Source of the DNA: Streptococcus pneumoniae
GTDB lineage: Bacteria > Bacillota > Bacilli > Lactobacillales > Streptococcaceae
Length of the DNA: 57,206 nucleotides
Assembly (NCBI RefSeq): GCF_001096185.1
Contig: NZ_CRPU01000006.1
Span: forward strand, 1 to 57,206
Reading direction: 5' to 3'
The position numbers and the translations under genes are program-made. The notes under the pieces are model-generated. The model was not told the origin of the DNA. It made no database searches and saw nothing but the letters and a program-made list of their open reading frames with translations. Below are positions 1-57,206 of the stretch, one piece after another. Within the stretch, counting starts at the first letter, position 1; every line of letters starts with the position of its first letter.

Positions 1-74
1 AGGACTCAGTCCTGTGCAATACAGAACTAAATCCTTCGGATAAATTAATTGTCTAACTTTTTGGGGTCAGTACA
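1..74 (+). mobile_element. IS3-family insertion sequence, right end only
   Basis: The first bases encode the tail GLSPVQYRTKSFG-stop, the typical C-terminal signature of IS3/IS150-type OrfB transposases. About 20 bases later comes TTTTTGGGGTCAGTACA, which reads as the inverse of the usual IS3-family terminus (TGTACTGACCCC...). The element therefore runs in from the left of the window and ends at about 72-75. The exact last base depends on the target duplication, which cannot be seen because the left end is missing. Immediately after it lies the anchor end of a surface-protein gene, so the IS appears to have landed in that gene. Confidence 0.82.
2..43 (+). CDS. IS3-family transposase OrfB, last 13 residues (partial)
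   Basis: Only the C-terminus is present: GLSPVQYRTKSFG then TAA. The LSPxQYR motif is what IS150-like DDE transposases carry after their catalytic core. The catalytic part lies outside the window, so whether the element is active cannot be judged. Confidence 0.75.
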   Translation, partial: GLSPVQYRTKSFG

Positions 75-75
75 A

Positions 76-189
76 CAAGTAGCTAAGACTTTGCCAAATA
101 CTGGAGAAAATAACTCAATTCTCGCCACCCTATTTGGAATGTTGACTCTAACTGCTGGATTATTTAGCTTTCGTAAGGAGTCAGAATAA
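76..189 (+). pseudogene. C-terminal sorting signal of an LPXTG surface protein, cut off by the IS
   Basis: This reading frame encodes QVAKTLPNTGENNS, then a hydrophobic stretch (about 20 residues, ILATLF...GLF) and a positively charged tail FRKESE before the stop at 187-189. LPNTG, membrane span and basic tail together form a sortase A sorting signal. Upstream the frame runs into IS sequence with stops at 46-48 and 28-30, so the protein body is not joined to this anchor. A surface protein that loses its anchor would be secreted or not made at all. Which surface protein this was cannot be told from the anchor. Confidence 0.8.
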
Positions 190-273
190 CTCCAATTCAT
201 AGTTTATATATCAATTATTTTAGATTGTGAAAAAATCAATTTGAGGAGATAATTTAGAAAATCTTTTCATGAT

Positions 274-316
274 AAAACGCATAATATCAAACTTTTGTAC
301 TGATGTTATGCGTTTT
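274..316 (+). terminator. Terminator after the LPXTG remnant
   Basis: A 16-bp stem (274-289 with 301-316, one mismatch) begins AAAACGCATAA and closes with TTATGCGTTTT, then runs into T-rich sequence. The loop is 11 nt. It terminates the surface-protein frame and may also work leftward. Another terminator at 34015-34059 has nearly the same arm sequence. Confidence 0.75.
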
Positions 317-338
317 TATAATTCTAAAATAGTATAAA

Positions 339-445
339 TATAGTGAGATGAAATAAAATCTGAATAAATCGATTGGAAAATTAAAATCAATTTCTAATAA
401 TGATTTAGAAGTTACGGCGTACTATTATAGTTTCAATCTATTATA
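339..445 (-). repeat. RUP element (107 bp)
   Basis: Read on the minus strand, the segment begins TATAATAGATTGAAACTATA, contains the internal block AAATTGATTTTAA, and ends TTATTTCATCTCACTATA. It is exactly 107 bp, the size of the pneumococcal RUP repeat, a non-coding element thought to be moved in trans by IS630-Spn1. Two more copies lie at 49240-49446. Confidence 0.85.
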
Positions 446-476
446 AATTGCGATATTTATCATCATCAAAATCTTG

Positions 477-1106
477 CTAGAAAAAAGGATTGAAGGTCTT
501 TTCATGGGCGATGGTTGTAGCTGGACCATGTCCTGGATAGACATCGTAGTTAGGGAGGGTGAAGAGTTGAGTCTGGATACTATGGAGGAGTTGTTCCATA
601 CTACCAGTTGGAAGGTCGGTCCGTCCGATTGTTTCACGGAAAAGAGCATCACCTGTCAAGACTAGGTGAGCATCAGGAAAGACCATAGAAACACCACCGA
701 TAGAGTGCCCTGGTGTTGGTAAGACAGTAAAACGAAATTCCTCCAATTGATATTCCTCGTGAAAGACAAAAGTGTGTTCAGCAGGTTTTGCGACCACATC
801 TGCCATATCATCGTGACGAGGAAGCCCAGAGAGATTGTCGACAGGAGTGTAGAGCCAGCTGGCTTCGCTCTCTGCGATATAGACAGGAGGATTGCCAAAA
901 GTCTCGCGAACCAAGTCCAGACTCATGATATGGTCATAATGGGCATGGGTCAATAGAATGGCACAGATCGGTTTATTGAGGTTCTCGATTGTCTGACGAA
1001 TAGCTTCCCAATGGCTACCAGGATCTACCACAATGACGTGCTTTTCACCTTCCAGGTAATAGGTGTTTTCATAGGCAACGGGATTCACAGTTTTATGGAT
1101 TTTCAT
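477..1106 (-). CDS. Metallo-beta-lactamase-fold hydrolase (glyoxalase II-like)
   Basis: A 209-residue cytoplasmic protein with the zinc-binding motif HAHYDH at about residues 54-59, a later GH in PTPGHSIGG, Asp in LTGDALF, and a C-terminal YPGHGP histidine. These are the ligands of the two-zinc site of the metallo-beta-lactamase superfamily. Small family members of this size hydrolyse thioesters such as S-lactoylglutathione or related metabolites, but the true substrate is not known here. It reads toward the surface-protein remnant and has no operon partner. The start ATG at 1106 fits the family N-terminus (MKIHKTVNPVAYENTY). Confidence 0.88.
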   Translation of the reverse strand: MKIHKTVNPVAYENTYYLEGEKHVIVVDPGSHWEAIRQTIENLNKPICAILLTHAHYDHIMSLDLVRETFGNPPVYIAESEASWLYTPVDNLSGLPRHDDMADVVAKPAEHTFVFHEEYQLEEFRFTVLPTPGHSIGGVSMVFPDAHLVLTGDALFRETIGRTDLPTGSMEQLLHSIQTQLFTLPNYDVYPGHGPATTIAHEKTFNPFF

Positions 1107-1188
1107 ACTAGCTCCAATCTCAAAGAATGTACTAAATTAAGTATAGCACAGTTGGGGAAAATAGGTAAGGATTTAGAATGGACTTAAA

Positions 1189-1220
1189 AACCAGCATGAC
1201 TAGATGGAGACAGGCTGGTT
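1189..1220 (-). terminator. Terminator of the 87-residue exported protein gene
   Basis: On the minus strand the arm AACCAGC (1220-1214) pairs with GCTGGTT (1195-1189) around an 18-nt loop and is followed by TTTAAG. It is a weak stem but correctly placed 10 bp after the stop of the gene at 1230. Confidence 0.5.
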
Positions 1221-1229
1221 ATCAATTTA

Positions 1230-1493
1230 TCAATATTGGAGAGGTGTCAATTGCCCTTCATAGGTTGCATAAACTCCGTCATTAGCTTGTTTGATAGATG
1301 TGATGTTTAGAGTGCCACCGTAGTTGGCTTCTCGTTTATCGCTATACTCACTATAAGTTATCCTATTGGGCAGGTTCTGGTCCTTAGCATAGTATTGAAC
1401 GACTGTTTTTTTATAGCTTTGCTGGCTGAATAGAAATAGGCAACTAACTCCTAACACTAGGAGAGCAAAGATAGAAATAGCAGTTTTTTTCAT
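1230..1493 (-). CDS. Small exported or membrane-anchored protein, unknown function
   Basis: It has 87 residues. The N-terminus MKKTAISIFALLVLGVSCLFLF is a signal peptide or membrane anchor. The mature part has many tyrosines and the pattern YKKTVVQYYAKDQNLP, then ITYSEY, GGTLNI and YATYEGQLT. The same pattern, in the same order, occurs in the broken gene directly upstream (1543-1858), so the two are paralogues from a tandem duplication. A Cys at about residue 18 could be a lipobox (LGVSC), although its context is not ideal. The spacing of 49 bp to the upstream gene suggests one transcript. I do not recognise a named family. The small size and tandem copies would fit an export-linked peptide or a cell-envelope factor. 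Confidence 0.7.
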   Translation of the reverse strand: MKKTAISIFALLVLGVSCLFLFSQQSYKKTVVQYYAKDQNLPNRITYSEYSDKREANYGGTLNITSIKQANDGVYATYEGQLTPLQY

Positions 1494-1542
1494 AGGTGTT
1501 CTCCTTATAAACTAAAGGATAAAAGAAAGTATCTTGAGGATT

Positions 1543-1858
1543 TTAATTCCAAAATCCAGTCAAGGTACCAGTGTATGTGACACGAGTTCCACCGTTTGAT
1601 CTTCGTACACTGTCTATTTCAAGTGTTCCTTTGAAAGTTGAATGGAAACTATCATTATATTCTGAATAGTAGATAGTTGGTGGGATGTAACCATCATCGT
1701 TATAGTATTTTGTTACTGTTTTACTATAACGATGAGAATATATACGTTCATAACGAGGACCTTCAAAGTTATTTGTTGTACTAGTTTCAGCAGCAGTGAT
1801 TGGAACGGTAATAGATAGAGCAGTAGCTCCTAATAGTGTTAGTACAGTTTTTTTTCAT
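1543..1858 (-). pseudogene. Paralogous small secreted protein, out of frame at an A8 tract
   Basis: The start codon (1858-1856) has a good ribosome binding site (GGAGTATTCT) but is followed by eight A's. As written the frame stops after 23 codons. With seven A's it reads MKKTVLTLLGATALSITVPI...AAE, a clean signal peptide, then a mature part of about 80 residues: YSKTVTKYYNDDGYIPP, YYSEYND, FKGTLEI, VTYTGTLTGFWN, stop at 1545-1543. The long intact downstream frame with no other lesion means the break is recent or reversible. Slippage at A8 could switch the gene on and off, or transcriptional slippage could restore some protein. It is the paralogue of the gene at 1230-1493. Confidence 0.8.
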
Positions 1859-1882
1859 AGAATACTCCTTTGTAAAACGACG

Positions 1883-1908
1883 TCATTCAACTATATTGAC
1901 TTGAATGA
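1883..1908. promoter_or_regulatory. 26-bp dyad upstream of the exported-protein pair
   Basis: A perfect 8-bp inverted repeat, TCATTCAA (1883-1890) and TTGAATGA (1901-1908), is separated by 10 bp. It lies 25 bp upstream of the A8-tract gene, downstream of a possible -10 (TATAAT on the minus strand, about 1933-1938). The position fits a repressor operator or a small hairpin in the 5' leader. A second inverted pair, AGGTGATA (1911-1918) and TATCACCT (1981-1988), brackets the promoter region. Confidence 0.45.
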
Positions 1909-2024
1909 AAAGGTGATAAGGATAGGGAGTTAAATTATATTTAGGTTACAATATGGTTTCCGTTCTTCTATCTCTCCTTCTATCACCTAAGTTTAAAATC
2001 TAACTTCGTAATATATTATAGACT

Positions 2025-2066
2025 AATAATTCAGAATTATCAAGCAATTCTGAATTATTTTTTTCT
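2025..2066 (+). terminator. Strong palindrome with T-tail before relA
   Basis: A perfect 14-bp inverted repeat (AATAATTCAGAATT at 2025-2038, complement at 2046-2059) with a 7-nt loop is followed by a run of T's on the plus strand. It looks like an intrinsic terminator, yet no plus-strand gene ends here. It insulates relA from read-through or is a remnant of a lost gene. Confidence 0.55.
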
Positions 2067-2084
2067 TATTCTGTTCCAATCTAG

Positions 2085-2113
2085 TTTTCATATTCTTAAA
2101 AAAGTGATAAAAT
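2085..2113 (+). promoter_or_regulatory. relA promoter
   Basis: TTTTCA (2085-2090), a 17-bp spacer and TAAAAT (2108-2113), preceded by TGA to make an extended -10. Transcription would start near 2120, leaving a short leader with the GGAG ribosome binding site of relA. Confidence 0.65.
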
Positions 2114-2137
2114 GGTAGGAAGAATTGGAGAGTAGAG

Positions 2138-4360
2138 ATGCCAAAAGAAGTGAATTTAACAGGCGAAGAAGTTGTCGCTTTAACCAAAGAATATTTAACG
2201 GAAGAGGATGTCCATTTTGTCCATAAGGCCTTGGTCTATGCAGTGGATTGCCATAGTGGTCAATATCGCAAATCAGGCGAGCCTTATATCATTCACCCTA
2301 TCCAAGTGGCAGGGATTTTAGCCAAGCTCAAGCTGGATGCTGTAACGGTAGCTTGTGGTTTCTTGCATGATGTGGTTGAAGATACAGATGCAACCTTGGA
2401 CGATTTGGAAAGAGAGTTTGGTCCTGATGTGCGGGTAATCGTGGATGGGGTTACCAAACTTGGTAAGGTCGAGTACAAATCAATTGAGGAGCAATTAGCG
2501 GAAAATCATCGTAAGATGCTCATGGCCATGTCTGAGGACATCCGCGTTATCTTGGTCAAACTGTCTGACCGCTTGCACAATATGCGGACGCTTAAACATC
2601 TTCGAAAAGACAAGCAGGAGCGCATTTCCAAAGAAACTATGGAAATCTATGCACCTCTTGCTCACCGTCTGGGGATTTCCAGTGTCAAATGGGAATTGGA
2701 AGACCTGTCTTTCCGTTATCTCAATCCGACAGAGTTTTACAAGATTACCCATATGATGAAGGAAAAACGCAGAGAGCGTGAGGCCTTGGTGGATGAGGTA
2801 GTCACAAAATTAGAGGAATATACGACAGATCGTCACTTGAAAGGGAAGATTTACGGTCGTCCCAAGCATATTTACTCGATTTTCCGCAAAATGCAGGATA
2901 AGAGAAAACGGTTTGAGGAAATCTATGACCTGATTGCCATTCGTTGCATTTTGGATACCCAAAGTGATGTTTATGCCATGTTGGGTTATGTGCATGAACT
3001 TTGGAAACCCATGCCTGGCCGCTTCAAAGACTACATCGCTAACCGCAAGGCCAATGGTTATCAGTCTATCCATACGACTGTCTATGGGCCAAAAGGGCCG
3101 ATTGAGTTCCAGATTCGAACTAAAGCCATGCACGAGGTTGCTGAGTACGGGGTTGCGGCTCACTGGGCTTATAAGAAAGGCGTTAAGGGGCAGGTTAACA
3201 GCAAGGAATCAGCTATTGGGATGAACTGGATCAAAGAGATGATGGAGCTCCAAGACCAGGCCGATGATGCTAAAGAATTTGTTGATTCGGTTAAGGAAAA
3301 CTATCTGGCTGAGGAGATTTATGTCTTTACTCCAGATGGAGCTGTTCGTTCCCTTCCAAAAGATTCAGGTCCAATTGACTTTGCCTACGAAATTCATACA
3401 AAGGTTGGTGAAAAAGCGACTGGTGCTAAGGTCAATGGTCGAATGGTTCCACTGACAACCAAGCTCAAGACAGGGGATCAGGTTGAAATTGTTACCAATC
3501 CGAACTCCTTTGGACCGAGCCGTGATTGGCTCAATATGGTTAAGACCAGCAAGGCGCGTAACAAGATTCGTCAGTTCTTTAAAAACCAAGATAAGGAATT
3601 GTCAGTCAATAAGGGTCGTGAGATGCTCATGGCCCAGTTTCAAGAAAACGGCTATGTGGCCAATAAATTCATGGACAAGCGTCACATGGACCAAGTTCTG
3701 CAAAAGACTAGCTATAAAACAGAAGAATCCCTCTTTGCGGCTATTGGTTTTGGAGAAATCGGTGCTATTACCGTCTTTAACCGTCTGACTGAAAAGGAAC
3801 GCCGTGAAGAAGAACGTGCCAAGGCTAAGGCGGAAGCAGAAGAGCTTGTCAAAGGTGGCGAGGTCAAGGTTGAAAATAAAGAAACCCTCAAGGTCAAGCA
3901 TGAGGGTGGTGTGGTCATTGAAGGTGCCTCAGGCCTCCTAGTACGGATTGCCAAGTGTTGTAATCCTGTTCCTGGTGACGATATTGTTGGCTATATTACC
4001 AAGGGTCGTGGTGTGGCTATTCACCGTGTGGACTGTATGAACCTGCGTGCCCAAGAAAACTACGAGCAACGACTTCTTGATGTGGAGTGGGAAGATCAGT
4101 ACTCTAGCTCAAATAAGGAGTATATGGCCCATATCGATATTTACGGCCTCAACCGTACAGGACTGTTGAATGATGTACTGCAAGTTCTTTCAAACACAAC
4201 CAAGAATATTTCAACGGTCAATGCCCAACCAACCAAGGATATGAAGTTTGCCAATATTCATGTTTCCTTCGGTATTGCCAACCTATCTACATTGACCACG
4301 GTCGTGGACAAGATTAAGAGTGTGCCAGAAGTCTATTCTGTCAAACGGACCAACGGTTAA
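2138..4360 (+). CDS. relA: Bifunctional (p)ppGpp synthetase/hydrolase
   Basis: A 740-residue Rel protein of the usual length. It makes (p)ppGpp from GTP/GDP and ATP during amino-acid starvation and hydrolyses it in good conditions. The domains run in order. The HD hydrolase (about 45-200) has HDVVEDTD, and the synthetase (about 240-370) has GRPKHIYSI and [14 protein letters not shown] domain (about 390-455) starts [10 protein letters not shown], a zinc-finger-like segment has IAKCCNP, and the C-terminal ACT domain (about 665-740) has [15 protein letters not shown]. The hydrolase motif is intact, so it should be bifunctional. A 29-bp gap to dtd suggests a shared transcript. The start has a GGAG site 8 bases upstream. 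Confidence 0.97.
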
Positions 4361-4389
4361 TTGCCCTAGCTCTTACTAGAAAGGCTATT

Positions 4390-4833
4390 ATGAAAATCAT
4401 TATCCAACGGGTTACAAAAGCCCAAGTGAGTATCGAAGGTCAGGTTCAGGGAAAAATCAATCAGGGCCTCTTATTGCTGGTTGGTGTAGGACCAGAGGAC
4501 CAAGAGGAAGATTTGGACTATGCTGTGAGAAAGCTTGTCAACATGCGGATTTTTTCAGACGCAGAAGGCAAGATGAACCTGTCTGTCAAAGATATTGAAG
4601 GAGAAATCCTCTCTATTTCTCAGTTTACCCTCTTTGCGGATACTAAGAAAGGCAATCGTCCAGCCTTTACAGGGGCAGCCAAGCCTGATATGGCATCAGA
4701 CTTCTATTACGCTTTCAATCAAAAATTAGCGCAAGAAGTGCCCGTTCAGACAGGCATTTTTGGAGCGGATATGCAGGTTGAGCTGGTCAATGACGGACCC
4801 GTCACCATTATCCTTGATACTAAAAATAGATAA
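4390..4833 (+). CDS. dtd: D-aminoacyl-tRNA deacylase
   Basis: This 147-residue protein removes D-amino acids (and glycine from tRNA-Ala) wrongly attached to tRNA, a proofreading step in the cytoplasm. Visible family signatures are the N-terminal [17 protein letters not shown], the SQFTLFAD motif around residue 77 (the SQxTL catalytic cross-point) and the C-terminal [10 protein letters not shown] (the Gly-Pro motif). The length is standard. It follows relA by 29 bp and ends at a strong terminator, so relA-dtd form an operon, as in many Firmicutes. Confidence 0.97.
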
Positions 4834-4838
4834 GAAAG

Positions 4839-4865
4839 ACCAAGCCCGGCCGGCTTGGTTTTTCT
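4839..4865 (+). terminator. relA-dtd terminator
   Basis: The GC-rich stem ACCAAGCC/GGCTTGGT (4839-4846 and 4852-4859) has a 5-nt loop followed by TTTTT. It sits 5 bp after the dtd stop and lies head-on to the next minus-strand gene, which it may also terminate. Confidence 0.88.
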
Positions 4866-4871
4866 CATCTA

Positions 4872-5285
4872 TTATAAAATACTCCAAAAAGAAATCTGTT
4901 CCTGATAGGCTGTGGGGAAATCTTGTTTCAGGATTTTGCTTATGCGATAGGAAGGGATGAGGTGCCCTAGGATTAGGAGAGTTCCCTGAAGGAAAAGTGG
5001 GACATCACTTAAAAACAGCAAGGAGAGAATCATCAGGCTATCCCATAGAAGGATTTGTAAGGCAAAGCGCCAGAATCTCGGTCTAATCTGGGAATAAAGT
5101 TGACTAAAATGGTCACAAAGTTGGTTAGAAAGATAGGTCAATAGCACAGGATGAAAGAAAATGAGCCAACCGCTATAAATCAAAATCCAGTTCCAAGTAA
5201 GTCCCTCTTTAAATGTCAAAAATGCCAGCATAATTCCATCGATGATAAGGAGTTGAGTGGTTTTGATGGAGATGATTTTTTTCAT
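4872..5285 (-). CDS. Small multi-span membrane protein, paralogue of the next gene
   Basis: It has 137 residues with about four predicted membrane spans: near residues 10-25, 32-52, 75-95 and 98-115. The tail is short and hydrophilic and ends QEQISFWSIL. The neighbour at 5304-5717 has exactly the same length and topology and ends DKHISLWECL, so the two are tandem duplicates that have diverged. They are separated by 18 bp and are probably co-transcribed. I do not recognise a functional family. The lack of charged residues in the spans argues against a transporter of ions. Confidence 0.75.
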   Translation of the reverse strand: MKKIISIKTTQLLIIDGIMLAFLTFKEGLTWNWILIYSGWLIFFHPVLLTYLSNQLCDHFSQLYSQIRPRFWRFALQILLWDSLMILSLLFLSDVPLFLQGTLLILGHLIPSYRISKILKQDFPTAYQEQISFWSIL

Positions 5286-5303
5286 GCTACAACCTCCTTT
5301 CCT

Positions 5304-5717
5304 TTAGAGACATTCCCACAAAGAGATGTGTTTGTCGTAAAAGTCTGGATAGTTTTCTCTTAGGTAGTCAGTTGTCATATAATAAAAAGTAGAATGGCAA
5401 GCAGTGATGATTGGCATAAGAGATGAAAAACGATGAGAACTAACGAAGGCTAAGAGGACAAAAAATAGAAAATCAATGGAGAAAACCCCTAAATAGTAGA
5501 AGCGAATCTTTTTATTGATTTGAGGATAAATCTCAGCGAATTGATTTTTTAGTTGGACGACCAAGCGAAATAGCAGGAGTCCCTGAACAAGGAGGAAAAT
5601 AAAACCATTGAGTAAGAGCCAGTCGAAAGCTGTCTCGGATCTAGTGCTAAAAAATACAAGTAGTAGTAAATCGATAACTGCAATTGCTGTTAAATGGATT
5701 CTAAAGAGATTTTTCAT
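5304..5717 (-). CDS. Small multi-span membrane protein, paralogue of the previous gene
   Basis: It has 137 residues with about four membrane spans. The soluble loop between spans 2 and 3 (VVQLKNQFAEIYPQINKK) matches the loop of the paralogue (YLSNQLCDHFSQLYSQIRP), and both proteins finish with an IS(L/F)W motif. The ribosome binding site GAGGTCATCTT lies directly before ATG 5717. It is the first gene of the two-gene unit. Function unknown. Confidence 0.75.
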   Translation of the reverse strand: MKNLFRIHLTAIAVIDLLLLVFFSTRSETAFDWLLLNGFIFLLVQGLLLFRLVVQLKNQFAEIYPQINKKIRFYYLGVFSIDFLFFVLLAFVSSHRFSSLMPIITACHSTFYYMTTDYLRENYPDFYDKHISLWECL

Positions 5718-5836
5718 AAGATGACCTCCCTCTTTTATCTAGCTTTATTCTACACCAAACGAATGGGAGTTTCAACTAAAATGATAAAAAATTTTAGTAA
5801 GGAGATTCTGATAGATTTCTTTATTTGATTTCCCTC

Positions 5837-6547
5837 TTATTGTTCCACCTCTTCATCATTCCAGACAAATAAAGCTCCGATTGCATTGAGGATGTAAAAG
5901 ATGTATTTTCCGATATTGGCAAAATTTCCTTGAATGCCAGCCTTTGTCAGCTGAACGAAATTGTAAATCAACCAAAAGCCCCACTGAGTTGTTAGTTTCA
6001 ATGCGTTCAAAGCATTGGCAATGAGGGACAGTGCAAAGGCAATAGTTGTTACGTAGGCAAGGAGATTCATCTTGCCCCCATATCCGATATAGTTGGTCAC
6101 AAAGGCAAAGAGGAAGGCGATGATGGAGATGATAATGGCCGCCAATTTTAGCTGTTTCTGACTCATTTGGTTGGGTCTGCCTTCTTGCGAAGCTTCCCAT
6201 TTCTTAATAGCAAAGGTATAAATGAGGAAGGTGACGGGATAGGTAATGATGGCCGCCTTATTTCCAAGGATATAATCAATAGCACCGGACAAAATGGTAT
6301 TAACAATGCCAAAGTAATTTCCCCATTTGCTTAATTTTCCCGTAAAACGAGTGGACAACATGGAAATCCCAACGTTGGTTACGGAAATCAATCCAAAGGG
6401 AACAAGAGCAGTCCATGGGCCCCAGTCTACGAATTTGTCGAGACGGGAGTTGAGGTAACCAGATGCAATTGCAATCCCAACCACCAGAGCAACTCCAAAT
6501 AGGTCAAACCATTTAGATGTAGCAAAAATTTTTAGTGATTTTTTCAT
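5837..6547 (-). CDS. pnuC: Nicotinamide riboside transporter, PnuC family
   Basis: A 236-residue inner-membrane protein with about seven spans. PnuC proteins move nicotinamide riboside by facilitated diffusion, feeding NAD synthesis through a ribosyl kinase. Family features are the aromatic-rich end of the pore, WGFWLIYNFVQLTKAG around residues 185-200, and the last span FYILNAIGALFVWND. The protein is full length. A short inverted repeat TTGT-N5-ACAA (6565-6577) lies in the leader and could be a repressor site. NiaR control of pnuC is known in pneumococci, but I cannot match its consensus here. It is followed by no downstream partner. Confidence 0.85.
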   Translation of the reverse strand: MKKSLKIFATSKWFDLFGVALVVGIAIASGYLNSRLDKFVDWGPWTALVPFGLISVTNVGISMLSTRFTGKLSKWGNYFGIVNTILSGAIDYILGNKAAIITYPVTFLIYTFAIKKWEASQEGRPNQMSQKQLKLAAIIISIIAFLFAFVTNYIGYGGKMNLLAYVTTIAFALSLIANALNALKLTTQWGFWLIYNFVQLTKAGIQGNFANIGKYIFYILNAIGALFVWNDEEVEQ

Positions 6548-6613
6548 AGGTTAAACTATCTTTCTTGTTTTTTACAAACATTCTACAACTAAATGAAAGT
6601 AAAATCAAATGCT

Positions 6614-6648
6614 AGAAATAAAACCCTGAAAATAAAACTTTCAGGGTT
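6614..6648 (-). terminator. psaR terminator
   Basis: On the minus strand AACCCTGAA (6648-6640) pairs perfectly with TTCAGGGTT (6630-6622), followed by TTATTTCTAG. It sits 20 bp after the psaR stop. Confidence 0.78.
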
Positions 6649-6667
6649 GGTTGAGGTACTTGAGAAA

Positions 6668-7318
6668 TTAGTCGATTTTTTCGACATAGAGTTGTTGGGC
6701 AATGTCCATACTTACTTGTAAGTCCTCGTCTCTACTGAGGATAGTGAAGGTATTGCTGAAGCCATCAAACTGCTTGACTTGGAGCGGATCACCGATGTGA
6801 AGGGAGTGCTTGTCCAGATAACTGAGAATGTCAAAACTATCATGCACCCGAGTCAGGCGGTAGGCGCCAGCTTCCTTAATATCAGCTAGTGGCAGGTTAT
6901 TGATTTCAACTAGGAGTTCTCCCTTGGCAGGAATAGTACCTCCGTGGGGGCAGGTCTTGGGGAATCCTAGTAGTTTATCCAGTCTCTCCACGAATAGCTC
7001 AGAGACAGTATGTTCCAAGACCTCAGCTTCCTCGTGAATCTGGTCACTTGTATAGTCTAAATGATGGACTAGAAAAACTTCAATCAAGCGATGCTTACGA
7101 TAGAGCTCAGAGACCAATTTGAGGCCGAGGTCAGTCAGTAGATAGCCACATTCCTTGTCCTTTAGGATGAGGTTTTCACTCTTCATCCGTTTAATCATTT
7201 CAGTTACGGCAGGGGGAGAGACTTGCATGCGGGCCGCAATTTCCTTGTTGGTAATTTTATGCAGGTCTATGCCAATTTCATAAATACACTTTAGATAATC
7301 TTCTTTATTCGGGGTCAT
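6668..7318 (-). CDS. psaR: Manganese-dependent DtxR/MntR-family repressor
   Basis: A 216-residue regulator. The winged helix-turn-helix covers about residues 5-65 (ISNKEIA-like TNKEIAARMQVSPPAVTEMIKR). The metal-binding dimerisation domain follows, with H and E ligands in EVLEHTVSELFVERLDKLLG and CPHGG. The C-terminal FeoA/SH3-like domain ends MDIAQQLYVEKID. In pneumococci PsaR represses psaBCA and surface genes when Mn is high and is relieved by Zn. The protein is complete. Its target operon psaBCA is not in this window. On the minus strand a TTGACA (7358-7353) lies upstream as a likely -35. Confidence 0.9.
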   Translation of the reverse strand: MTPNKEDYLKCIYEIGIDLHKITNKEIAARMQVSPPAVTEMIKRMKSENLILKDKECGYLLTDLGLKLVSELYRKHRLIEVFLVHHLDYTSDQIHEEAEVLEHTVSELFVERLDKLLGFPKTCPHGGTIPAKGELLVEINNLPLADIKEAGAYRLTRVHDSFDILSYLDKHSLHIGDPLQVKQFDGFSNTFTILSRDEDLQVSMDIAQQLYVEKID

Positions 7319-7429
7319 TCGTTTCCTCTTGTCTAATATCTTTATCTAGTATGTCAAAAAAAGCTAGATTTCTCTAGCTGTGACTTTTTATGTTATACTT
7401 ATTGCAAGAGAAAAAACGAGGAGATGAAT

Positions 7430-8272
7430 ATGACAAAAATAGCTCTTCTTTCAGATATTCATGGAAATACCACCGCCTTGGAGGCTGTTTTGGCAGATGC
7501 TCGGCAACTAGAAGTGGATGAATACTGGCTTTTGGGAGACATTCTCATGCCAGGAACAGGTCGTAGAAGGATATTGGACTTGTTGGCTCAACTACCGATT
7601 ACAGCTAGAGTTTTGGGAAACTGGGAAGACAGTCTTTGGCATGGTGTCCGTAAGGAATTGGATAGTACTCGTCCCAGTCAATGCTATCTCTTGCGCCAGT
7701 GTCAGTATGTTTTAGAGGAAATTTCCCTAGAAGAAATTGAACTGCTCCACAATCAACCTCTCCAGATTCATCGTCAGTTTGGGGATTTGACGGTAGGAAT
7801 TAGCCACCATCTTCCTGATAAGAACTGGGGGAGAGAGTTGATTCATACTGGAGCGCAAGAGGATTTTGACCGCTTGGTGACCAATCCGCCTTGTGATATT
7901 GCTGTTTATGGTCATATTCACCAGCAGTTGCTTCGTTACGGGACTGGTGGGCAATTGATTGTCAATCCGGGTTCGATTGGGCAGCCTTTCTTTCTAGATG
8001 CCCAGTTACGGAAGGACTTGCGGGCCCAGTATATGATTTTAGAGTTTGATGACAAGGGCTTGGTAGATATGGACTTCCGACGGGTAGACTACGATGTGGC
8101 AGCTGAATTGCAGCTGGCTAAAGACCTCAAACTTCCCTATTTTGAGGTTTACTATGAAAGTCTGGTCAATGGTATCCATCATACCCACAATCAGGAATTT
8201 CTGAGAGAATTGGCCCAGAAAGAGGGCTACGATCGGGAATTAGATACTTGGTTAAAAGGTGGTAACGATTGA
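7430..8272 (+). CDS. Calcineurin-like metallophosphoesterase
   Basis: A 280-residue cytoplasmic enzyme. The motifs DIHGNTTALE (DxH, about residue 8), LLGDILMPG (GD), LGNWE (GNxE in place of the usual GNHE), SHHLPD and YGHIHQQ (GHxH) are the dinuclear metal site of the phosphoesterase superfamily. YfcE/MJ0936-like members have this arrangement and cleave phosphodiesters, but no substrate can be assigned. I choose ATG 7430 because the GAGGAG site at 7419-7424 overlaps the earlier ATG 7424. An extended -10 (TGTTATACT, ending 7399) lies upstream. Confidence 0.88.
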   Translation: MTKIALLSDIHGNTTALEAVLADARQLEVDEYWLLGDILMPGTGRRRILDLLAQLPITARVLGNWEDSLWHGVRKELDSTRPSQCYLLRQCQYVLEEISLEEIELLHNQPLQIHRQFGDLTVGISHHLPDKNWGRELIHTGAQEDFDRLVTNPPCDIAVYGHIHQQLLRYGTGGQLIVNPGSIGQPFFLDAQLRKDLRAQYMILEFDDKGLVDMDFRRVDYDVAAELQLAKDLKLPYFEVYYESLVNGIHHTHNQEFLRELAQKEGYDRELDTWLKGGND

Positions 8273-8347
8273 CATTACAACTAAAAAGGGTATAATAAAA
8301 GAAAAAGAAGAGTAGAGGCAGGGGAGCCTCGTAAAAAGGAGAAGAGG

Positions 8348-8785
8348 ATGCAAATTCCAAGTAGATTTACCATTGCGACTCATATGCTGATAATCATTGC
8401 CCTCAAGGGGAAGGAAAGCAAGGTGACCAGTGATTTTCTGGCTGCTAGTGTCGGGGTCAATCCTGTCATTATCAGAAAGACCTTGTCCCAGTTGAAGAAG
8501 GCAGAGCTGATTTCAGTAGCGCGTGGAACAGGAGGAACAGAGATTGTTAAGGACCTCAAGGACATTAGTCTATTAGATGTTTATCAGGCGGTTGAGTGTC
8601 TTGGTAAGACTGGTCAACTCTTTAGTTTCCATGACAATCCAAATCCAAATTGCCCAGTTGGAGCTCATATTCATGATGTTTTGGATCAAAAATTGGAGAG
8701 AATCCAACTGGCTATGGAGGCTGAACTTGGTCAGACTAGTTTAGAGCAAGTTGTGGCCGATGCAGAGAGTCAAATGAAGGAGTAA
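8348..8785 (+). CDS. Rrf2-family transcriptional regulator
   Basis: A 145-residue winged-helix protein: MQIPSRFTIATHMLIIIAL, then the recognition region TSDFLAASVGVNPVIIRKTLSQLKKAELI, then the wing with RGTGGTEI. Rrf2 proteins often bind Fe-S clusters through three cysteines at about 90-110. Only one Cys is obvious there (NPNCPVG at about residue 100), so this looks like a cluster-less member similar to YwnA/CymR-type regulators. Targets unknown. It has its own promoter (TATAAT at 8291-8296) and follows the phosphoesterase by 75 bp. Confidence 0.87.
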   Translation: MQIPSRFTIATHMLIIIALKGKESKVTSDFLAASVGVNPVIIRKTLSQLKKAELISVARGTGGTEIVKDLKDISLLDVYQAVECLGKTGQLFSFHDNPNPNCPVGAHIHDVLDQKLERIQLAMEAELGQTSLEQVVADAESQMKE

Positions 8786-8803
8786 TTTTTTCTTTAAAAC
8801 AAG

Positions 8804-8957
8804 AAAAGCTTATGAGAAGGTTTTTATACTCAATGAAAATCAAAAAGCAAACTAGGAAGCTAGCCGCAGGTTGCTCAAAGCACAGCTTTGAGGTTGCAGA
8901 TAAAGCTGACGTGGTTTGAAGAGATTTTCGAAGAGTATTACCTTTTCATAAGCTTTT
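8804..8957. terminator. Bidirectional terminator hairpin split by a BOX element
   Basis: The arm AAAAGCTTATGAGAAGG (8804-8820) is complementary, with one G-T pair, to CCTTTTCATAAGCTTTT (8941-8957). The 17-bp stem would be a good two-way terminator between the convergent Rrf2 and Mbeg1-like genes, but its loop is 120 nt and contains a whole BOX repeat. BOX probably inserted into the terminator loop. Confidence 0.72.
8824..8940 (-). repeat. BOX element (A, short B, C) in reverse orientation
   Basis: Read on the minus strand it starts TAATACTCTTCGAAAATCTC (boxA), continues with ACGTCAG and CAACCTCAAAGC...GCTTTGAGCA (boxB), and ends with CCTGCGGCTAGCTTCCTAG...CATTGAGTATA (boxC). ATACTC/GAGTAT termini are present at both ends. 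The A/B junction is shortened. Confidence 0.9.
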
Positions 8958-10030
8958 TATCTATTCTTCCAAGCTTGGTAACGGGTATCGATCAATAATT
9001 GGGTGAGGCGTCCCATGGTTTCCCTTTCTTCTGGAGTGAGGGATTGCGCTTGGACAAAGAGATGATGAATGTGTTCAATAGCCTTGAAGGAAGACAAGTC
9101 ATTGATGGAGCTAATACCAGCATCAAGAATGGTGCCAAAGAAGAGGTCGAAGTATAGCTGGAGTTCCTCGTCAGGGACTGTGGCCACCCATTCTTTGAAG
9201 GTTGTGTCGACTTGTTGGCTATCACTGTTGGTCTTATCCAGCTGGATGAAGTGCTTGTCCTCAATCTGCCAACTAAAGGTATCGTGCTGGGCGATACCAC
9301 CCAAGGCAGTACTGTGCACGATGATTTGGTGGTTAGGGATTTCCAACATCATACCGATGATGGAACCTTGTGGAATGAAGACCTTGATTCTATCCATTAT
9401 TTTTTGATATCCTTCGGTTTGTGTCAGTTCTTTGTGGAGACCAGGTGCATCAAAAGTATAGACTTCTGTAATCTGATTTTGCAAGCTTTGCTCAATTTGA
9501 CTAGCAGCATAGATGGCTAGATTTCCTCCCTTGGAATGCCCAGCCAGAATGACCTTTTGCTTAGGATGGTGGGCAAAAAAGTTCTTTAAATAGCGGAGGG
9601 CGTGCTTTTGAGCAGGAATTTCCTTCATATAGGTCAGGTGAAAATCTTCCTTCCAGCCAATGATACTGTCATCAGTCCCACGAAAGACAATCAGATAGGT
9701 GTCGAGAGTGAGGCGGTAGGTCATAGCCGCAAATTGTTTTTGCAGCTCAGGGTCGATGTCGTTGATAAAATGGGAGAGTTTGCAATTTTTGAAGCGTTTG
9801 TGTTGAGCTAGTTCATCTAATAGCTGGAGACGATTTTTGCTGGTCAACATGTTAGGCTCTCTTGGAACCTGAGGAGCTAGGTCTAAAAGTCGCTGAGGAG
9901 TTGTGGAGACCAGATTATCAAAGGAGAGGTAGGTGATTTCTGTTAAGGCTAGAATATCTAATTCATTTAAAGGAAGGTCGTAAAAGGAATCGTGTGCGAC
10001 ATCTTTCAGATAATCAAAAATATTGACCAT
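8957..10030 (-). CDS. Mbeg1-like alpha/beta hydrolase (DUF2974)
   Basis: A 357-residue cytoplasmic protein. The nucleophile elbow GHSKGGNLAIYAA (G-x-S-x-G, about residue 167) and the upstream VFRGTDDSIIGWKEDF match Mbeg1-like/lipase class 3 proteins found across Firmicutes. The preceding N-terminal region (DLPLNELDILALTEITYLSF) is the usual start of DUF2974. No signal peptide is present, so it probably acts on an internal lipid or ester, but the substrate is unknown. It converges on the Rrf2 gene, and its stop codon overlaps the terminator stem by three bases. Confidence 0.8.
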   Translation of the reverse strand: MVNIFDYLKDVAHDSFYDLPLNELDILALTEITYLSFDNLVSTTPQRLLDLAPQVPREPNMLTSKNRLQLLDELAQHKRFKNCKLSHFINDIDPELQKQFAAMTYRLTLDTYLIVFRGTDDSIIGWKEDFHLTYMKEIPAQKHALRYLKNFFAHHPKQKVILAGHSKGGNLAIYAASQIEQSLQNQITEVYTFDAPGLHKELTQTEGYQKIMDRIKVFIPQGSIIGMMLEIPNHQIIVHSTALGGIAQHDTFSWQIEDKHFIQLDKTNSDSQQVDTTFKEWVATVPDEELQLYFDLFFGTILDAGISSINDLSSFKAIEHIHHLFVQAQSLTPEERETMGRLTQLLIDTRYQAWKNR

Positions 10031-10185
10031 AATAGCTCCTTTCTTTTTATTTATCTTATCAAATTTCCCTTAAATTAGCTACTAGGATTGCCTCACTATG
10101 TTGGCTAAAAACAAGCTATGTCAAATTCAGTTTCAGACCTTAGAGCATGGAAAAATCTGTTATAATAATAGAAAAGGAGGAGCGC

Positions 10186-10863
10186 ATGCACAAGATTTTA
10201 TTAGTAGAAGATGATCAGGTTATTCGTCAACAAGTCGGGAAAATGCTCTCTGAATGGGGATTTGAAGTGGTTCTGGTAGAAGACTTTATGGAAGTTTTGA
10301 GCCTTTTTGTTCAGTCGGAACCTCATCTGGTCCTCATGGATATTGGTTTGCCCTTGTTTAATGGTTATCACTGGTGTCAGGAGATTCGCAAGATTTCCAA
10401 GGTACCCATCATGTTTCTGTCTTCGAGAGATCAGGCTATGGATATTGTCATGGCAATCAATATGGGGGCGGATGACTTTGTGACCAAGCCTTTTGACCAG
10501 CAGGTTCTTCTAGCCAAGGTTCAGGGCTTGCTGCGCCGTTCCTATGAGTTCGGGCGTGACGAGAGCTTACTGGAATATGCTGGTGTTATCCTCAATACCA
10601 AATCCATGGATGTACATTATCAAGGGCAAGTCTTGAATTTGACCAAGAACGAATTCCAGATTTTACGCGTTTTGTTTGAGCATGCGGGCAATATTGTAGC
10701 GCGTGACGACCTCATGCGGGAACTTTGGAACAGTGACTTTTTTATTGATGATAATACGCTCTCTGTTAATGTGGCTCGATTGCGTAAAAAGTTGGAAGAG
10801 CAGGGCTTGGTAGGATTTATCGAAACCAAGAAAGGGATAGGGTACGGACTGAAGCATGCTTGA
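10186..10863 (+). CDS. OmpR/PhoB-type response regulator, BceR-like
   Basis: It has 225 residues. The receiver domain (1-115) has acidic DD at 9-10, phosphoacceptor Asp in LMDIGLP (about 51), Ser/Thr in FLSSRD and Lys in VTKPF. The C-terminal winged helix has LTKNEFQILRVL and DNTLSVNVARLRKKL. I start at ATG 10186 (MHKILLVEDD) after GGAGG, because the extended -10 TGTTATAAT ends at 10166, inside the longer frame. The gene overlaps the kinase by 8 bp. It corresponds to pneumococcal TCS01. BceR-type regulators respond to bacitracin-like peptides through a BceAB transporter, which is absent here. Confidence 0.93.
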   Translation: MHKILLVEDDQVIRQQVGKMLSEWGFEVVLVEDFMEVLSLFVQSEPHLVLMDIGLPLFNGYHWCQEIRKISKVPIMFLSSRDQAMDIVMAINMGADDFVTKPFDQQVLLAKVQGLLRRSYEFGRDESLLEYAGVILNTKSMDVHYQGQVLNLTKNEFQILRVLFEHAGNIVARDDLMRELWNSDFFIDDNTLSVNVARLRKKLEEQGLVGFIETKKGIGYGLKHA

Positions 10864-11830
10864 TTGGAAACCATTTTTTCTAGCCTATTTGCGTTCCCGT
10901 AGTCGTCTTTTGGTTTATCTGCTTTCTTTGACGTTTCTGGTTTTGCTCTTTCAGTTTTTATTTGCCAGTTTGGGAATTTACTTTCTCTACTTTTTCCTCT
11001 TGTGTTGCTTTGTAACCATCTTATTTTTCACTTGGGACATATTGGTGGAAATGCAGGTCTATCGTCAGGAACTTCTCTATGGGGAGAGAGAAGCCAAATC
11101 TCCATTGGAAATAGCTTTAGCAGAAAAATTAGAAGCGCGTGAGATGGAACTCTATCAGCAAAGGTCAGATTCAGAAAGAAAACTGACGGATTTGCTGGAT
11201 TACTATACCTTGTGGGTCCATCAGATCAAGACCCCCATTGCAGCCAGTCAACTCTTAGTTGCAGAAGTAGCCGACCGCCAACTGAAGCAGCAATTAGAAC
11301 AGGAAATTTTCAAGATTGATTCCTATACCAACTTGGTTTTACAGTACCTGCGTTTAGAAAGTTTCCATGATGATTTGGTCTTAAAGCAGGTTCAAATTGA
11401 GGACTTGGTCAAAGAAATAATTCGTAAATATGCTCTTTTCTTTATTCAAAAAGGCTTAAATGTCAATCTACATGACCTTGATAAAGAAATCGTGACGGAT
11501 AAAAAGTGGCTGCTAGTGGTCATTGAGCAAATTATCTCAAATAGTCTCAAGTACACCAAGGAAGGTGGTCTGGAGATTTATATGGAGGGGCAAGAGCTTT
11601 GTATCAAGGATACGGGAATTGGGATAAAAAACAGTGATGTCCTTCGAGTCTTTGAACGTGGATTTTCAGGATATAATGGTCGCCTAACTCAGCAGTCATC
11701 TGGACTTGGACTTTACCTATCTAAGAAAATTTCTGAAGAACTAGGTCACCAGATTCGCATCGAGTCTGAGGTCGGAAAAGGAACGACAGTGAGAATTAGA
11801 TTTGCTCAAGTGAACCTAGTCTTTGAGTGA
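10856..11830 (+). CDS. Intramembrane-sensing histidine kinase, BceS-like
   Basis: It has 324 residues. Two membrane helices near residues 16-36 and 38-60 are joined by an extremely short outer loop, so there is no real sensor domain. DHp helix: DYYTLWVHQIKTPIAA, His at about 123. ATP-binding domain: N-box EQIISNSLKYT, DTGIGI, and G2 SSGLGLYLSKK. BceS-type kinases of this shape sense the activity of a partner ABC transporter instead of binding a ligand. Start ATG 10856 overlaps the regulator's stop, so the two are translationally coupled. Confidence 0.93.
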   Translation: MLDWKPFFLAYLRSRSRLLVYLLSLTFLVLLFQFLFASLGIYFLYFFLLCCFVTILFFTWDILVEMQVYRQELLYGEREAKSPLEIALAEKLEAREMELYQQRSDSERKLTDLLDYYTLWVHQIKTPIAASQLLVAEVADRQLKQQLEQEIFKIDSYTNLVLQYLRLESFHDDLVLKQVQIEDLVKEIIRKYALFFIQKGLNVNLHDLDKEIVTDKKWLLVVIEQIISNSLKYTKEGGLEIYMEGQELCIKDTGIGIKNSDVLRVFERGFSGYNGRLTQQSSGLGLYLSKKISEELGHQIRIESEVGKGTTVRIRFAQVNLVFE

Positions 11831-11840
11831 GAAGAGACGA

Positions 11841-11868
11841 AAAAGCCTCCGGACTGGAGGCTTTTATG
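11841..11868. terminator. Bidirectional terminator between the kinase gene and thrS
   Basis: The perfect 10-bp stem AAAAGCCTCC/GGAGGCTTTT (11841-11850, 11856-11865) has a 5-nt loop and flanking A and T runs on both sides, so it can stop transcription of both convergent genes. Confidence 0.88.
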
Positions 11869-11876
11869 TTAGGCTC

Positions 11877-13820
11877 TTATTTCTCAACGCGTGATTTGTT
11901 GGCGATATCAGCTAGGATAGTTTGAACAAAGTCATCAACTGAGACAGTTTGTGTTTCTTTTTGACCGTAGCGACGAACGTTGACTGTTCCGTCTTCCATT
12001 TCCTTGTCTCCAACGATCAATTGGTAAGGAATCTTGCTAGTTTGTGAAGTACGGATCTTGAACTGCATTTTTTCATTGCGCTCATCTACATCTGCACGAA
12101 CACAACGGTCACGGAGTTTCTTCGCTACTTCCCATGCGTAGTCCACGTGTTTTTCGTTAGATACTGGGATGAGGGTTACTTGGTGTGGTGCAAGCCATGT
12201 TGGGAAGGCACCCTTGTAGTTCTCAATCAAGATAGCTGTGAAGCGTTCCATAGTTGAGATAACTCCACGGTGAATCATAACTGGACGGTGCTCTTCGCCA
12301 TCAGCTCCGATGTATTTAAGGTCGAAGCGTTCTGGAAGCAAGAAGTCAAGTTGAATAGTAGAAAGGGTTTCTTCTTTTCCAAGAGCGGTCTTAACTTGAA
12401 TATCCAATTTTGGTCCGTAGAAGGCTGCTTCACCTTCGGCTTCAAAGTAGTCCACACCCATTTCATCAAGAGCTGCACGAAGCATAGTTTGGGCATTTTC
12501 CCACATCTCATCGTTGTCAAAGTACTTGTGAGTATCTTGAGGGTCACGAAGAGAGAGGCGGAAGCGGTATTCAGTCAAGTTGAAATCTTCATAAACATCA
12601 ATAATCAACTGAAGGGCACGTTGGAATTCTTCTTGGATTTGTTCTGGAGTCACAAAGAGGTGACCGTCGTTGAGTGACATTTCACGTACACGTTGAAGAC
12701 CAGTGAGGGCACCAGATTTTTCATAACGGTGCATCATACCGATTTCGGCGATACGGATTGGCAACTCACGGTATGAGTGAACATGGTGTTTGAAGACTTG
12801 GATGTGGTGCGGGCAGTTCATTGGACGAAGGACAAATTCTTCCCCGTCACCCATGTCCATAGTTGGGAACATGTCTTCTTGGTAATGATCCCAGTGACCA
12901 GAAGTCTTGTAAAGCTCAACTGAAGCAAGTGGTGGAGTGTATACGTGTTGGTAGCCTGAAGCCAACTCCTTGTCAACGATGTAGCGTTCCAATTCACGAC
13001 GGATAGTCGCACCATTTGGCAACCAGAATGGAAGTCCTTGACCAACCTCTTGAGAAATCATGAAGAGGTCAAGCTCTTTACCAAGTTTACGGTGGTCACG
13101 TTCCTTAGCTTCCTCACGCATTTGGAGGTAGTTTTTCAAGTCTTTCTTGTCAAACCAAGCTGTCCCGTAGATACGTTGCATCATAGCGTTGTCGCTATTT
13201 CCACGCCAGTAAGCACCTGCTACATGGAGAAGGTGGAAGATTTGGATACGACCTGTTGATGGGACGTGAGGTCCACGGCAAAGGTCTACATATTCACCCT
13301 GACGATAGATAGTCAAACCGCCTTCGTCTTCAGAGTGTTCTTCAATCAATTCCAACTTGTAAGGGTCATTTTTGAAGATTTCACGTGCCTCGTCTTTAGT
13401 CACTTCTTCACGGATTGATGGGAAGTTTTCTTTGACGATTTTTTGCATTTCTTCTTCGATACGAGGAAGGTCTTCGTTAGAGATTTGACCAGCTGTGTTG
13501 TCAGTATCGTAGTAGAAGCCATCTTCGATGGCTGGACCAACTCCCAAGTGAATGTCTGGGAAAAGACGACGAGCTGCTTGGGCGAACAAGTGAGCAGCTG
13601 AGTGACGCAAGATTGGAAGGGCATCTTCGTGATCAGGTGTCACAATTTCGATGCTTCCATCTTCAGTGATAGCACGAGTAGTGTCGATGAGTTTGCCGTT
13701 GAATTTACCAGCCAAGGCCTTTTTAGCTAGGGAATTGCTGATAGATTGGGCAATTTCAAAAGTTGTAACGCCAGATTCGAATTCACGAACAGCGCCATCT
13801 GGGAAAGTAATGTTAATCAT
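11877..13820 (-). CDS. thrS: Threonyl-tRNA synthetase
   Basis: It has 647 residues, the standard length. It charges tRNA-Thr with threonine in the cytoplasm. Domain order: TGS ([14 protein letters not shown], 1-62), editing domain with [10 protein letters not shown] and its CRGPH motif (about 65-225), class II catalytic core (about 240-530; motif 2 [11 protein letters not shown], zinc ligand Cys in RPMNCPHH, motif 3 [11 protein letters not shown]), and anticodon-binding domain (about 535-640). The start at 13820 follows GTAAGGAGAACATC. The longer upstream frame would run through the T-box leader and is not real. Expression is controlled by the T-box at 13899-14110. Confidence 0.97.
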
Positions 13821-13898
13821 GATGTTCTCCTTACTTATATTATTGACGAATGTGTTAACCCTATTCTGAAAACAGGGACAGAGGATAGTGAAAGCTAG

Positions 13899-14110
13899 AA
13901 AAACAAAAAGCGACATCCTCGAAAGGACGTCGCAACGTGGTTCCACCTTCATTTATGTTCCTCAAAAAAGAGGGACACCTCTGATTGGCTCTAACGTGGC
14001 CACCGTTTTATGTTTTCATAAAAACTCAAGAGTAGTATCAGTTTAGACTTCCTATGCGTTTCCAGCAACCACGCACTCTCTAGTAGAAAGGGACTAAGTG
14101 ACTTGTCTCT
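13899..14110 (-). ncRNA. T-box leader of thrS
   Basis: The conserved T-box sequence AGGTGGAACCACG is on the minus strand at 13948-13936. It overlaps an intrinsic terminator stem GCGACGTCC/GGATGTCGC (13933-13910) followed by TTTTTGTTTTTC. Further upstream, in stem I, TGATACTACTC (14040-14030) offers ACT, a threonine codon, followed by A as a specifier. Uncharged tRNA-Thr binding the specifier and the T-box should favour the antiterminator and turn thrS on during threonine starvation. Confidence 0.93.
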
Positions 14111-14116
14111 ATGGAT

Positions 14117-14145
14117 TATTATAGCATGATTGTGAGATTTTTCAA
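14117..14145 (-). promoter_or_regulatory. thrS T-box promoter
   Basis: On the minus strand TTGAAA (14145-14140), a 17-bp spacer and TATAAT (14122-14117), with TGC before the -10. This is a near-consensus promoter giving a start near 14110 and a leader of about 290 nt. Confidence 0.85.
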
Positions 14146-14170
14146 GGATTTTGTGAAAGTTTTTTGTTTT

Positions 14171-14524
14171 TCATTTTTGTAGAATATGCTTGATACCAAT
14201 ACCAGAAGCCATGCCCACCAGAGCCAAGGTTTCATAGGCTAAAAAGTAAAACCAGATAAATTCACCAAAGGTTATGATAGTAAAGCAAAAGAGCAGTCCG
14301 TTACCAATTAACCACCAAAGTGAGAAACGGAAACGGTAGCTATAGAGTAGTGATACAATCAAGATTACTAGAGGTGTAAAGAAGAGAATATTATTTACGT
14401 AGAGACTCTTGAGCAAAAGGGGGTCAGAAATGATTAGTGATAACAACTGATAAAGTGGCCAATAAAAGAAAAATATGACCAGATAGTAGGGGAAATGGGA
14501 ATAGAATCTAGGCATGATAATCAC
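14171..14524 (-). CDS. Small membrane protein, unknown function
   Basis: It has 117 residues and is rich in aromatic residues. Four predicted spans lie at about 12-32, 45-62, 66-85 and 88-108. The hydrophobicity is strong and the ends are short (MIIMPRFYSHF... and GIKHILQK). No motif that I recognise. It lies alone between the thrS promoter and the divergent rpsO promoter. A GAGGTG site precedes ATG 14524. Confidence 0.6.
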   Translation of the reverse strand: MIIMPRFYSHFPYYLVIFFFYWPLYQLLSLIISDPLLLKSLYVNNILFFTPLVILIVSLLYSYRFRFSLWWLIGNGLLFCFTIITFGEFIWFYFLAYETLALVGMASGIGIKHILQK

Positions 14525-14602
14525 CTCGTTTAAAAAAAAACAGACAACTTAGATCTCTTGCTATGATTATTATAGCATGTTTAAAACAAGAAAGTAAATC
14601 TG

Positions 14603-14631
14603 TTGACAAAGAAGTTAGTTATTGGTAGAAT
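14603..14631 (+). promoter_or_regulatory. rpsO promoter
   Basis: TTGACA (14603-14608), exactly 17 bp, then TAGAAT (14626-14631). A strong housekeeping promoter as expected for a ribosomal protein gene. Confidence 0.88.
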
Positions 14632-14637
14632 AGGGAT

Positions 14638-14721
14638 TGTCGTAAAGACAAATAACTTCTTCTTGGTTACAGGCATGCCAACCTGTCACTCGGATGAAGC
14701 CAAATAAAAAGGAGAAACATC
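14638..14721 (+). promoter_or_regulatory. rpsO 5' leader, probable S15 autoregulatory element
   Basis: The 85-nt leader contains stem-forming segments: GTCGTAAAGAC at the start, and ACAGG...CCTGT around GCATGCCAA. S15 represses its own translation through leader RNA structures in many bacteria. The presence of structure and the gene identity support this, but I cannot match a specific S15-leader class by eye. Confidence 0.45.
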
Positions 14722-14991
14722 ATGGCAATCTCAAAAGAGAAAAAAAATGAAATCATCGCACAATATGCACGTCACGAAGGTGATACAGGTTCAGTAGAGG
14801 TTCAAGTTGCTGTCCTTACTTGGGAAATCAACCACCTTAACGAACACATCAAACAACACAAAAAAGACCACGCTACTTACCGTGGATTGATGAAAAAAAT
14901 CGGTCGCCGTCGTAACTTGCTTGCATACTTGCGTAAAAACGACGTTAACCGTTACCGTGAGTTGATCAACTCTCTAGGACTTCGTCGCTAA
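14722..14991 (+). CDS. rpsO: 30S ribosomal protein S15
   Basis: It has 89 residues, the universal length. S15 binds the 16S rRNA central domain and nucleates the platform of the small subunit. The signatures [26 protein letters not shown] and the basic [12 protein letters not shown] followed by YRELI are complete. AAAGGAG lies 8 bases before the ATG. Single-gene transcript. Confidence 0.98.
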
Positions 14992-14998
14992 TTCAAGA

Positions 14999-15108
14999 TA
15001 CAAAGGCCGTCAAAAGCACAAAGCAAAAATAGGAAAATTGACGAAGAAACTTCAGTTTCTAGGAGATTTTATCTTTTTTGCAAAGTGCTTAGGCCGTGTT
15101 CAATTGAG
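14999..15108. other. Structured intergenic segment after rpsO
   Basis: AAGGCCGT (about 15003) and TAGGCCGTG (about 15089) form a direct repeat. Between them AGCACAAAGCAAAAATAGG can pair imperfectly with CTTTTTTGCAAAGTGCT, and GAAACTTCAGTTTC is a perfect small palindrome. It codes for nothing and resembles intergenic debris seen elsewhere in Mitis-group genomes. A folded 3' UTR or a remnant repeat is possible. Confidence 0.35.
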
Positions 15109-15123
15109 CATGTCTTGATAATG

Positions 15124-15150
15124 AAGCTACTCCATTGGGTAGCTTTTTTG
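15124..15150 (+). terminator. Terminator downstream of rpsO
   Basis: The stem AAGCTAC/GTAGCTT (15124-15130, 15139-15145) has an 8-nt loop and is followed by TTTTG. Confidence 0.8.
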
Positions 15151-15168
15151 TATGGATTTTACCCTAAT

Positions 15169-15204
15169 CTCAAATCAGCTCTCTGATTTTCAGAGGGCTC
15201 TTTT
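15169..15204 (+). terminator. Terminator, left copy of the 31-bp repeat flanking cadD
   Basis: Bases 15169-15199 are identical to 16197-16227. Within the repeat AGCTCTCTGA pairs with TCAGAGGGCT around TTT, and a T-run follows, so each copy is an intrinsic terminator. This copy follows the rpsO terminator and has no gene of its own. Confidence 0.82.
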
Positions 15205-15283
15205 ATTGAGGTTTTATCGGTCACAATTTTGGAGACTACAAAAACCTCAAATGGTATCAGCTAATTACACAATAAAGGTGCGT

Positions 15284-15312
15284 AGCTACTCGGCTTTTCA
15301 AGCCGAGTAGCT
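15284..15312. other. Perfect 13-bp hairpin
   Basis: AGCTACTCGGCTT (15284-15296) and AAGCCGAGTAGCT (15300-15312) pair perfectly around TTC. No T-run follows. The CACTCGGAGAGCCC just after it repeats part of the arm. It lies at the left of the cadD cassette and may be a mobile-element end, a recombination hot spot or an RNA hairpin. Confidence 0.55.
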
Positions 15313-15339
15313 GTCTGCAAGCCCACTCGGAGAGCCCAC

Positions 15340-15375
15340 ACTTTACGAAGTAAAGTATAGTATGTTATACTTTAC
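15340..15375 (+). promoter_or_regulatory. cadD promoter with overlapping operator dyads
   Basis: TTTACG (15342-15347), an 18-bp spacer and TATACT (15366-15371) form a promoter. The heptamer ACTTTAC occurs three times in alternating orientation: 15340-15346 (+), 15350-15356 (-) and 15369-15375 (+). The outer pair GTAAAGTATA/TATACTTTAC (15350-15359, 15366-15375) is a 10-bp perfect dyad covering the -10. A metal-sensing repressor encoded elsewhere is the simplest reader. The sequence does not look like a CadC/ArsR operator that I can recall. Confidence 0.6.
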
Positions 15376-15439
15376 ATGGAAGTAGTCACCGAATTCCAGT
15401 TAGAAATTACTTTGTAACTACGTTTTGAGGAGGAGTAAA

Positions 15440-15514
15440 ATGCTTTCCTATGTTCGACATTACCCACTAGCGATAGCTAAATTAATGTGTCTGTGCTCTC
15501 CTAAAATCTGCTGA
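15440..15514 (+). CDS. Possible leader peptide upstream of cadD, Cys-rich end
   Basis: The 24-codon frame starts after a near-perfect ribosome binding site (GAGGAGGAG, 6 nt spacing) and ends ...AKLMCLCSPKIC, with three cysteines in the last nine residues. It stops 29 bp before cadD. A well-translated short frame with clustered Cys codons before a cadmium exporter could act as a translational sensor or a small metal-binding peptide. It could equally be fortuitous. Confidence 0.4.
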   Translation: MLSYVRHYPLAIAKLMCLCSPKIC

Positions 15515-15543
15515 TTTATTACTGACTAATACAGGAGGTTTTT

Positions 15544-16164
15544 ATGGGACAGACAATCATATCTGCTATTGGTGTTTATATTTCCACCAGTATCGATTAT
15601 TTAATTATTTTATTTATTTTATTTGCACAGCTATCACAGAACAAACAAAAATGGCATATTTATGCGGGGCAATATCTAGGCACAGGCTTACTTGTAGGGG
15701 CGAGTTTAGTTGCTGCTTATGTCGTTAATTTCGTGCCTGAAGAATGGATGGTTGGATTGCTTGGTTTAATCCCTATCTATTTAGGGATTCGCTTTGCAAT
15801 TATTGGAGAAGGTGAGGAAGAAGAGGAAGAAGAGGAAGAAATTATTGAAAGATTAGAACAAAGCAAGGCAAATCAACTGTTTTGGACAGTTACATTGCTG
15901 ACAATTGCGTCTGGCGGAGATAATTTAGGTATCTATATACCTTATTTTGCTTCGTTAGATTGGTCACAGACCCTCGTGGCCTTGCTTGTGTTTGTAATCG
16001 GCATAATTATCTTATGCGAGATTAGTCGGGTGTTATCCTCTATTCCGTTAATATTCGAGACAATTGAAAAATACGAGCGAATCATTGTGCCCTTAGTATT
16101 CATTCTACTTGGACTATACATCATGTATGAAAATGGCACGATAGAGACTTTTCTGATCGTGTAG
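15544..16164 (+). CDS. cadD: Cadmium resistance transporter, CadD family
   Basis: A 206-residue membrane protein with about six spans, related to LysE/CadD exporters that lower cytoplasmic Cd (and perhaps Zn). The family start is clear (ISAIGVYISTSIDYLIILFILFAQ), as are ASGGDNLGIYIPYF at about 120-133 and the last span IIVPLVFILLGLYIMYENG. The cytoplasmic loop between spans 3 and 4 carries nine consecutive Glu residues, encoded by an imperfect GAAGAGGAA repeat, then a charged helix. Acidic loops can bind metal, but the tract may also be length-variable. AGGAGG precedes the ATG. Confidence 0.9.
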   Translation: MGQTIISAIGVYISTSIDYLIILFILFAQLSQNKQKWHIYAGQYLGTGLLVGASLVAAYVVNFVPEEWMVGLLGLIPIYLGIRFAIIGEGEEEEEEEEEIIERLEQSKANQLFWTVTLLTIASGGDNLGIYIPYFASLDWSQTLVALLVFVIGIIILCEISRVLSSIPLIFETIEKYERIIVPLVFILLGLYIMYENGTIETFLIV

Positions 16165-16196
16165 ATTTTTTTGTTTCACTAGGATTTTAGCCCGGG

Positions 16197-16231
16197 CTCA
16201 AATCAGCTCTCTGATTTTCAGAGGGCTTTTT
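16197..16231 (+). terminator. cadD terminator, right copy of the 31-bp repeat
   Basis: Identical over 31 bp to 15169-15199. Stem AGCTCTCTGA/TCAGAGGGCT, 3-nt loop, then TTTTT. It lies 33 bp after the cadD stop. The two copies bracket a segment of about 1.0 kb that holds cadD and its control region. Confidence 0.85.
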
Positions 16232-16320
16232 ATGTTGTCACCTTACATCGATATACTCAAGTATTATCTTTGGTTACGGTTCCTAGCACTGTAAGACCAA
16301 CTATATTTATTTTTCTCATC

Positions 16321-16349
16321 TTGTTCCATTGTTGAAAATATGGTATACT
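16321..16349 (+). promoter_or_regulatory. Promoter of the siderophore-type transport operon
   Basis: TTGTTC (16321-16326), 17 bp, TATACT (16344-16349) with TGG in front (extended -10). The arms TGAAAA (16333-16338) and TTTTCA (16349-16354) make a 22-bp dyad across the -10, and GAGAATTTTC follows. An iron-responsive repressor site is plausible but matches no consensus that I can confirm. Confidence 0.6.
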
Positions 16350-16398
16350 TTTCATGAGAATTTTCTAAATTTTTAAGATTCTATCAAAGGAGGTTTGC

Positions 16399-17445
16399 AT
16401 GCTTTCCAAATTTTCTGGAAGCCGACAAGACCAGCAATTTGTGTTACTTTTAGTTATTTTGCTAGGTATTTTAGGGATTTCTCTCTTTCTAGCAGTTTCT
16501 ATGGGATCTGTTGCAATTGATCTAGGAGATACCTATCGGATTATTTTGAGCAGGTTAGGATTTCCTCTTGAGATAGGAGAGGTTTCCAAGTCCACTCTTG
16601 CCATTGTATGGAACATGAGATTCCCTCGAGTATTGTTAGGTCTGATAGTAGGAGCAGGCCTTTCTATGTGTGGTAGCGTAATGCAGTCTACAGTGAACAA
16701 TCCCATCGCAGAGCCTTATGTCTTAGGAATATCTGCGGGTGCAACTCTAGGAGCAACCTTGAGCATCATTCTTGGTTTAAAAGTGATGATTAGCCTTGGA
16801 GCTTTTCTTGGAGCTATTTTGGCAACAATTGCTGTCCTCATCATTGCCTCTATGCAGGGAAGGATGACTACTTCCAGTCTGATTTTATCAGGAACGGTGG
16901 TCAACGCTCTCTTTCTGGCTTTTTCCAACTTTATTATCTCAGTTGGTGCTAATGCGGATAGTGTGATGACCATTAAGTTTTGGACTATGGGCTCGCTCGC
17001 TGGGACTTCCTGGGCAGACTTGGTCCTGCCAACCATAGTAGTAGGAATGGCCTTTCTATTTTTCTCTACTCAGTATCGTGTTTTTAATGCGATGATGATG
17101 GGAGATGAGGCTGCTTTAACTTTGGGGATTCCCTTACGCTTTTATTGGTATCTTTATGTGACCATGGTGGCTGTGCTGACAGCAGTCTTAGTGGCAACCT
17201 GTGGGATTATTGGATTTGTCGGTCTGATTACTCCACATTTAGCTCGAGGGTTAGTAGGAACGAATTATAAGAGGCTTTTTCCTGTTGCAACCTTGCTAGG
17301 TGCCCTCTTTGTCATCTGGGCAGACGTACTCTCTCGTATCATCATTCCAAACGCAGAGCTTCCTATTGGTATTTTCACAGCCTTAGTAGGTGCTCCCTTC
17401 TTTATCTACATTGTTGGAGGTAGGCGAAGGGAGGTGAGGGTCTGA
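16399..17445 (+). CDS. FecCD/BtuC-type ABC transporter permease
   Basis: It has 348 residues and about nine to ten spans. The family fingerprint RFPRVLLGLIVGAGL, then VMQSTVNNPIAEPYVLGISAGA (about residues 95-118), and the C-terminal ATCGIIGFVGLITPHLAR (ATPase contact helix) identify the permease of iron-siderophore/heme/cobalamin importers. A single permease gene implies a homodimer. AAAGGAGG lies before ATG. It is followed with a 1-bp gap by the ATPase. The set is additional to the pneumococcal iron importers I recall (piu, pia, pit), and this site between cadD and the acyltransferase gene is empty in the reference strains as I remember them. Confidence 0.92.
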   Translation: MLSKFSGSRQDQQFVLLLVILLGILGISLFLAVSMGSVAIDLGDTYRIILSRLGFPLEIGEVSKSTLAIVWNMRFPRVLLGLIVGAGLSMCGSVMQSTVNNPIAEPYVLGISAGATLGATLSIILGLKVMISLGAFLGAILATIAVLIIASMQGRMTTSSLILSGTVVNALFLAFSNFIISVGANADSVMTIKFWTMGSLAGTSWADLVLPTIVVGMAFLFFSTQYRVFNAMMMGDEAALTLGIPLRFYWYLYVTMVAVLTAVLVATCGIIGFVGLITPHLARGLVGTNYKRLFPVATLLGALFVIWADVLSRIIIPNAELPIGIFTALVGAPFFIYIVGGRRREVRV

Positions 17446-17446
17446 T

Positions 17447-18202
17447 ATGGACTTGATTTGTCAGGATGTCCACTTTGGACTGGGAGAGAAAAAAATCCTC
17501 AAGGGAGTTTCTCTTAAAGTTGAAGGGAATCAATTTCACACGATACTAGGACCAAATGGAAGTGGAAAAACCAGTCTACTTAAACTCCTCTATCGTCAGG
17601 AAAAGGCGGACAAAGGCTTGATAAGCCTAGATGGGAATCCTCTGGAACAATGGACGCTCAAAGAAACAGCCAAGCAAATGGCAGTTGTGACCCAGTTTAA
17701 CCAACTGCAGTTTGATTGTACAGTTGAAGAAATCGTCTTGCTGGGAAGAACTCCCCACCTCTCTTTTTTACAGAAGGAAAGAGAAAGAGATTTTACACTC
17801 GTTCAAGATGCCCTCGTTAAGGTGGATATGCTCGAGAAGAAAACTCGTCTCTATTCGTCCCTGTCAGGGGGAGAGAAACAGCGAGTTTTGTTAGCCCGCG
17901 CCTTGGCGCAAGAACCGACTCTCTTGCTCCTAGACGAACCAACCAATCACCTGGATATCAGGTATCAGCTAGACTTGTTAGCCATTGTGAAAAATCTCAA
18001 GGTCAATGTTCTAGCTGTCCTGCATGATATTCAACTTGCTTGTCGCTATTCGGATTATCTCTATCTGATGAAAGAGGGAGAAATCCTTTACCAAGGAACT
18101 CCAAAGGAGACCATTACCCCTGAGTCATTGCAAACTGTATACGGAGTTCAAAGTCAGGTTACTTGGACCGAGGATCAGCAAGCTATGATTCACTATTTAT
18201 AA
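17447..18202 (+). CDS. ABC transporter ATPase, FecE/FhuC type
   Basis: It has 251 residues. Walker A GPNGSGKTS (about 35-43), Q-loop VTQFNQ, signature SLSGGEKQRVLLARALAQ (LSGGE), Walker B LLLLDEPTNHLD and switch His VLHDIQLA. All the catalytic elements are intact. It powers the permease directly upstream (1-bp gap) and is followed by the binding lipoprotein 19 bp downstream. Confidence 0.95.
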   Translation: MDLICQDVHFGLGEKKILKGVSLKVEGNQFHTILGPNGSGKTSLLKLLYRQEKADKGLISLDGNPLEQWTLKETAKQMAVVTQFNQLQFDCTVEEIVLLGRTPHLSFLQKERERDFTLVQDALVKVDMLEKKTRLYSSLSGGEKQRVLLARALAQEPTLLLLDEPTNHLDIRYQLDLLAIVKNLKVNVLAVLHDIQLACRYSDYLYLMKEGEILYQGTPKETITPESLQTVYGVQSQVTWTEDQQAMIHYL

Positions 18203-18221
18203 GAATGAAAAGGAAAACAAG

Positions 18222-19232
18222 ATGAAAAAAACACTCAGTATTTTACTCGTAACAGTAGCTACCCTAACCATGGCAGCTTGTGGCAATACTACTACAGAAA
18301 AAGCTACCACACAATCTAGCACAGAAACAAGTCAAAAGGCGAGCACAGAGACGACTTATCCACTAACGGTCAAAACCTATGATGCTAAAGGGAATGAAGT
18401 TGAACAAGTTTTTGACAAGGCACCTGAAAAAGTTATCACCAACAATCTTTCAACCACTGAAATCTTATTGGAGTTAGGCTTGAAGGATAAAATTGCTGGC
18501 ATGCTTAACCCAGACAATGCTGTGACGGACAAATACAAGGATGCGATTGCGACGATTCCTCAAATTGGGGATAAAAAAACAGTCTCACAAGAGACAGTCC
18601 TTTCTTATGAGCCAGACGCTGTGATGGGTAGAAACATGATGTTTTCTGAAAAATCCTTGGGGACAGTTAGCACTTGGAATGAAAACAAAATCCCAGTTTA
18701 TACGCAAAAAGCTTCTCTCTCAACGATTCAGCAAGATTTGGAAAATATCGTAGAAGATGTCAAAAATCTGGGAATGATTTTTAATGTTCAGGAAAAGTCC
18801 AATGAATACGCAGCCCAATTACAAACTAAAATTGACGCTGTTAAGAAAGCAAACCCAGCAAGTCAAGGTGAAAAGAAAAAGGCTTTGATTATGGTTGCTT
18901 ATAATGATGAAACCTTCGGTGCCTACAAGTCTGCTTTGCAAGAGAGCCTGCTCAATCAACTTGGTTATACAAACGTTGCTACGGGGACATCAGGCTTGAC
19001 CTTGGAAAATCTTGTGTCAATGGATCCTGAATTGATTATCTATGTAACCAGCGATCGCAATAAAAAATTGGATGAAAAAGCAGTAGAGTTGATGAAGGCA
19101 AATGCTGTTTTGGAAAGCGTTCCTGCTATTAAGAATCAAAAAATCATGACTATCTCTTACGATGAGTTGATGGATTATGGTCCAGCAGTGATTGATTCCC
19201 TTGAGAAAATCAATGACTTTATCAATAAATAA
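18222..19232 (+). CDS. Siderophore-type substrate-binding lipoprotein
   Basis: It has 336 residues. Signal peptide and lipobox: MKKTLSILLVTVATLTMAAC, lipidated Cys at 20, then a Thr/Ser linker. The mature part is a PF01497 (TroA/BtuF-like) fold: AYDAKG-like TYDAKGNEVEQVF, VITNNLSTTEILLELGLKDKIAGM, then TVLSYEPDAVMG, the long helical linker, and YDELMDYGPAVIDSLEKI at the end. These proteins catch ferric siderophores, heme or cobalamin outside the membrane. The ligand cannot be read from sequence, but the downstream esterase favours a siderophore. Confidence 0.92.
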   Translation: MKKTLSILLVTVATLTMAACGNTTTEKATTQSSTETSQKASTETTYPLTVKTYDAKGNEVEQVFDKAPEKVITNNLSTTEILLELGLKDKIAGMLNPDNAVTDKYKDAIATIPQIGDKKTVSQETVLSYEPDAVMGRNMMFSEKSLGTVSTWNENKIPVYTQKASLSTIQQDLENIVEDVKNLGMIFNVQEKSNEYAAQLQTKIDAVKKANPASQGEKKKALIMVAYNDETFGAYKSALQESLLNQLGYTNVATGTSGLTLENLVSMDPELIIYVTSDRNKKLDEKAVELMKANAVLESVPAIKNQKIMTISYDELMDYGPAVIDSLEKINDFINK

Positions 19233-19905
19233 TGAGTTTGATTGGGAAGGAATTCAAGTCAAAATCAGCCTTCCCTCTAACTACGACTCCAATCAAACCT
19301 ATCCGGCTATTTTATTGAATGATGGGGACTTGGACTTCCTATCGTCCCTTTCCGAATCTGTGATTTTAGTGGGCTTGACCTCTAAAAATCGCTTAGATGA
19401 CTACACTCCCTGGGCAACATCAGCTCTGAGAGATGGAGCTCCAGATTTTGGCGGTCAGGCAAATGCCTATCATGGTCATTTATTTGGTGGTCTTTTAGAC
19501 AGGTTGCAGTCGCTTTATCGCCTGGACAAAAATCGCCTTGCCTATGGGGGCTACTCACTAGGTGGATTGGCTGCTGTATACAGTCTTTTCCGTTTTGATA
19601 AGGTCTCCTGTATCTTCTCTATCTGTGGTTCCTTTTGGTATCCTGATTTTGTGACTTACTGCAAGGAAGAAAATGTGAAAAATTTGGACTGTTTGCTGTA
19701 TTTACAGAATGGTCAAACAGAAGGAGTCAATCATAGCAATCGCTTGGCTCAAGCACCAGTCTATGCTGAGCAGATCCATATCAGTCTTCAGAAACGCTAT
19801 CCGAACGGTCAGTTTGTCTTTGATCCTTATGGACACCACGAACAAGTAGCTGAACGATTTCTAGCTTTTTCTAGCTGGTTGGCCCAAAAATGGAAAATCG
19901 AATAA
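19213..19905 (+). CDS. Putative siderophore esterase (Fes/IroE/BesA-like alpha/beta hydrolase)
   Basis: It has 230 residues and no signal peptide, so it is cytoplasmic. The nucleophile elbow is GGYSLGGLAAVYS (G-Y-S-L-G, about residue 118), the late His is GHHEQVAERF (about 215), and the N-terminal part ISLPSNYDSNQTYPAILLNDGD fits the PF00756 esterase family. This family includes the trilactone esterases that cut ferric enterobactin, salmochelin or bacillibactin to free iron. The start at ATG 19213 overlaps the lipoprotein gene by 20 bp. A TTG at 19192 is a less likely start. The operon context makes release of iron from an imported ester siderophore the best guess. Confidence 0.82.
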   Translation: MTLSINNEFDWEGIQVKISLPSNYDSNQTYPAILLNDGDLDFLSSLSESVILVGLTSKNRLDDYTPWATSALRDGAPDFGGQANAYHGHLFGGLLDRLQSLYRLDKNRLAYGGYSLGGLAAVYSLFRFDKVSCIFSICGSFWYPDFVTYCKEENVKNLDCLLYLQNGQTEGVNHSNRLAQAPVYAEQIHISLQKRYPNGQFVFDPYGHHEQVAERFLAFSSWLAQKWKIE

Positions 19906-19912
19906 AAGAGTT

Positions 19913-19942
19913 ATCCCTTGGCTTTTGCCAAGGGATTGTTGT
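19913..19942. terminator. Terminator closing the siderophore-type operon
   Basis: The perfect 10-bp stem ATCCCTTGGC/GCCAAGGGAT (19913-19922, 19927-19936) with loop TTTT is followed by TGTTGTATTT. It also serves the convergent acyltransferase gene. Confidence 0.82.
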
Positions 19943-19948
19943 ATTTAT

Positions 19949-20698
19949 TTAAGCAAGTTTTTCTCTTTTCTTATCTGGATTCCAGATGAAGCTTGCGATA
20001 AAGCTAAAGATGATGGTTAGGATAGCGAGGATAATGGCAAGGATGAGAGCAGGGATGCGGATAAACCACCAGAGTGGATTTGGTTTTTTATCATTGTGCC
20101 ATTGTTTCGTTTCTTCGTCCAAACGTTGAAATTCTGCTTGGATGCGATTGGCGACTGTTTCAATGCCTTCATCATTCATTTTCTTGATATCTGAGATATC
20201 AATTGGATTTCCAAAGTTCATATCGACACGTTCACGGCTAACTAAGCCCTTCAAAGTCATGGGACCTGTGTAGGTAACCGGCATGATACGGACCTTGGCC
20301 ATTTTGGCAATCAGAGCTACGCCACCCTTGACATCATTTGAGTGACGGCTCCCACTTGGAAACATGATGAGAGAGCGGTCACTTTTTTTGAGAACATTGA
20401 TAGGATATTTGATGGCTGAGGCGCTAGGATTTTCACGGTCGATAGGAAAGGCGCCACACATACGAATCCACCAACCAAAGATACGGTTGGTAAAGAGTTC
20501 TTTTTTTGCCATAAAGATGAACTGTTTTGGCTTGGTCGCAAAGGCCATATAAACTGGATCCCACCAGGTGCGGTGAGGTGCAACTAAAATATAATTTTCA
20601 TCTTGATTAGGAATTTTATCAGTATTATGATAATGGGCATTGCCATTGATGGACCATAGGAGCAAGACAACCAATCCACGTAAATAAGTATAAAACAT
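19949..20698 (-). CDS. 1-acylglycerol-3-phosphate acyltransferase family protein
   Basis: It has 249 residues. Motif I HRTWWDP (H-x4-D, catalytic), motif II region GAFPIDRE, motif III MFPSGSRH (in place of FPEGTRS) and motif IV VMPVTYTG define the PlsC superfamily. It has an N-terminal hydrophobic segment and a C-terminal span (ALILAILLAILTIIFSFIASF). It would acylate lysophosphatidate in membrane lipid synthesis. I start at ATG 20698 with GGAG eight bases upstream. A second PlsC copy is usual in streptococci, so this may be a specialised one. Confidence 0.88.
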   Translation of the reverse strand: MFYTYLRGLVVLLLWSINGNAHYHNTDKIPNQDENYILVAPHRTWWDPVYMAFATKPKQFIFMAKKELFTNRIFGWWIRMCGAFPIDRENPSASAIKYPINVLKKSDRSLIMFPSGSRHSNDVKGGVALIAKMAKVRIMPVTYTGPMTLKGLVSRERVDMNFGNPIDISDIKKMNDEGIETVANRIQAEFQRLDEETKQWHNDKKPNPLWWFIRIPALILAIILAILTIIFSFIASFIWNPDKKREKLA

Positions 20699-20728
20699 GC
20701 GATCTCCTTCGATTATTTTCTTGTTATT

Positions 20729-20757
20729 ATTATACCTTATCAAAGGAGGGCTGGCAA
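20729..20757 (-). promoter_or_regulatory. Promoter of the acyltransferase gene
   Basis: Minus strand TTGCCA (20757-20752), 17-bp spacer, TATAAT (20734-20729). Confidence 0.75.
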
Positions 20758-20793
20758 ACTTTTCCCTTGACTAGGTGCATATTTTGGGTGAGA

Positions 20794-20823
20794 TTAGAAT
20801 TCTTTTAGAAAAAATGATATGAT
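20794..20823 (+). promoter_or_regulatory. Promoter abutting the P-type ATPase start
   Basis: TTAGAA (20794-20799) with an 18-bp spacer to TATGAT (20818-20823), preceded by TGA (extended -10). The expected transcription start is 20829-20831, which is the A of the ATG at 20831. No ribosome binding site precedes that ATG. Confidence 0.5.
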
Positions 20824-20830
20824 AGAATTT

Positions 20831-23167
20831 ATGGATAAAAATAAGATTATGGGATTAACCCAAAGAGAAGTCAAGGAAAGACAGGCTAAGGGCTTGGTCA
20901 ATGATTTTACTGCTTCGGCCAGTACCAGTACTTGGCAAATCGTTAAACGAAATGTCTTTACCCTTTTTAATGCTTTGAACTTTGCTATTGCTTTGGCACT
21001 AGCCTTTGTGCAGGCTTGGAGCAATCTGGTCTTCTTTGCTGTTATCTGCTTTAACGCTTTTTCTGGGATTGTGACCGAGCTGCGGGCTAAACACATGGTG
21101 GACAAGCTCAATCTCATGACCAAGGAAAAGGTCAAGACTATTCGTGATGGCCAGGAAGTTGCTCTGAATCCTGAAGAATTGGTGTTAGGAGATGTCATTC
21201 GTTTGTCTGCAGGGGAGCAGATTCCCAGTGATGCCTTGGTTTTGGAAGGCTTTGCGGAAGTCAATGAAGCCATGTTAACGGGGGAAAGTGATTTGGTGCA
21301 AAAGGAAGTGGATGCCTTGCTTTTGTCAGGAAGTTTCCTAGCCAGTGGGGCAGTTTTTGCTCAAGTTCACCATGTCGGTGCAGACAACTATGCTGCCAAA
21401 CTTATGCTTGAGGCTAAGACTGTGAAATCCATCAACTCTCGTATCATGAAATCGCTGGACAGGTTAGCTGGTTTTACTGGGAAGATTATCATTCCCTTTG
21501 GTCTAGCTCTCTTGCTAGAAGCCTTGATGTTAAAAGGCCTGCCTCTCAAGTCATCTGTTGTAAACTCGTCGACAGCCCTACTGGGGATGTTGCCCAAGGG
21601 AATTGCCCTTTTGACCATCACTTCACTCTTGACTGCAGTGATTAAGTTGGGCTTGAAAAAGGTCTTGGTGCAGGAGATGTATTCTGTTGAGACCTTGGCG
21701 CGCGTGGATATGCTCTGTTTGGACAAGACGGGTACCATCACCCAAGGAAAGATGCAGGTAGAGGCTGTTCTTCCACTGACGGCAACTTATGGTGAAGAGA
21801 CTATTGCCAGCATTTTGGCCAGCTACATAGCTCACAGTGAGGATAAAAATCCAACAGCCCAAGCCATTCGCCAGCGTTTTGTGGGAGATGTTGCTTATCC
21901 TATGATTTCCAATCTCCCCTTCTCGAGCGACCGCAAGTGGGGGGCTATGGAGTTAGAAGGCTTGGGGACAGTTTTCTTAGGGGCACCTGAGATGTTGCTA
22001 GATTCTGAGGTCCCAGAAGCCAGAGAGGCCTTGGAGAGAGGTTCACGTGTCTTGGTCTTAGCTCTCAGTCAGGAGAAATTAGACCATCACAAGCCGCAGA
22101 AACCATCTGATATTCAGGCTCTGGCCTTGCTGGAAATCTTGGATCCTATTCGAGAGGGAGCAGCAGAGACGCTGGACTATCTCCGTTCTCAGGAAGTGGA
22201 CCTAAAAATTATCTCTGGTGACAATCCAGTTACGGTATCCAGCATTGCCCAGAAGGCTGGTTTTGCGGACTACCATAGCTATGTAGATTGTTCAAAAATA
22301 ACGGATGAAGAATTGATTGCTATGGCTGAAAATACTGCAATTTTCGGACGTGTTTCCCCTCATCAAAAGAAACTCATCATCCAAACTCTGAAAAAAGCAG
22401 GGTATACAACGGCTATGACAGGGGACGGTGTCAATGATATCTTGGCCCTTCGTGAGGCGGATTGTTCTATCGTAATGGCGGAGGGGGATCCTGCGACTCG
22501 TCAGATTGCCAATCTGGTTCTCTTGAACTCTGACTTTAATGATGTTCCTGAGATTCTCTTTGAAGGTCGTCGCGTGGTCAATAACATTGCCCATATCGCC
22601 CCGATTTTCTTGATAAAGACCATCTACTCATTCTTGCTCGCAGTTATCTGTATCGCCAGTGCTTTGCTAGGTCGGTCTGAGTGGATTTTGATTTTCCCCT
22701 TCATTCCTATTCAAATTACCATGATTGACCAGTTCGTGGAAGGTTTCCCACCATTCGTTCTGACTTTTGAGCGAAATATCAAACCTGTTAAGCCAAACTT
22801 CCTCAGAAGATCCATGCTTCGTGCTCTACCAAGCGCTCTCATGGTTGTGTTCAGCGTCCTGTTTGTGAAAATATTTGGCAGTAGCCAAGGTTGGTCTGAG
22901 TTAGAAATCTCAACTCTACTCTATTATCTCTTGGGGTCAATTGGTTTCTTATCCGTATTTAGAGCCTGCATGCCATTTACCCTCTGGCGTGTCCTCTTGA
23001 TTGTTTGGTCAGTAGGAGGCTTCCTAGCCACAGCTCTCTTCCCAAGAATTCAAAAACTGCTTGAAATTTCAACCTTAACAGGCCAAACATTACCTGTTTA
23101 TGGTGTCATGATGTTGGTCTTTACCGTGATTTTCATCCTGACTAGTCGCTATCAAGCCAGAAAATAA
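20831..23167 (+). CDS. P-type cation-transporting ATPase
   Basis: It has 778 residues and about ten spans. The actuator domain has MLTGES, the phosphorylation site is CLDKTGTITQG (Asp at about 298), and the hinge is MTGDGVNDILALREADCSIVMAEGD. Membrane motifs are LLGMLPKGIALL (PEGL position) and IFLIKTIYSFLL. It lacks the CPx motif of copper/cadmium pumps and lacks metal-binding N-terminal domains, so it belongs with the compact P-type group near Ca/Mg pumps. Ion not predictable. A start at 20819 is possible but falls inside the promoter. Confidence 0.88.
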   Translation: MDKNKIMGLTQREVKERQAKGLVNDFTASASTSTWQIVKRNVFTLFNALNFAIALALAFVQAWSNLVFFAVICFNAFSGIVTELRAKHMVDKLNLMTKEKVKTIRDGQEVALNPEELVLGDVIRLSAGEQIPSDALVLEGFAEVNEAMLTGESDLVQKEVDALLLSGSFLASGAVFAQVHHVGADNYAAKLMLEAKTVKSINSRIMKSLDRLAGFTGKIIIPFGLALLLEALMLKGLPLKSSVVNSSTALLGMLPKGIALLTITSLLTAVIKLGLKKVLVQEMYSVETLARVDMLCLDKTGTITQGKMQVEAVLPLTATYGEETIASILASYIAHSEDKNPTAQAIRQRFVGDVAYPMISNLPFSSDRKWGAMELEGLGTVFLGAPEMLLDSEVPEAREALERGSRVLVLALSQEKLDHHKPQKPSDIQALALLEILDPIREGAAETLDYLRSQEVDLKIISGDNPVTVSSIAQKAGFADYHSYVDCSKITDEELIAMAENTAIFGRVSPHQKKLIIQTLKKAGYTTAMTGDGVNDILALREADCSIVMAEGDPATRQIANLVLLNSDFNDVPEILFEGRRVVNNIAHIAPIFLIKTIYSFLLAVICIASALLGRSEWILIFPFIPIQITMIDQFVEGFPPFVLTFERNIKPVKPNFLRRSMLRALPSALMVVFSVLFVKIFGSSQGWSELEISTLLYYLLGSIGFLSVFRACMPFTLWRVLLIVWSVGGFLATALFPRIQKLLEISTLTGQTLPVYGVMMLVFTVIFILTSRYQARK

Positions 23168-23169
23168 AG

Positions 23170-23202
23170 AAAGGCTGCAATCTGTGGATTGCGGTCTTTT
23201 TA
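23170..23202 (+). terminator. Terminator after the P-type ATPase
   Basis: AAAGGCTGCAATC pairs with GATTGCGGTCTTT (one G-T) around TGTG, followed by TTTT. Confidence 0.8.
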
Positions 23203-23267
23203 GGTACAAGATTGTCAGCTGAAATGTGGTATAATAAGAGGTAATAGAGTTTTGAAAGTGAGAGAAA

Positions 23268-23945
23268 ATGATTTCAAAGAGATTAGAATTGGTGGCTTCT
23301 TTTGTGCCACGGGGAGCCATTTTACTAGATGTGGGGAGTGACCATGCTTATCTGCCTATCGAGTTGATCGAAAGAGGACAAATTAAAAGTGCTATTGCGG
23401 GTGAGGTGGTGGAAGGTCCCTACCAGTCTGCGGTCAAAAATGTTGAGGCTCACGGCCTAAAGGAGAAAATCCAAGTCCGTTTAGCAAATGGCTTGGCAGC
23501 TTTTGAAGAGGCAGACCAAGTGTCTGTCATTACCATTGCTGGTATGGGTGGTCGTTTGATTGCTAGGATTTTAGAAGAAGGCTTGGACAAGCTAGCTAAT
23601 GTAGAACGATTGATCCTCCAGCCCAATAATCGTGAAGACGACTTGCGTATCTGGCTACAAGACCACGGTTTTCAGATTGTAGCTGAAAGCATCTTAGAAG
23701 AAGCTGGCAAGTTTTACGAGATTTTGGTGGTGGAAGCAGGACAAATGAAGTTATCAGCCAGCGATGTCCGCTTTGGTCCTTTCTTGTCCAAAGAGAACAG
23801 TCCAGTCTTTGTCCAAAAATGGCAAAAAGAAGTTGTTAAGCTAGAGTTTGCCCTCGGACAAATTCCTGAAAAAAATTTGGAAGAACGTCAAGTTCTAGTA
23901 GATAAAATTCAAACCATCAAGGAGGTGCTCCATGCTAGCAAGTGA
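23268..23945 (+). CDS. trmK: tRNA (adenine(22)-N1)-methyltransferase
   Basis: It has 225 residues. Class I SAM-dependent Rossmann fold: motif [18 protein letters not shown] (about 19-35), [12 protein letters not shown], motif [17 protein letters not shown] and LQPNNRE. The GMGG motif is typical of TrmK/YqfN, which methylates A22 in the D-loop region of several tRNAs. The ATG follows GTGAGAGAAA. An extended -10 (GTGGTATAAT, ending 23235) lies upstream. It overlaps the next gene by 14 bp. Confidence 0.92.
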
Positions 23946-24729
23946 AGTAATCAGAGCTTATGAAGCCTTTTGCCCTCAGGAATTTTCCATGGAGGGAGAC
24001 AGTCGTGGCCTGCAAATTGGCACTTTGGACAAGGATATCCAAAGAGTCATGGTTGCTCTGGATATTCGTGAAGAAACGGTGGCTGAAGCTATTGAAAAGG
24101 GTGTGGATTTGATCATTGTCAAGCACGCGCCGATTTTCCGTTCCATCAAGGATTTGGTAGCTAGCCGTCCACAAAATCAGATTTACATTGATCTGATAAA
24201 GCATGATATCGCAGTTTATGTCAGCCATACCAATATTGACATCGTTGAAAATGGCCTCAATGATTGGTTCTGTCAGATGCTAGGTATCAAGGAAACGACT
24301 TATCTGCAGGAAACTGGCCCTGAACGTGGAATTGGACGTATTGGGAATATTCAGCCTCAGACATTTGGAGAATTGGCTCAACATGTCAAGCAAGTCTTTG
24401 GTCTAGATAGCCTTCGAATGGTGCATTATCAAGAGAATGACTTGCAGAAGCCTATTTCAAGAGTGGCCATCTGTGGTGGTAGCGGGCAGTCTTTCTATAA
24501 GGATGCTTTAGCTAAAGGAGCGGACGTCTATATCACTGGTGATATTTACTACCACACTGCCCAGGATATGTTGTCTGATGGCTTGCTAGCATTGGACCCA
24601 GGCCACTATATCGAAGTGCTTTTTGTGGAAAAAATCGCAGAGCTTCTTAATCAATGGAAAGAGGAAAAAGGCTGGACTATTGATATTGTACCTAGTCAAG
24701 CATCGACCAATCCTTTCCACCATATCTAG
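23932..24729 (+). CDS. NIF3-like dinuclear metal-binding protein (GTP cyclohydrolase 1 type 2 homologue)
   Basis: It has 265 residues. The metal-site motifs are [11 protein letters not shown] (HxP), [16 protein letters not shown] (HTNxD) and the late [10 protein letters not shown] (H and E). It lacks the inserted PII-like domain found in the longer Bacillus versions. Its role is uncertain; homologues have been tied to GTP cyclohydrolysis and protein repair. The AAGGAGGTGC site lies inside trmK, indicating coupled translation. The trmK-NIF3 pair is conserved in Firmicutes. Confidence 0.93.
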
Positions 24730-24745
24730 TTAGAAAGTGAAAACA

Positions 24746-25849
24746 ATGAAAAAAGTTGCCATTATCGGAGCAGGGATTGTAGGTGCAACAGCTGCCTACT
24801 ACCTCTCTAAAGAAGCAGATTTAGAGGTGACCGTTTTTGACCATGGACAGGGTCAGGCAACCAAGGCAGCGGCGGGAATTATCAGTCCTTGGTTTTCCAA
24901 ACGCCGCAATAAAGCTTGGTACAAGATGGCGCGCTTAGGGGCAGACTTTTATGTGGATTTATTAGCTGATTTAGAGAAATCAGGGAAGGAAATTGACTTT
25001 TACCAGCGTTCGGGAGTCTTTCTCTTGAAAAAGGATGAATCCAAGTTGGAAGAACTCTATCAACTAGCCCTCCAGCGTAGAGAAGAATCTCCCTTGATAG
25101 GCCAGTTAGCCATTCTGAACCAAGCATCAGCTAATGAATTATTCCCTGGCTTGCAGGGATTTGATCGCTTGCTCTATGCTTCTGGTGGAGCGAGAGTAGA
25201 TGGTCAACTCTTAGTGACTCGTTTGCTAGAAGCCAGTCAGGTCAAGCTGGTCAAAGAAAAAGTGACTCTGACACCTTTAGCATCAGGCTACCAGATTGGT
25301 GAAGAGGTGTTTGATCAGGTTATTTTGGCGACGGGAGCTTGGTTGGGTCACATATTAGAACCCTTGGGTTATGATGTAGATGTTCGTCCTCAGAAAGGAC
25401 AACTCCGAGATTATCAGCTGGTCCAAGATATAGAATCATACCCTGTTGTTATGCCAGAAGGGGAGTGGGATTTGATTCCTTTTGCAGGTGGGAAATTGTC
25501 CCTAGGCGCTACTCATGAAAATGACATGGAATTTGATTTGACGGTAGATGAAACCTTACTCCAACAAATGGAGGAGGCAGCATTGCCTCACTATCCAGCC
25601 TTGGCTAAAGCGACTTCAAGAACTGAGCGTGTGGGAATTCGTGCCTATACCAGTGATTTCTCTCCTTTCTTTGGAGAGGTTCCAGAATTGTCAGGTGTCT
25701 ATGCAGCCAGTGGACTAGGTTCATCAGGCCTCACAACGGGTCCTATAATTGGTTACCACCTAGCTCAACTGATCCAAGGCAAGGAGTTGACCTTGGACCC
25801 TCTAAACTATCCAATTGAAAACTATGTCAAACGAGTAAAAAGCGAATAA
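24746..25849 (+). CDS. FAD-dependent D-amino-acid/glycine oxidase-like enzyme (DadA family)
   Basis: It has 367 residues. The N-terminal dinucleotide fold VAIIGAGIVGATAAYYL (GxGxxG) is followed by AAAGIISPWFSKRRN, GGARVDGQLLVTRL, VILATGAWLG and the FAD-closing segment YAASGLGSSGLTTGPIIG. It belongs to the DAO superfamily, oxidising an amine substrate with FAD. No signal peptide. The likely start is ATG 24746 (a GTG at 24737 is in frame). It probably ends the trmK-NIF3 operon (16-bp gap). Confidence 0.88.
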   Translation: MKKVAIIGAGIVGATAAYYLSKEADLEVTVFDHGQGQATKAAAGIISPWFSKRRNKAWYKMARLGADFYVDLLADLEKSGKEIDFYQRSGVFLLKKDESKLEELYQLALQRREESPLIGQLAILNQASANELFPGLQGFDRLLYASGGARVDGQLLVTRLLEASQVKLVKEKVTLTPLASGYQIGEEVFDQVILATGAWLGHILEPLGYDVDVRPQKGQLRDYQLVQDIESYPVVMPEGEWDLIPFAGGKLSLGATHENDMEFDLTVDETLLQQMEEAALPHYPALAKATSRTERVGIRAYTSDFSPFFGEVPELSGVYAASGLGSSGLTTGPIIGYHLAQLIQGKELTLDPLNYPIENYVKRVKSE

Positions 25850-25889
25850 GAATTTTACTGAAATTTTAGTCTCCCTTCTAGGATAGCAA

Positions 25890-25918
25890 ATGACATTCCC
25901 TATCAAAAATGGTAAAAT
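25890..25918 (+). promoter_or_regulatory. galE promoter
   Basis: ATGACA (25890-25895), 17 bp, TAAAAT (25913-25918) with TGG before it. The leader is short and carries GAGGAAAAAAG before the ATG. Confidence 0.7.
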
Positions 25919-25951
25919 AAGAAAAAATGATCCGAGAATCGAGGAAAAAAG

Positions 25952-26971
25952 ATGCAAGAAAAGATTTTGGTAACGGGTGGAGCAGGTTTTATCGGAACCC
26001 ACACTGTTATTGAGTTGATCCAAGCAGGTCATCAGGTTGTTGTGGTGGATAACCTTGTCAACAGCAATCGCAAAAGTTTAGAAGTTGTTGAGAGAATTAC
26101 AGGAGTTGAAATTCCGTTTTATGAGGCTGATATCCGTGATACAGATACTCTTTGTGACATTTTCAAACAAGAAGAACCAACAGGGGTCATTCACTTTGCT
26201 GGCTTGAAGGCTGTTGGCGAATCAACACGTATCCCTCTTGCCTACTATGACAACAATATTGCTGGAACTGTTAGTCTTTTGAAGGTCATGGAAGAAAACA
26301 ACTGTAAAAATATCATTTTCAGTTCTTCTGCGACAGTTTACGGAGATCCTCATACCGTGCCAATCTTGGAAGATTTCCCACTTTCAGTGACCAACCCATA
26401 TGGCCGCACTAAGCTTATGCTAGAGGAAATTTTGACAGATATCTACAAGGCAGACTCAGAATGGAATGTGGTCTTGCTTCGTTACTTTAACCCAATCGGA
26501 GCCCATGAGAGTGGTGATTTGGGAGAAAATCCAAACGGTATTCCAAACAATCTCTTGCCATATGTGACTCAAGTAGCCGTTGGAAAATTAGAGCAAGTGC
26601 AAGTATTTGGAGACGATTACGATACGGAAGACGGAACTGGTGTTCGTGACTATATCCACGTTGTTGACTTGGCTAAAGGTCACGTTGCAGCTCTGAAAAA
26701 AATCCAAAAAGGTTCAGGTCTAAACGTTTATAACCTTGGAACAGGTAAAGGCTACTCAGTTCTTGAAATTATCCAAAATATGGAAAAAGCAGTGGGACGC
26801 CCAATTCCTTACCGCATCGTAGACCGTCGCCCAGGGGATATCGCAGCCTGTTATTCAGATCCTGCAAAAGCCAAAGCAGAACTGGGCTGGGAAGCAGAAT
26901 TAGGTATCACCCAAATGTGTGAAGACGCATGGCGTTGGCAAAGCAAGCATCCAAATGGATTTGAAGACTAA
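25952..26971 (+). CDS. galE: UDP-glucose 4-epimerase
   Basis: It has 339 residues, the standard size. It interconverts UDP-glucose and UDP-galactose with bound NAD. Motifs: VTGGAGFIGTHTVIEL (NAD site, GxxGxxG), FSSSATVYG (catalytic Ser/Thr), NPYGRTKLMLE (YxxxK), and DYIHVVDLAKGH. The C-terminal ELGWEAELGI is typical. The product feeds capsule, teichoic acid and glycan synthesis. The glycosyltransferase gene begins 1 bp after its stop. Confidence 0.97.
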   Translation: MQEKILVTGGAGFIGTHTVIELIQAGHQVVVVDNLVNSNRKSLEVVERITGVEIPFYEADIRDTDTLCDIFKQEEPTGVIHFAGLKAVGESTRIPLAYYDNNIAGTVSLLKVMEENNCKNIIFSSSATVYGDPHTVPILEDFPLSVTNPYGRTKLMLEEILTDIYKADSEWNVVLLRYFNPIGAHESGDLGENPNGIPNNLLPYVTQVAVGKLEQVQVFGDDYDTEDGTGVRDYIHVVDLAKGHVAALKKIQKGSGLNVYNLGTGKGYSVLEIIQNMEKAVGRPIPYRIVDRRPGDIAACYSDPAKAKAELGWEAELGITQMCEDAWRWQSKHPNGFED

Positions 26972-26972
26972 G

Positions 26973-27938
26973 ATGGTGATATCAATCATTGTCCCCTGTT
27001 TAAACGAAGAGGAAGTACTTCCTCTTTTTTATCAGGCTTTGGAAGCTTTACTTCCTGACTTGGAAACAGAAATTGAGTATGTCTTTGTCGAGGATGGATC
27101 AAGCGATGGAACCTTGGAACTCTTAAAGGTCTATCGGGAACAAAATCCGGCAGTACATTATATTTCTTTCTCACGAAATTTTGGTAAAGAAGCAGCACTG
27201 TATGCAGGTTTACAATATGCGACAGGAGATCTGGTGGTGGTGATGGATGCAGATCTCCAGGATCCTCCTAGTATGTTGCTAGAGATGAAAAATTTACTAG
27301 ACCAAAATGCAGACTTGGACTGCGTAGGAACACGGAGAACTAGTCGGGAGGGAGAACCCTTCTTTCGCAGTTTCTGTGCTAATCTCTTTTACCGCCTCAT
27401 GCAAAAAATTAGCCCAGTAGCCTTGCCCTCAGGTGTTCGTGATTTTCGTATGATGAGACGGTCTGTAGTCGATGCTATTTTAAGTTTGACCGAGTCCAAT
27501 CGTTTTTCTAAGGGACTCTTTGCCTGGGTCGGCTTTAAAACCCACTATCTGGACTATCCAAATGTCGAAAGGCAGGCTGGCAAGACCAGTTGGAGTTTTA
27601 GGAAACTCTTTTTCTACTCCATTGAAGGGATTGTTAATTTTTCAGATTTTCCCTTGATTATCGCCTTTGTGGCTGGTCTCCTATCTTGTTTTATTTCTCT
27701 ACTGATGACCTTTTTTGTTGTGGTTCGGACTCTCATTTTGGGCAATCCGACATCAGGTTGGACCTCTCTGATGGCTGTTATTCTCTTCCTTGGAGGAATC
27801 CAACTCTTGACCATTGGGATTCTCGGTAAGTACATCAGTAAAATTTATTTAGAGACTAAAAAAAGACCACTTTATCTGATCAAAGAAAAAAGTGACCTTC
27901 CTGATTTTACAGAAAAAAATAGAGAGAAAAGACTATAA
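26973..27938 (+). CDS. GtrB/DPM1-like family 2 glycosyltransferase
   Basis: It has 321 residues. The GT2 domain (1-220) has IIVPCLNEEEVLPLFY, VEDGSSDGT, VVMDADLQDPP (DxD) and SNRFSKGLFAWVGF. Two C-terminal membrane spans follow (about 230-255 and 265-290). This architecture fits transfer of a hexose from UDP- or GDP-sugar to undecaprenyl phosphate, giving a lipid-linked donor for cell-surface decoration. It is translationally tied to galE, so UDP-Gal or UDP-Glc is a reasonable donor. The start at 26973 was chosen because the upstream in-frame extension lies in galE. Confidence 0.9.
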   Translation: MVISIIVPCLNEEEVLPLFYQALEALLPDLETEIEYVFVEDGSSDGTLELLKVYREQNPAVHYISFSRNFGKEAALYAGLQYATGDLVVVMDADLQDPPSMLLEMKNLLDQNADLDCVGTRRTSREGEPFFRSFCANLFYRLMQKISPVALPSGVRDFRMMRRSVVDAILSLTESNRFSKGLFAWVGFKTHYLDYPNVERQAGKTSWSFRKLFFYSIEGIVNFSDFPLIIAFVAGLLSCFISLLMTFFVVVRTLILGNPTSGWTSLMAVILFLGGIQLLTIGILGKYISKIYLETKKRPLYLIKEKSDLPDFTEKNREKRL

Positions 27939-27988
27939 TTTTACATGGAAATGTGCTAAACTAGAGGGAGTAGATTATCGCCATTGAT

Positions 27989-28201
27989 TTAGGCTTCCTG
28001 GTTTCTGATCAGGGCGCGAGTTGGGCAATTTTTAACAGCCTCTAAGACATCCTGACTAGGAGAAATTTCTTTTTCCAGTTGGTCAGGATCATCGTAAAAA
28101 CGCACGATTCCATTATCGTGGTAATCAAATAAATCAGAATAAGTTTGGCAAAGCCCACAGGCGATACATCGTTCAGGTATAAGTGTGATTTTCATGTTCA
28201 T
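27989..28201 (-). CDS. 4Fe-4S ferredoxin
   Basis: It has 70 residues. CIACGLC near the N-terminus and CPTRAL near the C-terminus give the C-x2-C-x2-C...C-P cluster set of a single [4Fe-4S] ferredoxin. Electron carrier with unknown partners. There is no ribosome binding site before ATG 28201, and the promoter -10 (TACAAT, 28213-28208) ends only 6 bases from the ATG, pointing to a leaderless mRNA. It is divergent from the LysM-like gene. Confidence 0.9.
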   Translation of the reverse strand: MNMKITLIPERCIACGLCQTYSDLFDYHDNGIVRFYDDPDQLEKEISPSQDVLEAVKNCPTRALIRNQEA

Positions 28202-28207
28202 ATTTAT

Positions 28208-28236
28208 ATTGTAATAAGAAAAGTAAAAAAAAACAA
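28208..28236 (-). promoter_or_regulatory. Promoter abutting the ferredoxin start
   Basis: Minus strand TTGTTT (28236-28231), 17 bp, TACAAT (28213-28208). The expected start is 28201-28202, the first base of the coding region. Confidence 0.55.
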
Positions 28237-28246
28237 GGAGTAGGGT

Positions 28247-28723
28247 ATGGAAAAAGAACCGTGGCAAGAAGATATTTATGATAAAGAAGAATCAAGAGCA
28301 GAGCGTCGGCATCGAAACCACGGAGGGGCTGATAGGATGGCCAATCGTGTCTTGACGATTCTAGCTAGTATTTTCTTTGTAATTGTGGTGGTGATGGTCA
28401 TCGTTCTCATCTATCTATCATCGGGGGGGAGTAATCGCACAGCAGCCTTAAAAGACTTTCACGATTCAGATGCAAGTGTAGTACAAGTCTCATCTTCAAG
28501 CAGTTCCCAGCCTGAGCAGAGTTCAGAGCTAGAATCTACTTCTAGTAGTTCAGAAGAAGATACTAATCCTGAAGGAACGATTAAAGTTCTCGCAGGAGAA
28601 GGGGAAGCAGCTATTGCCGCTCGTGCAGGAATCTCCATTGCTCAGTTAGAGGCCTTGAATCCTGGGCACATGGCTACAGGGTCTTGGTTTGCTAATCCAG
28701 GTGATGTTATAAAAATAAAATAG
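28247..28723 (+). CDS. Membrane-anchored LysM-like surface protein (SAG1386/EF1546 family)
   Basis: It has 158 residues: a charged cytoplasmic N-terminus ([20 protein letters not shown]), one membrane span (about 36-60), a long Ser-rich linker, and a C-terminal LysM-like domain ([18 protein letters not shown]...NPGDVIKIK). A type II membrane protein with a wall-facing domain; LysM-like folds bind peptidoglycan. The gene precedes cmk by 8 bp, an arrangement conserved in streptococci and enterococci. Its role is not established. Confidence 0.85.
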
Positions 28724-28731
28724 GAGCCGAT

Positions 28732-29403
28732 ATGAAAACAATTCAAATTGCTATTGACGGCCCTGCTTCAAGTGGTAAGAGTACGGTCGCAAAGATTATT
28801 GCCAAGGATTTTGGATACACCTACCTAGATACAGGTGCCATGTATCGCGCAGCGACCTATATGGCTCTTAAGAACCAGTTAGGAGTAGAAGAAGTTGAAG
28901 CACTTCTAGCCTTGTTGGCCCAGCATCCAATTAGTTTTGGACGTTCAGAAACTGGAGAGCAGCTTGTCTTTGTAGGAGATGTGGATATTACCCATCCTAT
29001 CCGTGAAAATGAAGTGACCAATCATGTTTCAGCTATTGCGGCAATTCCTCAAGTACGTGAGAAACTAGTTTCTCTCCAACAAGAAATTGCCCAGCAAGGC
29101 GGTATTGTTATGGACGGCCGCGATATTGGAACTGTTGTATTGCCACAAGCAGAATTAAAAATTTTCCTAGTAGCTTCTGTTGATGAGAGAGCAGAGCGTC
29201 GTTACAAGGAAAATATTGCCAAGGGAATTGAAACAGACCTTGAAACTTTAAAAGAGGAAATTGCTGCGCGTGACTACAAGGATAGTCATCGTGAGACTTC
29301 GCCTCTTAAACAAGCAGAGGATGCAGTTTACCTTGATACAACTGGTTTGAACATTCAAGAAGTAGTTGAAAAAATCAAAGCAGAAGCTGAAAAAAGAATG
29401 TAA
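28732..29403 (+). CDS. cmk: Cytidylate kinase
   Basis: It has 223 residues. It phosphorylates CMP and dCMP using ATP, in pyrimidine salvage and RNA turnover. Walker A-type loop [14 protein letters not shown] (about 8-20), [23 protein letters not shown] (NMP-binding DGRDIGT) and [12 protein letters not shown] (lid). The length is normal. It is co-transcribed with the upstream LysM-like gene and followed by a terminator. Confidence 0.97.
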
Positions 29404-29410
29404 ATGTAGA

Positions 29411-29439
29411 AAAGCCGATAGATGGATATCGGTTTTTTT
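29411..29439 (+). terminator. cmk terminator
   Basis: AAAGCCGATA pairs with TATCGGTTTT around GATGGA, followed by TTTC. Confidence 0.8.
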
Positions 29440-29445
29440 CTAAAT

Positions 29446-29474
29446 TTGTCAAAATGCTGATTTTAGGGTATAAT
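29446..29474 (+). promoter_or_regulatory. phnA promoter
   Basis: TTGTCA (29446-29451), 17-bp spacer, TATAAT (29469-29474). Near-consensus. Confidence 0.82.
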
Positions 29475-29533
29475 AGTTGCTGTTCGAGAAATTTTGATTT
29501 TCAAAGAATAGTGAATGATGATAAGGAGAAACC

Positions 29534-29872
29534 ATGAACAACCTACCAAATTGTCCAAAATGTAACTCAGAGTATGTCTACGAAGACGGTGCCCTACTGG
29601 TTTGCCCAGAGTGTGCTTATGAGTGGAATCCTGCTGAAGTTACAGAAGTAGAAGAGGGTCTTGTTGCTATTGATGCCAACGGAAATAAATTGGCTGATGG
29701 TGATACAGTAACTCTCATCAAGGACTTGAAAGTAAAAGGTGCGCCAAAAGATTTGAAACAAGGGACGCGCGTGAAAAATATCCGCATCGTAGAAGGCGAC
29801 CACAATATCGACTGTAAGATTGATGGCTTCGGTGCCATGAAACTCAAATCAGAGTTTGTGAAGAAGATTTAA
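29534..29872 (+). CDS. phnA: PhnA/YjdM zinc-ribbon protein
   Basis: It has 112 residues. The N-terminal zinc ribbon has [21 protein letters not shown] (C-x2-C...C-x2-C; the outer Cys are about residues 7 and 27), followed by the PhnA SH3-like domain with [20 protein letters not shown] and [14 protein letters not shown]. Despite the name, no phosphonate activity is assured for this family. It is 2 bp from the next gene, so they share a transcript. Confidence 0.93.
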
Positions 29873-29874
29873 GT

Positions 29875-30504
29875 ATGTCAAAACACTATAAACTTGTATT
29901 TTATAGCCGTATCTTCTTGTTTCTAGCGGCTTTTACGGGAGTTTATCTTGAAATTACCAAACATGGTGGTTTTGGGATGCTTCTCTATTACACGGTTCTG
30001 TCCAACCTCTTGGTAACTATTTTTACTCTTTATCTTCTAAAGGTTATGAGCCGTGTAGGTGAAAACTGGCAAAGACCAAGTCTCTTGCGCTTAAAAGGTG
30101 GGGTCACCATGAGTATCATGATTACCTGTGTGATTTACCATTTCCTCTTAGCACCTATTGCGACTAATTTCTATACTCTAGAAAATTTCCTTTGCCACTA
30201 TATCGTTCCCCTCTGGTTTTTCGCAGATACCCTCTTTTTTGACAAACAGGGTCAATACAAGATTTGGGATCCAATTGTGTGGACGATTTTACCCTTGCTG
30301 TATATGATTTTTGCTCTCTTTAATGGTTGGGTTTTAAAACTCAATATTCCAAATGCCAAGGATAATCCTTTCCCTTACTTCTTTTTGAATGTGAACAAGG
30401 GTTGGGATGTCGTGTTCAAGTGGTGTCTGATTATCTTTGTTGCCTATATGGTAGCCGGATTTATTTTCTACTTTATCAAGCAAATCAAGAGAAAGTCATC
30501 CTAA
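29875..30504 (+). CDS. Pr6Pr-family membrane protein
   Basis: It has 209 residues and about six spans, beginning near residues 8-25 and 35-55, with a pair of His in the middle (VIYHFLLAP and FLCHYIVPLWFFAD). The WxxxNGW pattern is FALFNGWVLKLN. Pr6Pr/FAR-17a-like integral proteins are known but not well characterised in streptococci; hydrolase activity on lipids has been proposed for eukaryotic relatives. ATG begins 3 bp after the phnA stop. Confidence 0.78.
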   Translation: MSKHYKLVFYSRIFLFLAAFTGVYLEITKHGGFGMLLYYTVLSNLLVTIFTLYLLKVMSRVGENWQRPSLLRLKGGVTMSIMITCVIYHFLLAPIATNFYTLENFLCHYIVPLWFFADTLFFDKQGQYKIWDPIVWTILPLLYMIFALFNGWVLKLNIPNAKDNPFPYFFLNVNKGWDVVFKWCLIIFVAYMVAGFIFYFIKQIKRKSS

Positions 30505-30656
30505 TACTCTTCGAAAATAAAATTCAAACCACGTCAGTTTCGCCTTGCCGTATGTATGGTTACTGACTTCGTCAGTTTCATCTACAACCTCAAAGCAGTG
30601 CTTTGAGCAACCTGCGGCTAGCTTCCTATTTTGCTCTTTGATTTTCATTGAGTATA
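30503..30656 (+). repeat. BOX element, A-B-C, forward
   Basis: TAATACTCTTCGAAAAT (boxA start), CAAACCACGTCAG, GTTACTGACTTCGTCAG (boxB) with CTCAAAGCAGTGCTTTGAGCA, and boxC CCTGCGGCTAGCTTCCTA...CATTGAGTATA. A full-length single-B BOX, placed directly on the stop codon of the Pr6Pr gene. Confidence 0.93.
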
Positions 30657-30683
30657 AGATACAAGGGATTCATTTTCTAGTTT

Positions 30684-30722
30684 AAGAAGGAGTCTACAAT
30701 CCAATGAGACTTCTTCTTTTCT
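30684..30722 (+). terminator. Terminator between the BOX and the MFS gene
   Basis: AAGAAGGAGTCT (30684-30695) with AGACTTCTTCTT (30707-30718), one G-T pair, 11-nt loop, then TTTCTTG. Confidence 0.75.
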
Positions 30723-30781
30723 TGCTTATTTGCTAACTATCAAAAAAGTAGAAGATTAAGAGAAATATAGAAAGAGATTTC

Positions 30782-31933
30782 ATGAAACAATTTTTAGAAC
30801 GGGCCAGTATTTTGGCTCTCTCCCTCGTTTTGATTACCTCCTTTTCCATCTCGAGTGCTCTGCCAGCCATGTTTGACTATTATCAAGGTTATCCTAAGGA
30901 ACAAATTGAGCTCTTGGCGAGCTTGCCATCTTTTGGGATCATGATGATGTTACTGCTAAATGGTTTCTTAGAAAAAATATTTCCTGAGCGCTTACAGATT
31001 AGTTTGGGCTTGCTGATTTTATCACTGAGTGGGACGGCTCCCTTTTGGTACCAAGCTTATCCTTTTGTCTTTGGAACACGGATTTTCTTTGGTTTGGGTC
31101 TTGGGATGATCAATGCCAAGGCCATTTCTATTATCAGTGAACGCTATCAAGGAAAAACACGAATTCAGATGCTAGGGCTACGTGGTTCTGCAGAGGTCGT
31201 TGGGGCTTCTCTCATTACCTTGGCAGTTGGCCAATTGTTGGCCTTCGGTTGGACAGCTACTTTCTTAGCCTATAGTGCTGGATTTTTGGTACTGATCCTT
31301 TATCTGCTCTTTGTCCCTTATGGAAAAGAAAAGAAAGAAGTCAAGAAAAAAGCGAAGGAAGCAAGTCGCTTAACTCGAGAAATGAAAGGCTTGATTTTTA
31401 CCCTAGCTATTGAAGCGGCAGTTGTAGTTTGTACCAATACGGCTATTACCATCCGTATTCCAAGCTTGATGGTGGAAAGAGGACTTGGAGATGCCCAGTT
31501 ATCTAGTTTTGTTCTTAGTGTCATGCAGTTAATCGGGATTGTAGCTGGAGTGAGTTTTTCTTTCCTGATTTCTATCTTTAAAGAGGAACTGCTCCTCTGG
31601 TCTGGTATTACCTTCGGCTTAGGGCAAATCGTGATTGCCCTGTCTCCATCCTTGTGGGTGGTAGTGGCAGGAAGCATTCTGGCTGGTTTTGCCTACAGTG
31701 TAGCCTTGACGACGGTCTTTCAACTTGTCTCTGAACGAATTCCAGCTAAACTCCTCAATCAAGCAACTTCATTTGCCGTATTAGGATGTAGTTTCGGAGC
31801 CTTTACGACCCCATTTGTTCTAGGTGCAATTGGCTTACTAACTCACAATGGGATGTTGGTCTTTGCCATCTTAGGATTCTGGTTGATTGTCACCTCTATC
31901 TTTGTCATGTACTTACTTCAGAAGAGAGCTTAG
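30782..31933 (+). CDS. MFS transporter, CynX/NimT-like
   Basis: It has 383 residues and about twelve spans arranged as two six-span halves around a basic loop (FVPYGKEKKEVKKKAKEASR, about 180-200). The N-terminal half has GLGLGMINAKAISII (motif near TM4/5). It resembles CynX-type permeases of cyanate and nitroimidazole families. The substrate is unknown. It probably extrudes or imports a small organic anion. It stands alone with its own weak leader (AAAGAGATTTC before ATG). Confidence 0.82.
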   Translation: MKQFLERASILALSLVLITSFSISSALPAMFDYYQGYPKEQIELLASLPSFGIMMMLLLNGFLEKIFPERLQISLGLLILSLSGTAPFWYQAYPFVFGTRIFFGLGLGMINAKAISIISERYQGKTRIQMLGLRGSAEVVGASLITLAVGQLLAFGWTATFLAYSAGFLVLILYLLFVPYGKEKKEVKKKAKEASRLTREMKGLIFTLAIEAAVVVCTNTAITIRIPSLMVERGLGDAQLSSFVLSVMQLIGIVAGVSFSFLISIFKEELLLWSGITFGLGQIVIALSPSLWVVVAGSILAGFAYSVALTTVFQLVSERIPAKLLNQATSFAVLGCSFGAFTTPFVLGAIGLLTHNGMLVFAILGFWLIVTSIFVMYLLQKRA

Positions 31934-31996
31934 GATTAAATTCCTAAGTTTTTCTTTTGGGAAATATTGTACCCAGACACTATTTGATTTAGGACC

Positions 31997-32025
31997 TTGT
32001 TTACAGACTAATTTCTTGATAAAAT
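31997..32025 (+). promoter_or_regulatory. Promoter abutting the truA start
   Basis: TTGTTT (31997-32002), 17 bp, TAAAAT (32020-32025), preceded by TGA. It ends 7 bases before ATG 32033, so the mRNA start should coincide with the start codon. Confidence 0.6.
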
Positions 32026-32032
32026 AGAAGTT

Positions 32033-32782
32033 ATGACGAGATATAAAGCAACTATTTCCTATGATGGTTATGCCTTTGCTGGTTTTCAGCGCCAGCCTCA
32101 TGCGCGTAGTGTTCAGGAAGAAATTGAAAAAACCTTGACAAGATTGAATAAGGGGCAAGCCATTACTGTTCACGGTGCTGGTAGGACAGATAGTGGGGTT
32201 CATGCCCTGGGACAGGTGCTTCATTTTGACCTGCCTTATCAAATGGATGAGGAAAAGCTCCGTTTTGCTTTGGACACCCAGTCCCCTGAAGATATCGATG
32301 TGATTTCGATTGAGCTTGTGGCGGATGATTTTCATTGCCGTTATGCCAAACATAGCAAGACCTATGAGTTTATCGTAGACAGGGGCCGTCCCAAAAATCC
32401 GATGCGCCGTCACTATGCCACCCACTTTCCCTACCAACTCGATGTGGAACGCATGCAGATTGCAATCAAAAAGCTAGAGGGAACCCACGATTTCACAGGC
32501 TTTACAGCCTCTGGAACCAGTGTGGAGGATAAGGTTCGCACCATTACAGAAGCTAGTTTAACAGTTGATGAGACAGGCCAGTTTTTGACCTTTACCTTTT
32601 CAGGAAATGGTTTCTTGTATAAGCAGATTCGCAATATGGTGGGGACGCTACTCAAAATTGGCAATAACCGCATGACAGTAGAGCAGATTGACCTCATCTT
32701 GGAGAAAAAGGACAGGCAGCTTGCAGGTCCCACTGCAGCACCAAATGGTTTATATTTAAAGGAGATTCGTTATGAAGAATAA
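32033..32782 (+). CDS. truA: tRNA pseudouridine(38-40) synthase
   Basis: It has 249 residues. It isomerises uridines 38-40 in the anticodon arm. The catalytic Asp is in [15 protein letters not shown] (about residue 52). Other signatures: [13 protein letters not shown] at the start, [26 protein letters not shown] near 200, and [10 protein letters not shown] at the end. The promoter lies at the start codon, and no Shine-Dalgarno is visible. It overlaps the kinase gene by 11 bp. Confidence 0.96.
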
Positions 32783-33545
32783 TCGTATTTTAGCACTTTC
32801 TGGAAATGATATTTTTAGTGGTGGTGGTTTGTCCGCGGATTTGGCTACCTATACCTTGAACGGCTTGCATGGCTTTGTAGCAGTGACTTGTTTGACAGCC
32901 TTGACAGAAAAAGGATTTGAAGTCTTTCCAACTGACGATACCATTTTTCAACATGAATTAGATAGCTTGCGTGATGTGGAGTTTGGGGGAATTAAGATTG
33001 GTCTTCTTCCTACTGTCAGTGTGGCTGAGAAGGCATTGGACTTTATCAAGCAACGCCCAGGAGTGCCTGTGGTATTGGATCCTGTCTTGGTTTGCAAGGA
33101 AACGCACGACGTAGCAGTTAGTGAACTCTGCCAAGAGTTGATTCGCTTTTTCCCTTATGTCAGTGTGATTACGCCTAATCTTCCTGAAGCAGAATTATTA
33201 GCTGGTCAGGAAATTAAAACCTTGGAAGACATGAAGGCTGCAGCACAGAAATTACATGACTTAGGAGCACCAGCAGTCATTATCAAGGGAGGCAATCGCC
33301 TTAGTCAGGACAAGGCTATGGATGTCTTTTATGACGGACAAACCTTTACAGTCCTAGAAAATCCCGTTATTCAAGGGCAAAATGCTGGCGCAGGTTGTAC
33401 CTTTGCCTCAAGCATTGCAAGTCACTTGGTTAAAGGTGATGAACTTTTGCCAGCAGTAGAAAGCTCTAAGGCTTTCGTTTACCGTGCCATTGCACAAGCA
33501 GATCAATATGGAGTAAGACAATATGAAGCAAACCAAAACAACTAA
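32772..33545 (+). CDS. pdxK: Pyridoxine/hydroxymethylpyrimidine kinase family
   Basis: It has 257 residues. Ribokinase fold: [23 protein letters not shown] at the start, [17 protein letters not shown] and [14 protein letters not shown] (anion hole, catalytic Cys/Asp region) near the end. The ThiD-like group with a GAGC loop includes pyridoxal/pyridoxine kinases. Co-location with an ECF S component argues for salvage of vitamin B6 over thiamine synthesis, since no other thi genes lie here. ThiD activity cannot be excluded. Confidence 0.85.
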
Positions 33546-33984
33546 AATCGCCCTTGTATCCCTATTAACCGCCCTTTCTGTGGTTCTAGGTTATTTCTTA
33601 AAAATCCCAACACCTACAGGAATTCTAACTCTTTTAGATGCTGGTGTCTTCTTTACGGCCTTCTACTTTGGTAGTCGTGAAGGGGCTGTAGTCGGAGGAT
33701 TAGCAGGTTTCTTGATTGATCTCTTATCAGGCTACCCTCAGTGGATGTTCTTTAGCTTGGTCAACCATGGCTTGCAGGGATTTTTCGCAGGATTTAAAGG
33801 GAAAACTCAGTGGTTAGGTCTTATCTTAGCAACGATTGCCATGGTAGGGGGCTATGCCTTGGGTTCTACTTTGATGAATGGCTGGGCTGCAGCCCTACCA
33901 GAAATCCTACCAAATTTCATGCAAAATATGGTAGGGATGATTGTAGGATTTATCCTTAGTCAAAGTATCAAGAAGATTAAGTAA
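33523..33984 (+). CDS. pdxU: ECF-transporter S component, probably for pyridoxine
   Basis: It has 153 residues and about five spans. S components bind a vitamin and dock on shared EcfAAT energy modules encoded elsewhere. Visible: ALSVVLGYFLKIPTP, LDAGVFFTAFYFGSREGAVVGGLAGFL and LLSGYPQWMFFSLVNHGLQG. It overlaps the kinase by 23 bp, consistent with one kinase-transporter unit. The substrate is inferred from the neighbour, and hydroxymethylpyrimidine is the alternative. Confidence 0.8.
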   Translation: MKQTKTTKIALVSLLTALSVVLGYFLKIPTPTGILTLLDAGVFFTAFYFGSREGAVVGGLAGFLIDLLSGYPQWMFFSLVNHGLQGFFAGFKGKTQWLGLILATIAMVGGYALGSTLMNGWAAALPEILPNFMQNMVGMIVGFILSQSIKKIK

Positions 33985-34014
33985 AGAATCTGGATAAAAG
34001 TCTTAAAAATCAGA

Positions 34015-34063
34015 AAAACGCATAGTATCAGGTGTTTGAACCTTGATAGTATGCGTTTTATTG
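34015..34063. terminator. Bidirectional terminator between pdxU and pepQ
   Basis: AAAACGCATAGTATCA pairs with TGATAGTATGCGTTTT (34044-34059) with one internal mismatch. T and A runs flank it on both sides. The arms resemble the terminator at 274-316. Confidence 0.78.
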
Positions 34064-34084
34064 TGGGAAGATTTTTGAAGAATT

Positions 34085-35167
34085 TTAATCAAAATAAAGC
34101 AAGTCTTTGCTGGTGCTTGTAAAGAGGTCGAAGCCATCCTTGGTAACAACACCGCAGTCTTCGATACGGACACCGACTTTACCCGGGATATAGATACCTG
34201 GTTCAACAGAGAAGCACATGCCTTCTTCGATGACCATGTTGTTTCCTTCCATGATAGATGGGAATTCGTGGACATCCATACCGATACCGTGACCGAGACG
34301 GTGGTTGAAGTACTCGCCGTAACCAGCTTTTTCGATGACTTCACGGGCAGCGCGGTCCACTTCATGGGCAGTCACACCTGGTTTGATAAAGTTAAGAGCA
34401 GCTTGTTGGGCTTCAAGTGTCAAGTTGTAAATGTCTTTCTTGAATTGGTCAGGTTTACCAACAGCGACTGTACGAGTCATATCTGAAGCATAGCCGTTGA
34501 CGAGAACACCCAGGTCAAAGAGGAGAAGAGCATTATTTTCAACCTTGTTTGCTGCTGGGATACCGTGTGGATTTGCAGCATTATTACCAGTCAAGACCAT
34601 AGTATCAAAGCTCATTTCATAGCCTTCACGTTTCATGGCAAAGTCGATTTGGGCGATGATATCTGTCTCAGTTTTATCAAGAGAAATGTTGTCAAAACCA
34701 ACATGAACAGCCTTGTCCGCATAGAGACCTGCAACCATCATTTTTTGCACTTCATCAGCTGATTTGATGAGGCGCATGCGTTGGATACGAGGAGTGAGGT
34801 TTTCAAACTCAGCAGTTTCAAAGACTATTTTCAAGCCATGGTATTTGGTCAAGATGAGATTGTCAAACTCAACAGCGACACGTTTGAAATCAAGCTGTGG
34901 AAGAGCATGTTTCATTTTTTGCCATGGATTTTCAGAATCCACATAGCCCACAACTGGGAAGGAAACAGTGCTGCTTGCACGCTCAACCTCAAGGGCTGGG
35001 ACAAAGAGGAGAGGTTCCTGATCTGCTAGGACAAAAAGGAACATCTGGCGTTCATGGGGATCACTGTAAAAGCCAGTGAGGTAATTGATTGTGACGGGGT
35101 CAGATACGACAGCGACGTCTAGTTTTTCTGATTCAAGATATGTTACGATTTGTTGTAATTTAGACAT
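34085..35167 (-). CDS. pepQ: Xaa-Pro dipeptidase (M24 family)
   Basis: It has 360 residues. It releases C-terminal proline from dipeptides. The creatinase-like N-terminal domain (1-125) is followed by the pita-bread catalytic domain. The metal ligands are in LFDLGVLVNGYASDMTRTV (Asp, Asp), the His in HRLGHGIGMDVHE, and the Glu residues in EGMCFSVEPGIY and GVRIEDCGVV. All five ligands are intact. No signal peptide. It has no close operon partner and its upstream terminator separates it from gatD. Confidence 0.93.
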   Translation of the reverse strand: MSKLQQIVTYLESEKLDVAVVSDPVTINYLTGFYSDPHERQMFLFVLADQEPLLFVPALEVERASSTVSFPVVGYVDSENPWQKMKHALPQLDFKRVAVEFDNLILTKYHGLKIVFETAEFENLTPRIQRMRLIKSADEVQKMMVAGLYADKAVHVGFDNISLDKTETDIIAQIDFAMKREGYEMSFDTMVLTGNNAANPHGIPAANKVENNALLLFDLGVLVNGYASDMTRTVAVGKPDQFKKDIYNLTLEAQQAALNFIKPGVTAHEVDRAAREVIEKAGYGEYFNHRLGHGIGMDVHEFPSIMEGNNMVIEEGMCFSVEPGIYIPGKVGVRIEDCGVVTKDGFDLFTSTSKDLLYFD

Positions 35168-35247
35168 ATGCTACCTTCTTTCTACCCCTCTATTTTGGCA
35201 AAAAATGAGAGAAAATGCAAGGGAGAAGGGTAAAAGAACAGACAAAA

Positions 35248-35274
35248 AGAACTCCGACAAGATAACAGAGTTCT
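35248..35274 (-). terminator. gatD terminator
   Basis: On the minus strand AGAACTC pairs with GAGTTCT around a 13-nt loop, followed by TTTTTGTC. Confidence 0.65.
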
Positions 35275-35294
35275 TTGATATCATTTTCCTTTGT

Positions 35295-36077
35295 TTAAGA
35301 AAAGTCAGCCTTGCTTTTGACGTCATTGTACTCTTCAGCGATTTCTTGGCTGAGAATGTCCTCATAGGCAGGGAGTTGGATGTCCTGACCATATTTCTTC
35401 TTGAAGGCAGTGGTGACTAGGCGATAAGCCAGATTGGCATTGCGAGAGAGGATAGGTCCGTGGAAGTAGGAACCAAAGACATTCTTATAATGAACCCCTT
35501 CACCAACCTTTTCTTCATTGTTTCCATTTCCATAGACCACCTGTCCCAGTGGTTTTTGGTCATCCGAAAGGAAGGTACGACCCTGATGATTTTCAAAACC
35601 ATAGTAGGTTTCATCGAAATCTTCATTATGAATCTTGATGTCCCCGATAAAACGGTTATTGGTCTGGTTGAGGGTGTAGTGGCTCATGACCCCTAAACCT
35701 TCGATACGTCTCCCAGAAGCCTCAACATAATATTGGCCCAATAGTTGGAAACCACCGCAGATAGCCAGAACCACACCGTCGTTTTGGATGTAGTTGTCAA
35801 TGCTCTCTTTTTTAGCAGGTAGGTCGTCTGCAATGATACTTTGTTCAAAGTCTTGACCGCCACCGAAAAAGGCAATGTCGTAGTGATTTTCATCAAAGTC
35901 ATCATGGAGAGAAACGATGTCAACCGTCACATGTGCACCCAGTTTTTCAGCCACATACTTGAGCATGAGGATGTTTCCATTGTCCCCGTAGGTATTCATG
36001 AGGTTTCCATAGAGGTGGGCAATGTTGAGCTGATAGGGGTAATTGCCAGCTTTTGAGGAAAGTGAAGTATAAACCAT
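35295..36077 (-). CDS. gatD: Lipid II isoglutaminyl synthase, glutaminase subunit
   Basis: It has 260 residues. Class I glutamine amidotransferase: the nucleophile Cys is in [14 protein letters not shown] (about 94), and the late His is in SYFHGPILS. It supplies ammonia to MurT, which amidates the D-Glu of lipid II stem peptides, a modification required for efficient cross-linking in pneumococci. The gene starts inside the murT stop (1-bp overlap), the usual murT-gatD pair. Confidence 0.94.
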
Positions 36078-37420
36078 TAGTTCATCTCCTTTCTAACAAT
36101 CTGACGACTAGCCAGCAGTTCACGAAATTCCAGCATGGCAGTATAAGTTGCCAGAATATAGGCATGCTTGCAGTCTTGATTCTCAATGGTCTTGAGAACT
36201 TGCTCCAGATTGCTTGTTTCAGTGATTTTCTCAGCTGGATAGCCAGTCACTCGTAGACGGCGTGCGATTTCAGAATGACGAACACCGCCAGCGTTGATTT
36301 CAGGAATGTCCATGTCAGTGATTTGCTCAAAGTCTGCATCCCAGATCCAGCTAGTGTCAATTCCATCTGCATAGTTGGCATTAAGGAAGACAGATAGGCT
36401 AAATGGATAAGGTGCTAGTTTGATCATTTCGATAGCTTGGGTTGCACCGACTGGATTTTTAATCAAGACAAGGGTACATTCCTTGTCACCGATATGAAAG
36501 GTTTCTTGGCGTCCAAAGACAGCACGGCTCTTGTCAAATCCCTGTTTGATGAGTTGGGAATCGGTACCTAGGAAACGGGCGATGGCCACAGCAGCTAGGG
36601 CGTTATAGATATTATAGAGCCCGCCGATTTGGATACCGTACTCTTGTCCATCAATGACAAAGCGAGAGCGATTGTTGGTCAACTCAACCAATTCTGTCAA
36701 GAGATAGTTGAGATTAGGACGTTTACATCCACAGCCTTCACAGATATAGGCACCCAAGTTTGCATAGGTATTGTGCTCGTATTTGAGGATGCTTTGACAG
36801 TCAGGACAGAGGATTCCTTCTGTATTATAGTGAGCCAGTTGGGCGGGGCCTTTCTCCAAGTCAAAACCAAAATACTGTACAGGATTTGGAATAGCTGGCT
36901 TGTAGAAAAGTGGACTATCTCCATTAAGAAGAACAGTGGCAGTAGGCACCTTACGAATAGCATCCAAAATCATCTTGTAAGTTGTGTAAATCTCACCATA
37001 GCGATCCATCTGGTCACGGAAGATATTGGTGATAACAAAAAGGCTTGGCTGGATATAGTCACAGATACGAGATAGACTGGCCTCATCGATTTCTAGAACG
37101 GCAATATTTTTCCCAGTTTTAGACGATTTGGCTGTTAAGAAGGTTGTCGCAATTCCTGTAATCATGTTGGCACCGCTTGGGTTGGTCAGAACTTGACCAT
37201 AAACCTCTTTTAAAATGCCGACAGTGAGAGCAGTTGTCAAGGTTTTTCCATTGGTTCCAGTGACCACGACAATCTCGTAGTTCTTAGCTAGGTTTTGTAA
37301 AATATCTTTATCAAATTGAAGGGCGATTTTTCCTGGGAGCGTACTTCCTCGGCCAAGACGGCTTAAAATGAAGTGGGAAGAACGCCCAGCAAGAAGGCCC
37401 AAAATAGTTTTTAAGTTCAT
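36077..37420 (-). CDS. murT: Lipid II isoglutaminyl synthase, Mur ligase subunit
   Basis: It has 447 residues. Mur-ligase ATP site [12 protein letters not shown] (about 53-64). The inserted Cys4 zinc ribbon, CPDCQS...CEGCGC around residues 205-230, is diagnostic of MurT over other Mur ligases. The DUF1727 C-terminal domain follows, with [17 protein letters not shown]. It uses ATP and ammonia from GatD to convert D-isoglutamate to D-isoglutamine. Complete. Confidence 0.95.
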
Positions 37421-37478
37421 GTTTCTATTATATCATAAAAGAGGGAAAAGACAGATTTGAGATTTCGCAGAAGTAAAA

Positions 37479-37500
37479 ACAGCCCACAGAGGGCTGTCAG
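37479..37500 (-). terminator. Terminator of the disulfide reductase gene
   Basis: The perfect 7-bp stem ACAGCCC/GGGCTGT with loop ACAGA is followed on the minus strand by TTTTTAC. Confidence 0.82.
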
Positions 37501-37518
37501 TTAAGATGAGATTTCAAC

Positions 37519-38835
37519 TTAAATCGCAAACAAGTCATTCAAATTCTCAGCCAAGGTTGGGTGAGTGAAGATTTGTTTTGTGAAGTAAGTGTAAGGAATC
37601 TTGTTGTCCATTGCAACAGTAATGATGTTGATGATTTCTTGAGAACCTTCTGAGAAGATGCTTGCTCCAAGAATTTCTTTTGTTTCAGTATTAACAACAG
37701 CTTTGAAAGCTCCTCGAAGGTCTCCATTTACGTGACCGCGAGGCATTGCTGCAACAGGGATTTCCTTAACAGCGTATGGAAGTTTCAAATCAGCCGCTTG
37801 GCTTTCAGTCAAACCAACTTGTGAAAGTGCAGGTGTGATGAACATGGTGTTTGGTACATTGAGACGGTCTTCAAGTGTGTAGCTGCCATCTCCAGCAAGG
37901 TAGCTGTAAACAACACGGAAGTCATCAAGTGAAATGTAAGTAAATTGAAGGCCACCGTTGACATCTCCAACTGCAAAGACACCAGGAACGTTTGTTTGAC
38001 AATGTTTGTCTACTTTAATAGCACCACGTTCAGTTAGTTCAATATCTGTATTTTCAAGTTGAAGTGGTTCTACATTTGGTTTGCGTCCAGTTGCGTAGAG
38101 AAGGGCATCGAAACGGTAAGTTTCATTTTCAGTTACGACAAGGACTTGGTCACCGTCATTTTTAATTTCAGTAGTACGGATATTTTGAAGCAATTCAATA
38201 CCGTCTTCTTCCATGTATTGTTTAGCAAGAGCTGCGATGGAAGGTTCTGCACGAGGAAGGAAAGTATCCAAGGCATCTAGAACTGTGACCTTGCTTCCAA
38301 GTTTGTTGTAAAGACCAGCAAATTCAAGACCGATATTTCCACCACCAAGGACTCCAAGTTTTTCAGGCAATTTGTCCAAGTTTTGGATACCTGTTGAGTC
38401 AAAGACATTTTTGCTTGTAGCAAGTCCAGGGATTGGCAAGACGTTTGAAACAGCACCAGTGTTGATGACGATTGTTTCAGCAGTCAGTTCTTTCTTTTCA
38501 TCACCAGCTTGGATTTCGATGACTTTATTTGAAAGGAAGTGAGCTTCCGCATCAAAGATATCGACGCCTGTACCAGCAACAGTCGCATAGTTTTTACCGT
38601 TGAGGCGACCAGTGATCGTGTTTTTGGTAGCAATCACTTCTTCAAAAGACAGGTCCTTCTCAGCAGCAACTAGCAAGGTCTTAGTTGGGATACAACCGAT
38701 GTTGATACAAGTTCCACCGTACATAGCTTTGCTACGTTCAACGAGGGCAACTTTTTTGCCAGCTGAAGCCAATTTACCAGCTAGTGTTTTACCAGCTTTA
38801 CCAAATCCGATAACGATTAAATCATAAGTTAACAT
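37519..38835 (-). CDS. har: RclA/Har-type FAD disulfide reductase (hypothiocyanous acid reductase)
   Basis: It has 438 residues. N-terminal FAD fold VIGFGKAGKTLAGKL, redox-active disulfide GGTCINIGCIPTKT (C-x4-C, about residues 43-48), NADPH fold GVLGGGNIGLEFA, FAD motif GVFAVGDVNGG, and C-terminal dimer domain IFTHPTLAENLNDLF with His-Pro. Proteins of this group reduce hypothiocyanous acid, the antimicrobial oxidant made by lactoperoxidase and myeloperoxidase, and help Streptococcus survive in airway fluid. Monocistronic. Confidence 0.88.
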   Translation of the reverse strand: MLTYDLIVIGFGKAGKTLAGKLASAGKKVALVERSKAMYGGTCINIGCIPTKTLLVAAEKDLSFEEVIATKNTITGRLNGKNYATVAGTGVDIFDAEAHFLSNKVIEIQAGDEKKELTAETIVINTGAVSNVLPIPGLATSKNVFDSTGIQNLDKLPEKLGVLGGGNIGLEFAGLYNKLGSKVTVLDALDTFLPRAEPSIAALAKQYMEEDGIELLQNIRTTEIKNDGDQVLVVTENETYRFDALLYATGRKPNVEPLQLENTDIELTERGAIKVDKHCQTNVPGVFAVGDVNGGLQFTYISLDDFRVVYSYLAGDGSYTLEDRLNVPNTMFITPALSQVGLTESQAADLKLPYAVKEIPVAAMPRGHVNGDLRGAFKAVVNTETKEILGASIFSEGSQEIINIITVAMDNKIPYTYFTKQIFTHPTLAENLNDLFAI

Positions 38836-39006
38836 TTAGAGTTCCTCCTATTCGCATTTCATTCTAGCACAAGAAAAAAACTTTTGCACAATTCTGCTAC
38901 GCTTTAAAAAATTTTATGAAATAGTTAAAATTTTAGTCTCATTTTCTTAGAAAAATCGTTTACATGACTTTATTTTCAGATAATGCTATCTTTTAAGCTT
39001 GTCTTG

Positions 39007-39160
39007 TGTTATACTAGATAGGTTGCAAAGAAAACAGTACTTTTCTTTCGTGGAAAAGAAGCAACACAGTATTTCATCTAAAATGAGAATACTTCATGAA
39101 AAGAAAAGTATAAAAAGCGCTATAGGGTGGCTTCGCACCATCTTTAGAAAGAAGAAAAAC
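39007..39160 (+). promoter_or_regulatory. Promoter and structured leader of cshA
   Basis: An extended -10 TGTTATACT ends at 39015 and is followed by about 140 nt of leader before the GTG start. The leader holds an inverted pair TACTTTTCTT and AAGAAAAGTA (39039-39048 and 39100-39109) enclosing a small hairpin. Long folded leaders are common on DEAD-box helicase genes and often confer cold or autogenous control. The frame is open through the leader, but it has no other signal. Confidence 0.45.
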
Positions 39161-40735
39161 GTGAAATTTAATGAATTAAACTTGTCTGCTGATTTGCTAG
39201 CAGAGATTGAAAAAGCTGGTTTTGTAGAAGCCAGTCCGATCCAAGAACAAACCATTCCCTTGGCCCTTGAAGGCAAGGATGTTATCGGTCAAGCTCAGAC
39301 TGGTACAGGAAAAACTGCAGCCTTTGGCTTGCCTACCCTTGAAAAAATCCGTACAGAAGAAGCGACTATCCAAGCCTTGGTCATCGCTCCAACTCGTGAA
39401 CTAGCTGTCCAAAGTCAAGAAGAACTCTTCCGCTTTGGTCGTAGTAAGGGAGTCAAAGTCCGTTCAGTATATGGCGGATCAAGCATTGAAAAACAAATTA
39501 AGGCTCTTAAATCTGGTGCCCATATCGTGGTGGGAACTCCAGGTCGCCTCTTGGACTTGATTAAACGCAAGGCCTTGAAATTACAAGACATTGAAACCCT
39601 TATCCTTGACGAAGCGGATGAAATGCTTAACATGGGCTTCCTTGAAGACATCGAAGCCATTATTTCCCGTGTACCTGAGAACCGTCAAACTTTGCTTTTC
39701 TCAGCAACTATGCCAGATGCCATCAAACGTATCGGTGTTCAGTTTATGAAAGCCCCTGAACATGTCAAGATTGCGGCTAAGGAATTGACAACAGAATTGG
39801 TTGACCAGTACTATATCCGTGTTAAGGAACAAGAAAAATTTGACACCATGACTCGTCTCATGGATGTGGCACAACCAGAACTCGCTATTGTATTTGGTCG
39901 TACCAAACGCCGTGTGGATGAATTGACTCGTGGTTTGAAAATTCGTGGCTTCCGTGCAGAAGGAATTCATGGCGACCTAGACCAAAACAAACGTCTTCGT
40001 GTCCTTCGTGACTTTAAAAATGGCAATCTTGATGTTTTGGTTGCGACAGACGTTGCAGCGCGTGGTTTGGATATTTCAGGTGTGACCCATGTCTACAACT
40101 ACGATATTCCACAAGATCCTGAGAGTTATGTTCACCGTATCGGTCGTACAGGTCGTGCTGGTAAGTCAGGTCAATCTATTACTTTTGTTGCTCCAAACGA
40201 AATGGGTTACCTTCAAATCATTGAAAACTTGACTAAGAAACGCATGAAAGGTCTCAAACCTGCAAGTGTAGAAGAATCCTTCCAATCAAAAAAACAGGTA
40301 GCTCTCAAGAAAATCGAACGTGATTTTGCAGATGAAACCATTCGTGCCAACTTTGAGAAATTTGGTAAGGATGCTCGCAAATTGGCTGCTGAGTTTACTC
40401 CAGAAGAATTGGCAATGTATATCTTGAGTCTGACAGTCCAAGACCCAGATAGCCTTCCAGAAGTGGAGATTGCACGTGAAAAACCACTACCGTTTAAACC
40501 ATCAGGTAATGGTTTCGGTGGTAAAGCTAAGGGAGGTCGTGGAGGCCGTCGTGGGGACGACCGTCGAGAGCGTGATCGCCGTGGCAATGGTCGCCGTGAT
40601 GAGTTCAAAAAAGGAAGTCGTGGCAACGATCGTTTTGATAAGGAAAAACGTTACCGTAAGGATAATAAAAAACCACGCAATACTTTAAGCGAAAAGCAAA
40701 CAGGCTTTGTTATTCGTAACAAAGGTGATAAATAA
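39161..40735 (+). CDS. cshA: DEAD-box ATP-dependent RNA helicase CshA
   Basis: It has 524 residues. Q-motif GFVEASPIQEQTIP, Walker A AQTGTGKT (about 46-53), motif Ia PTRELA, motif II DEAD, motif III SAT, and motif VI HRIGRTGRAG. The C-terminal tail (about 440-524) is rich in Arg and Gly (RRGDDRRERDRRGNGRR), as in CshA proteins of the RNA degradosome. I start at GTG 39161 (MKFNELNLSADLL), behind GAAAGAAG. An upstream in-frame ATG exists but would translate the leader. Confidence 0.92.
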   Translation: MKFNELNLSADLLAEIEKAGFVEASPIQEQTIPLALEGKDVIGQAQTGTGKTAAFGLPTLEKIRTEEATIQALVIAPTRELAVQSQEELFRFGRSKGVKVRSVYGGSSIEKQIKALKSGAHIVVGTPGRLLDLIKRKALKLQDIETLILDEADEMLNMGFLEDIEAIISRVPENRQTLLFSATMPDAIKRIGVQFMKAPEHVKIAAKELTTELVDQYYIRVKEQEKFDTMTRLMDVAQPELAIVFGRTKRRVDELTRGLKIRGFRAEGIHGDLDQNKRLRVLRDFKNGNLDVLVATDVAARGLDISGVTHVYNYDIPQDPESYVHRIGRTGRAGKSGQSITFVAPNEMGYLQIIENLTKKRMKGLKPASVEESFQSKKQVALKKIERDFADETIRANFEKFGKDARKLAAEFTPEELAMYILSLTVQDPDSLPEVEIAREKPLPFKPSGNGFGGKAKGGRGGRRGDDRRERDRRGNGRRDEFKKGSRGNDRFDKEKRYRKDNKKPRNTLSEKQTGFVIRNKGDK

Positions 40736-40740
40736 GAAAA

Positions 40741-40767
40741 AGCGGTTCAAAATGAATCGCTTTTTTA
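40741..40767 (+). terminator. cshA terminator
   Basis: AGCGGTTC with GAATCGCT (one G-T) around AAAAT, then TTTTTT. Confidence 0.8.
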
Positions 40768-40783
40768 TATAAGGAGACCGAAT

Positions 40784-40831
40784 GTGAAAAAGACAAATAA
40801 AATTATTATATTATCTTTTATAATATTATGA
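40784..40831 (+). pseudogene. 15-codon frame resembling a truncated signal peptide
   Basis: A GTG start lies 8 bases after AAGGAG, and the frame encodes MKKTNKIIILSFIIL then TGA. This is the exact shape of the first half of a lipoprotein or secreted-protein leader, cut short. No continuation is visible in any frame. It may be the leftover of a deleted exported protein, or a tiny hydrophobic peptide. Confidence 0.3.
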
Positions 40832-40916
40832 TACACAAAAATAGGCAACTTGTCAATAGAAAAGGAACAATTTAATTAAAAATATTCTTGTTTTTTCAAA
40901 TTGCAATTAAATAAGC

Positions 40917-40961
40917 AATTTTCAGATAATAATTGAAAATTCAAGCTGTTTATGTTATAAT
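40917..40961 (+). promoter_or_regulatory. codY promoter with CodY box
   Basis: The promoter is TTGAAA (40933-40938), 17 bp, TATAAT (40956-40961) with TGT before it. Overlapping the -35, AATTTTCAGATAATA (40917-40931) matches the CodY consensus AATTTTCWGAAAATT at 13 of 15 positions. AATTTTC and GAAAATT (40935-40941) form a further dyad across the -35. CodY should repress its own gene here. Confidence 0.78.
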
Positions 40962-40987
40962 GATAGCGATTAAATTCGAGGTGAAAA

Positions 40988-41776
40988 ATGGCACATTTAT
41001 TAGAAAAAACTAGAAAAATTACTTCTATCCTGAAGCGCTCAGAGGAGCAGTTGCAGGAAGAACTTCCATACAATGCGATTACCCGTCAATTGGCAGATAT
41101 TATTGACTGTAACGCCTGTATCGTCAATAGCAAGGGACGTCTCCTTGGTTATTTCATGCGTTACAAAACCAATACAGATCGTGTAGAGCAGTTCTTCCAG
41201 ACTAAGATTTTCCCAGATGACTACATTCAAGGTGCGAACATGATCTACGATACAGAAGCCAATCTGACAGTTGATCATGATTTAAGTATTTTCCCTGTGG
41301 AAAGTCGTGCCGACTTTCCAGATGGTTTGACGACTATTGCACCGATTCATGTATCAGGGATTCGCCTTGGTTCTTTGATTATTTGGCGAAATGATAAAAA
41401 ATTCGAAGACGAGGATTTGATTCTTGTTGAGATTGCCAGTACCGTTGTTGGGATTCAACTCCTTAATTTCCAACGTGAAGAAGATGAGAAAAATATCCGT
41501 CGCCGTACTGCTGTTACCATGGCAGTCAATACCCTTTCTTACTCCGAACTTCGTGCTGTTTCAGCCATTTTAGGGGAATTAAATGGAAATGAAGGGCAGT
41601 TGACTGCGTCAGTGATTGCAGACCGTATCGGTATTACCCGTTCTGTGATTGTCAATGCCCTTCGTAAACTTGAGTCTGCGGGAATTATTGAAAGTCGCTC
41701 ACTTGGAATGAAGGGAACCTACCTTAAGGTCTTGATTTCAGATATTTTTGAAGAAGTGAAGAAAAGAGATTACTAA
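40988..41776 (+). CDS. codY: Global nutritional regulator CodY
   Basis: It has 262 residues. The GAF domain (about 1-155) senses branched-chain amino acids (and GTP in some species). It has [12 protein letters not shown] and [20 protein letters not shown]. The winged helix-turn-helix lies near 203-226 ([27 protein letters not shown]), typical of CodY. The protein is complete. A 1-bp overlap (TAATG) joins it to the next gene. CodY controls amino-acid uptake, competence and iron-linked genes in pneumococci. Confidence 0.97.
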
Positions 41777-42351
41777 TGACTAAGGCTTTAATTTCGATTG
41801 ATTATACAGAAGATTTTGTTGCCGACAGTGGGAAACTGACAGCAGGTGCTCCAGCTCAAGCTATTTCGGAAGCCATCAGTAAGGTGACTCGGTTAACTTT
41901 TGAACGCGGAGATTACATCTTTTTTACCATCGATGCTCATGAAGAAAACGATTGTTTCCATCCAGAAAGCAAGCTATTTCCTCCTCATAATTTGATCGGG
42001 ACTAGTGGACGCAATTTATATGGAGATTTGGGGAACTTTTATCAAGAGCATGGTTCAGACAGTCGTGTCTTTTGGATGGATAAACGCCATTACTCAGCTT
42101 TTTCGGGTACTGACCTAGATATCCGTTTGAGAGAGCGGAGAGTGTCTACCGTTATCTTAACAGGTGTCTTGACGGATATCTGTGTCCTGCATACAGCTAT
42201 AGATGCCTATAATCTAGGATATGACATCGAGATTGTTAAACCAGCTGTTGCTTCCATCTGGCCTGAAAATCATCAATTTGCTCTAGGTCATTTCAAAAAC
42301 ACACTCGGAGCTAAGTTAGTAGATGAAAATCTAAATGAAATTTCAGAGTAA
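41776..42351 (+). CDS. Isochorismatase-family hydrolase (PncA-like nicotinamidase)
   Basis: It has 191 residues. The catalytic set is Asp in IDYTEDF (about 8-14), Lys in DKRHYSAF (about 97-104) and nucleophile Cys in GVLTDICVLHTA (about 135). The metal ligands D and H are in FFTIDAHEEND. This pattern best fits nicotinamidases, which turn nicotinamide into nicotinate for NAD salvage, and would match the window's pnuC. Other cysteine hydrolases of the family are possible. It is cotranscribed with codY. Confidence 0.82.
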   Translation: MTKALISIDYTEDFVADSGKLTAGAPAQAISEAISKVTRLTFERGDYIFFTIDAHEENDCFHPESKLFPPHNLIGTSGRNLYGDLGNFYQEHGSDSRVFWMDKRHYSAFSGTDLDIRLRERRVSTVILTGVLTDICVLHTAIDAYNLGYDIEIVKPAVASIWPENHQFALGHFKNTLGAKLVDENLNEISE

Positions 42352-42387
42352 TTTGGTTGATGAAATGAAAAAATTTTGAAAAAAGTG

Positions 42388-42416
42388 TTGACAAGCATCC
42401 CAAAAGTTGATATACT
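42388..42416 (+). promoter_or_regulatory. tRNA-Leu promoter
   Basis: TTGACA (42388-42393), 17 bp, TATACT (42411-42416) with TGA before it. The start would fall about 8 bases before the tRNA. Confidence 0.85.
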
Positions 42417-42431
42417 AGTAAAGTAATCGAC

Positions 42432-42517
42432 GCGGGGATGGCGGAATTGGCAGACGCGCAGGACTAAGGATCCTGTGATCGCTTTAGGTCGTGAGGGTTC
42501 AAGTCCCTCTCTCCGCA
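42432..42517 (+). tRNA. tRNA-Leu(AAG)
   Basis: An 86-nt class II tRNA. Acceptor GCGGGGA pairs with TCTCCGC. It has a long variable arm (TGATCGCTTTAGGTCGT) and the T-arm GAGGGTTCAAGTCCCTC. The anticodon stem CAGGA/TCCTG encloses the loop CTAAGGA, so the anticodon is AAG (Leu, CUU). CCA is not encoded. A34 in a leucine tRNA is unusual and would need inosine formation to read more than one codon. Confidence 0.95.
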
Positions 42518-42524
42518 TAGAATA

Positions 42525-42552
42525 AGAGTTAGCTTAAGCTAGCTCTTTTGTA
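42525..42552 (+). terminator. tRNA-Leu terminator
   Basis: AGAGTTAGC with GCTAGCTCT around TTAA, followed by TTTTG. Confidence 0.82.
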
Positions 42553-42685
42553 TTTCTCTAAAAAATTGGAATCCAGTCAAATGTAGTGGAAAATCAGCGA
42601 AAATATGGGAAAGCTAATCTTTGTTTCTGCTTTTGTCATAGAAGAATAATAAAGATTATCTTTTTCAAATTCTCCGATCTTCTCT

Positions 42686-42723
42686 AAAGTTTTGTGCAAG
42701 TTGCACAGAACTTTTTTATTTTT
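42686..42723 (+). terminator. Intrinsic terminator upstream of msmK
   Basis: AAAGTTTTGTGCA (42686-42698) with TGCACAGAACTTT (42702-42714), 13 bp with one wobble, then TTTTATTTTTT. No gene lies between it and the tRNA terminator, so it is an extra insulator. Confidence 0.75.
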
Positions 42724-42738
42724 TTGGTCATCTTGCCA

Positions 42739-42767
42739 TAGAAATGTAAAGCGTTTTCATCTATAAT
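42739..42767 (+). promoter_or_regulatory. msmK promoter with cre site
   Basis: TAGAAA (42739-42744), 17 bp, TATAAT (42762-42767). The spacer contains GTAAAGCGTTTTCA (42746-42759), which matches the CcpA cre consensus TGWAARCGYTWNCW at 12 of 14 positions. CcpA bound there would block RNA polymerase when glucose is available. Confidence 0.7.
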
Positions 42768-42799
42768 GTAATTATCAAAAGACAAAAGGAGTTCACCTC

Positions 42800-43930
42800 A
42801 TGGTAGAATTGAATCTTAAAAATATTTACAAAAAATATCCAAACAGCGAACACTATTCAGTTGAAGATTTCAACTTGAACATCAAAGATAAAGAATTTAT
42901 CGTTTTCGTAGGTCCTTCAGGATGTGGTAAATCAACTACACTCCGTATGATTGCTGGTCTTGAAGACATCACAGAAGGTACTGCATCTATCGATGGCGTG
43001 GTTGTCAACGACGTAGCTCCAAAAGACCGTGACATCGCCATGGTATTCCAAAACTACGCTCTTTACCCACACATGACTGTTTATGACAACATGGCTTTCG
43101 GTTTGAAATTGCGTAAATACAGCAAAGAAGACATCGACAAACGTGTGCAAGAAGCAGCTGAAATTCTTGGATTGAAAGAATTTTTGGAACGTAAACCAGC
43201 TGACCTTTCAGGTGGTCAACGTCAACGTGTTGCCATGGGTCGTGCCATCGTCCGTGACGCAAAAGTATTCTTGATGGACGAACCTTTGTCAAACTTGGAT
43301 GCAAAACTTCGTGTATCAATGCGTGCTGAAATTGCGAAAATCCACCGTCGTATTGGAGCTACAACTATCTACGTAACTCACGACCAAACAGAAGCGATGA
43401 CACTTGCAGACCGTATCGTTATCATGTCAGCAACTAAGAACCCTGCTGGTACAGGTACTATCGGACGTGTTGAGCAAATCGGTACTCCTCAAGAAGTTTA
43501 CAAAAACCCAGTTAACAAATTCGTAGCAGGATTCATCGGAAGCCCAGCTATGAACTTCATCAACGTGAAATTAGTTGGTAGCGAAATTGTTTCTGACGGT
43601 TTCCGCTTGAAAGTTCCAGAAGGAGCTTTGAAAGTTCTTCGTGAAAAAGGCTACGAAGGTAAAGAATTGATCTTCGGTATCCGTCCAGAAGACGTGAATG
43701 CAGAACCTGCTTTCCTTGAAACATTCCCAGAATCAGTTGTGAAAGCTACTATCTCTGTATCAGAATTGCTTGGTTCAGAATCTCACCTTTACTGCCAAGT
43801 TGGTAAAGACGAATTTGTTGCTAAAGTTGATGCTCGTGACTACTTGCAAACAGGTGCAACAGTTGAACTTGGATTTGACTTGAACAAAGCCCACTTCTTC
43901 GATGTAGAAACTGAAAAAACAGTCTACTAA
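42800..43930 (+). CDS. msmK: Multi-sugar ABC transporter ATPase
   Basis: It has 376 residues. Walker [11 protein letters not shown] (about 38-47), Q-loop [20 protein letters not shown], signature [16 protein letters not shown], Walker [16 protein letters not shown], and switch His [15 protein letters not shown]. The C-terminal regulatory beta-domain (about 240-376) includes FGIRPEDV. In streptococci one MsmK energises several sugar importers (raffinose, maltodextrin, sialic acid), which explains its isolated locus. The ATG follows AAAGGAG. Confidence 0.93.
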
Positions 43931-44004
43931 AATAAATAAAATTCAAAGCACTACAAGAAAAGATATCTCTTTATCAATTGTGGTGGAGATATGTCAGTTA
44001 ATCT

Positions 44005-44037
44005 AAGGAGAGAAACAGAATGCTTCTCTCCTTTTTG
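44005..44037 (+). terminator. msmK downstream terminator
   Basis: AAGGAGAGAA with TTCTCTCCTT, 10 bp perfect, 9-nt loop, then TTTG. It lies 75 bp after the stop. Confidence 0.78.
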
Positions 44038-44201
44038 CTAGGGAAGTCATATTATGCATCTATCTTGTGATACCCTTTGAATAAAAATGGTCATCTTATT
44101 TGACTTATAGGGTGACTAGCAGATGAAATACTGTTTTCTCTTTCTTCTTTACTAGAAAATATGGTATAATAGAGAGTAAAAATTTTGAAAGAAAGAAAAA
44201 G

Positions 44202-44714
44202 ATGAATTTAAAAGATTACATTGCAACAATTGAAAATTATCCAAAGGAAGGGATTACCTTCCGTGATATCAGTCCTTTGATGGCTGATGGGAATGCTTAT
44301 AGCTACGCTGTTCGTGAAATCGTTCAATATGCTACTGACAAGAAAATTGATATGATCGTAGGTCCTGAAGCTCGTGGTTTTATCGTGGGCTGTCCAGTTG
44401 CTTTTGAGTTGGGAATTGGTTTTGCGCCTGTTCGTAAGCCAGGTAAATTGCCACGTGAAGTCATTTCTGCTGACTATGAAAAAGAGTACGGTGTTGATAC
44501 CTTGACTATGCATGCGGATGCCATCAAGCCAGGTCAACGTGTTCTTATTGTAGATGACCTCTTGGCAACAGGTGGAACTGTTAAGGCAACCATCGAGATG
44601 ATTGAAAAACTTGGTGGTGTTGTAGCAGGTTGTGCCTTCCTTGTTGAATTGGATGAATTGAACGGCCGTGAAAAAATCGGTGACTACGATTACAAAGTTT
44701 TGATGCATTATTAA
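44202..44714 (+). CDS. apt: Adenine phosphoribosyltransferase
   Basis: It has 170 residues. It joins adenine and PRPP to AMP in purine salvage. The PRPP loop [19 protein letters not shown] (about 121-139) is intact, and [21 protein letters not shown] and [15 protein letters not shown] are the substrate-binding signatures. An extended -10 (TGGTATAAT, ending 44170) and GAAAGAAAG lie upstream. A terminator follows at once. Monocistronic. Confidence 0.97.
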
Positions 44715-44716
44715 TG

Positions 44717-44743
44717 AAAAACAGTCCCTAGGGCTGTTTTCTC
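44717..44743 (+). terminator. apt terminator
   Basis: AAAACAG with CTGTTTT closing CCCTAGGG, followed by CTCT. It starts 2 bp after the stop codon. Confidence 0.72.
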
Positions 44744-44851
44744 TACATTAGGATATAAAAATAGACTATAGCTAGTTAGAGAAAAACTATAATTGAAAAC
44801 TATATCTTCTTGCAGTATAATAAAAGGACTAAGTGTTTGAGATTTAGTTTC

Positions 44852-45049
44852 ATACTCAATGAAAATCAAAGAGCAAACTAGGAAACTAGCCGTAAGCTGC
44901 TCAAAGTACAGCTTTGAGGTTACAGATAAAACTGACGAAGTCAGCTCAAAACACTGTTTTGAGGTTGCAGATAGAACTGATGAAGTCAGTAACATATACG
45001 TACGGCAAGGTAACGTTGACGCGATTTGAAGAGATTTTCGAAGAGTTTC
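44852..45049 (-). repeat. BOX element with two B modules (A-B-B-C), reverse
   Basis: On the minus strand it starts AACTCTTCGAAAATCTCTTC (boxA), has two copies of the boxB unit (ACTGACTTC...CAACCTCAAAACAG and CTGACTTCGTCAG...ACCTCAAAGC), then boxC ending CATTGAGTATG. It ends 45 bp before metA, so the metA promoter must lie in or beyond it. Confidence 0.92.
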
Positions 45050-45094
45050 AAACATATGCAATGATTCCTGAAAGAATACAGTTAGGAGAGGGTT

Positions 45095-46039
45095 ATGCCG
45101 ATTCGAATTGATAAAAAATTACCAGCTGTTGAGATTTTACGGACAGAGAATATCTTTGTCATGGATGATCAACGTGCTGCCCACCAAGATATCCGTCCCT
45201 TGAAGATTTTAATTTTAAATCTCATGCCACAGAAAATGGTCACAGAAACCCAGTTGTTACGTCATTTGGCCAATACACCTCTACAACTGGATATTGATTT
45301 TCTCTATATGGAAAGTCATCAATCTAAAACAACTCGTTCAGAGCACATGGAGACCTTTTATAAAACCTTTCCTGAAGTCAAGGATGAGTATTTTGATGGG
45401 ATGATTATCACGGGTGCTCCAGTTGAGCATTTACCATTTGAGGAAGTGGACTATTGGGAGGAATTTAGCCAGGTGCTTGAGTGGTCCAAGACCCATGTCT
45501 ATTCGACCCTTCATATCTGTTGGGGGGCTCAGGCTGGGCTCTACCTACGCTATGGGGTAGAAAAATACCAGATGGACAGTAAGTTATCGGGTATCTATCC
45601 TCAGGACACCTTAAAGGAAGGTCATCTTCTTTTTAGAGGCTTTGACGATAGCTATGTAGCTCCTCATTCTCGGCATACGGAGATCTCTAAGGAAGAGATT
45701 CTGAATAAGACCAATCTCGAGATTTTATCAGAGGGACCTCAGGTTGGGGTTTCGATTTTGGCTAGTCGGGATTTGCGTGAAATTTATAGTTTTGGGCATT
45801 TGGAATATGACCGTGATACCTTGGCAAAAGAGTATTTTAGGGATCGTGATGCAGGTTTGGATCCTCATATTCCAGAAAATTACTTTAAGGATGATGATGT
45901 CAACCAGACACCTTGTCTTTGTTGGTCTTCATCGGCAGCCCTCTTTTTCAGTAACTGGGTGAATTATGCGGTCTATCAAGAGACGCCTTTTGACTGGAGA
46001 AAAATAGAAGATGATGCATCTGCATTTGGGTATTTATAA
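45095..46039 (+). CDS. metA: Homoserine O-acyltransferase (probably acetyltransferase)
   Basis: It has 314 residues. It activates homoserine for methionine synthesis. The catalytic Cys is in [11 protein letters not shown] (about 142). The His-Glu pair sits near PHSRHTE and SFGHLEYD. The residue that decides acyl donor follows [11 protein letters not shown]: Glu takes the position that is Gly in the E. coli succinyl-CoA enzyme, which by the known rule means acetyl-CoA. So it is better read as homoserine O-acetyltransferase. GGAGAGG precedes ATG. DnaD follows after 8 bp. Confidence 0.92.
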
Positions 46040-46047
46040 GAGGAATT

Positions 46048-46725
46048 ATGACATATTTAGACGCTTTTAAATCAGGGAACTTGGTTTTACCGAGTGCCCT
46101 GCTCTTGCATTTTAAGGAACTCTTTCCTTCTAGCGACGATTTTCTGGTCTGGCAATTTTTCTATTTGCAAAATACGACAGGCTTAGAAGAAATGTCACCA
46201 AGCCAGATCGCTGAAAGGATTGGCAAGGAAATTTCAGATGTCAACCAGTCCATTTCTAATCTGACGGAGAGGGGACTACTTCAGTATCGAACGATTGAAT
46301 TGAATGGTGAAATCGAATTGCTTTTTGATGCTAGTTTGGCATTGGAACGTTTGGATGACTTGCTTGGAGTCGCTCATTCAAGTTCAGACCAGCTGACACC
46401 GCAAAATCAGCTCAAGGATTTGGTAGAAACCTTCCAGCAGGAATTAGGACGCTTGTTGACGCCTTTTGAGATTGAAGATTTGACCAAGACACTAAAGGAA
46501 GATGGGACCAGTGCTGACTTGATTAAGGAAGCTCTTCGTGAAGCTGTTTTGAATGGAAAAGCAAACTGGAAGTACATTCAGGCGATTTTGAGAAACTGGC
46601 GCCATGAAGGCATCAAAAATGTGGCTCAAATCGAGGCTAAGCGGGCAGAGAGAGAAGCAAGCAATCCTCAGTTGACACAGGTATCTGCAGATTTCCGAAA
46701 TGCCATGGATCTCTGGAAGGATTAA
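46048..46725 (+). CDS. dnaD: DnaD-family primosome protein
   Basis: It has 225 residues. The N-terminal winged helix (about 30-100: MSPSQIAERIGKEISDVNQSISNLTERGLL) and the C-terminal DnaD/DnaB II domain with LTPFEIEDLTKTL and the YxxxILRNW motif (WKYIQAILRNWRHEG) are intact. It acts with DnaB and DnaI to load the replicative helicase at oriC and stalled forks. It is cotranscribed with metA. Confidence 0.93.
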   Translation: MTYLDAFKSGNLVLPSALLLHFKELFPSSDDFLVWQFFYLQNTTGLEEMSPSQIAERIGKEISDVNQSISNLTERGLLQYRTIELNGEIELLFDASLALERLDDLLGVAHSSSDQLTPQNQLKDLVETFQQELGRLLTPFEIEDLTKTLKEDGTSADLIKEALREAVLNGKANWKYIQAILRNWRHEGIKNVAQIEAKRAEREASNPQLTQVSADFRNAMDLWKD

Positions 46726-46758
46726 TCCATGTAAGCAGGCTTGAAATCCGAGTAAGAT

Positions 46759-46787
46759 TTGCAAGCTGTGTTTAATTGTGATAAAAT
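46759..46787 (+). promoter_or_regulatory. tpiA promoter
   Basis: TTGCAA (46759-46764), 17 bp, TAAAAT (46782-46787) with TGA before it. Confidence 0.78.
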
Positions 46788-46822
46788 AAATAGAAAATAA
46801 ATTGAAAAAAGAGGTATGTGAA

Positions 46823-47581
46823 ATGTCACGTAAACCATTTATCGCTGGTAACTGGAAAATGAACAAAAATCCAGAAGAAGCTAAAGCATTCGTTGAAGCA
46901 GTTGCATCAAAACTTCCTTCATCAGATCTTGTTGAAGCAGGTATCGCTGCTCCAGCTCTTGATTTGACAACTGTTCTTGCTGCTGCAAAAGGTTCAAACC
47001 TTAAAGTTGCTGCTCAAAACTGCTACTTTGAAAATGCAGGTGCTTTCACTGGTGAAACAAGCCCACAAGTTTTGAAAGAAATCGGTACTGACTACGTTGT
47101 TATCGGTCACTCAGAACGCCGTGACTACTTCCATGAAACTGACGAAGATATCAACAAAAAAGCAAAAGCAATCTTTGCAAATGGTATGCTTCCAATTATC
47201 TGTTGTGGTGAGTCACTTGAAACTTACGAAGCTGGTAAAGCTGCTGAATTTGTAGGTGCTCAAGTATCTGCTGCATTGTCTGGATTGACTGCTGAACAAG
47301 TTGCTGCATCAGTTATCGCTTACGAGCCAATCTGGGCTATCGGTACTGGTAAATCAGCTTCACAAGACGACGCACAAAAAATGTGTAAAGTTGTTCGTGA
47401 CGTTGTAGCTGCTGACTTTGGTCAAGAAGTTGCAGACAAAGTTCGTGTTCAATACGGTGGTTCTGTTAAACCTGAAAACGTTGCTTCATACATGGCTTGC
47501 CCAGACGTTGACGGTGCCCTTGTAGGTGGTGCGTCACTTGAAGCTGAAAGCTTCTTGGCTTTGCTTGACTTTGTAAAATAA
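46823..47581 (+). CDS. tpiA: Triosephosphate isomerase
   Basis: It has 252 residues, the normal length. It interconverts dihydroxyacetone phosphate and glyceraldehyde 3-phosphate. Active-site residues: N/K in [10 protein letters not shown] (about 6-15), His in [11 protein letters not shown] (about 97), Glu in [12 protein letters not shown] (about 170), and phosphate loop YGGSVKPEN. Codon use is strongly biased, as for a highly expressed glycolytic gene. The start is at ATG 46823 ([10 protein letters not shown]) with GAGGTATGTG upstream. Confidence 0.98.
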
Positions 47582-47603
47582 TCAGTAAGTAGCAAAAGCT
47601 AGG

Positions 47604-47640
47604 TGGAACAGCATTCAAGATGTCTGTTCCATTTTTTATA
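47604..47640 (+). terminator. tpiA terminator
   Basis: TGGAACAG with CTGTTCCA, 8 bp, 12-nt loop, then TTTTTTA. The ATG at 47620 lies inside this hairpin, so it cannot be the lytC start. Confidence 0.82.
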
Positions 47641-47652
47641 GGAGAGGAAAGA

Positions 47653-49134
47653 TTGAAAACAAAGATTGGAAAAATTGGATTAGCAAGTCTCTGTTTACTA
47701 GGTTTGGCAACTAGCCATGTCGCTGCAAATGAAACTGAAGTTTCAAAAACTTCGCAGGATACAACGACAGTTTCAAGTAGTTCAGAGCAAAATCAGTCTT
47801 CTAATAAAACTCAAACGAGCACAGGTGTAAAGACCTATGTTGCTGCCCACTGGGATGGGGATTATTATGTAAAGGCTGATGGTTCTAAAGCTCAAAGTGA
47901 ATGGATTTTTGACAACTACTATAAGGCTTGGTTTTATATTAATTCAGATGGTCGTTACGCGCAGAATGAATGGCATGGAAATTACTACCTGAAATCAGGT
48001 GGATATATGGCCCAAAACGAGTGGATCTATGACAGTAATTACAAGAGTTGGTTTTATCTCAAGTCAGATGGGGCTTATGCTCATCAAGAATGGCAATTGA
48101 TTGGAAATAAGTGGTATTACTTCAAGGAGTGGGGTTACATGGCTAAAAGCCAATGGCAAGGAAGTTATTTCTTGAATGGTCAAGGTGCCATGATGCAAAA
48201 TGAATGGCTTTATGATCCAGTTTATTCTGCTTATTTTTATCTAAAATCCGATGGAACTTATGCCAACCAAGAGTGGCAAAAAGTGGGCGGCAAATGGTAC
48301 TATTTCAAGAAGTGGGGCTATATGGCTCGGAATGAGTGGCAAGGCAACTACTATTTGACTGGAAGTGGTGCCATGGCGACTGACGAAGTGATTATGGATG
48401 GTGCTCGCTATATCTTTGCGGCCTCTGGTGAGCTCAAAGAAAAGAAAGATTTGAATGTCGGCTGGGTTCACAGAGATGGTAAACGCTATTTCTTTAATAA
48501 TAGAGAAGAACAAGTAGGAACCGAACATGCTAAGAAAGTTATTGATATTAGTGAACACAATGGTCGTATCAATGATTGGAAAAAGGTTATTGATGAAAAT
48601 GAAGTAGATGGTGTCATTGTTCGTCTAGGTTATAGCGGTAAAGAAGACAAGGAATTGGCGCATAACATTAAGGAGTTAAACCGTCTGGGAATTCCTTATG
48701 GCGTCTATCTCTATACCTATGCTGAAAATGAGACCGATGCTGAGAATGACGCTGAACAGACCATTGAACTTCTGAAGAAATACAATATGAACTTGTCTTA
48801 CCCGATCTACTATGATGTTGAGAACTGGGAGTATGTGAATAAAAGTAAGCGTGCTCCGAGTGATACAGGTACTTGGGTTAAGATCATCAACAAGTACATG
48901 GAGACGATGAAGCAGGCGGGTTATCAAAATGTGTATGTCTATAGCTATCGTAGTTTATTACAGACGCGTTTAAAACACCCAGATATTTTAAAACATGTAA
49001 ACTGGGTAGCGGCCTATACCAATGCTTTAGAATGGGAAAACCCTCATTATTCAGGAGAAAAAGGTTGGCAATATACCTCTTCTGAATACATGAAAGGAAT
49101 CCAAGGGCGCGTAGATGTCAGCGTTTGGTATTAA
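47653..49134 (+). CDS. lytC: Choline-binding GH25 lysozyme
   Basis: It has 493 residues. Signal peptide: MKTKIGKIGLASLCLLGLATSHVAA. Then a Ser/Thr linker, about eleven choline-binding repeats (about 50-285; pattern W-x-YY-x-S-G, for example NKWYYFKEWGYMAKSQW), and the C-terminal GH25 catalytic domain (about 295-493). The acid residues are in IDISEHNGRIND and YYDVENWE. It cleaves the MurNAc-GlcNAc bond and is held on wall teichoic acid by phosphocholine. The start is TTG 47653 after AGGAGAGG, because the earlier ATG falls in the tpiA terminator. Near-identical to pneumococcal LytC as recalled. Confidence 0.95.
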   Translation: MKTKIGKIGLASLCLLGLATSHVAANETEVSKTSQDTTTVSSSSEQNQSSNKTQTSTGVKTYVAAHWDGDYYVKADGSKAQSEWIFDNYYKAWFYINSDGRYAQNEWHGNYYLKSGGYMAQNEWIYDSNYKSWFYLKSDGAYAHQEWQLIGNKWYYFKEWGYMAKSQWQGSYFLNGQGAMMQNEWLYDPVYSAYFYLKSDGTYANQEWQKVGGKWYYFKKWGYMARNEWQGNYYLTGSGAMATDEVIMDGARYIFAASGELKEKKDLNVGWVHRDGKRYFFNNREEQVGTEHAKKVIDISEHNGRINDWKKVIDENEVDGVIVRLGYSGKEDKELAHNIKELNRLGIPYGVYLYTYAENETDAENDAEQTIELLKKYNMNLSYPIYYDVENWEYVNKSKRAPSDTGTWVKIINKYMETMKQAGYQNVYVYSYRSLLQTRLKHPDILKHVNWVAAYTNALEWENPHYSGEKGWQYTSSEYMKGIQGRVDVSVWY

Positions 49135-49145
49135 GCGATGATTTG

Positions 49146-49178
49146 AAAGAGGGATGTGATAGTAGCACCCTCTTTTTC
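49146..49178 (+). terminator. lytC terminator
   Basis: AAAGAGGG with CCCTCTTT, 14-nt loop, then TTCTTTG. Confidence 0.78.
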
Positions 49179-49239
49179 TTTGTTTTATGGCAGTTCATCC
49201 TCGAGTAAATTCAAGAACTTGCTCGGAAATGAAGTTTAT

Positions 49240-49346
49240 ATAGTATATTGAAGTTAGAATAGTACACCTTGACTTCTAAAACATTGTTAGAAATTGATTT
49301 GACTATCCTAATCAATTCGTCCTATTCTTATTTCATTTTACTATAG
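49240..49346 (+). repeat. RUP element, first of a tandem pair
   Basis: TATAGTATATTGAAG at the left and TTTCATTTTACTATAG at the right, with ACTTCTAAAACATTGTTAGA and AATTGATTTGACTATCC inside. 107 bp, same layout as the copy at 339-445. Confidence 0.85.
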
Positions 49347-49446
49347 ATTGAATATAGACCAGAACATTGCGGTTGCTAAAACATTTTTAGAAATTCATTT
49401 GTCTTTCCTAATCGACTTGGCTCCATCTTATTTCAATCTATTATAG
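49340..49446 (+). repeat. RUP element, second of a tandem pair
   Basis: It begins at the last 7 bases of the first RUP (ACTATAG), carries CTAAAACATTTTTAGAAATTC, and ends TTTCAATCTATTATAG. 107 bp. One copy seems to have inserted at the end of the other. Confidence 0.85.
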
Positions 49447-49566
49447 TCTCGGGGAATTTCTTCAAACCACGTCAGCTTGGTCAGTTCTACCTGCGACCTC
49501 AAAACTTGTGCTTTGGTTAAGCTGGGTTTAGCTTCCTAGTTTGCTGATGGCTTTTCATTGACTATA
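49444..49566 (+). repeat. Degenerate BOX element next to the RUP pair
   Basis: TTCAAACCACGTCAG (boxA tail), GTCAGTTCTACCTGCGACCTC (about boxB), then GCTTCCTAGTTTGCT and TTTTCATTGACTATA (boxC). The left end has lost the standard TACTCTTCGAAAATC. It is an old, decayed copy abutting the RUPs. Confidence 0.78.
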
Positions 49567-49648
49567 AGCATCCAGACCTCTTTTTCGTCTTCTAAAGAAT
49601 TCTTAAATTATCAGTCTATTGCAACTTTTCTCATGTGGGTCATTTAGC

Positions 49649-49681
49649 TTGCTATTGTCTTTCCTTAGTAGTATACTAAGG
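49649..49681 (+). promoter_or_regulatory. dpr promoter with a 19-bp operator-like dyad
   Basis: TTGCTA (49649-49654), 17 bp, TATACT (49672-49677). The perfect dyad CCTTAGTA-GTA-TACTAAGG (49663-49681) covers the whole -10. A repressor bound there would block transcription. Fur/PerR-type and other metal- or redox-sensing regulators use such palindromes, but the exact reader is unknown. Confidence 0.72.
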
Positions 49682-49733
49682 TAGTAATCATTAAGAAGTG
49701 CTTACATAAAAATAATGAATGAGGTAAAATAAA

Positions 49734-50252
49734 ATGGTAGAATTGAAAAAAGAAGCAGCAAAAGATGTCGCAACATTAACAAAAGCAGCGCCAGTAGCAT
49801 TGGCAAAAACAAAGGAAGTCTTGAATCAAGCTGTTGCTGATTTGTATGTAGCCCACGTGGCTTTGCACCAAGTACACTGGTATATGCGTGGTCGTGGTTT
49901 CCTTGTATGGCATCCAAAAATGGATGAGTATATGGAAACTCTTGACGGTCAATTGGATGAAATCAGCGAACGCTTGATTACACTTGGAGGTAGCCCATTC
50001 TCTACATTGACAGAATTCCGTCAAAACAGTGAAATCGAAGAAGAAGCTGGTGAATACCGTAATGTTGAAGAAAGCTTGGAACGTGTCCTTGCTATCTACC
50101 GTTACTTGTCAGAACTCTTCCAAAAAGGTTTGGATGTCACTGATGAAGAGGGTGATGATGTGACAAACGGTATCTTCTCAGATGCTAAAACTGAAACTGA
50201 TAAAACAATCTGGATGCTTGCGGCAGAACTTGGACAAGCACCTGGTTTGTAA
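49734..50252 (+). CDS. dpr: Dps-like peroxide-resistance ferritin
   Basis: It has 172 residues. The ferritin-like four-helix protein has [28 protein letters not shown] (His and Asp iron ligands of the inter-subunit ferroxidase site) and [20 protein letters not shown]. It forms a 12-mer that oxidises and stores Fe(II), preventing Fenton damage in catalase-negative streptococci. Full length. The ATG follows GAATGAGGTAAA. It is monocistronic with a perfect terminator. Confidence 0.95.
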
Positions 50253-50271
50253 GAAACAAGGCAACATAGAT

Positions 50272-50306
50272 AAATCTGTAAGAAATTTCTTACAGATTTT
50301 TTCTAT
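50272..50306 (+). terminator. dpr terminator
   Basis: A perfect 28-bp palindrome (AAATCTGTAAGAAA and its complement, 50272-50299) then TTTCT. Confidence 0.85.
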
Positions 50307-50381
50307 CTTGTAAGCTATTCCAAACCAGTCTTTTTTTGAGTTTTTTGATAAAATAGTACTATCAGTGAAAAGGATGGAAGC

Positions 50382-50888
50382 ATGACTAAGAAAATTGTAG
50401 CTATATGGGCCCAGGATGAAGAGGGTGTGATTGGTAAGGACAATCGTCTGCCTTGGTATTTGCCAGCAGAATTGCAGCACTTTAAAGAAACAACTCTGAA
50501 TCATGCCATCTTGATGGGGCGTGTGACCTTTGATGGAATGGGACGTCGACTTCTTCCAAAACGGGAAACCTTGATTTTGACACGTAACCTGGAAGAAAAG
50601 ATAGATGGGGTTACTACTTTTTATGATGTCCAGTCTGTCTTGGACTGGTATCAGGCTCAAGAAAAGAATCTCTATATTCTTGGTGGAAAGCAGATTTTTC
50701 AGGCTTTTGAACCCTATTTGGATGAAGTAATTGTGACTCAAATTCATGCTCGGGTGGAGGGAGATACCTATTTCCCTGAAGAGTTTGACTTGTCCCTTTT
50801 TGAGACAGTTTCAAGCAAATTTTACGCCAAAGATGAGAAAAATCCTTATGATTTCACCATCCAATACCGCAAGAGAAAGGAAGTCTAA
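50382..50888 (+). CDS. dfr: Dihydrofolate reductase, allele with Leu100 (trimethoprim-resistance type)
   Basis: It has 168 residues. It reduces dihydrofolate with NADPH. The active-site segment is [21 protein letters not shown] and the NADPH site is [17 protein letters not shown]. Residue 100 in [11 protein letters not shown] is Leu; susceptible pneumococci have Ile (YIIGGK), and I100L is the key resistance change. Further differences from the susceptible sequence I recall are Asp20, Tyr26, Leu70, Thr78, Tyr81, Gln120 and Phe135. Such multi-site change suggests a mosaic allele acquired by transformation. Confidence 0.95.
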
Positions 50889-51058
50889 TGGAACGTAGTA
50901 TATTTGGTTTTTTCACAGCCATGCTGTGTTTGGTCTGCTTGCTTGCAGGAGCACAGGCTTTTCGTAAAAAGCGTTATGGACTTTCTGTCCTGCTCTGGTT
51001 AAATGCCTTTACCAATTTGGTTAATAGTATTCATGCTTTTTACATGACCTTATTTTAG
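50888..51058 (+). CDS. 56-residue two-span membrane protein between dfr and clpX
   Basis: The frame starts on the A of the dfr stop codon (TAATG overlap). It has 56 codons: one span FGFFTAMLCLVCLLAGAQAF, a basic turn RKKRYG, and a second span LSVLLWLNAFTNLVNSIHAF. The hairpin topology and coupling to dfr make it a real gene, conserved at this place in pneumococci as I recall. Function unknown. Confidence 0.8.
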   Translation: MERSIFGFFTAMLCLVCLLAGAQAFRKKRYGLSVLLWLNAFTNLVNSIHAFYMTLF

Positions 51059-51094
51059 ATAGAATGACAGTATAGAATAGAACGGAAGGAAATC

Positions 51095-52327
51095 ATGCCT
51101 ACAAATAGGAATAATGATATGATGGTTTATTGCTCATTTTGTGGCAAAAGTCAAGAAGAAGTACAAAAAATAATCGCAGGCAACAACGCCTTTATCTGTA
51201 ATGAATGTGTGGAGTTGGCTCAGGAAATCATTCGGGAGGAGTTGGCTGAGGAAGTCTTGGCAGACTTGTCTGAAGTACCAAAACCAATCGAACTCCTCCA
51301 TATCTTGAACCACTATGTAATTGGTCAAGATCGTGCCAAGCGTGCCTTGGCAGTGGCGGTTTACAACCACTACAAACGCATCAATTTCCACGATACGCGT
51401 GAAGAGTCAGAAGATGTGGATTTGCAGAAGTCAAACATCTTGATGATTGGCCCAACTGGTTCAGGGAAAACTTTCCTTGCCCAGACCTTGGCTAAGAGCT
51501 TGAATGTGCCTTTTGCAATCGCAGATGCGACAGCTCTTACTGAGGCTGGTTATGTAGGTGAGGATGTGGAAAATATCCTCCTCAAACTCCTGCAAGCTGC
51601 TGACTTTAACATTGAACGTGCAGAGCGTGGCATTATCTATGTGGATGAAATTGACAAGATTGCCAAGAAGAGTGAGAACGTATCTATCACACGTGATGTT
51701 TCTGGTGAAGGTGTGCAACAAGCCCTTCTCAAGATTATCGAGGGAACTGTTGCTAGCGTGCCGCCTCAAGGCGGACGGAAACATCCGCAACAAGAGATGA
51801 TTCAAGTAGATACAAAAAACATCCTCTTCATCGTGGGTGGTGCCTTTGATGGTATTGAAGAAATTGTCAAACAACGTCTTGGAGAAAAAGTCATCGGATT
51901 TGGTCAAAACAATAAAGCGATTGATGAAAATAGCTCTTACATGCAAGAAATCATCGCAGAAGATATTCAAAAATTCGGGATTATTCCTGAGTTGATTGGA
52001 CGCTTGCCTGTTTTTGCAGCTCTTGAGCAATTGACAGTGGACGACTTGGTGCGCATCTTGAAAGAGCCAAGAAATGCCTTGGTCAAACAATACCAAACCT
52101 TGTTATCTTATGATGATGTTGAGTTGGAATTTGATGATGAAGCCCTTCAAGAGATTGCCAATAAAGCTATCGAACGCAAGACAGGGGCGCGTGGACTTCG
52201 CTCTATCATCGAAGAAACCATGCTGGATGTTATGTTTGAAGTACCGAGTCAGGAAAATGTGAAATTGGTTCGCATCACAAAAGAAGCTGTCGATGGAACG
52301 GATAAACCAATCCTAGAAACAGCCTAG
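51095..52327 (+). CDS. clpX: ClpX, ATPase subunit of the ClpXP protease
   Basis: It has 410 residues. N-terminal Cys4 zinc domain (CSFCGKSQ...CNEC, about 11-37). AAA+ module: Walker A GPTGSGKT (about 116-123), Walker [11 protein letters not shown], sensor and Arg-finger segment ELIGRLP, and the ClpP-binding IGF loop (VIGFGQ). It unfolds tagged substrates for ClpP. The start is ATG 51095 after GAAGGAAA. It is essential in pneumococci. It probably shares a transcript with the downstream engB. Confidence 0.97.
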
Positions 52328-52335
52328 AGGTGACT

Positions 52336-52923
52336 ATGGAACTGAATACACACAATGCTGAAATCTTGCTCAGTGCAGCTAATAAATCCCATTATCCGCA
52401 GGATGAACTACCAGAGATTGCCTTAGCAGGGCGTTCCAATGTTGGCAAGTCTAGCTTTATCAACACCATGCTGAACCGCAAGAATCTAGCCCGAACATCA
52501 GGTAAACCTGGTAAAACCCAGCTTCTCAACTTCTTTAATATCGACGACAAGATGCGCTTTGTGGATGTGCCTGGTTATGGCTATGCCCGCGTTTCCAAAA
52601 AGGAACGTGAAAAGTGGGGGCGCATGATTGAGGAGTACCTAACGACTCGGGAAAATCTCCGTGCAGTGGTCAGTCTAGTTGACCTTCGTCATGACCCGTC
52701 AGCAGATGATGTACAGATGTATGAATTTCTCAAATACTATGAAATTCCGGTTATCATCGTTGCGACTAAGGCAGACAAGATTCCTCGTGGTAAGTGGAAC
52801 AAGCATGAATCAGCAATCAAAAAGAAATTAAACTTTGACCCAAGTGATGATTTTATTCTCTTTTCATCTGTCAGCAAGGCAGGGATGGATGAGGCTTGGG
52901 ATGCAATTTTAGAAAAATTATGA
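52336..52923 (+). CDS. engB: GTPase EngB/YsxC, large-subunit assembly
   Basis: It has 195 residues. GTP motifs: G1 GRSNVGKSS (about 31-39), G3 DVPGYG, G4 TKADK, and G2 Thr in GKTQLLNFF. It helps assemble the 50S subunit and is essential. I use ATG 52336 (AGAGGTG at 7 bases) and not the GTG at 52330. It lies 8 bp after clpX; the clpX-engB order is widespread in Firmicutes. Confidence 0.95.
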
Positions 52924-52932
52924 GGTAAAGAA

Positions 52933-53313
52933 ATGGCAAAAACAATTCATACAGACAAAGCTCCAAAGGCTATCGGACCCTATGTTCAAGGAAAAATCGT
53001 TGGCAATCTTTTATTTGCTAGCGGTCAAGTTCCCCTATCTCCTGAAACAGGGGAAATCGTTGGAGAAACGATCCAAGAACAGACAGAACAAGTCTTGAAA
53101 AACATCGGTGCTATTTTGGCAGAAGCAGGAACTGACTTTGACCATGTTGTCAAAACAACTTGTTTCTTGAGCGATATGAACGACTTCGTTCCTTTTAACG
53201 AGGTTTACCAAACGGCCTTCAAAGAGGAATTTCCAGCTCGTTCAGCAGTAGAGGTAGCTCGTCTTCCTCGTGATGTAAAAGTCGAAATCGAAGTCATCGC
53301 AGAGATTGGATAA
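52933..53313 (+). CDS. ridA: RidA/YjgF imine deaminase
   Basis: It has 126 residues. It hydrolyses reactive 2-aminoacrylate and other enamines released by PLP enzymes. Signatures: APKAIGPYVQGKIVGNLLFASGQVP and the C-terminal RSAVEVARLPRDVKVEIEVIA, with the substrate-binding Arg in FPARSAVEV. The full-length trimer-forming protein lies 9 bp after engB and ends at a terminator. Confidence 0.95.
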   Translation: MAKTIHTDKAPKAIGPYVQGKIVGNLLFASGQVPLSPETGEIVGETIQEQTEQVLKNIGAILAEAGTDFDHVVKTTCFLSDMNDFVPFNEVYQTAFKEEFPARSAVEVARLPRDVKVEIEVIAEIG

Positions 53314-53320
53314 GCTAGTT

Positions 53321-53347
53321 GAAGTTTGGTGTTGCCAAACTTCTTTT
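53321..53347 (+). terminator. clpX-engB-ridA terminator
   Basis: GAAGTTTGG with CCAAACTTC, 9 bp perfect, loop TGTTG, then TTTTG. Confidence 0.8.
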
Positions 53348-53364
53348 GATATAAGGAGAAAAAG

Positions 53365-54255
53365 ATGACAAAGAAACAACTTCACTTGGTGATTGTGACA
53401 GGAATGAGTGGTGCAGGTAAAACTGTAGCCATTCAGTCCTTCGAGGATTTAGGTTATTTTACTATTGATAATATGCCGCCAGCCCTCTTGCCTAAGTTTT
53501 TGCAGTTGGTGGAAACAAAGGAAGACGACCATAAGTTGGCCTTGGTAGTAGATATGCGTAGCCGTTCTTTCTTCTCAGAGATTCAAGCTGTTTTGGATGA
53601 GTTGGAAAACAAGGAAGAACTGGACTTCAAAATCCTCTTTTTGGATGCAGCCGATAAGGAATTGGTCGCTCGTTACAAGGAAACCAGACGGAGTCACCCA
53701 TTAGCAGCAGATGGACGGATTTTGGATGGAATCAAGTTGGAACGTGAACTTTTGGCACCTTTAAAAAATATGAGCCAAAATGTGGTGGATACAACTGAAC
53801 TCACTCCACGTGAGCTGCGTAAAACCATTGCAGAGCAGTTTTCAGATCAAGAGCAAGCCCAGTCTTTCCGTATCGAAGTCATGTCTTTCGGCTTTAAATA
53901 TGGAATCCCAATTGATGCAGACTTGGTTTTTGATGTGCGCTTTTTGCCAAATCCATATTACCTTCCAGAGCTGAGAAACCAAACGGGAGTGGATGAACCT
54001 GTCTATGACTATGTCATGAATCATCCTGAGTCAGAAGATTTTTATCAGCATTTATTGGCCTTGATTGAGCCGATTTTGCCAAGTTACCAAAAGGAAGGGA
54101 AGTCTGTTTTGACCATTGCCATGGGATGTACGGGTGGGCAACACCGTAGTGTGGCCTTTGCTAAACGCTTGGCGCAGGACTTATCCAAGAATTGGCCTGT
54201 TAATGAAGGGCATCGCGACAAAGACCGAAGAAAGGAAACGGTAAACCGTTCATGA
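53365..54255 (+). CDS. rapZ: RNase adapter / nucleotide-binding protein RapZ (YvcJ)
   Basis: It has 296 residues. The Walker A is [14 protein letters not shown] (about 10-23), with [16 protein letters not shown] and the C-terminal [10 protein letters not shown] (Cys and His of the RNA-binding/sugar-phosphate pocket). In Gram-positives the protein is linked to competence, cell division and nucleotide signalling. Its 4-bp overlap with yvcK and that gene's overlap with whiA give the classic rapZ-yvcK-whiA operon. Confidence 0.95.
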
Positions 54256-55229
54256 GAAAACCAAAGATAACGGTGATTGGTGGAGGTACTGGGATCCCTG
54301 TCATTCTTAAAAGTCTGCGGGAAAAAGATGTGGAAATCGCTGCTATCGTAACGGTGGCGGATGATGGTGGTTCATCAGGTGAACTCCGAAAAAATATGCA
54401 GCAATTGACACCGCCAGGTGATCTTCGCAATGTCCTTGTGGCCATGTCGGATATGCCTAAGTTTTATGAAAAGGTCTTTCAGTATCGCTTTTCTGAGGAT
54501 GCGGGATCCTTTGCGGGCCATCCGCTGGGCAATCTCATTATCGCTGGCCTGTCAGAAATGCAGGGTTCGACCTATAATGCCATGCAGTTATTGAGCAAAT
54601 TTTTCCATACCACTGGGAAAATTTATCCTTCCAGTGACCATCCCTTGACCCTTCATGCAGTCTTTCAGGATGGAACAGAAGTGGCTGGAGAGAGCCATAT
54701 CGCAGACCATCCAGGCATGATTGACCATGTCTATGTAACCAATACTCTCAATGATGATACACCTCTGGCTAGTCGTAGAGTAGTGCAGACCATTCTTGAA
54801 AGTGACATGATTGTCCTCGGACCTGGTTCCCTCTTTACCTCTATTTTACCTAATATTGTCATTAAGGAAATCGGGCAGGCGCTTTTGGAAACCAAGGCAG
54901 AAATCGCCTATGTCTGCAATATCATGACCCAACGTGGGGAGACGGAATACTTTACAGATAGTGACCACGTGGAGGTCTTGCATCGTCACCTTGGTCGACC
55001 TTTTATCGATACTGTCTTGGTGAATATCGAAAAAGTGCCTCAGGAATACATGGATTCCAACCGTTTTGATGAATACTTGGTGCAAGTGGAACATGATTTT
55101 GCTGGTCTTAGTAAGCAAGTTCCGCGCGTGATTTCATCCAACTTCCTTCGTCTGGAAAATGGGGGTGCCTTCCACGATGGAGATTTGATTGTGGATGAGT
55201 TGATGCGGATTATACAGGTGAGAAAATGA
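54252..55229 (+). CDS. yvcK: YvcK/CofD-like UDP-sugar-binding protein
   Basis: It has 325 residues. The N-terminal nucleotide loop [13 protein letters not shown], then [12 protein letters not shown] and [15 protein letters not shown]. It belongs to the CofD fold but lacks F420 context. In Bacillus it is needed on gluconeogenic carbon and controls cell wall synthesis. It starts ATGA over the rapZ stop. Confidence 0.93.
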
Positions 55230-56137
55230 GTTTCACAGTAGCAGTAAAAGAAGAAATCCTAGGTCAGCACCATCTAAGCCGGCATGAATTATCTGCCATT
55301 ATCAAGATGTCTGGTAGTATCGGTCTTTCGACTTCGGGCCTAACCTTGTCTGTCGTGACAGAAAATGCCAAACTGGCTCGTCACCTCTATGAGTCCTTTC
55401 TCCATTTCTATGAAATCAAATCGGAAATCCGACACCACCAAAGAAGTAATCTTCGTAAGAATCGGGTCTATACCGTTTTTACAGATGAAAAGGTGCAGGA
55501 CCTGCTGAGTGATTTGCACTTGGCAGACTCCTTTTTTGGTCTGGAAACAGGTATTGACGAGGAGATTTTATCGGACGAGGAAGCAGGTCGTGCCTATCTC
55601 TGTGGTGCTTTCTTGGCAAATGGAAGTATTCGTGACCCTGAGTCAGGTAAGTACCAGTTGGAAATCAGTTCGGTTTATTTGGACCACGCGCAAGGGATTG
55701 CCTCTCTACTCCAGCAGTTTTTGCTGGATGCCAAGGTGCTTGAGCGCAAGAAGGGAGCTGTGACTTATCTCCAGCGAGCCGAAGATATTATGGACTTCTT
55801 GATTGTCATCGGAGCCATGCAGGCGCGTGATGATTTTGAGCGGGTTAAGATTTTGCGAGAAACCCGTAATGACCTCAATCGGGCCAATAATGCCGAGACG
55901 GCGAATATCGCTCGGACAGTTTCTGCCAGCATGAAGACTATCAATAATATCAGTAAAATTAAAGATATCATGGGTTTAGAAAATTTGCCAGTGGATTTAC
56001 AGGAGGTGGCGCAGTTGCGGATTCAGCACCCAGACTACTCTATCCAACAGTTGGCAGATAGCCTCAGTAATCCCCTTACAAAAAGTGGTGTCAACCATAA
56101 ACTTAGAAAAATCAATAAGATAGCCGATGAATTATAA
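55226..56137 (+). CDS. whiA: DNA-binding protein WhiA
   Basis: It has 303 residues. The N-terminal LAGLIDADG-like domain (about 1-195, [16 protein letters not shown] near 117) lacks nuclease residues. The C-terminal helix-turn-helix has [26 protein letters not shown]. It influences division and nucleoid behaviour in low-GC Gram-positives and sporulation in Streptomyces. Its last codons, GCC-GAT-GAA-TTA-TAA, make up the probable attachment site of the element to the right. The gene itself is intact. Confidence 0.95.
56123..56137 (+). other. Probable attachment site core (attL) at the 3' end of whiA
   Basis: The last 15 bases of whiA, GCCGATGAATTATAA, are 1 base different from the reverse complement of the 15-bp attachment core of pneumococcal phage MM1 as I recall it (TTATAATTCATCCGC). 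An integrase gene lies 87 bp downstream and reads toward this point. The right-hand copy is outside the window. Confidence 0.5.
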
Positions 56138-56148
56138 CGATATAAAGC

Positions 56149-56186
56149 AACCCCTTGAATTATCAATGTCTTCAAGGGGTTTTGTT
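56149..56186 (+). terminator. whiA terminator
   Basis: AACCCCTTGAA (56149-56159) with TTCAAGGGGTT (56171-56181), 11 bp perfect, 11-nt loop, then TTGTTG. If the site is attL, this terminator may be part of the incoming element. Confidence 0.82.
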
Positions 56187-56202
56187 GTGTTGTGAAATGA
56201 AA

Positions 56203-56221
56203 AAGGGGCAACCAAGGGGCA
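56203..56221. repeat. Tandem 8-bp repeats beside the integrase
   Basis: AAGGGGCA occurs at 56203-56210 and 56214-56221, 11 bp apart, and CAAGGGG is also in the terminator arm. Repeats one helical turn apart beside an integrase 3' end resemble arm-type integrase sites. Confidence 0.4.
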
Positions 56222-56224
56222 GAA

Positions 56225-57206
56225 TTAAAAAATAGTATCTAATTTATTAACCAGTTTATCCTCCATATCCTCAGTTGTATGAGAATAGATTTCCAAAGTC
56301 ATCTTTGCATTTGAGTGTCCAACTCGATCCATTATTGATTTTATTGGAAGGCCAGACTCTGCTAAAAATGAAATATGAGAATGCCTAAAAATATGGCTAG
56401 ATAAGTTTTTTTCTATTTTAGCCTGTTTTCCATATTTTTTTAATATCTGTATGAAGCAAGCTATTGTCGTAGGTTGATTCCATTTTTCAAAACAGAAAAT
56501 ATAATCATCGCTTGACAATGGCTGGAAACGTTCGCTAAGTCGTACTATTTGTCTTTGAATAGCTTCTATGACACTCTCTGATACTTTGATTGTCCGTATT
56601 GAATTTGTAGTCTTTGGTAGCGTCTTGATTTTGTTTACTGAATCAAAATTACCTGTGATCTCAATTTTGTTGTTTTCGAAGTCTATATTCTTCAGTTGTA
56701 AGGCAGTTAACTCACCATATCTCATACCAGTTAATGCCAGCACAAGAACCATATCAGCGTACTTTTGGTGATATTCTCGACGATTAAGGACATCGATAAG
56801 TGCTTTTATTTCTTGCATGGTGAGAAAGTTGTTACGCTTTTTTTCCAGTTCTTCTAAAGTCTTTGGTTTTTGAGGAATCGTAGTATAATCGACCTCGTTG
56901 TTTTCAATGTAAGAGTATTGAACAGCGTAATTAAAGATACCTCTGAGCCTATGCCGTACTTTTTTAGCTGTAATATATCCGTTGCTTTCAATAATTTTTT
57001 CAATAGCCTCTTGAAGAAAACGCCTGTCAAGATTAGCAAGTATGGTATCGGATGGTATGACTTCCTTCATCTTCTTATCAACTGATTTACAATTATGTTT
57101 TGTTGATTCCTTTACTGTTTGCGCCCATGATTTATAGAAAAGGTTATAGATTTCTTCAAATGTAATGCTTTCTACTTGTTTTGTGCTGAGTTTTTTATTT
57201 ATCTTC
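56225..57206 (-). CDS. int: Tyrosine recombinase / integrase (partial, runs off the window)
   Basis: The reading frame is open from the right edge down to the stop at 56225, so the N-terminus lies outside; an internal Met at 57070 is not the start. Visible: the SAM-like core-binding domain (EIYNLFYKSWAQTVK) and the catalytic domain. The domain has Arg in LTGMRYGELTALQL, a His-Arg in SSHIFRHSHISFL (H-x-x-R), His in GHSNAKMTLEIYSH and the nucleophile Tyr in EIYSHTTEDM. All five catalytic positions appear intact. The family is that of phage/ICE Int. It faces whiA and marks the left end of an integrated element. Confidence 0.92.
   Translation of the reverse strand, partial: KINKKLSTKQVESITFEEIYNLFYKSWAQTVKESTKHNCKSVDKKMKEVIPSDTILANLDRRFLQEAIEKIIESNGYITAKKVRHRLRGIFNYAVQYSYIENNEVDYTTIPQKPKTLEELEKKRNNFLTMQEIKALIDVLNRREYHQKYADMVLVLALTGMRYGELTALQLKNIDFENNKIEITGNFDSVNKIKTLPKTTNSIRTIKVSESVIEAIQRQIVRLSERFQPLSSDDYIFCFEKWNQPTTIACFIQILKKYGKQAKIEKNLSSHIFRHSHISFLAESGLPIKSIMDRVGHSNAKMTLEIYSHTTEDMEDKLVNKLDTIF

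Follow-up and report, generated by a model that had tools for sequence, protein, structure and literature searches.

Our analysis suggests that a four-gene streptococcal operon imports an Fe(III) xenosiderophore containing ester bonds and then hydrolyzes it in the cytoplasm, a reading to which we give a probability of about two in three; we infer its cargo, direction of transport, catalysis and ecology from comparative evidence. In the proposed mechanism, the lipoprotein would bind the extracellular Fe(III)-siderophore, and the permease and ATPase would carry it inward, with the permease presumably acting as a homodimer given that the operon has a sole permease gene. In the cytoplasm, a serine esterase with the putative triad Ser115, Glu170 and His209 would then cleave the ester bonds of the siderophore backbone, so that enzymes encoded outside the operon could reduce the iron and release it. 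A preliminary description of this DNA had proposed a xenosiderophore importer with an intracellular esterase. A cytoplasmic esterase of the trilactone-hydrolase kind paired with such an importer is indeed the best-supported reading of the sequence data, drawing on gene co-occurrence, gene neighborhoods, the esterase tree and the conserved triad.

Operon layout and conservation

The window, the whole stretch of 57,206 nucleotides that was analyzed (contig NZ_CRPU01000006.1), contains the operon between two terminator-like hairpins.

16205..16227, plus strand: terminator-like hairpin 3′ of cadD, upstream operon border (pattern scan)
16321..16349, plus strand: probable sigma-70 promoter, TTGTTC - 17 - TATACT, with extended -10 (TGG), by eye
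16359..16373, plus strand: CodY-box-like site (12/15) downstream of the promoter and ahead of the start codon, a lead from position and conservation
16399..17445, plus strand: FecCD/BtuC-family permease gene, 348 aa (ORF and Pfam FecCD, 2.1e-82)
17447..18202, plus strand: ABC ATPase gene, 251 aa (ORF and Pfam ABC_tran, 1.2e-34)
18222..19232, plus strand: substrate-binding lipoprotein gene, 336 aa (Pfam Peripla_BP_2, 5e-25; lipobox Cys20 by eye)
19213..19905, plus strand: alpha/beta-hydrolase esterase gene of the YbbA/IroE/Fes kind, 230 aa from ATG 19213 (Pfam Esterase, 1.7e-9)
19913..19936, bidirectional: terminator-like hairpin, downstream operon border (pattern scan)

All four products exceed their Pfam cut-offs, and the combination of FecCD permease, ABC ATPase and Peripla_BP_2 protein identifies a type III (FecCD/BtuCD-type) ABC importer. 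The ORFs and Pfam matches thereby confirm the previously described order of permease, ATPase, lipoprotein and esterase across 16399-19905, with gaps of 1 bp and 19 bp followed by a 20-bp overlap of the binding-protein and esterase genes. The longest possible reading frame for the esterase gene opens further upstream, at TTG 19192. An identical 20-nt overlap is found in all 47 named relatives' loci, and the median dN/dS against 20 chosen loci is 0.056 for the permease, 0.086 for the ATPase, 0.068 for the binding protein and 0.161 for the esterase. All four genes thus look to be under purifying selection, with the esterase evolving faster than the other three, and the conserved overlap together with the low dN/dS indicates that the arrangement is not due to chance.

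By pattern scan, the region has 9 terminator-like sites, where 3.6 would be expected. The promoter was not among the sites found by pattern scan, and its columns CTTG and ATG.TATA are largely conserved in mitis-group and sanguinis/cristatus loci among the aligned rows listed. The CodY-box-like site, scored against what we take to be the CodY-box consensus, is a lead only, as the window holds 11 sites with at most three mismatches against 8.1 expected, which is not above chance.

The esterase and its relatives

The residues proposed for catalysis by the esterase are encoded as follows.

19555..19557, plus strand: codon of the proposed nucleophile Ser115 (GYSLGG), invariant in 30/30 streptococcal and 19/19 family rows
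19720-19722, plus strand: codon of the proposed triad partner Glu170, a role suggested by conservation
19837-19839, plus strand: codon of the proposed triad partner His209, a role suggested by conservation

This putative Ser-acid-His triad is complete in every one of the 30 streptococcal and 19 family rows, the latter of which also share Thr65-Pro66, and no signal peptide is visible by eye. The esterase scores 38.3 bits against a cut-off of 22 for PF00756, consistent with the family of siderophore trilactone esterases. Its relatives in the PDB, all partial and weak matches by sequence, are an IroE-like hydrolase (1.9e-6), BES (3.6e-5) and enterochelin esterase (0.003). The NCBIfam enterochelin esterase equivalog model is not reached (27.8 vs 222 bits); since the Feu-operon-like esterase of locus L114 also falls below this cut-off (48.1 bits), the model possibly covers too narrow a range to include this branch. 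A tree of 20 rows separates the streptococcal pair, together with the Feu-operon enzymes, from BesA-like proteins (100/100), with the streptococcal esterase on a long branch of 3.06. We count this branch length, the weak partial PDB matches and the distance below the NCBIfam cut-off against the xenosiderophore reading. AlphaFold2 models of the esterase and binding protein had low confidence (mean pLDDT 57.6 and 46.9), and neither was used for claims about pocket or fold.

Within Streptococcus, the esterase and the binding protein co-occur in the identical 99 of 247 genomes, and at the thresholds used no genome encodes the esterase while lacking the binding protein. Among non-streptococcal Bacilli, 45 of 57 esterase homologues have a gene for a type III binding protein or a FecCD permease no more than 1.2 kb away and the other 12 have none, a raw count with no background rate that covers all 57 listed matches to the esterase profile at E <= 1e-12 and draws on 12 genera, hence not independent. 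Three of these loci (L114, L115 and L117) resemble operons to which we presumably can apply the gene names btr-feuABC-ybbA. Judged by these look-alikes, the B. subtilis btr-feuABC-ybbA cluster likewise joins a type III binding protein, a FecCD permease and a single-domain esterase, and Feu-type and streptococcal esterases have the Ser, Glu, His and RxxDYTPW-type motifs in common. At L114, the cluster includes two permease genes and an AraC-type regulator that carries a binding-protein domain, but no ATPase gene, whereas the streptococcal operon encodes an ATPase and a single permease and lacks a regulator. The streptococcal transporter is thus not of the FeuABC-YbbA type, which pairs two FecCD permeases of the FeuB and FeuC branches, as its one permease falls outside both.

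A decayed transporter beside the esterase of locus L116 was considered as proof of an ancient pairing and is weak. A 16-row tree groups its permease with Streptococcus (96/98), and this support fell to 92/92, with a long-branch warning, in a 30-row tree in which 14 further rows replace the Feu permeases; the L116 esterase groups elsewhere.

Cargo of the transporter

The binding protein and permease bear on whether the operon could be a corrinoid (vitamin B12) importer, which we consider very improbable. The NCBIfam models that score highest for the permease (F420-0 and BtuC) come from a putative F420-0 importer family and BtuFCD-like cobalamin importers, which also give near-best models of the ATPase, all below cut-off. 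Cobalamin riboswitches lie near five of six members of a related transporter clade (L071, L072, L073, L168 and L169; the one at L073 is some 2.5 kb upstream of the binding-protein gene). Trp152 of the streptococcal binding protein is also present in this cobalamin clade, an unrooted concatenated transporter tree isolates Streptococcus on a long branch (0.88), and S. sanguinis has cobalamin genes. A single binding-protein residue speaks against corrinoids:

18630..18632, plus strand: codon of Arg137 of the binding protein, invariant in 25/25 streptococcal rows

Streptococcus and 21 of 21 riboswitch-free relatives share Arg at position 137, but six of six members of the cobalamin clade have Trp there. 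Besides this substitution, the operon differs from BtuFCD-like and F420-0 importers in its extra esterase and in the lack of a riboswitch, as no cobalamin riboswitch was found in the source genome or near the operon. A cobalamin importer would be expected with such a riboswitch and with B12-binding proteins in the genome, and when the latter are judged by PF02310-domain proteins, none of the 247 Streptococcus genomes passes the cut-off (four match below it), compared with 12 of 14 control genomes. The cobalamin clade also stands apart from all other rows, including Streptococcus, in the 30-row permease tree (99/99; midpoint root, not decisive), where Streptococcus is placed among the non-cobalamin rows without resolution. 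Given this rooting and the 0.88 branch, transporter phylogeny is not decisive as a judge of cargo. After residue 44, the binding protein has only two Arg and no His, with a net charge of -10. Catecholate binders typically have a residue make-up and charge unlike these. We count this composition, the cobalamin-linked related clade and the non-FeuABC-like transporter against the xenosiderophore reading.

A heme importer with a functionally unconnected esterase would agree with the hemin transport label given to the four genes in the available text of PMC6722419. It would also agree with the best NCBIfam model of the ATPase, a heme ATPase (235.2 bits, under the cut-off of 261), and with the heme permeases and heme-binding proteins among the PDB relatives. 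We nevertheless regard it as quite unlikely, because the overlapped esterase accompanies the binding protein without exception in the 247 genomes, the 45 of 57 esterase relatives adjoin siderophore-type transporter genes, the binding protein lacks His after residue 44, and no NCBIfam heme model reached its cut-off (for the ATPase, among the best 25 of 189 matches). We know of no role for such an esterase in heme release. The same design could instead serve a cargo other than a catechol trilactone, either an ester-linked hydroxamate of the fusarinine or triacetylfusarinine kind or some other siderophore with ester bonds. The Bacilli homologues L107 and L114 count fungal TAFC esterases among their PDB relatives, and the PiuA-like protein of the source genome already belongs to a catecholate-handling type (PMC9218516, available sections), which leaves room for a second system with a different cargo. 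This cargo appears unlikely, as the streptococcal esterase has no match to the fungal enzymes at thresholds of 0.1 and 0.01 and groups with the Feu-operon enzymes, whose published role concerns enterobactin; in the available sections of PMC5411514, the B. subtilis sporulation response to enterobactin needs ybbA and that to bacillibactin needs besA. The least probable alternative, in our view, is that the esterase acts elsewhere, for instance by inactivating siderophore-linked antibiotics or by hydrolyzing esters from the diet or the host, and only shares the transcript. The feruloyl esterases among the relatives of L114, the 12 transporter-free Bacilli homologues and the faster divergence of the esterase point in this direction, but its consistent pairing with the binding protein across Streptococcus does not.

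Host genomes, siderophore source and ecology

The source genome is mitis-group commensal-like and not a typical pneumococcus. It encodes two Peripla_BP_2 proteins, the operon's own and one matching PDB 4jcc at 1.7e-170, which we take to be PiuA. A Peripla_BP_2 search, the family to which we assign PiaA by assumption, found no third, PiaA-like protein; pia is specific to the pneumococcus in published work as far as available. The pneumococcal setting first described, with the operon as an addition to piu, pia and pit, is therefore not supported. Of the 148 Streptococcus genomes that lack the operon, 30 were searched for a pneumococcal empty site; the neighboring acyltransferase reaches at most 88% identity in them, and hence none of the 30 looks pneumococcal. 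The stated lack of siderophore synthesis genes holds for the two classes sought in the source genome, NRPS condensation domains and IucA/IucC.

The gene set itself is already in print. In the available text of Kilian and Tettelin 2019 (PMC6722419), SM12261_0576-9 of S. mitis comprises the same four genes with the same sizes (348, 251, 336 and 230 aa), is present in all S. mitis and S. oralis and absent from S. pneumoniae, and is labeled a commensal-specific iron chelate uptake ABC transporter with a putative esterase. The first description, which took the site to be empty in reference strains, matches this comparison as to absence from the pneumococcus. Consistently, S. oralis, at 100% in that comparison, is among our operon carriers by record title. 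The same source gives 0% for S. pseudopneumoniae, whereas four of our records (L025, L026, L028 and L035) bear that species name in their titles, possibly a matter of species naming. The novelty first claimed thus narrows to the proposed siderophore role, which is what we add; no experimental study of the operon appeared among the open-licence papers listed by the literature searches.

Pneumococcal Piu (PiuBCDA) is also a streptococcal ABC importer that takes iron on catechols made by others. The reported ligands of PiuA are tetradentate Fe(III)-catecholates, among them a product of enterobactin hydrolysis (PMC9218516, available text); PiuA differs in binding-protein type from the lipoprotein of the operon, and the word esterase is absent from the main text of that source as available.

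For the proposed xenosiderophore operon, the most likely cargo is a catecholate trilactone of the enterobactin type. It could plausibly come from oral Rothia, as Rothia mucilaginosa produces enterobactin according to the available text of PMC7190385. The growth data in the same text (100 uM enterobactin vs 1 uM added iron) are mixed and partly against this reading: enterobactin lowered growth of S. oralis ATCC 35037, from a species that carries the operon, did not significantly change that of S. sanguinis ATCC 49296, and raised that of S. gordonii and S. salivarius (without catalase). Of the original proposal, import of an ester siderophore is favored, the named enterobactin-, salmochelin- or bacillibactin-like molecules are candidates for the cargo, and enterobactin itself meets conflicting data. 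We also count against the xenosiderophore reading that iron-utilization genes of S. mitis were unchanged with serum in the available text of PMC10269507.

It is tempting to speculate, as a tentative and rather doubtful extension, that oral commensal streptococci pirate a neighbor's trilactone siderophore, probably Rothia enterobactin, through a transporter derived from a BtuCD-like one, with a hydrolytic enzyme in the place that an IruO-like reductase takes in some related Lactobacillales operons, and that the pneumococcus lacks this route (by the 2019 comparison) and has Pia instead. On this extension, the operon would form part of a split in iron economy between commensals and pathogen. If the xenosiderophore reading is right, the published hemin annotation would be corrected, and streptococci would possess a dedicated hydrolytic route to iron on the siderophores of other species, which would help explain life beside Rothia or other producers without the siderophore synthesis genes sought. 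The operon would also offer a ready test of differences in iron supply between commensals and the pneumococcus.

Layout and genomic setting of the operon

Four genes on the forward strand make up the operon, and their positions agree with the preliminary description, as do the spacings of 1 bp and 19 bp and the 20-bp overlap that precedes the esterase gene. Because it is flanked by terminator-like hairpins, the operon is probably transcribed separately from its neighbours, and a plausible promoter precedes it.

Features of the operon and its borders
16205-16227, terminator-like hairpin on one flank (pattern scan)
16321-16349, plausible promoter (read by eye)
16399-17445, + strand, permease gene, FecCD (Pfam, above cut-off)
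17447-18202, + strand, ATPase gene, ABC_tran (Pfam, above cut-off)
18222-19232, + strand, lipoprotein binding-protein gene, Peripla_BP_2 (Pfam, above cut-off)
19213 (ATG) to 19905, + strand, esterase gene, Esterase (Pfam, above cut-off)
19913-19936, terminator-like hairpin on the other flank (pattern scan)

Upstream of the operon lie a cadD-family gene, seen by domain scan, and farther away an ORF read by eye as ribosomal protein S15; an S15 leader match at 14662-14778 of the window is below threshold (31.6 bits, cut-off 39.5). A T-box leader match at 14000-14122, truncated by the end of the scanned stretch, is also below threshold (46.1 bits, cut-off 93). The downstream ORF, in the opposite orientation, is presumably an acyltransferase. 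A CodY-box-like site (16359-16373) lies between promoter and start codon, the count of such sites in the window being not above chance; one nearer the consensus (13/15 by eye) occurs in most sanguinis/cristatus loci.

The pneumococcal setting assumed in the preliminary description was not borne out. The assembly encodes two Peripla_BP_2 proteins, the operon lipoprotein and one whose match to PDB 4jcc reaches 1.7e-170 and whose other matches include CeuE and YclQ; by its sequence we take this second protein to be PiuA. A third such binding protein is absent from this assembly, and the window is therefore not from a typical pneumococcus. Published S. pneumoniae markers include four iron-transport genes (PMC7248185), and SP_1032-1035 are given as unique to that species (PMC6722419). 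Where the sequences align, the window shares 90-95% identity with the 37 named loci of mitis, oralis and kin and about 70% with the remaining 10 of the 47, which are from sanguinis and cristatus.

The operon is the same as SM12261_0576-9, listed in PMC6722419 as 'Iron chelate uptake ABC transporter (FeCT family) ... and putative esterase', with proteins of 348, 251, 336 and 230 aa and an assigned role in hemin transport. That paper gives frequencies of 100% in S. mitis and S. oralis and 0% in S. pseudopneumoniae and S. infantis, and absence from 13 S. pneumoniae strains. Four loci titled S. pseudopneumoniae (L025, L026, L028, L035) nevertheless have the operon, and these records are possibly misnamed.

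Conservation and gene company of the esterase

Every one of the 47 operon loci found in the named-genome scan is from Streptococcus (mitis, oralis, pseudopneumoniae-titled, sanguinis, cristatus and others). Permease, ATPase, binding-protein and esterase matches follow in that order at 46, a count that includes partial matches (e.g. L026, L032, L036), the sole exception being L018, where the permease match is missing; the 20-nt overlap of the last two genes is identical at all 47. Across 247 Streptococcus genomes, esterase (E <= 1e-10) and binding protein (E <= 1e-30) are present in the same 99, the two lists having been matched up by eye. In comparisons with 20 chosen mitis-group loci, the median dN/dS came to 0.056 for the permease, 0.086 for the ATPase, 0.068 for the binding protein and 0.161 for the esterase. 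The binding-protein gene is broken in three of the 99 genomes (G063, G108, G160) and the esterase gene in two (G108, G160).

A profile built from ten streptococcal esterases matched in 56 of 348 Bacilli genomes. All 57 non-streptococcal esterases among the matches listed were fetched, and their neighbours called with local profiles built from sequences of this analysis. Of the 57, 45 have a gene for a type III binding protein or a FecCD permease no more than 1.2 kb away, and 12 have none. The 57 come from 12 genera, several represented many times; for a random gene, the rate would be a few per cent at a guess. Three Bacilli loci (L114, L115, L117) resemble btr-feuABC-ybbA operons; the scan of L114 covered the binding protein, esterase and AraC-type regulator. 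In a 20-row tree, the streptococcal esterase pair, on a long branch (3.06), and the Feu-operon-like enzymes split from a BesA-like pair (100/100), so labelled because L107 matches BES (2.9e-56). Ser115, Glu170, His209 (the proposed catalytic His), Gly113, Thr65 and Pro66 are invariant in all 19 family rows, and Trp67 is kept in 18. Since no signal peptide was seen when the sequence was read by eye, the esterase should be cytoplasmic. According to PMC5411514, the B. subtilis sporulation response to enterobactin requires ybbA and that to bacillibactin requires besA.

At L116, from another family of the same order, the neighbour of the esterase gene is a decayed permease, accompanied by short remnants that resemble an ATPase and a binding protein, and the esterase-transporter pairing may thus be older than Streptococcus, a point on which the trees are not firm. 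The same stretch (L116:4200-7071) holds the esterase gene intact, the transporter traces and a flavohemoprotein-reductase-like ORF. In family f150, the esterase lies <1 kb from a siderophore-type binding-protein gene in 10 of 13 genomes (L106, L108, L110, L113, L201-L204, L218, L224), with no permease match within the 5-12.5 kb fetched; four of these binding proteins were scanned.

Transporter relatives and possible routes of iron release

In NCBIfam, the models nearest to the permease are those for F420-0 and BtuC, and those nearest to the ATPase are for heme and F420-0; every score is below its cut-off. No B12-binding domain passes the cut-off in the 247 Streptococcus genomes (four match below it; 12/14 controls positive), and the host genome has no cobalamin riboswitch (controls 8/14), condensation domain (4/14) or IucA/IucC (2/14).

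Transporter relatives occur in 8 of 398 phylum genomes, this one counted, and in 38 of 217 order genomes, 32 of them not Streptococcus; 20 of 34 places in the latter were compared. Those outside Streptococcus are of two kinds. A clade of 21 loci (L066-L068, L070, L151-L167) has no cobalamin riboswitch nearby, and in seven of its 17 Lactobacillales members (L152, L155, L156, L158, L160, L164, L166) the transporter adjoins a ferredoxin-NADP-reductase-like gene. The L152 reductase matches PDB 5twb, which we take to be S. aureus IruO, at 8.3e-80, and other ferredoxin-NADP reductases match better. An IruO-like gene beside these importers suggests reductive, not hydrolytic, iron release. A nitroreductase gene is found at L159, L161 and L163, and no esterase of the streptococcal profile is among the genes adjoining the transporter at the 20 order loci.

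Of the six loci of the second clade (L071-L073, L168-L170), five are close to a cobalamin riboswitch, and a 30-row permease tree sets the clade apart from all others including Streptococcus (99/99), leaving the rest unresolved; in the concatenated, unrooted transporter tree Streptococcus stands alone on a long branch. Residue 137 of the binding protein, which from its position in the sequence would line the cleft, is Arg in Streptococcus and all 21 first-clade loci and Trp in all six of the second. Tyr313 and Tyr319 are likewise common to Streptococcus and the 21-locus clade, and Trp152 to Streptococcus and the riboswitch clade. Four second-clade loci have a methyltransferase gene beside a BtuFCD-like importer (L072:6713-7783, L168:3663-4613, L169:3296-4261, L170:3193-4275), with a rubredoxin domain and a cobalamin riboswitch at the first three and neither at L170; the set looks like an unnamed corrinoid-linked operon.

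Proposed cargo and assigned role

We consider that the operon imports and hydrolyses an ester xenosiderophore, with a probability of about two in three. A catechol trilactone is a tentative choice of cargo, at somewhat less than even odds, proposed because of the gene company of the esterase and because a neighbour, Rothia mucilaginosa, makes enterobactin (PMC7190385). Against it, in the growth tests of that paper, with ligand 100-fold over added iron, S. oralis ATCC 35037 grew less when given enterobactin; S. sanguinis ATCC 49296 showed no significant effect and, without catalase, S. gordonii and S. salivarius grew more. The charge of the binding protein (net -10, with 2 Arg and no His after residue 44) would also be surprising in a receptor for a ligand with three negative charges. 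The cargo may instead be an ester hydroxamate. S. mitis iron-utilization genes are reported to be unchanged with serum (PMC10269507).

Among the open-licence papers listed in our searches, none reported experimental work on the operon. The preliminary description thought such a pathway new; the locus is already known in print, and what is new here is the role assigned to it, together with the 45/57 esterase-transporter linkage, the exact co-occurrence of esterase and binding protein, and the Arg/Trp split.
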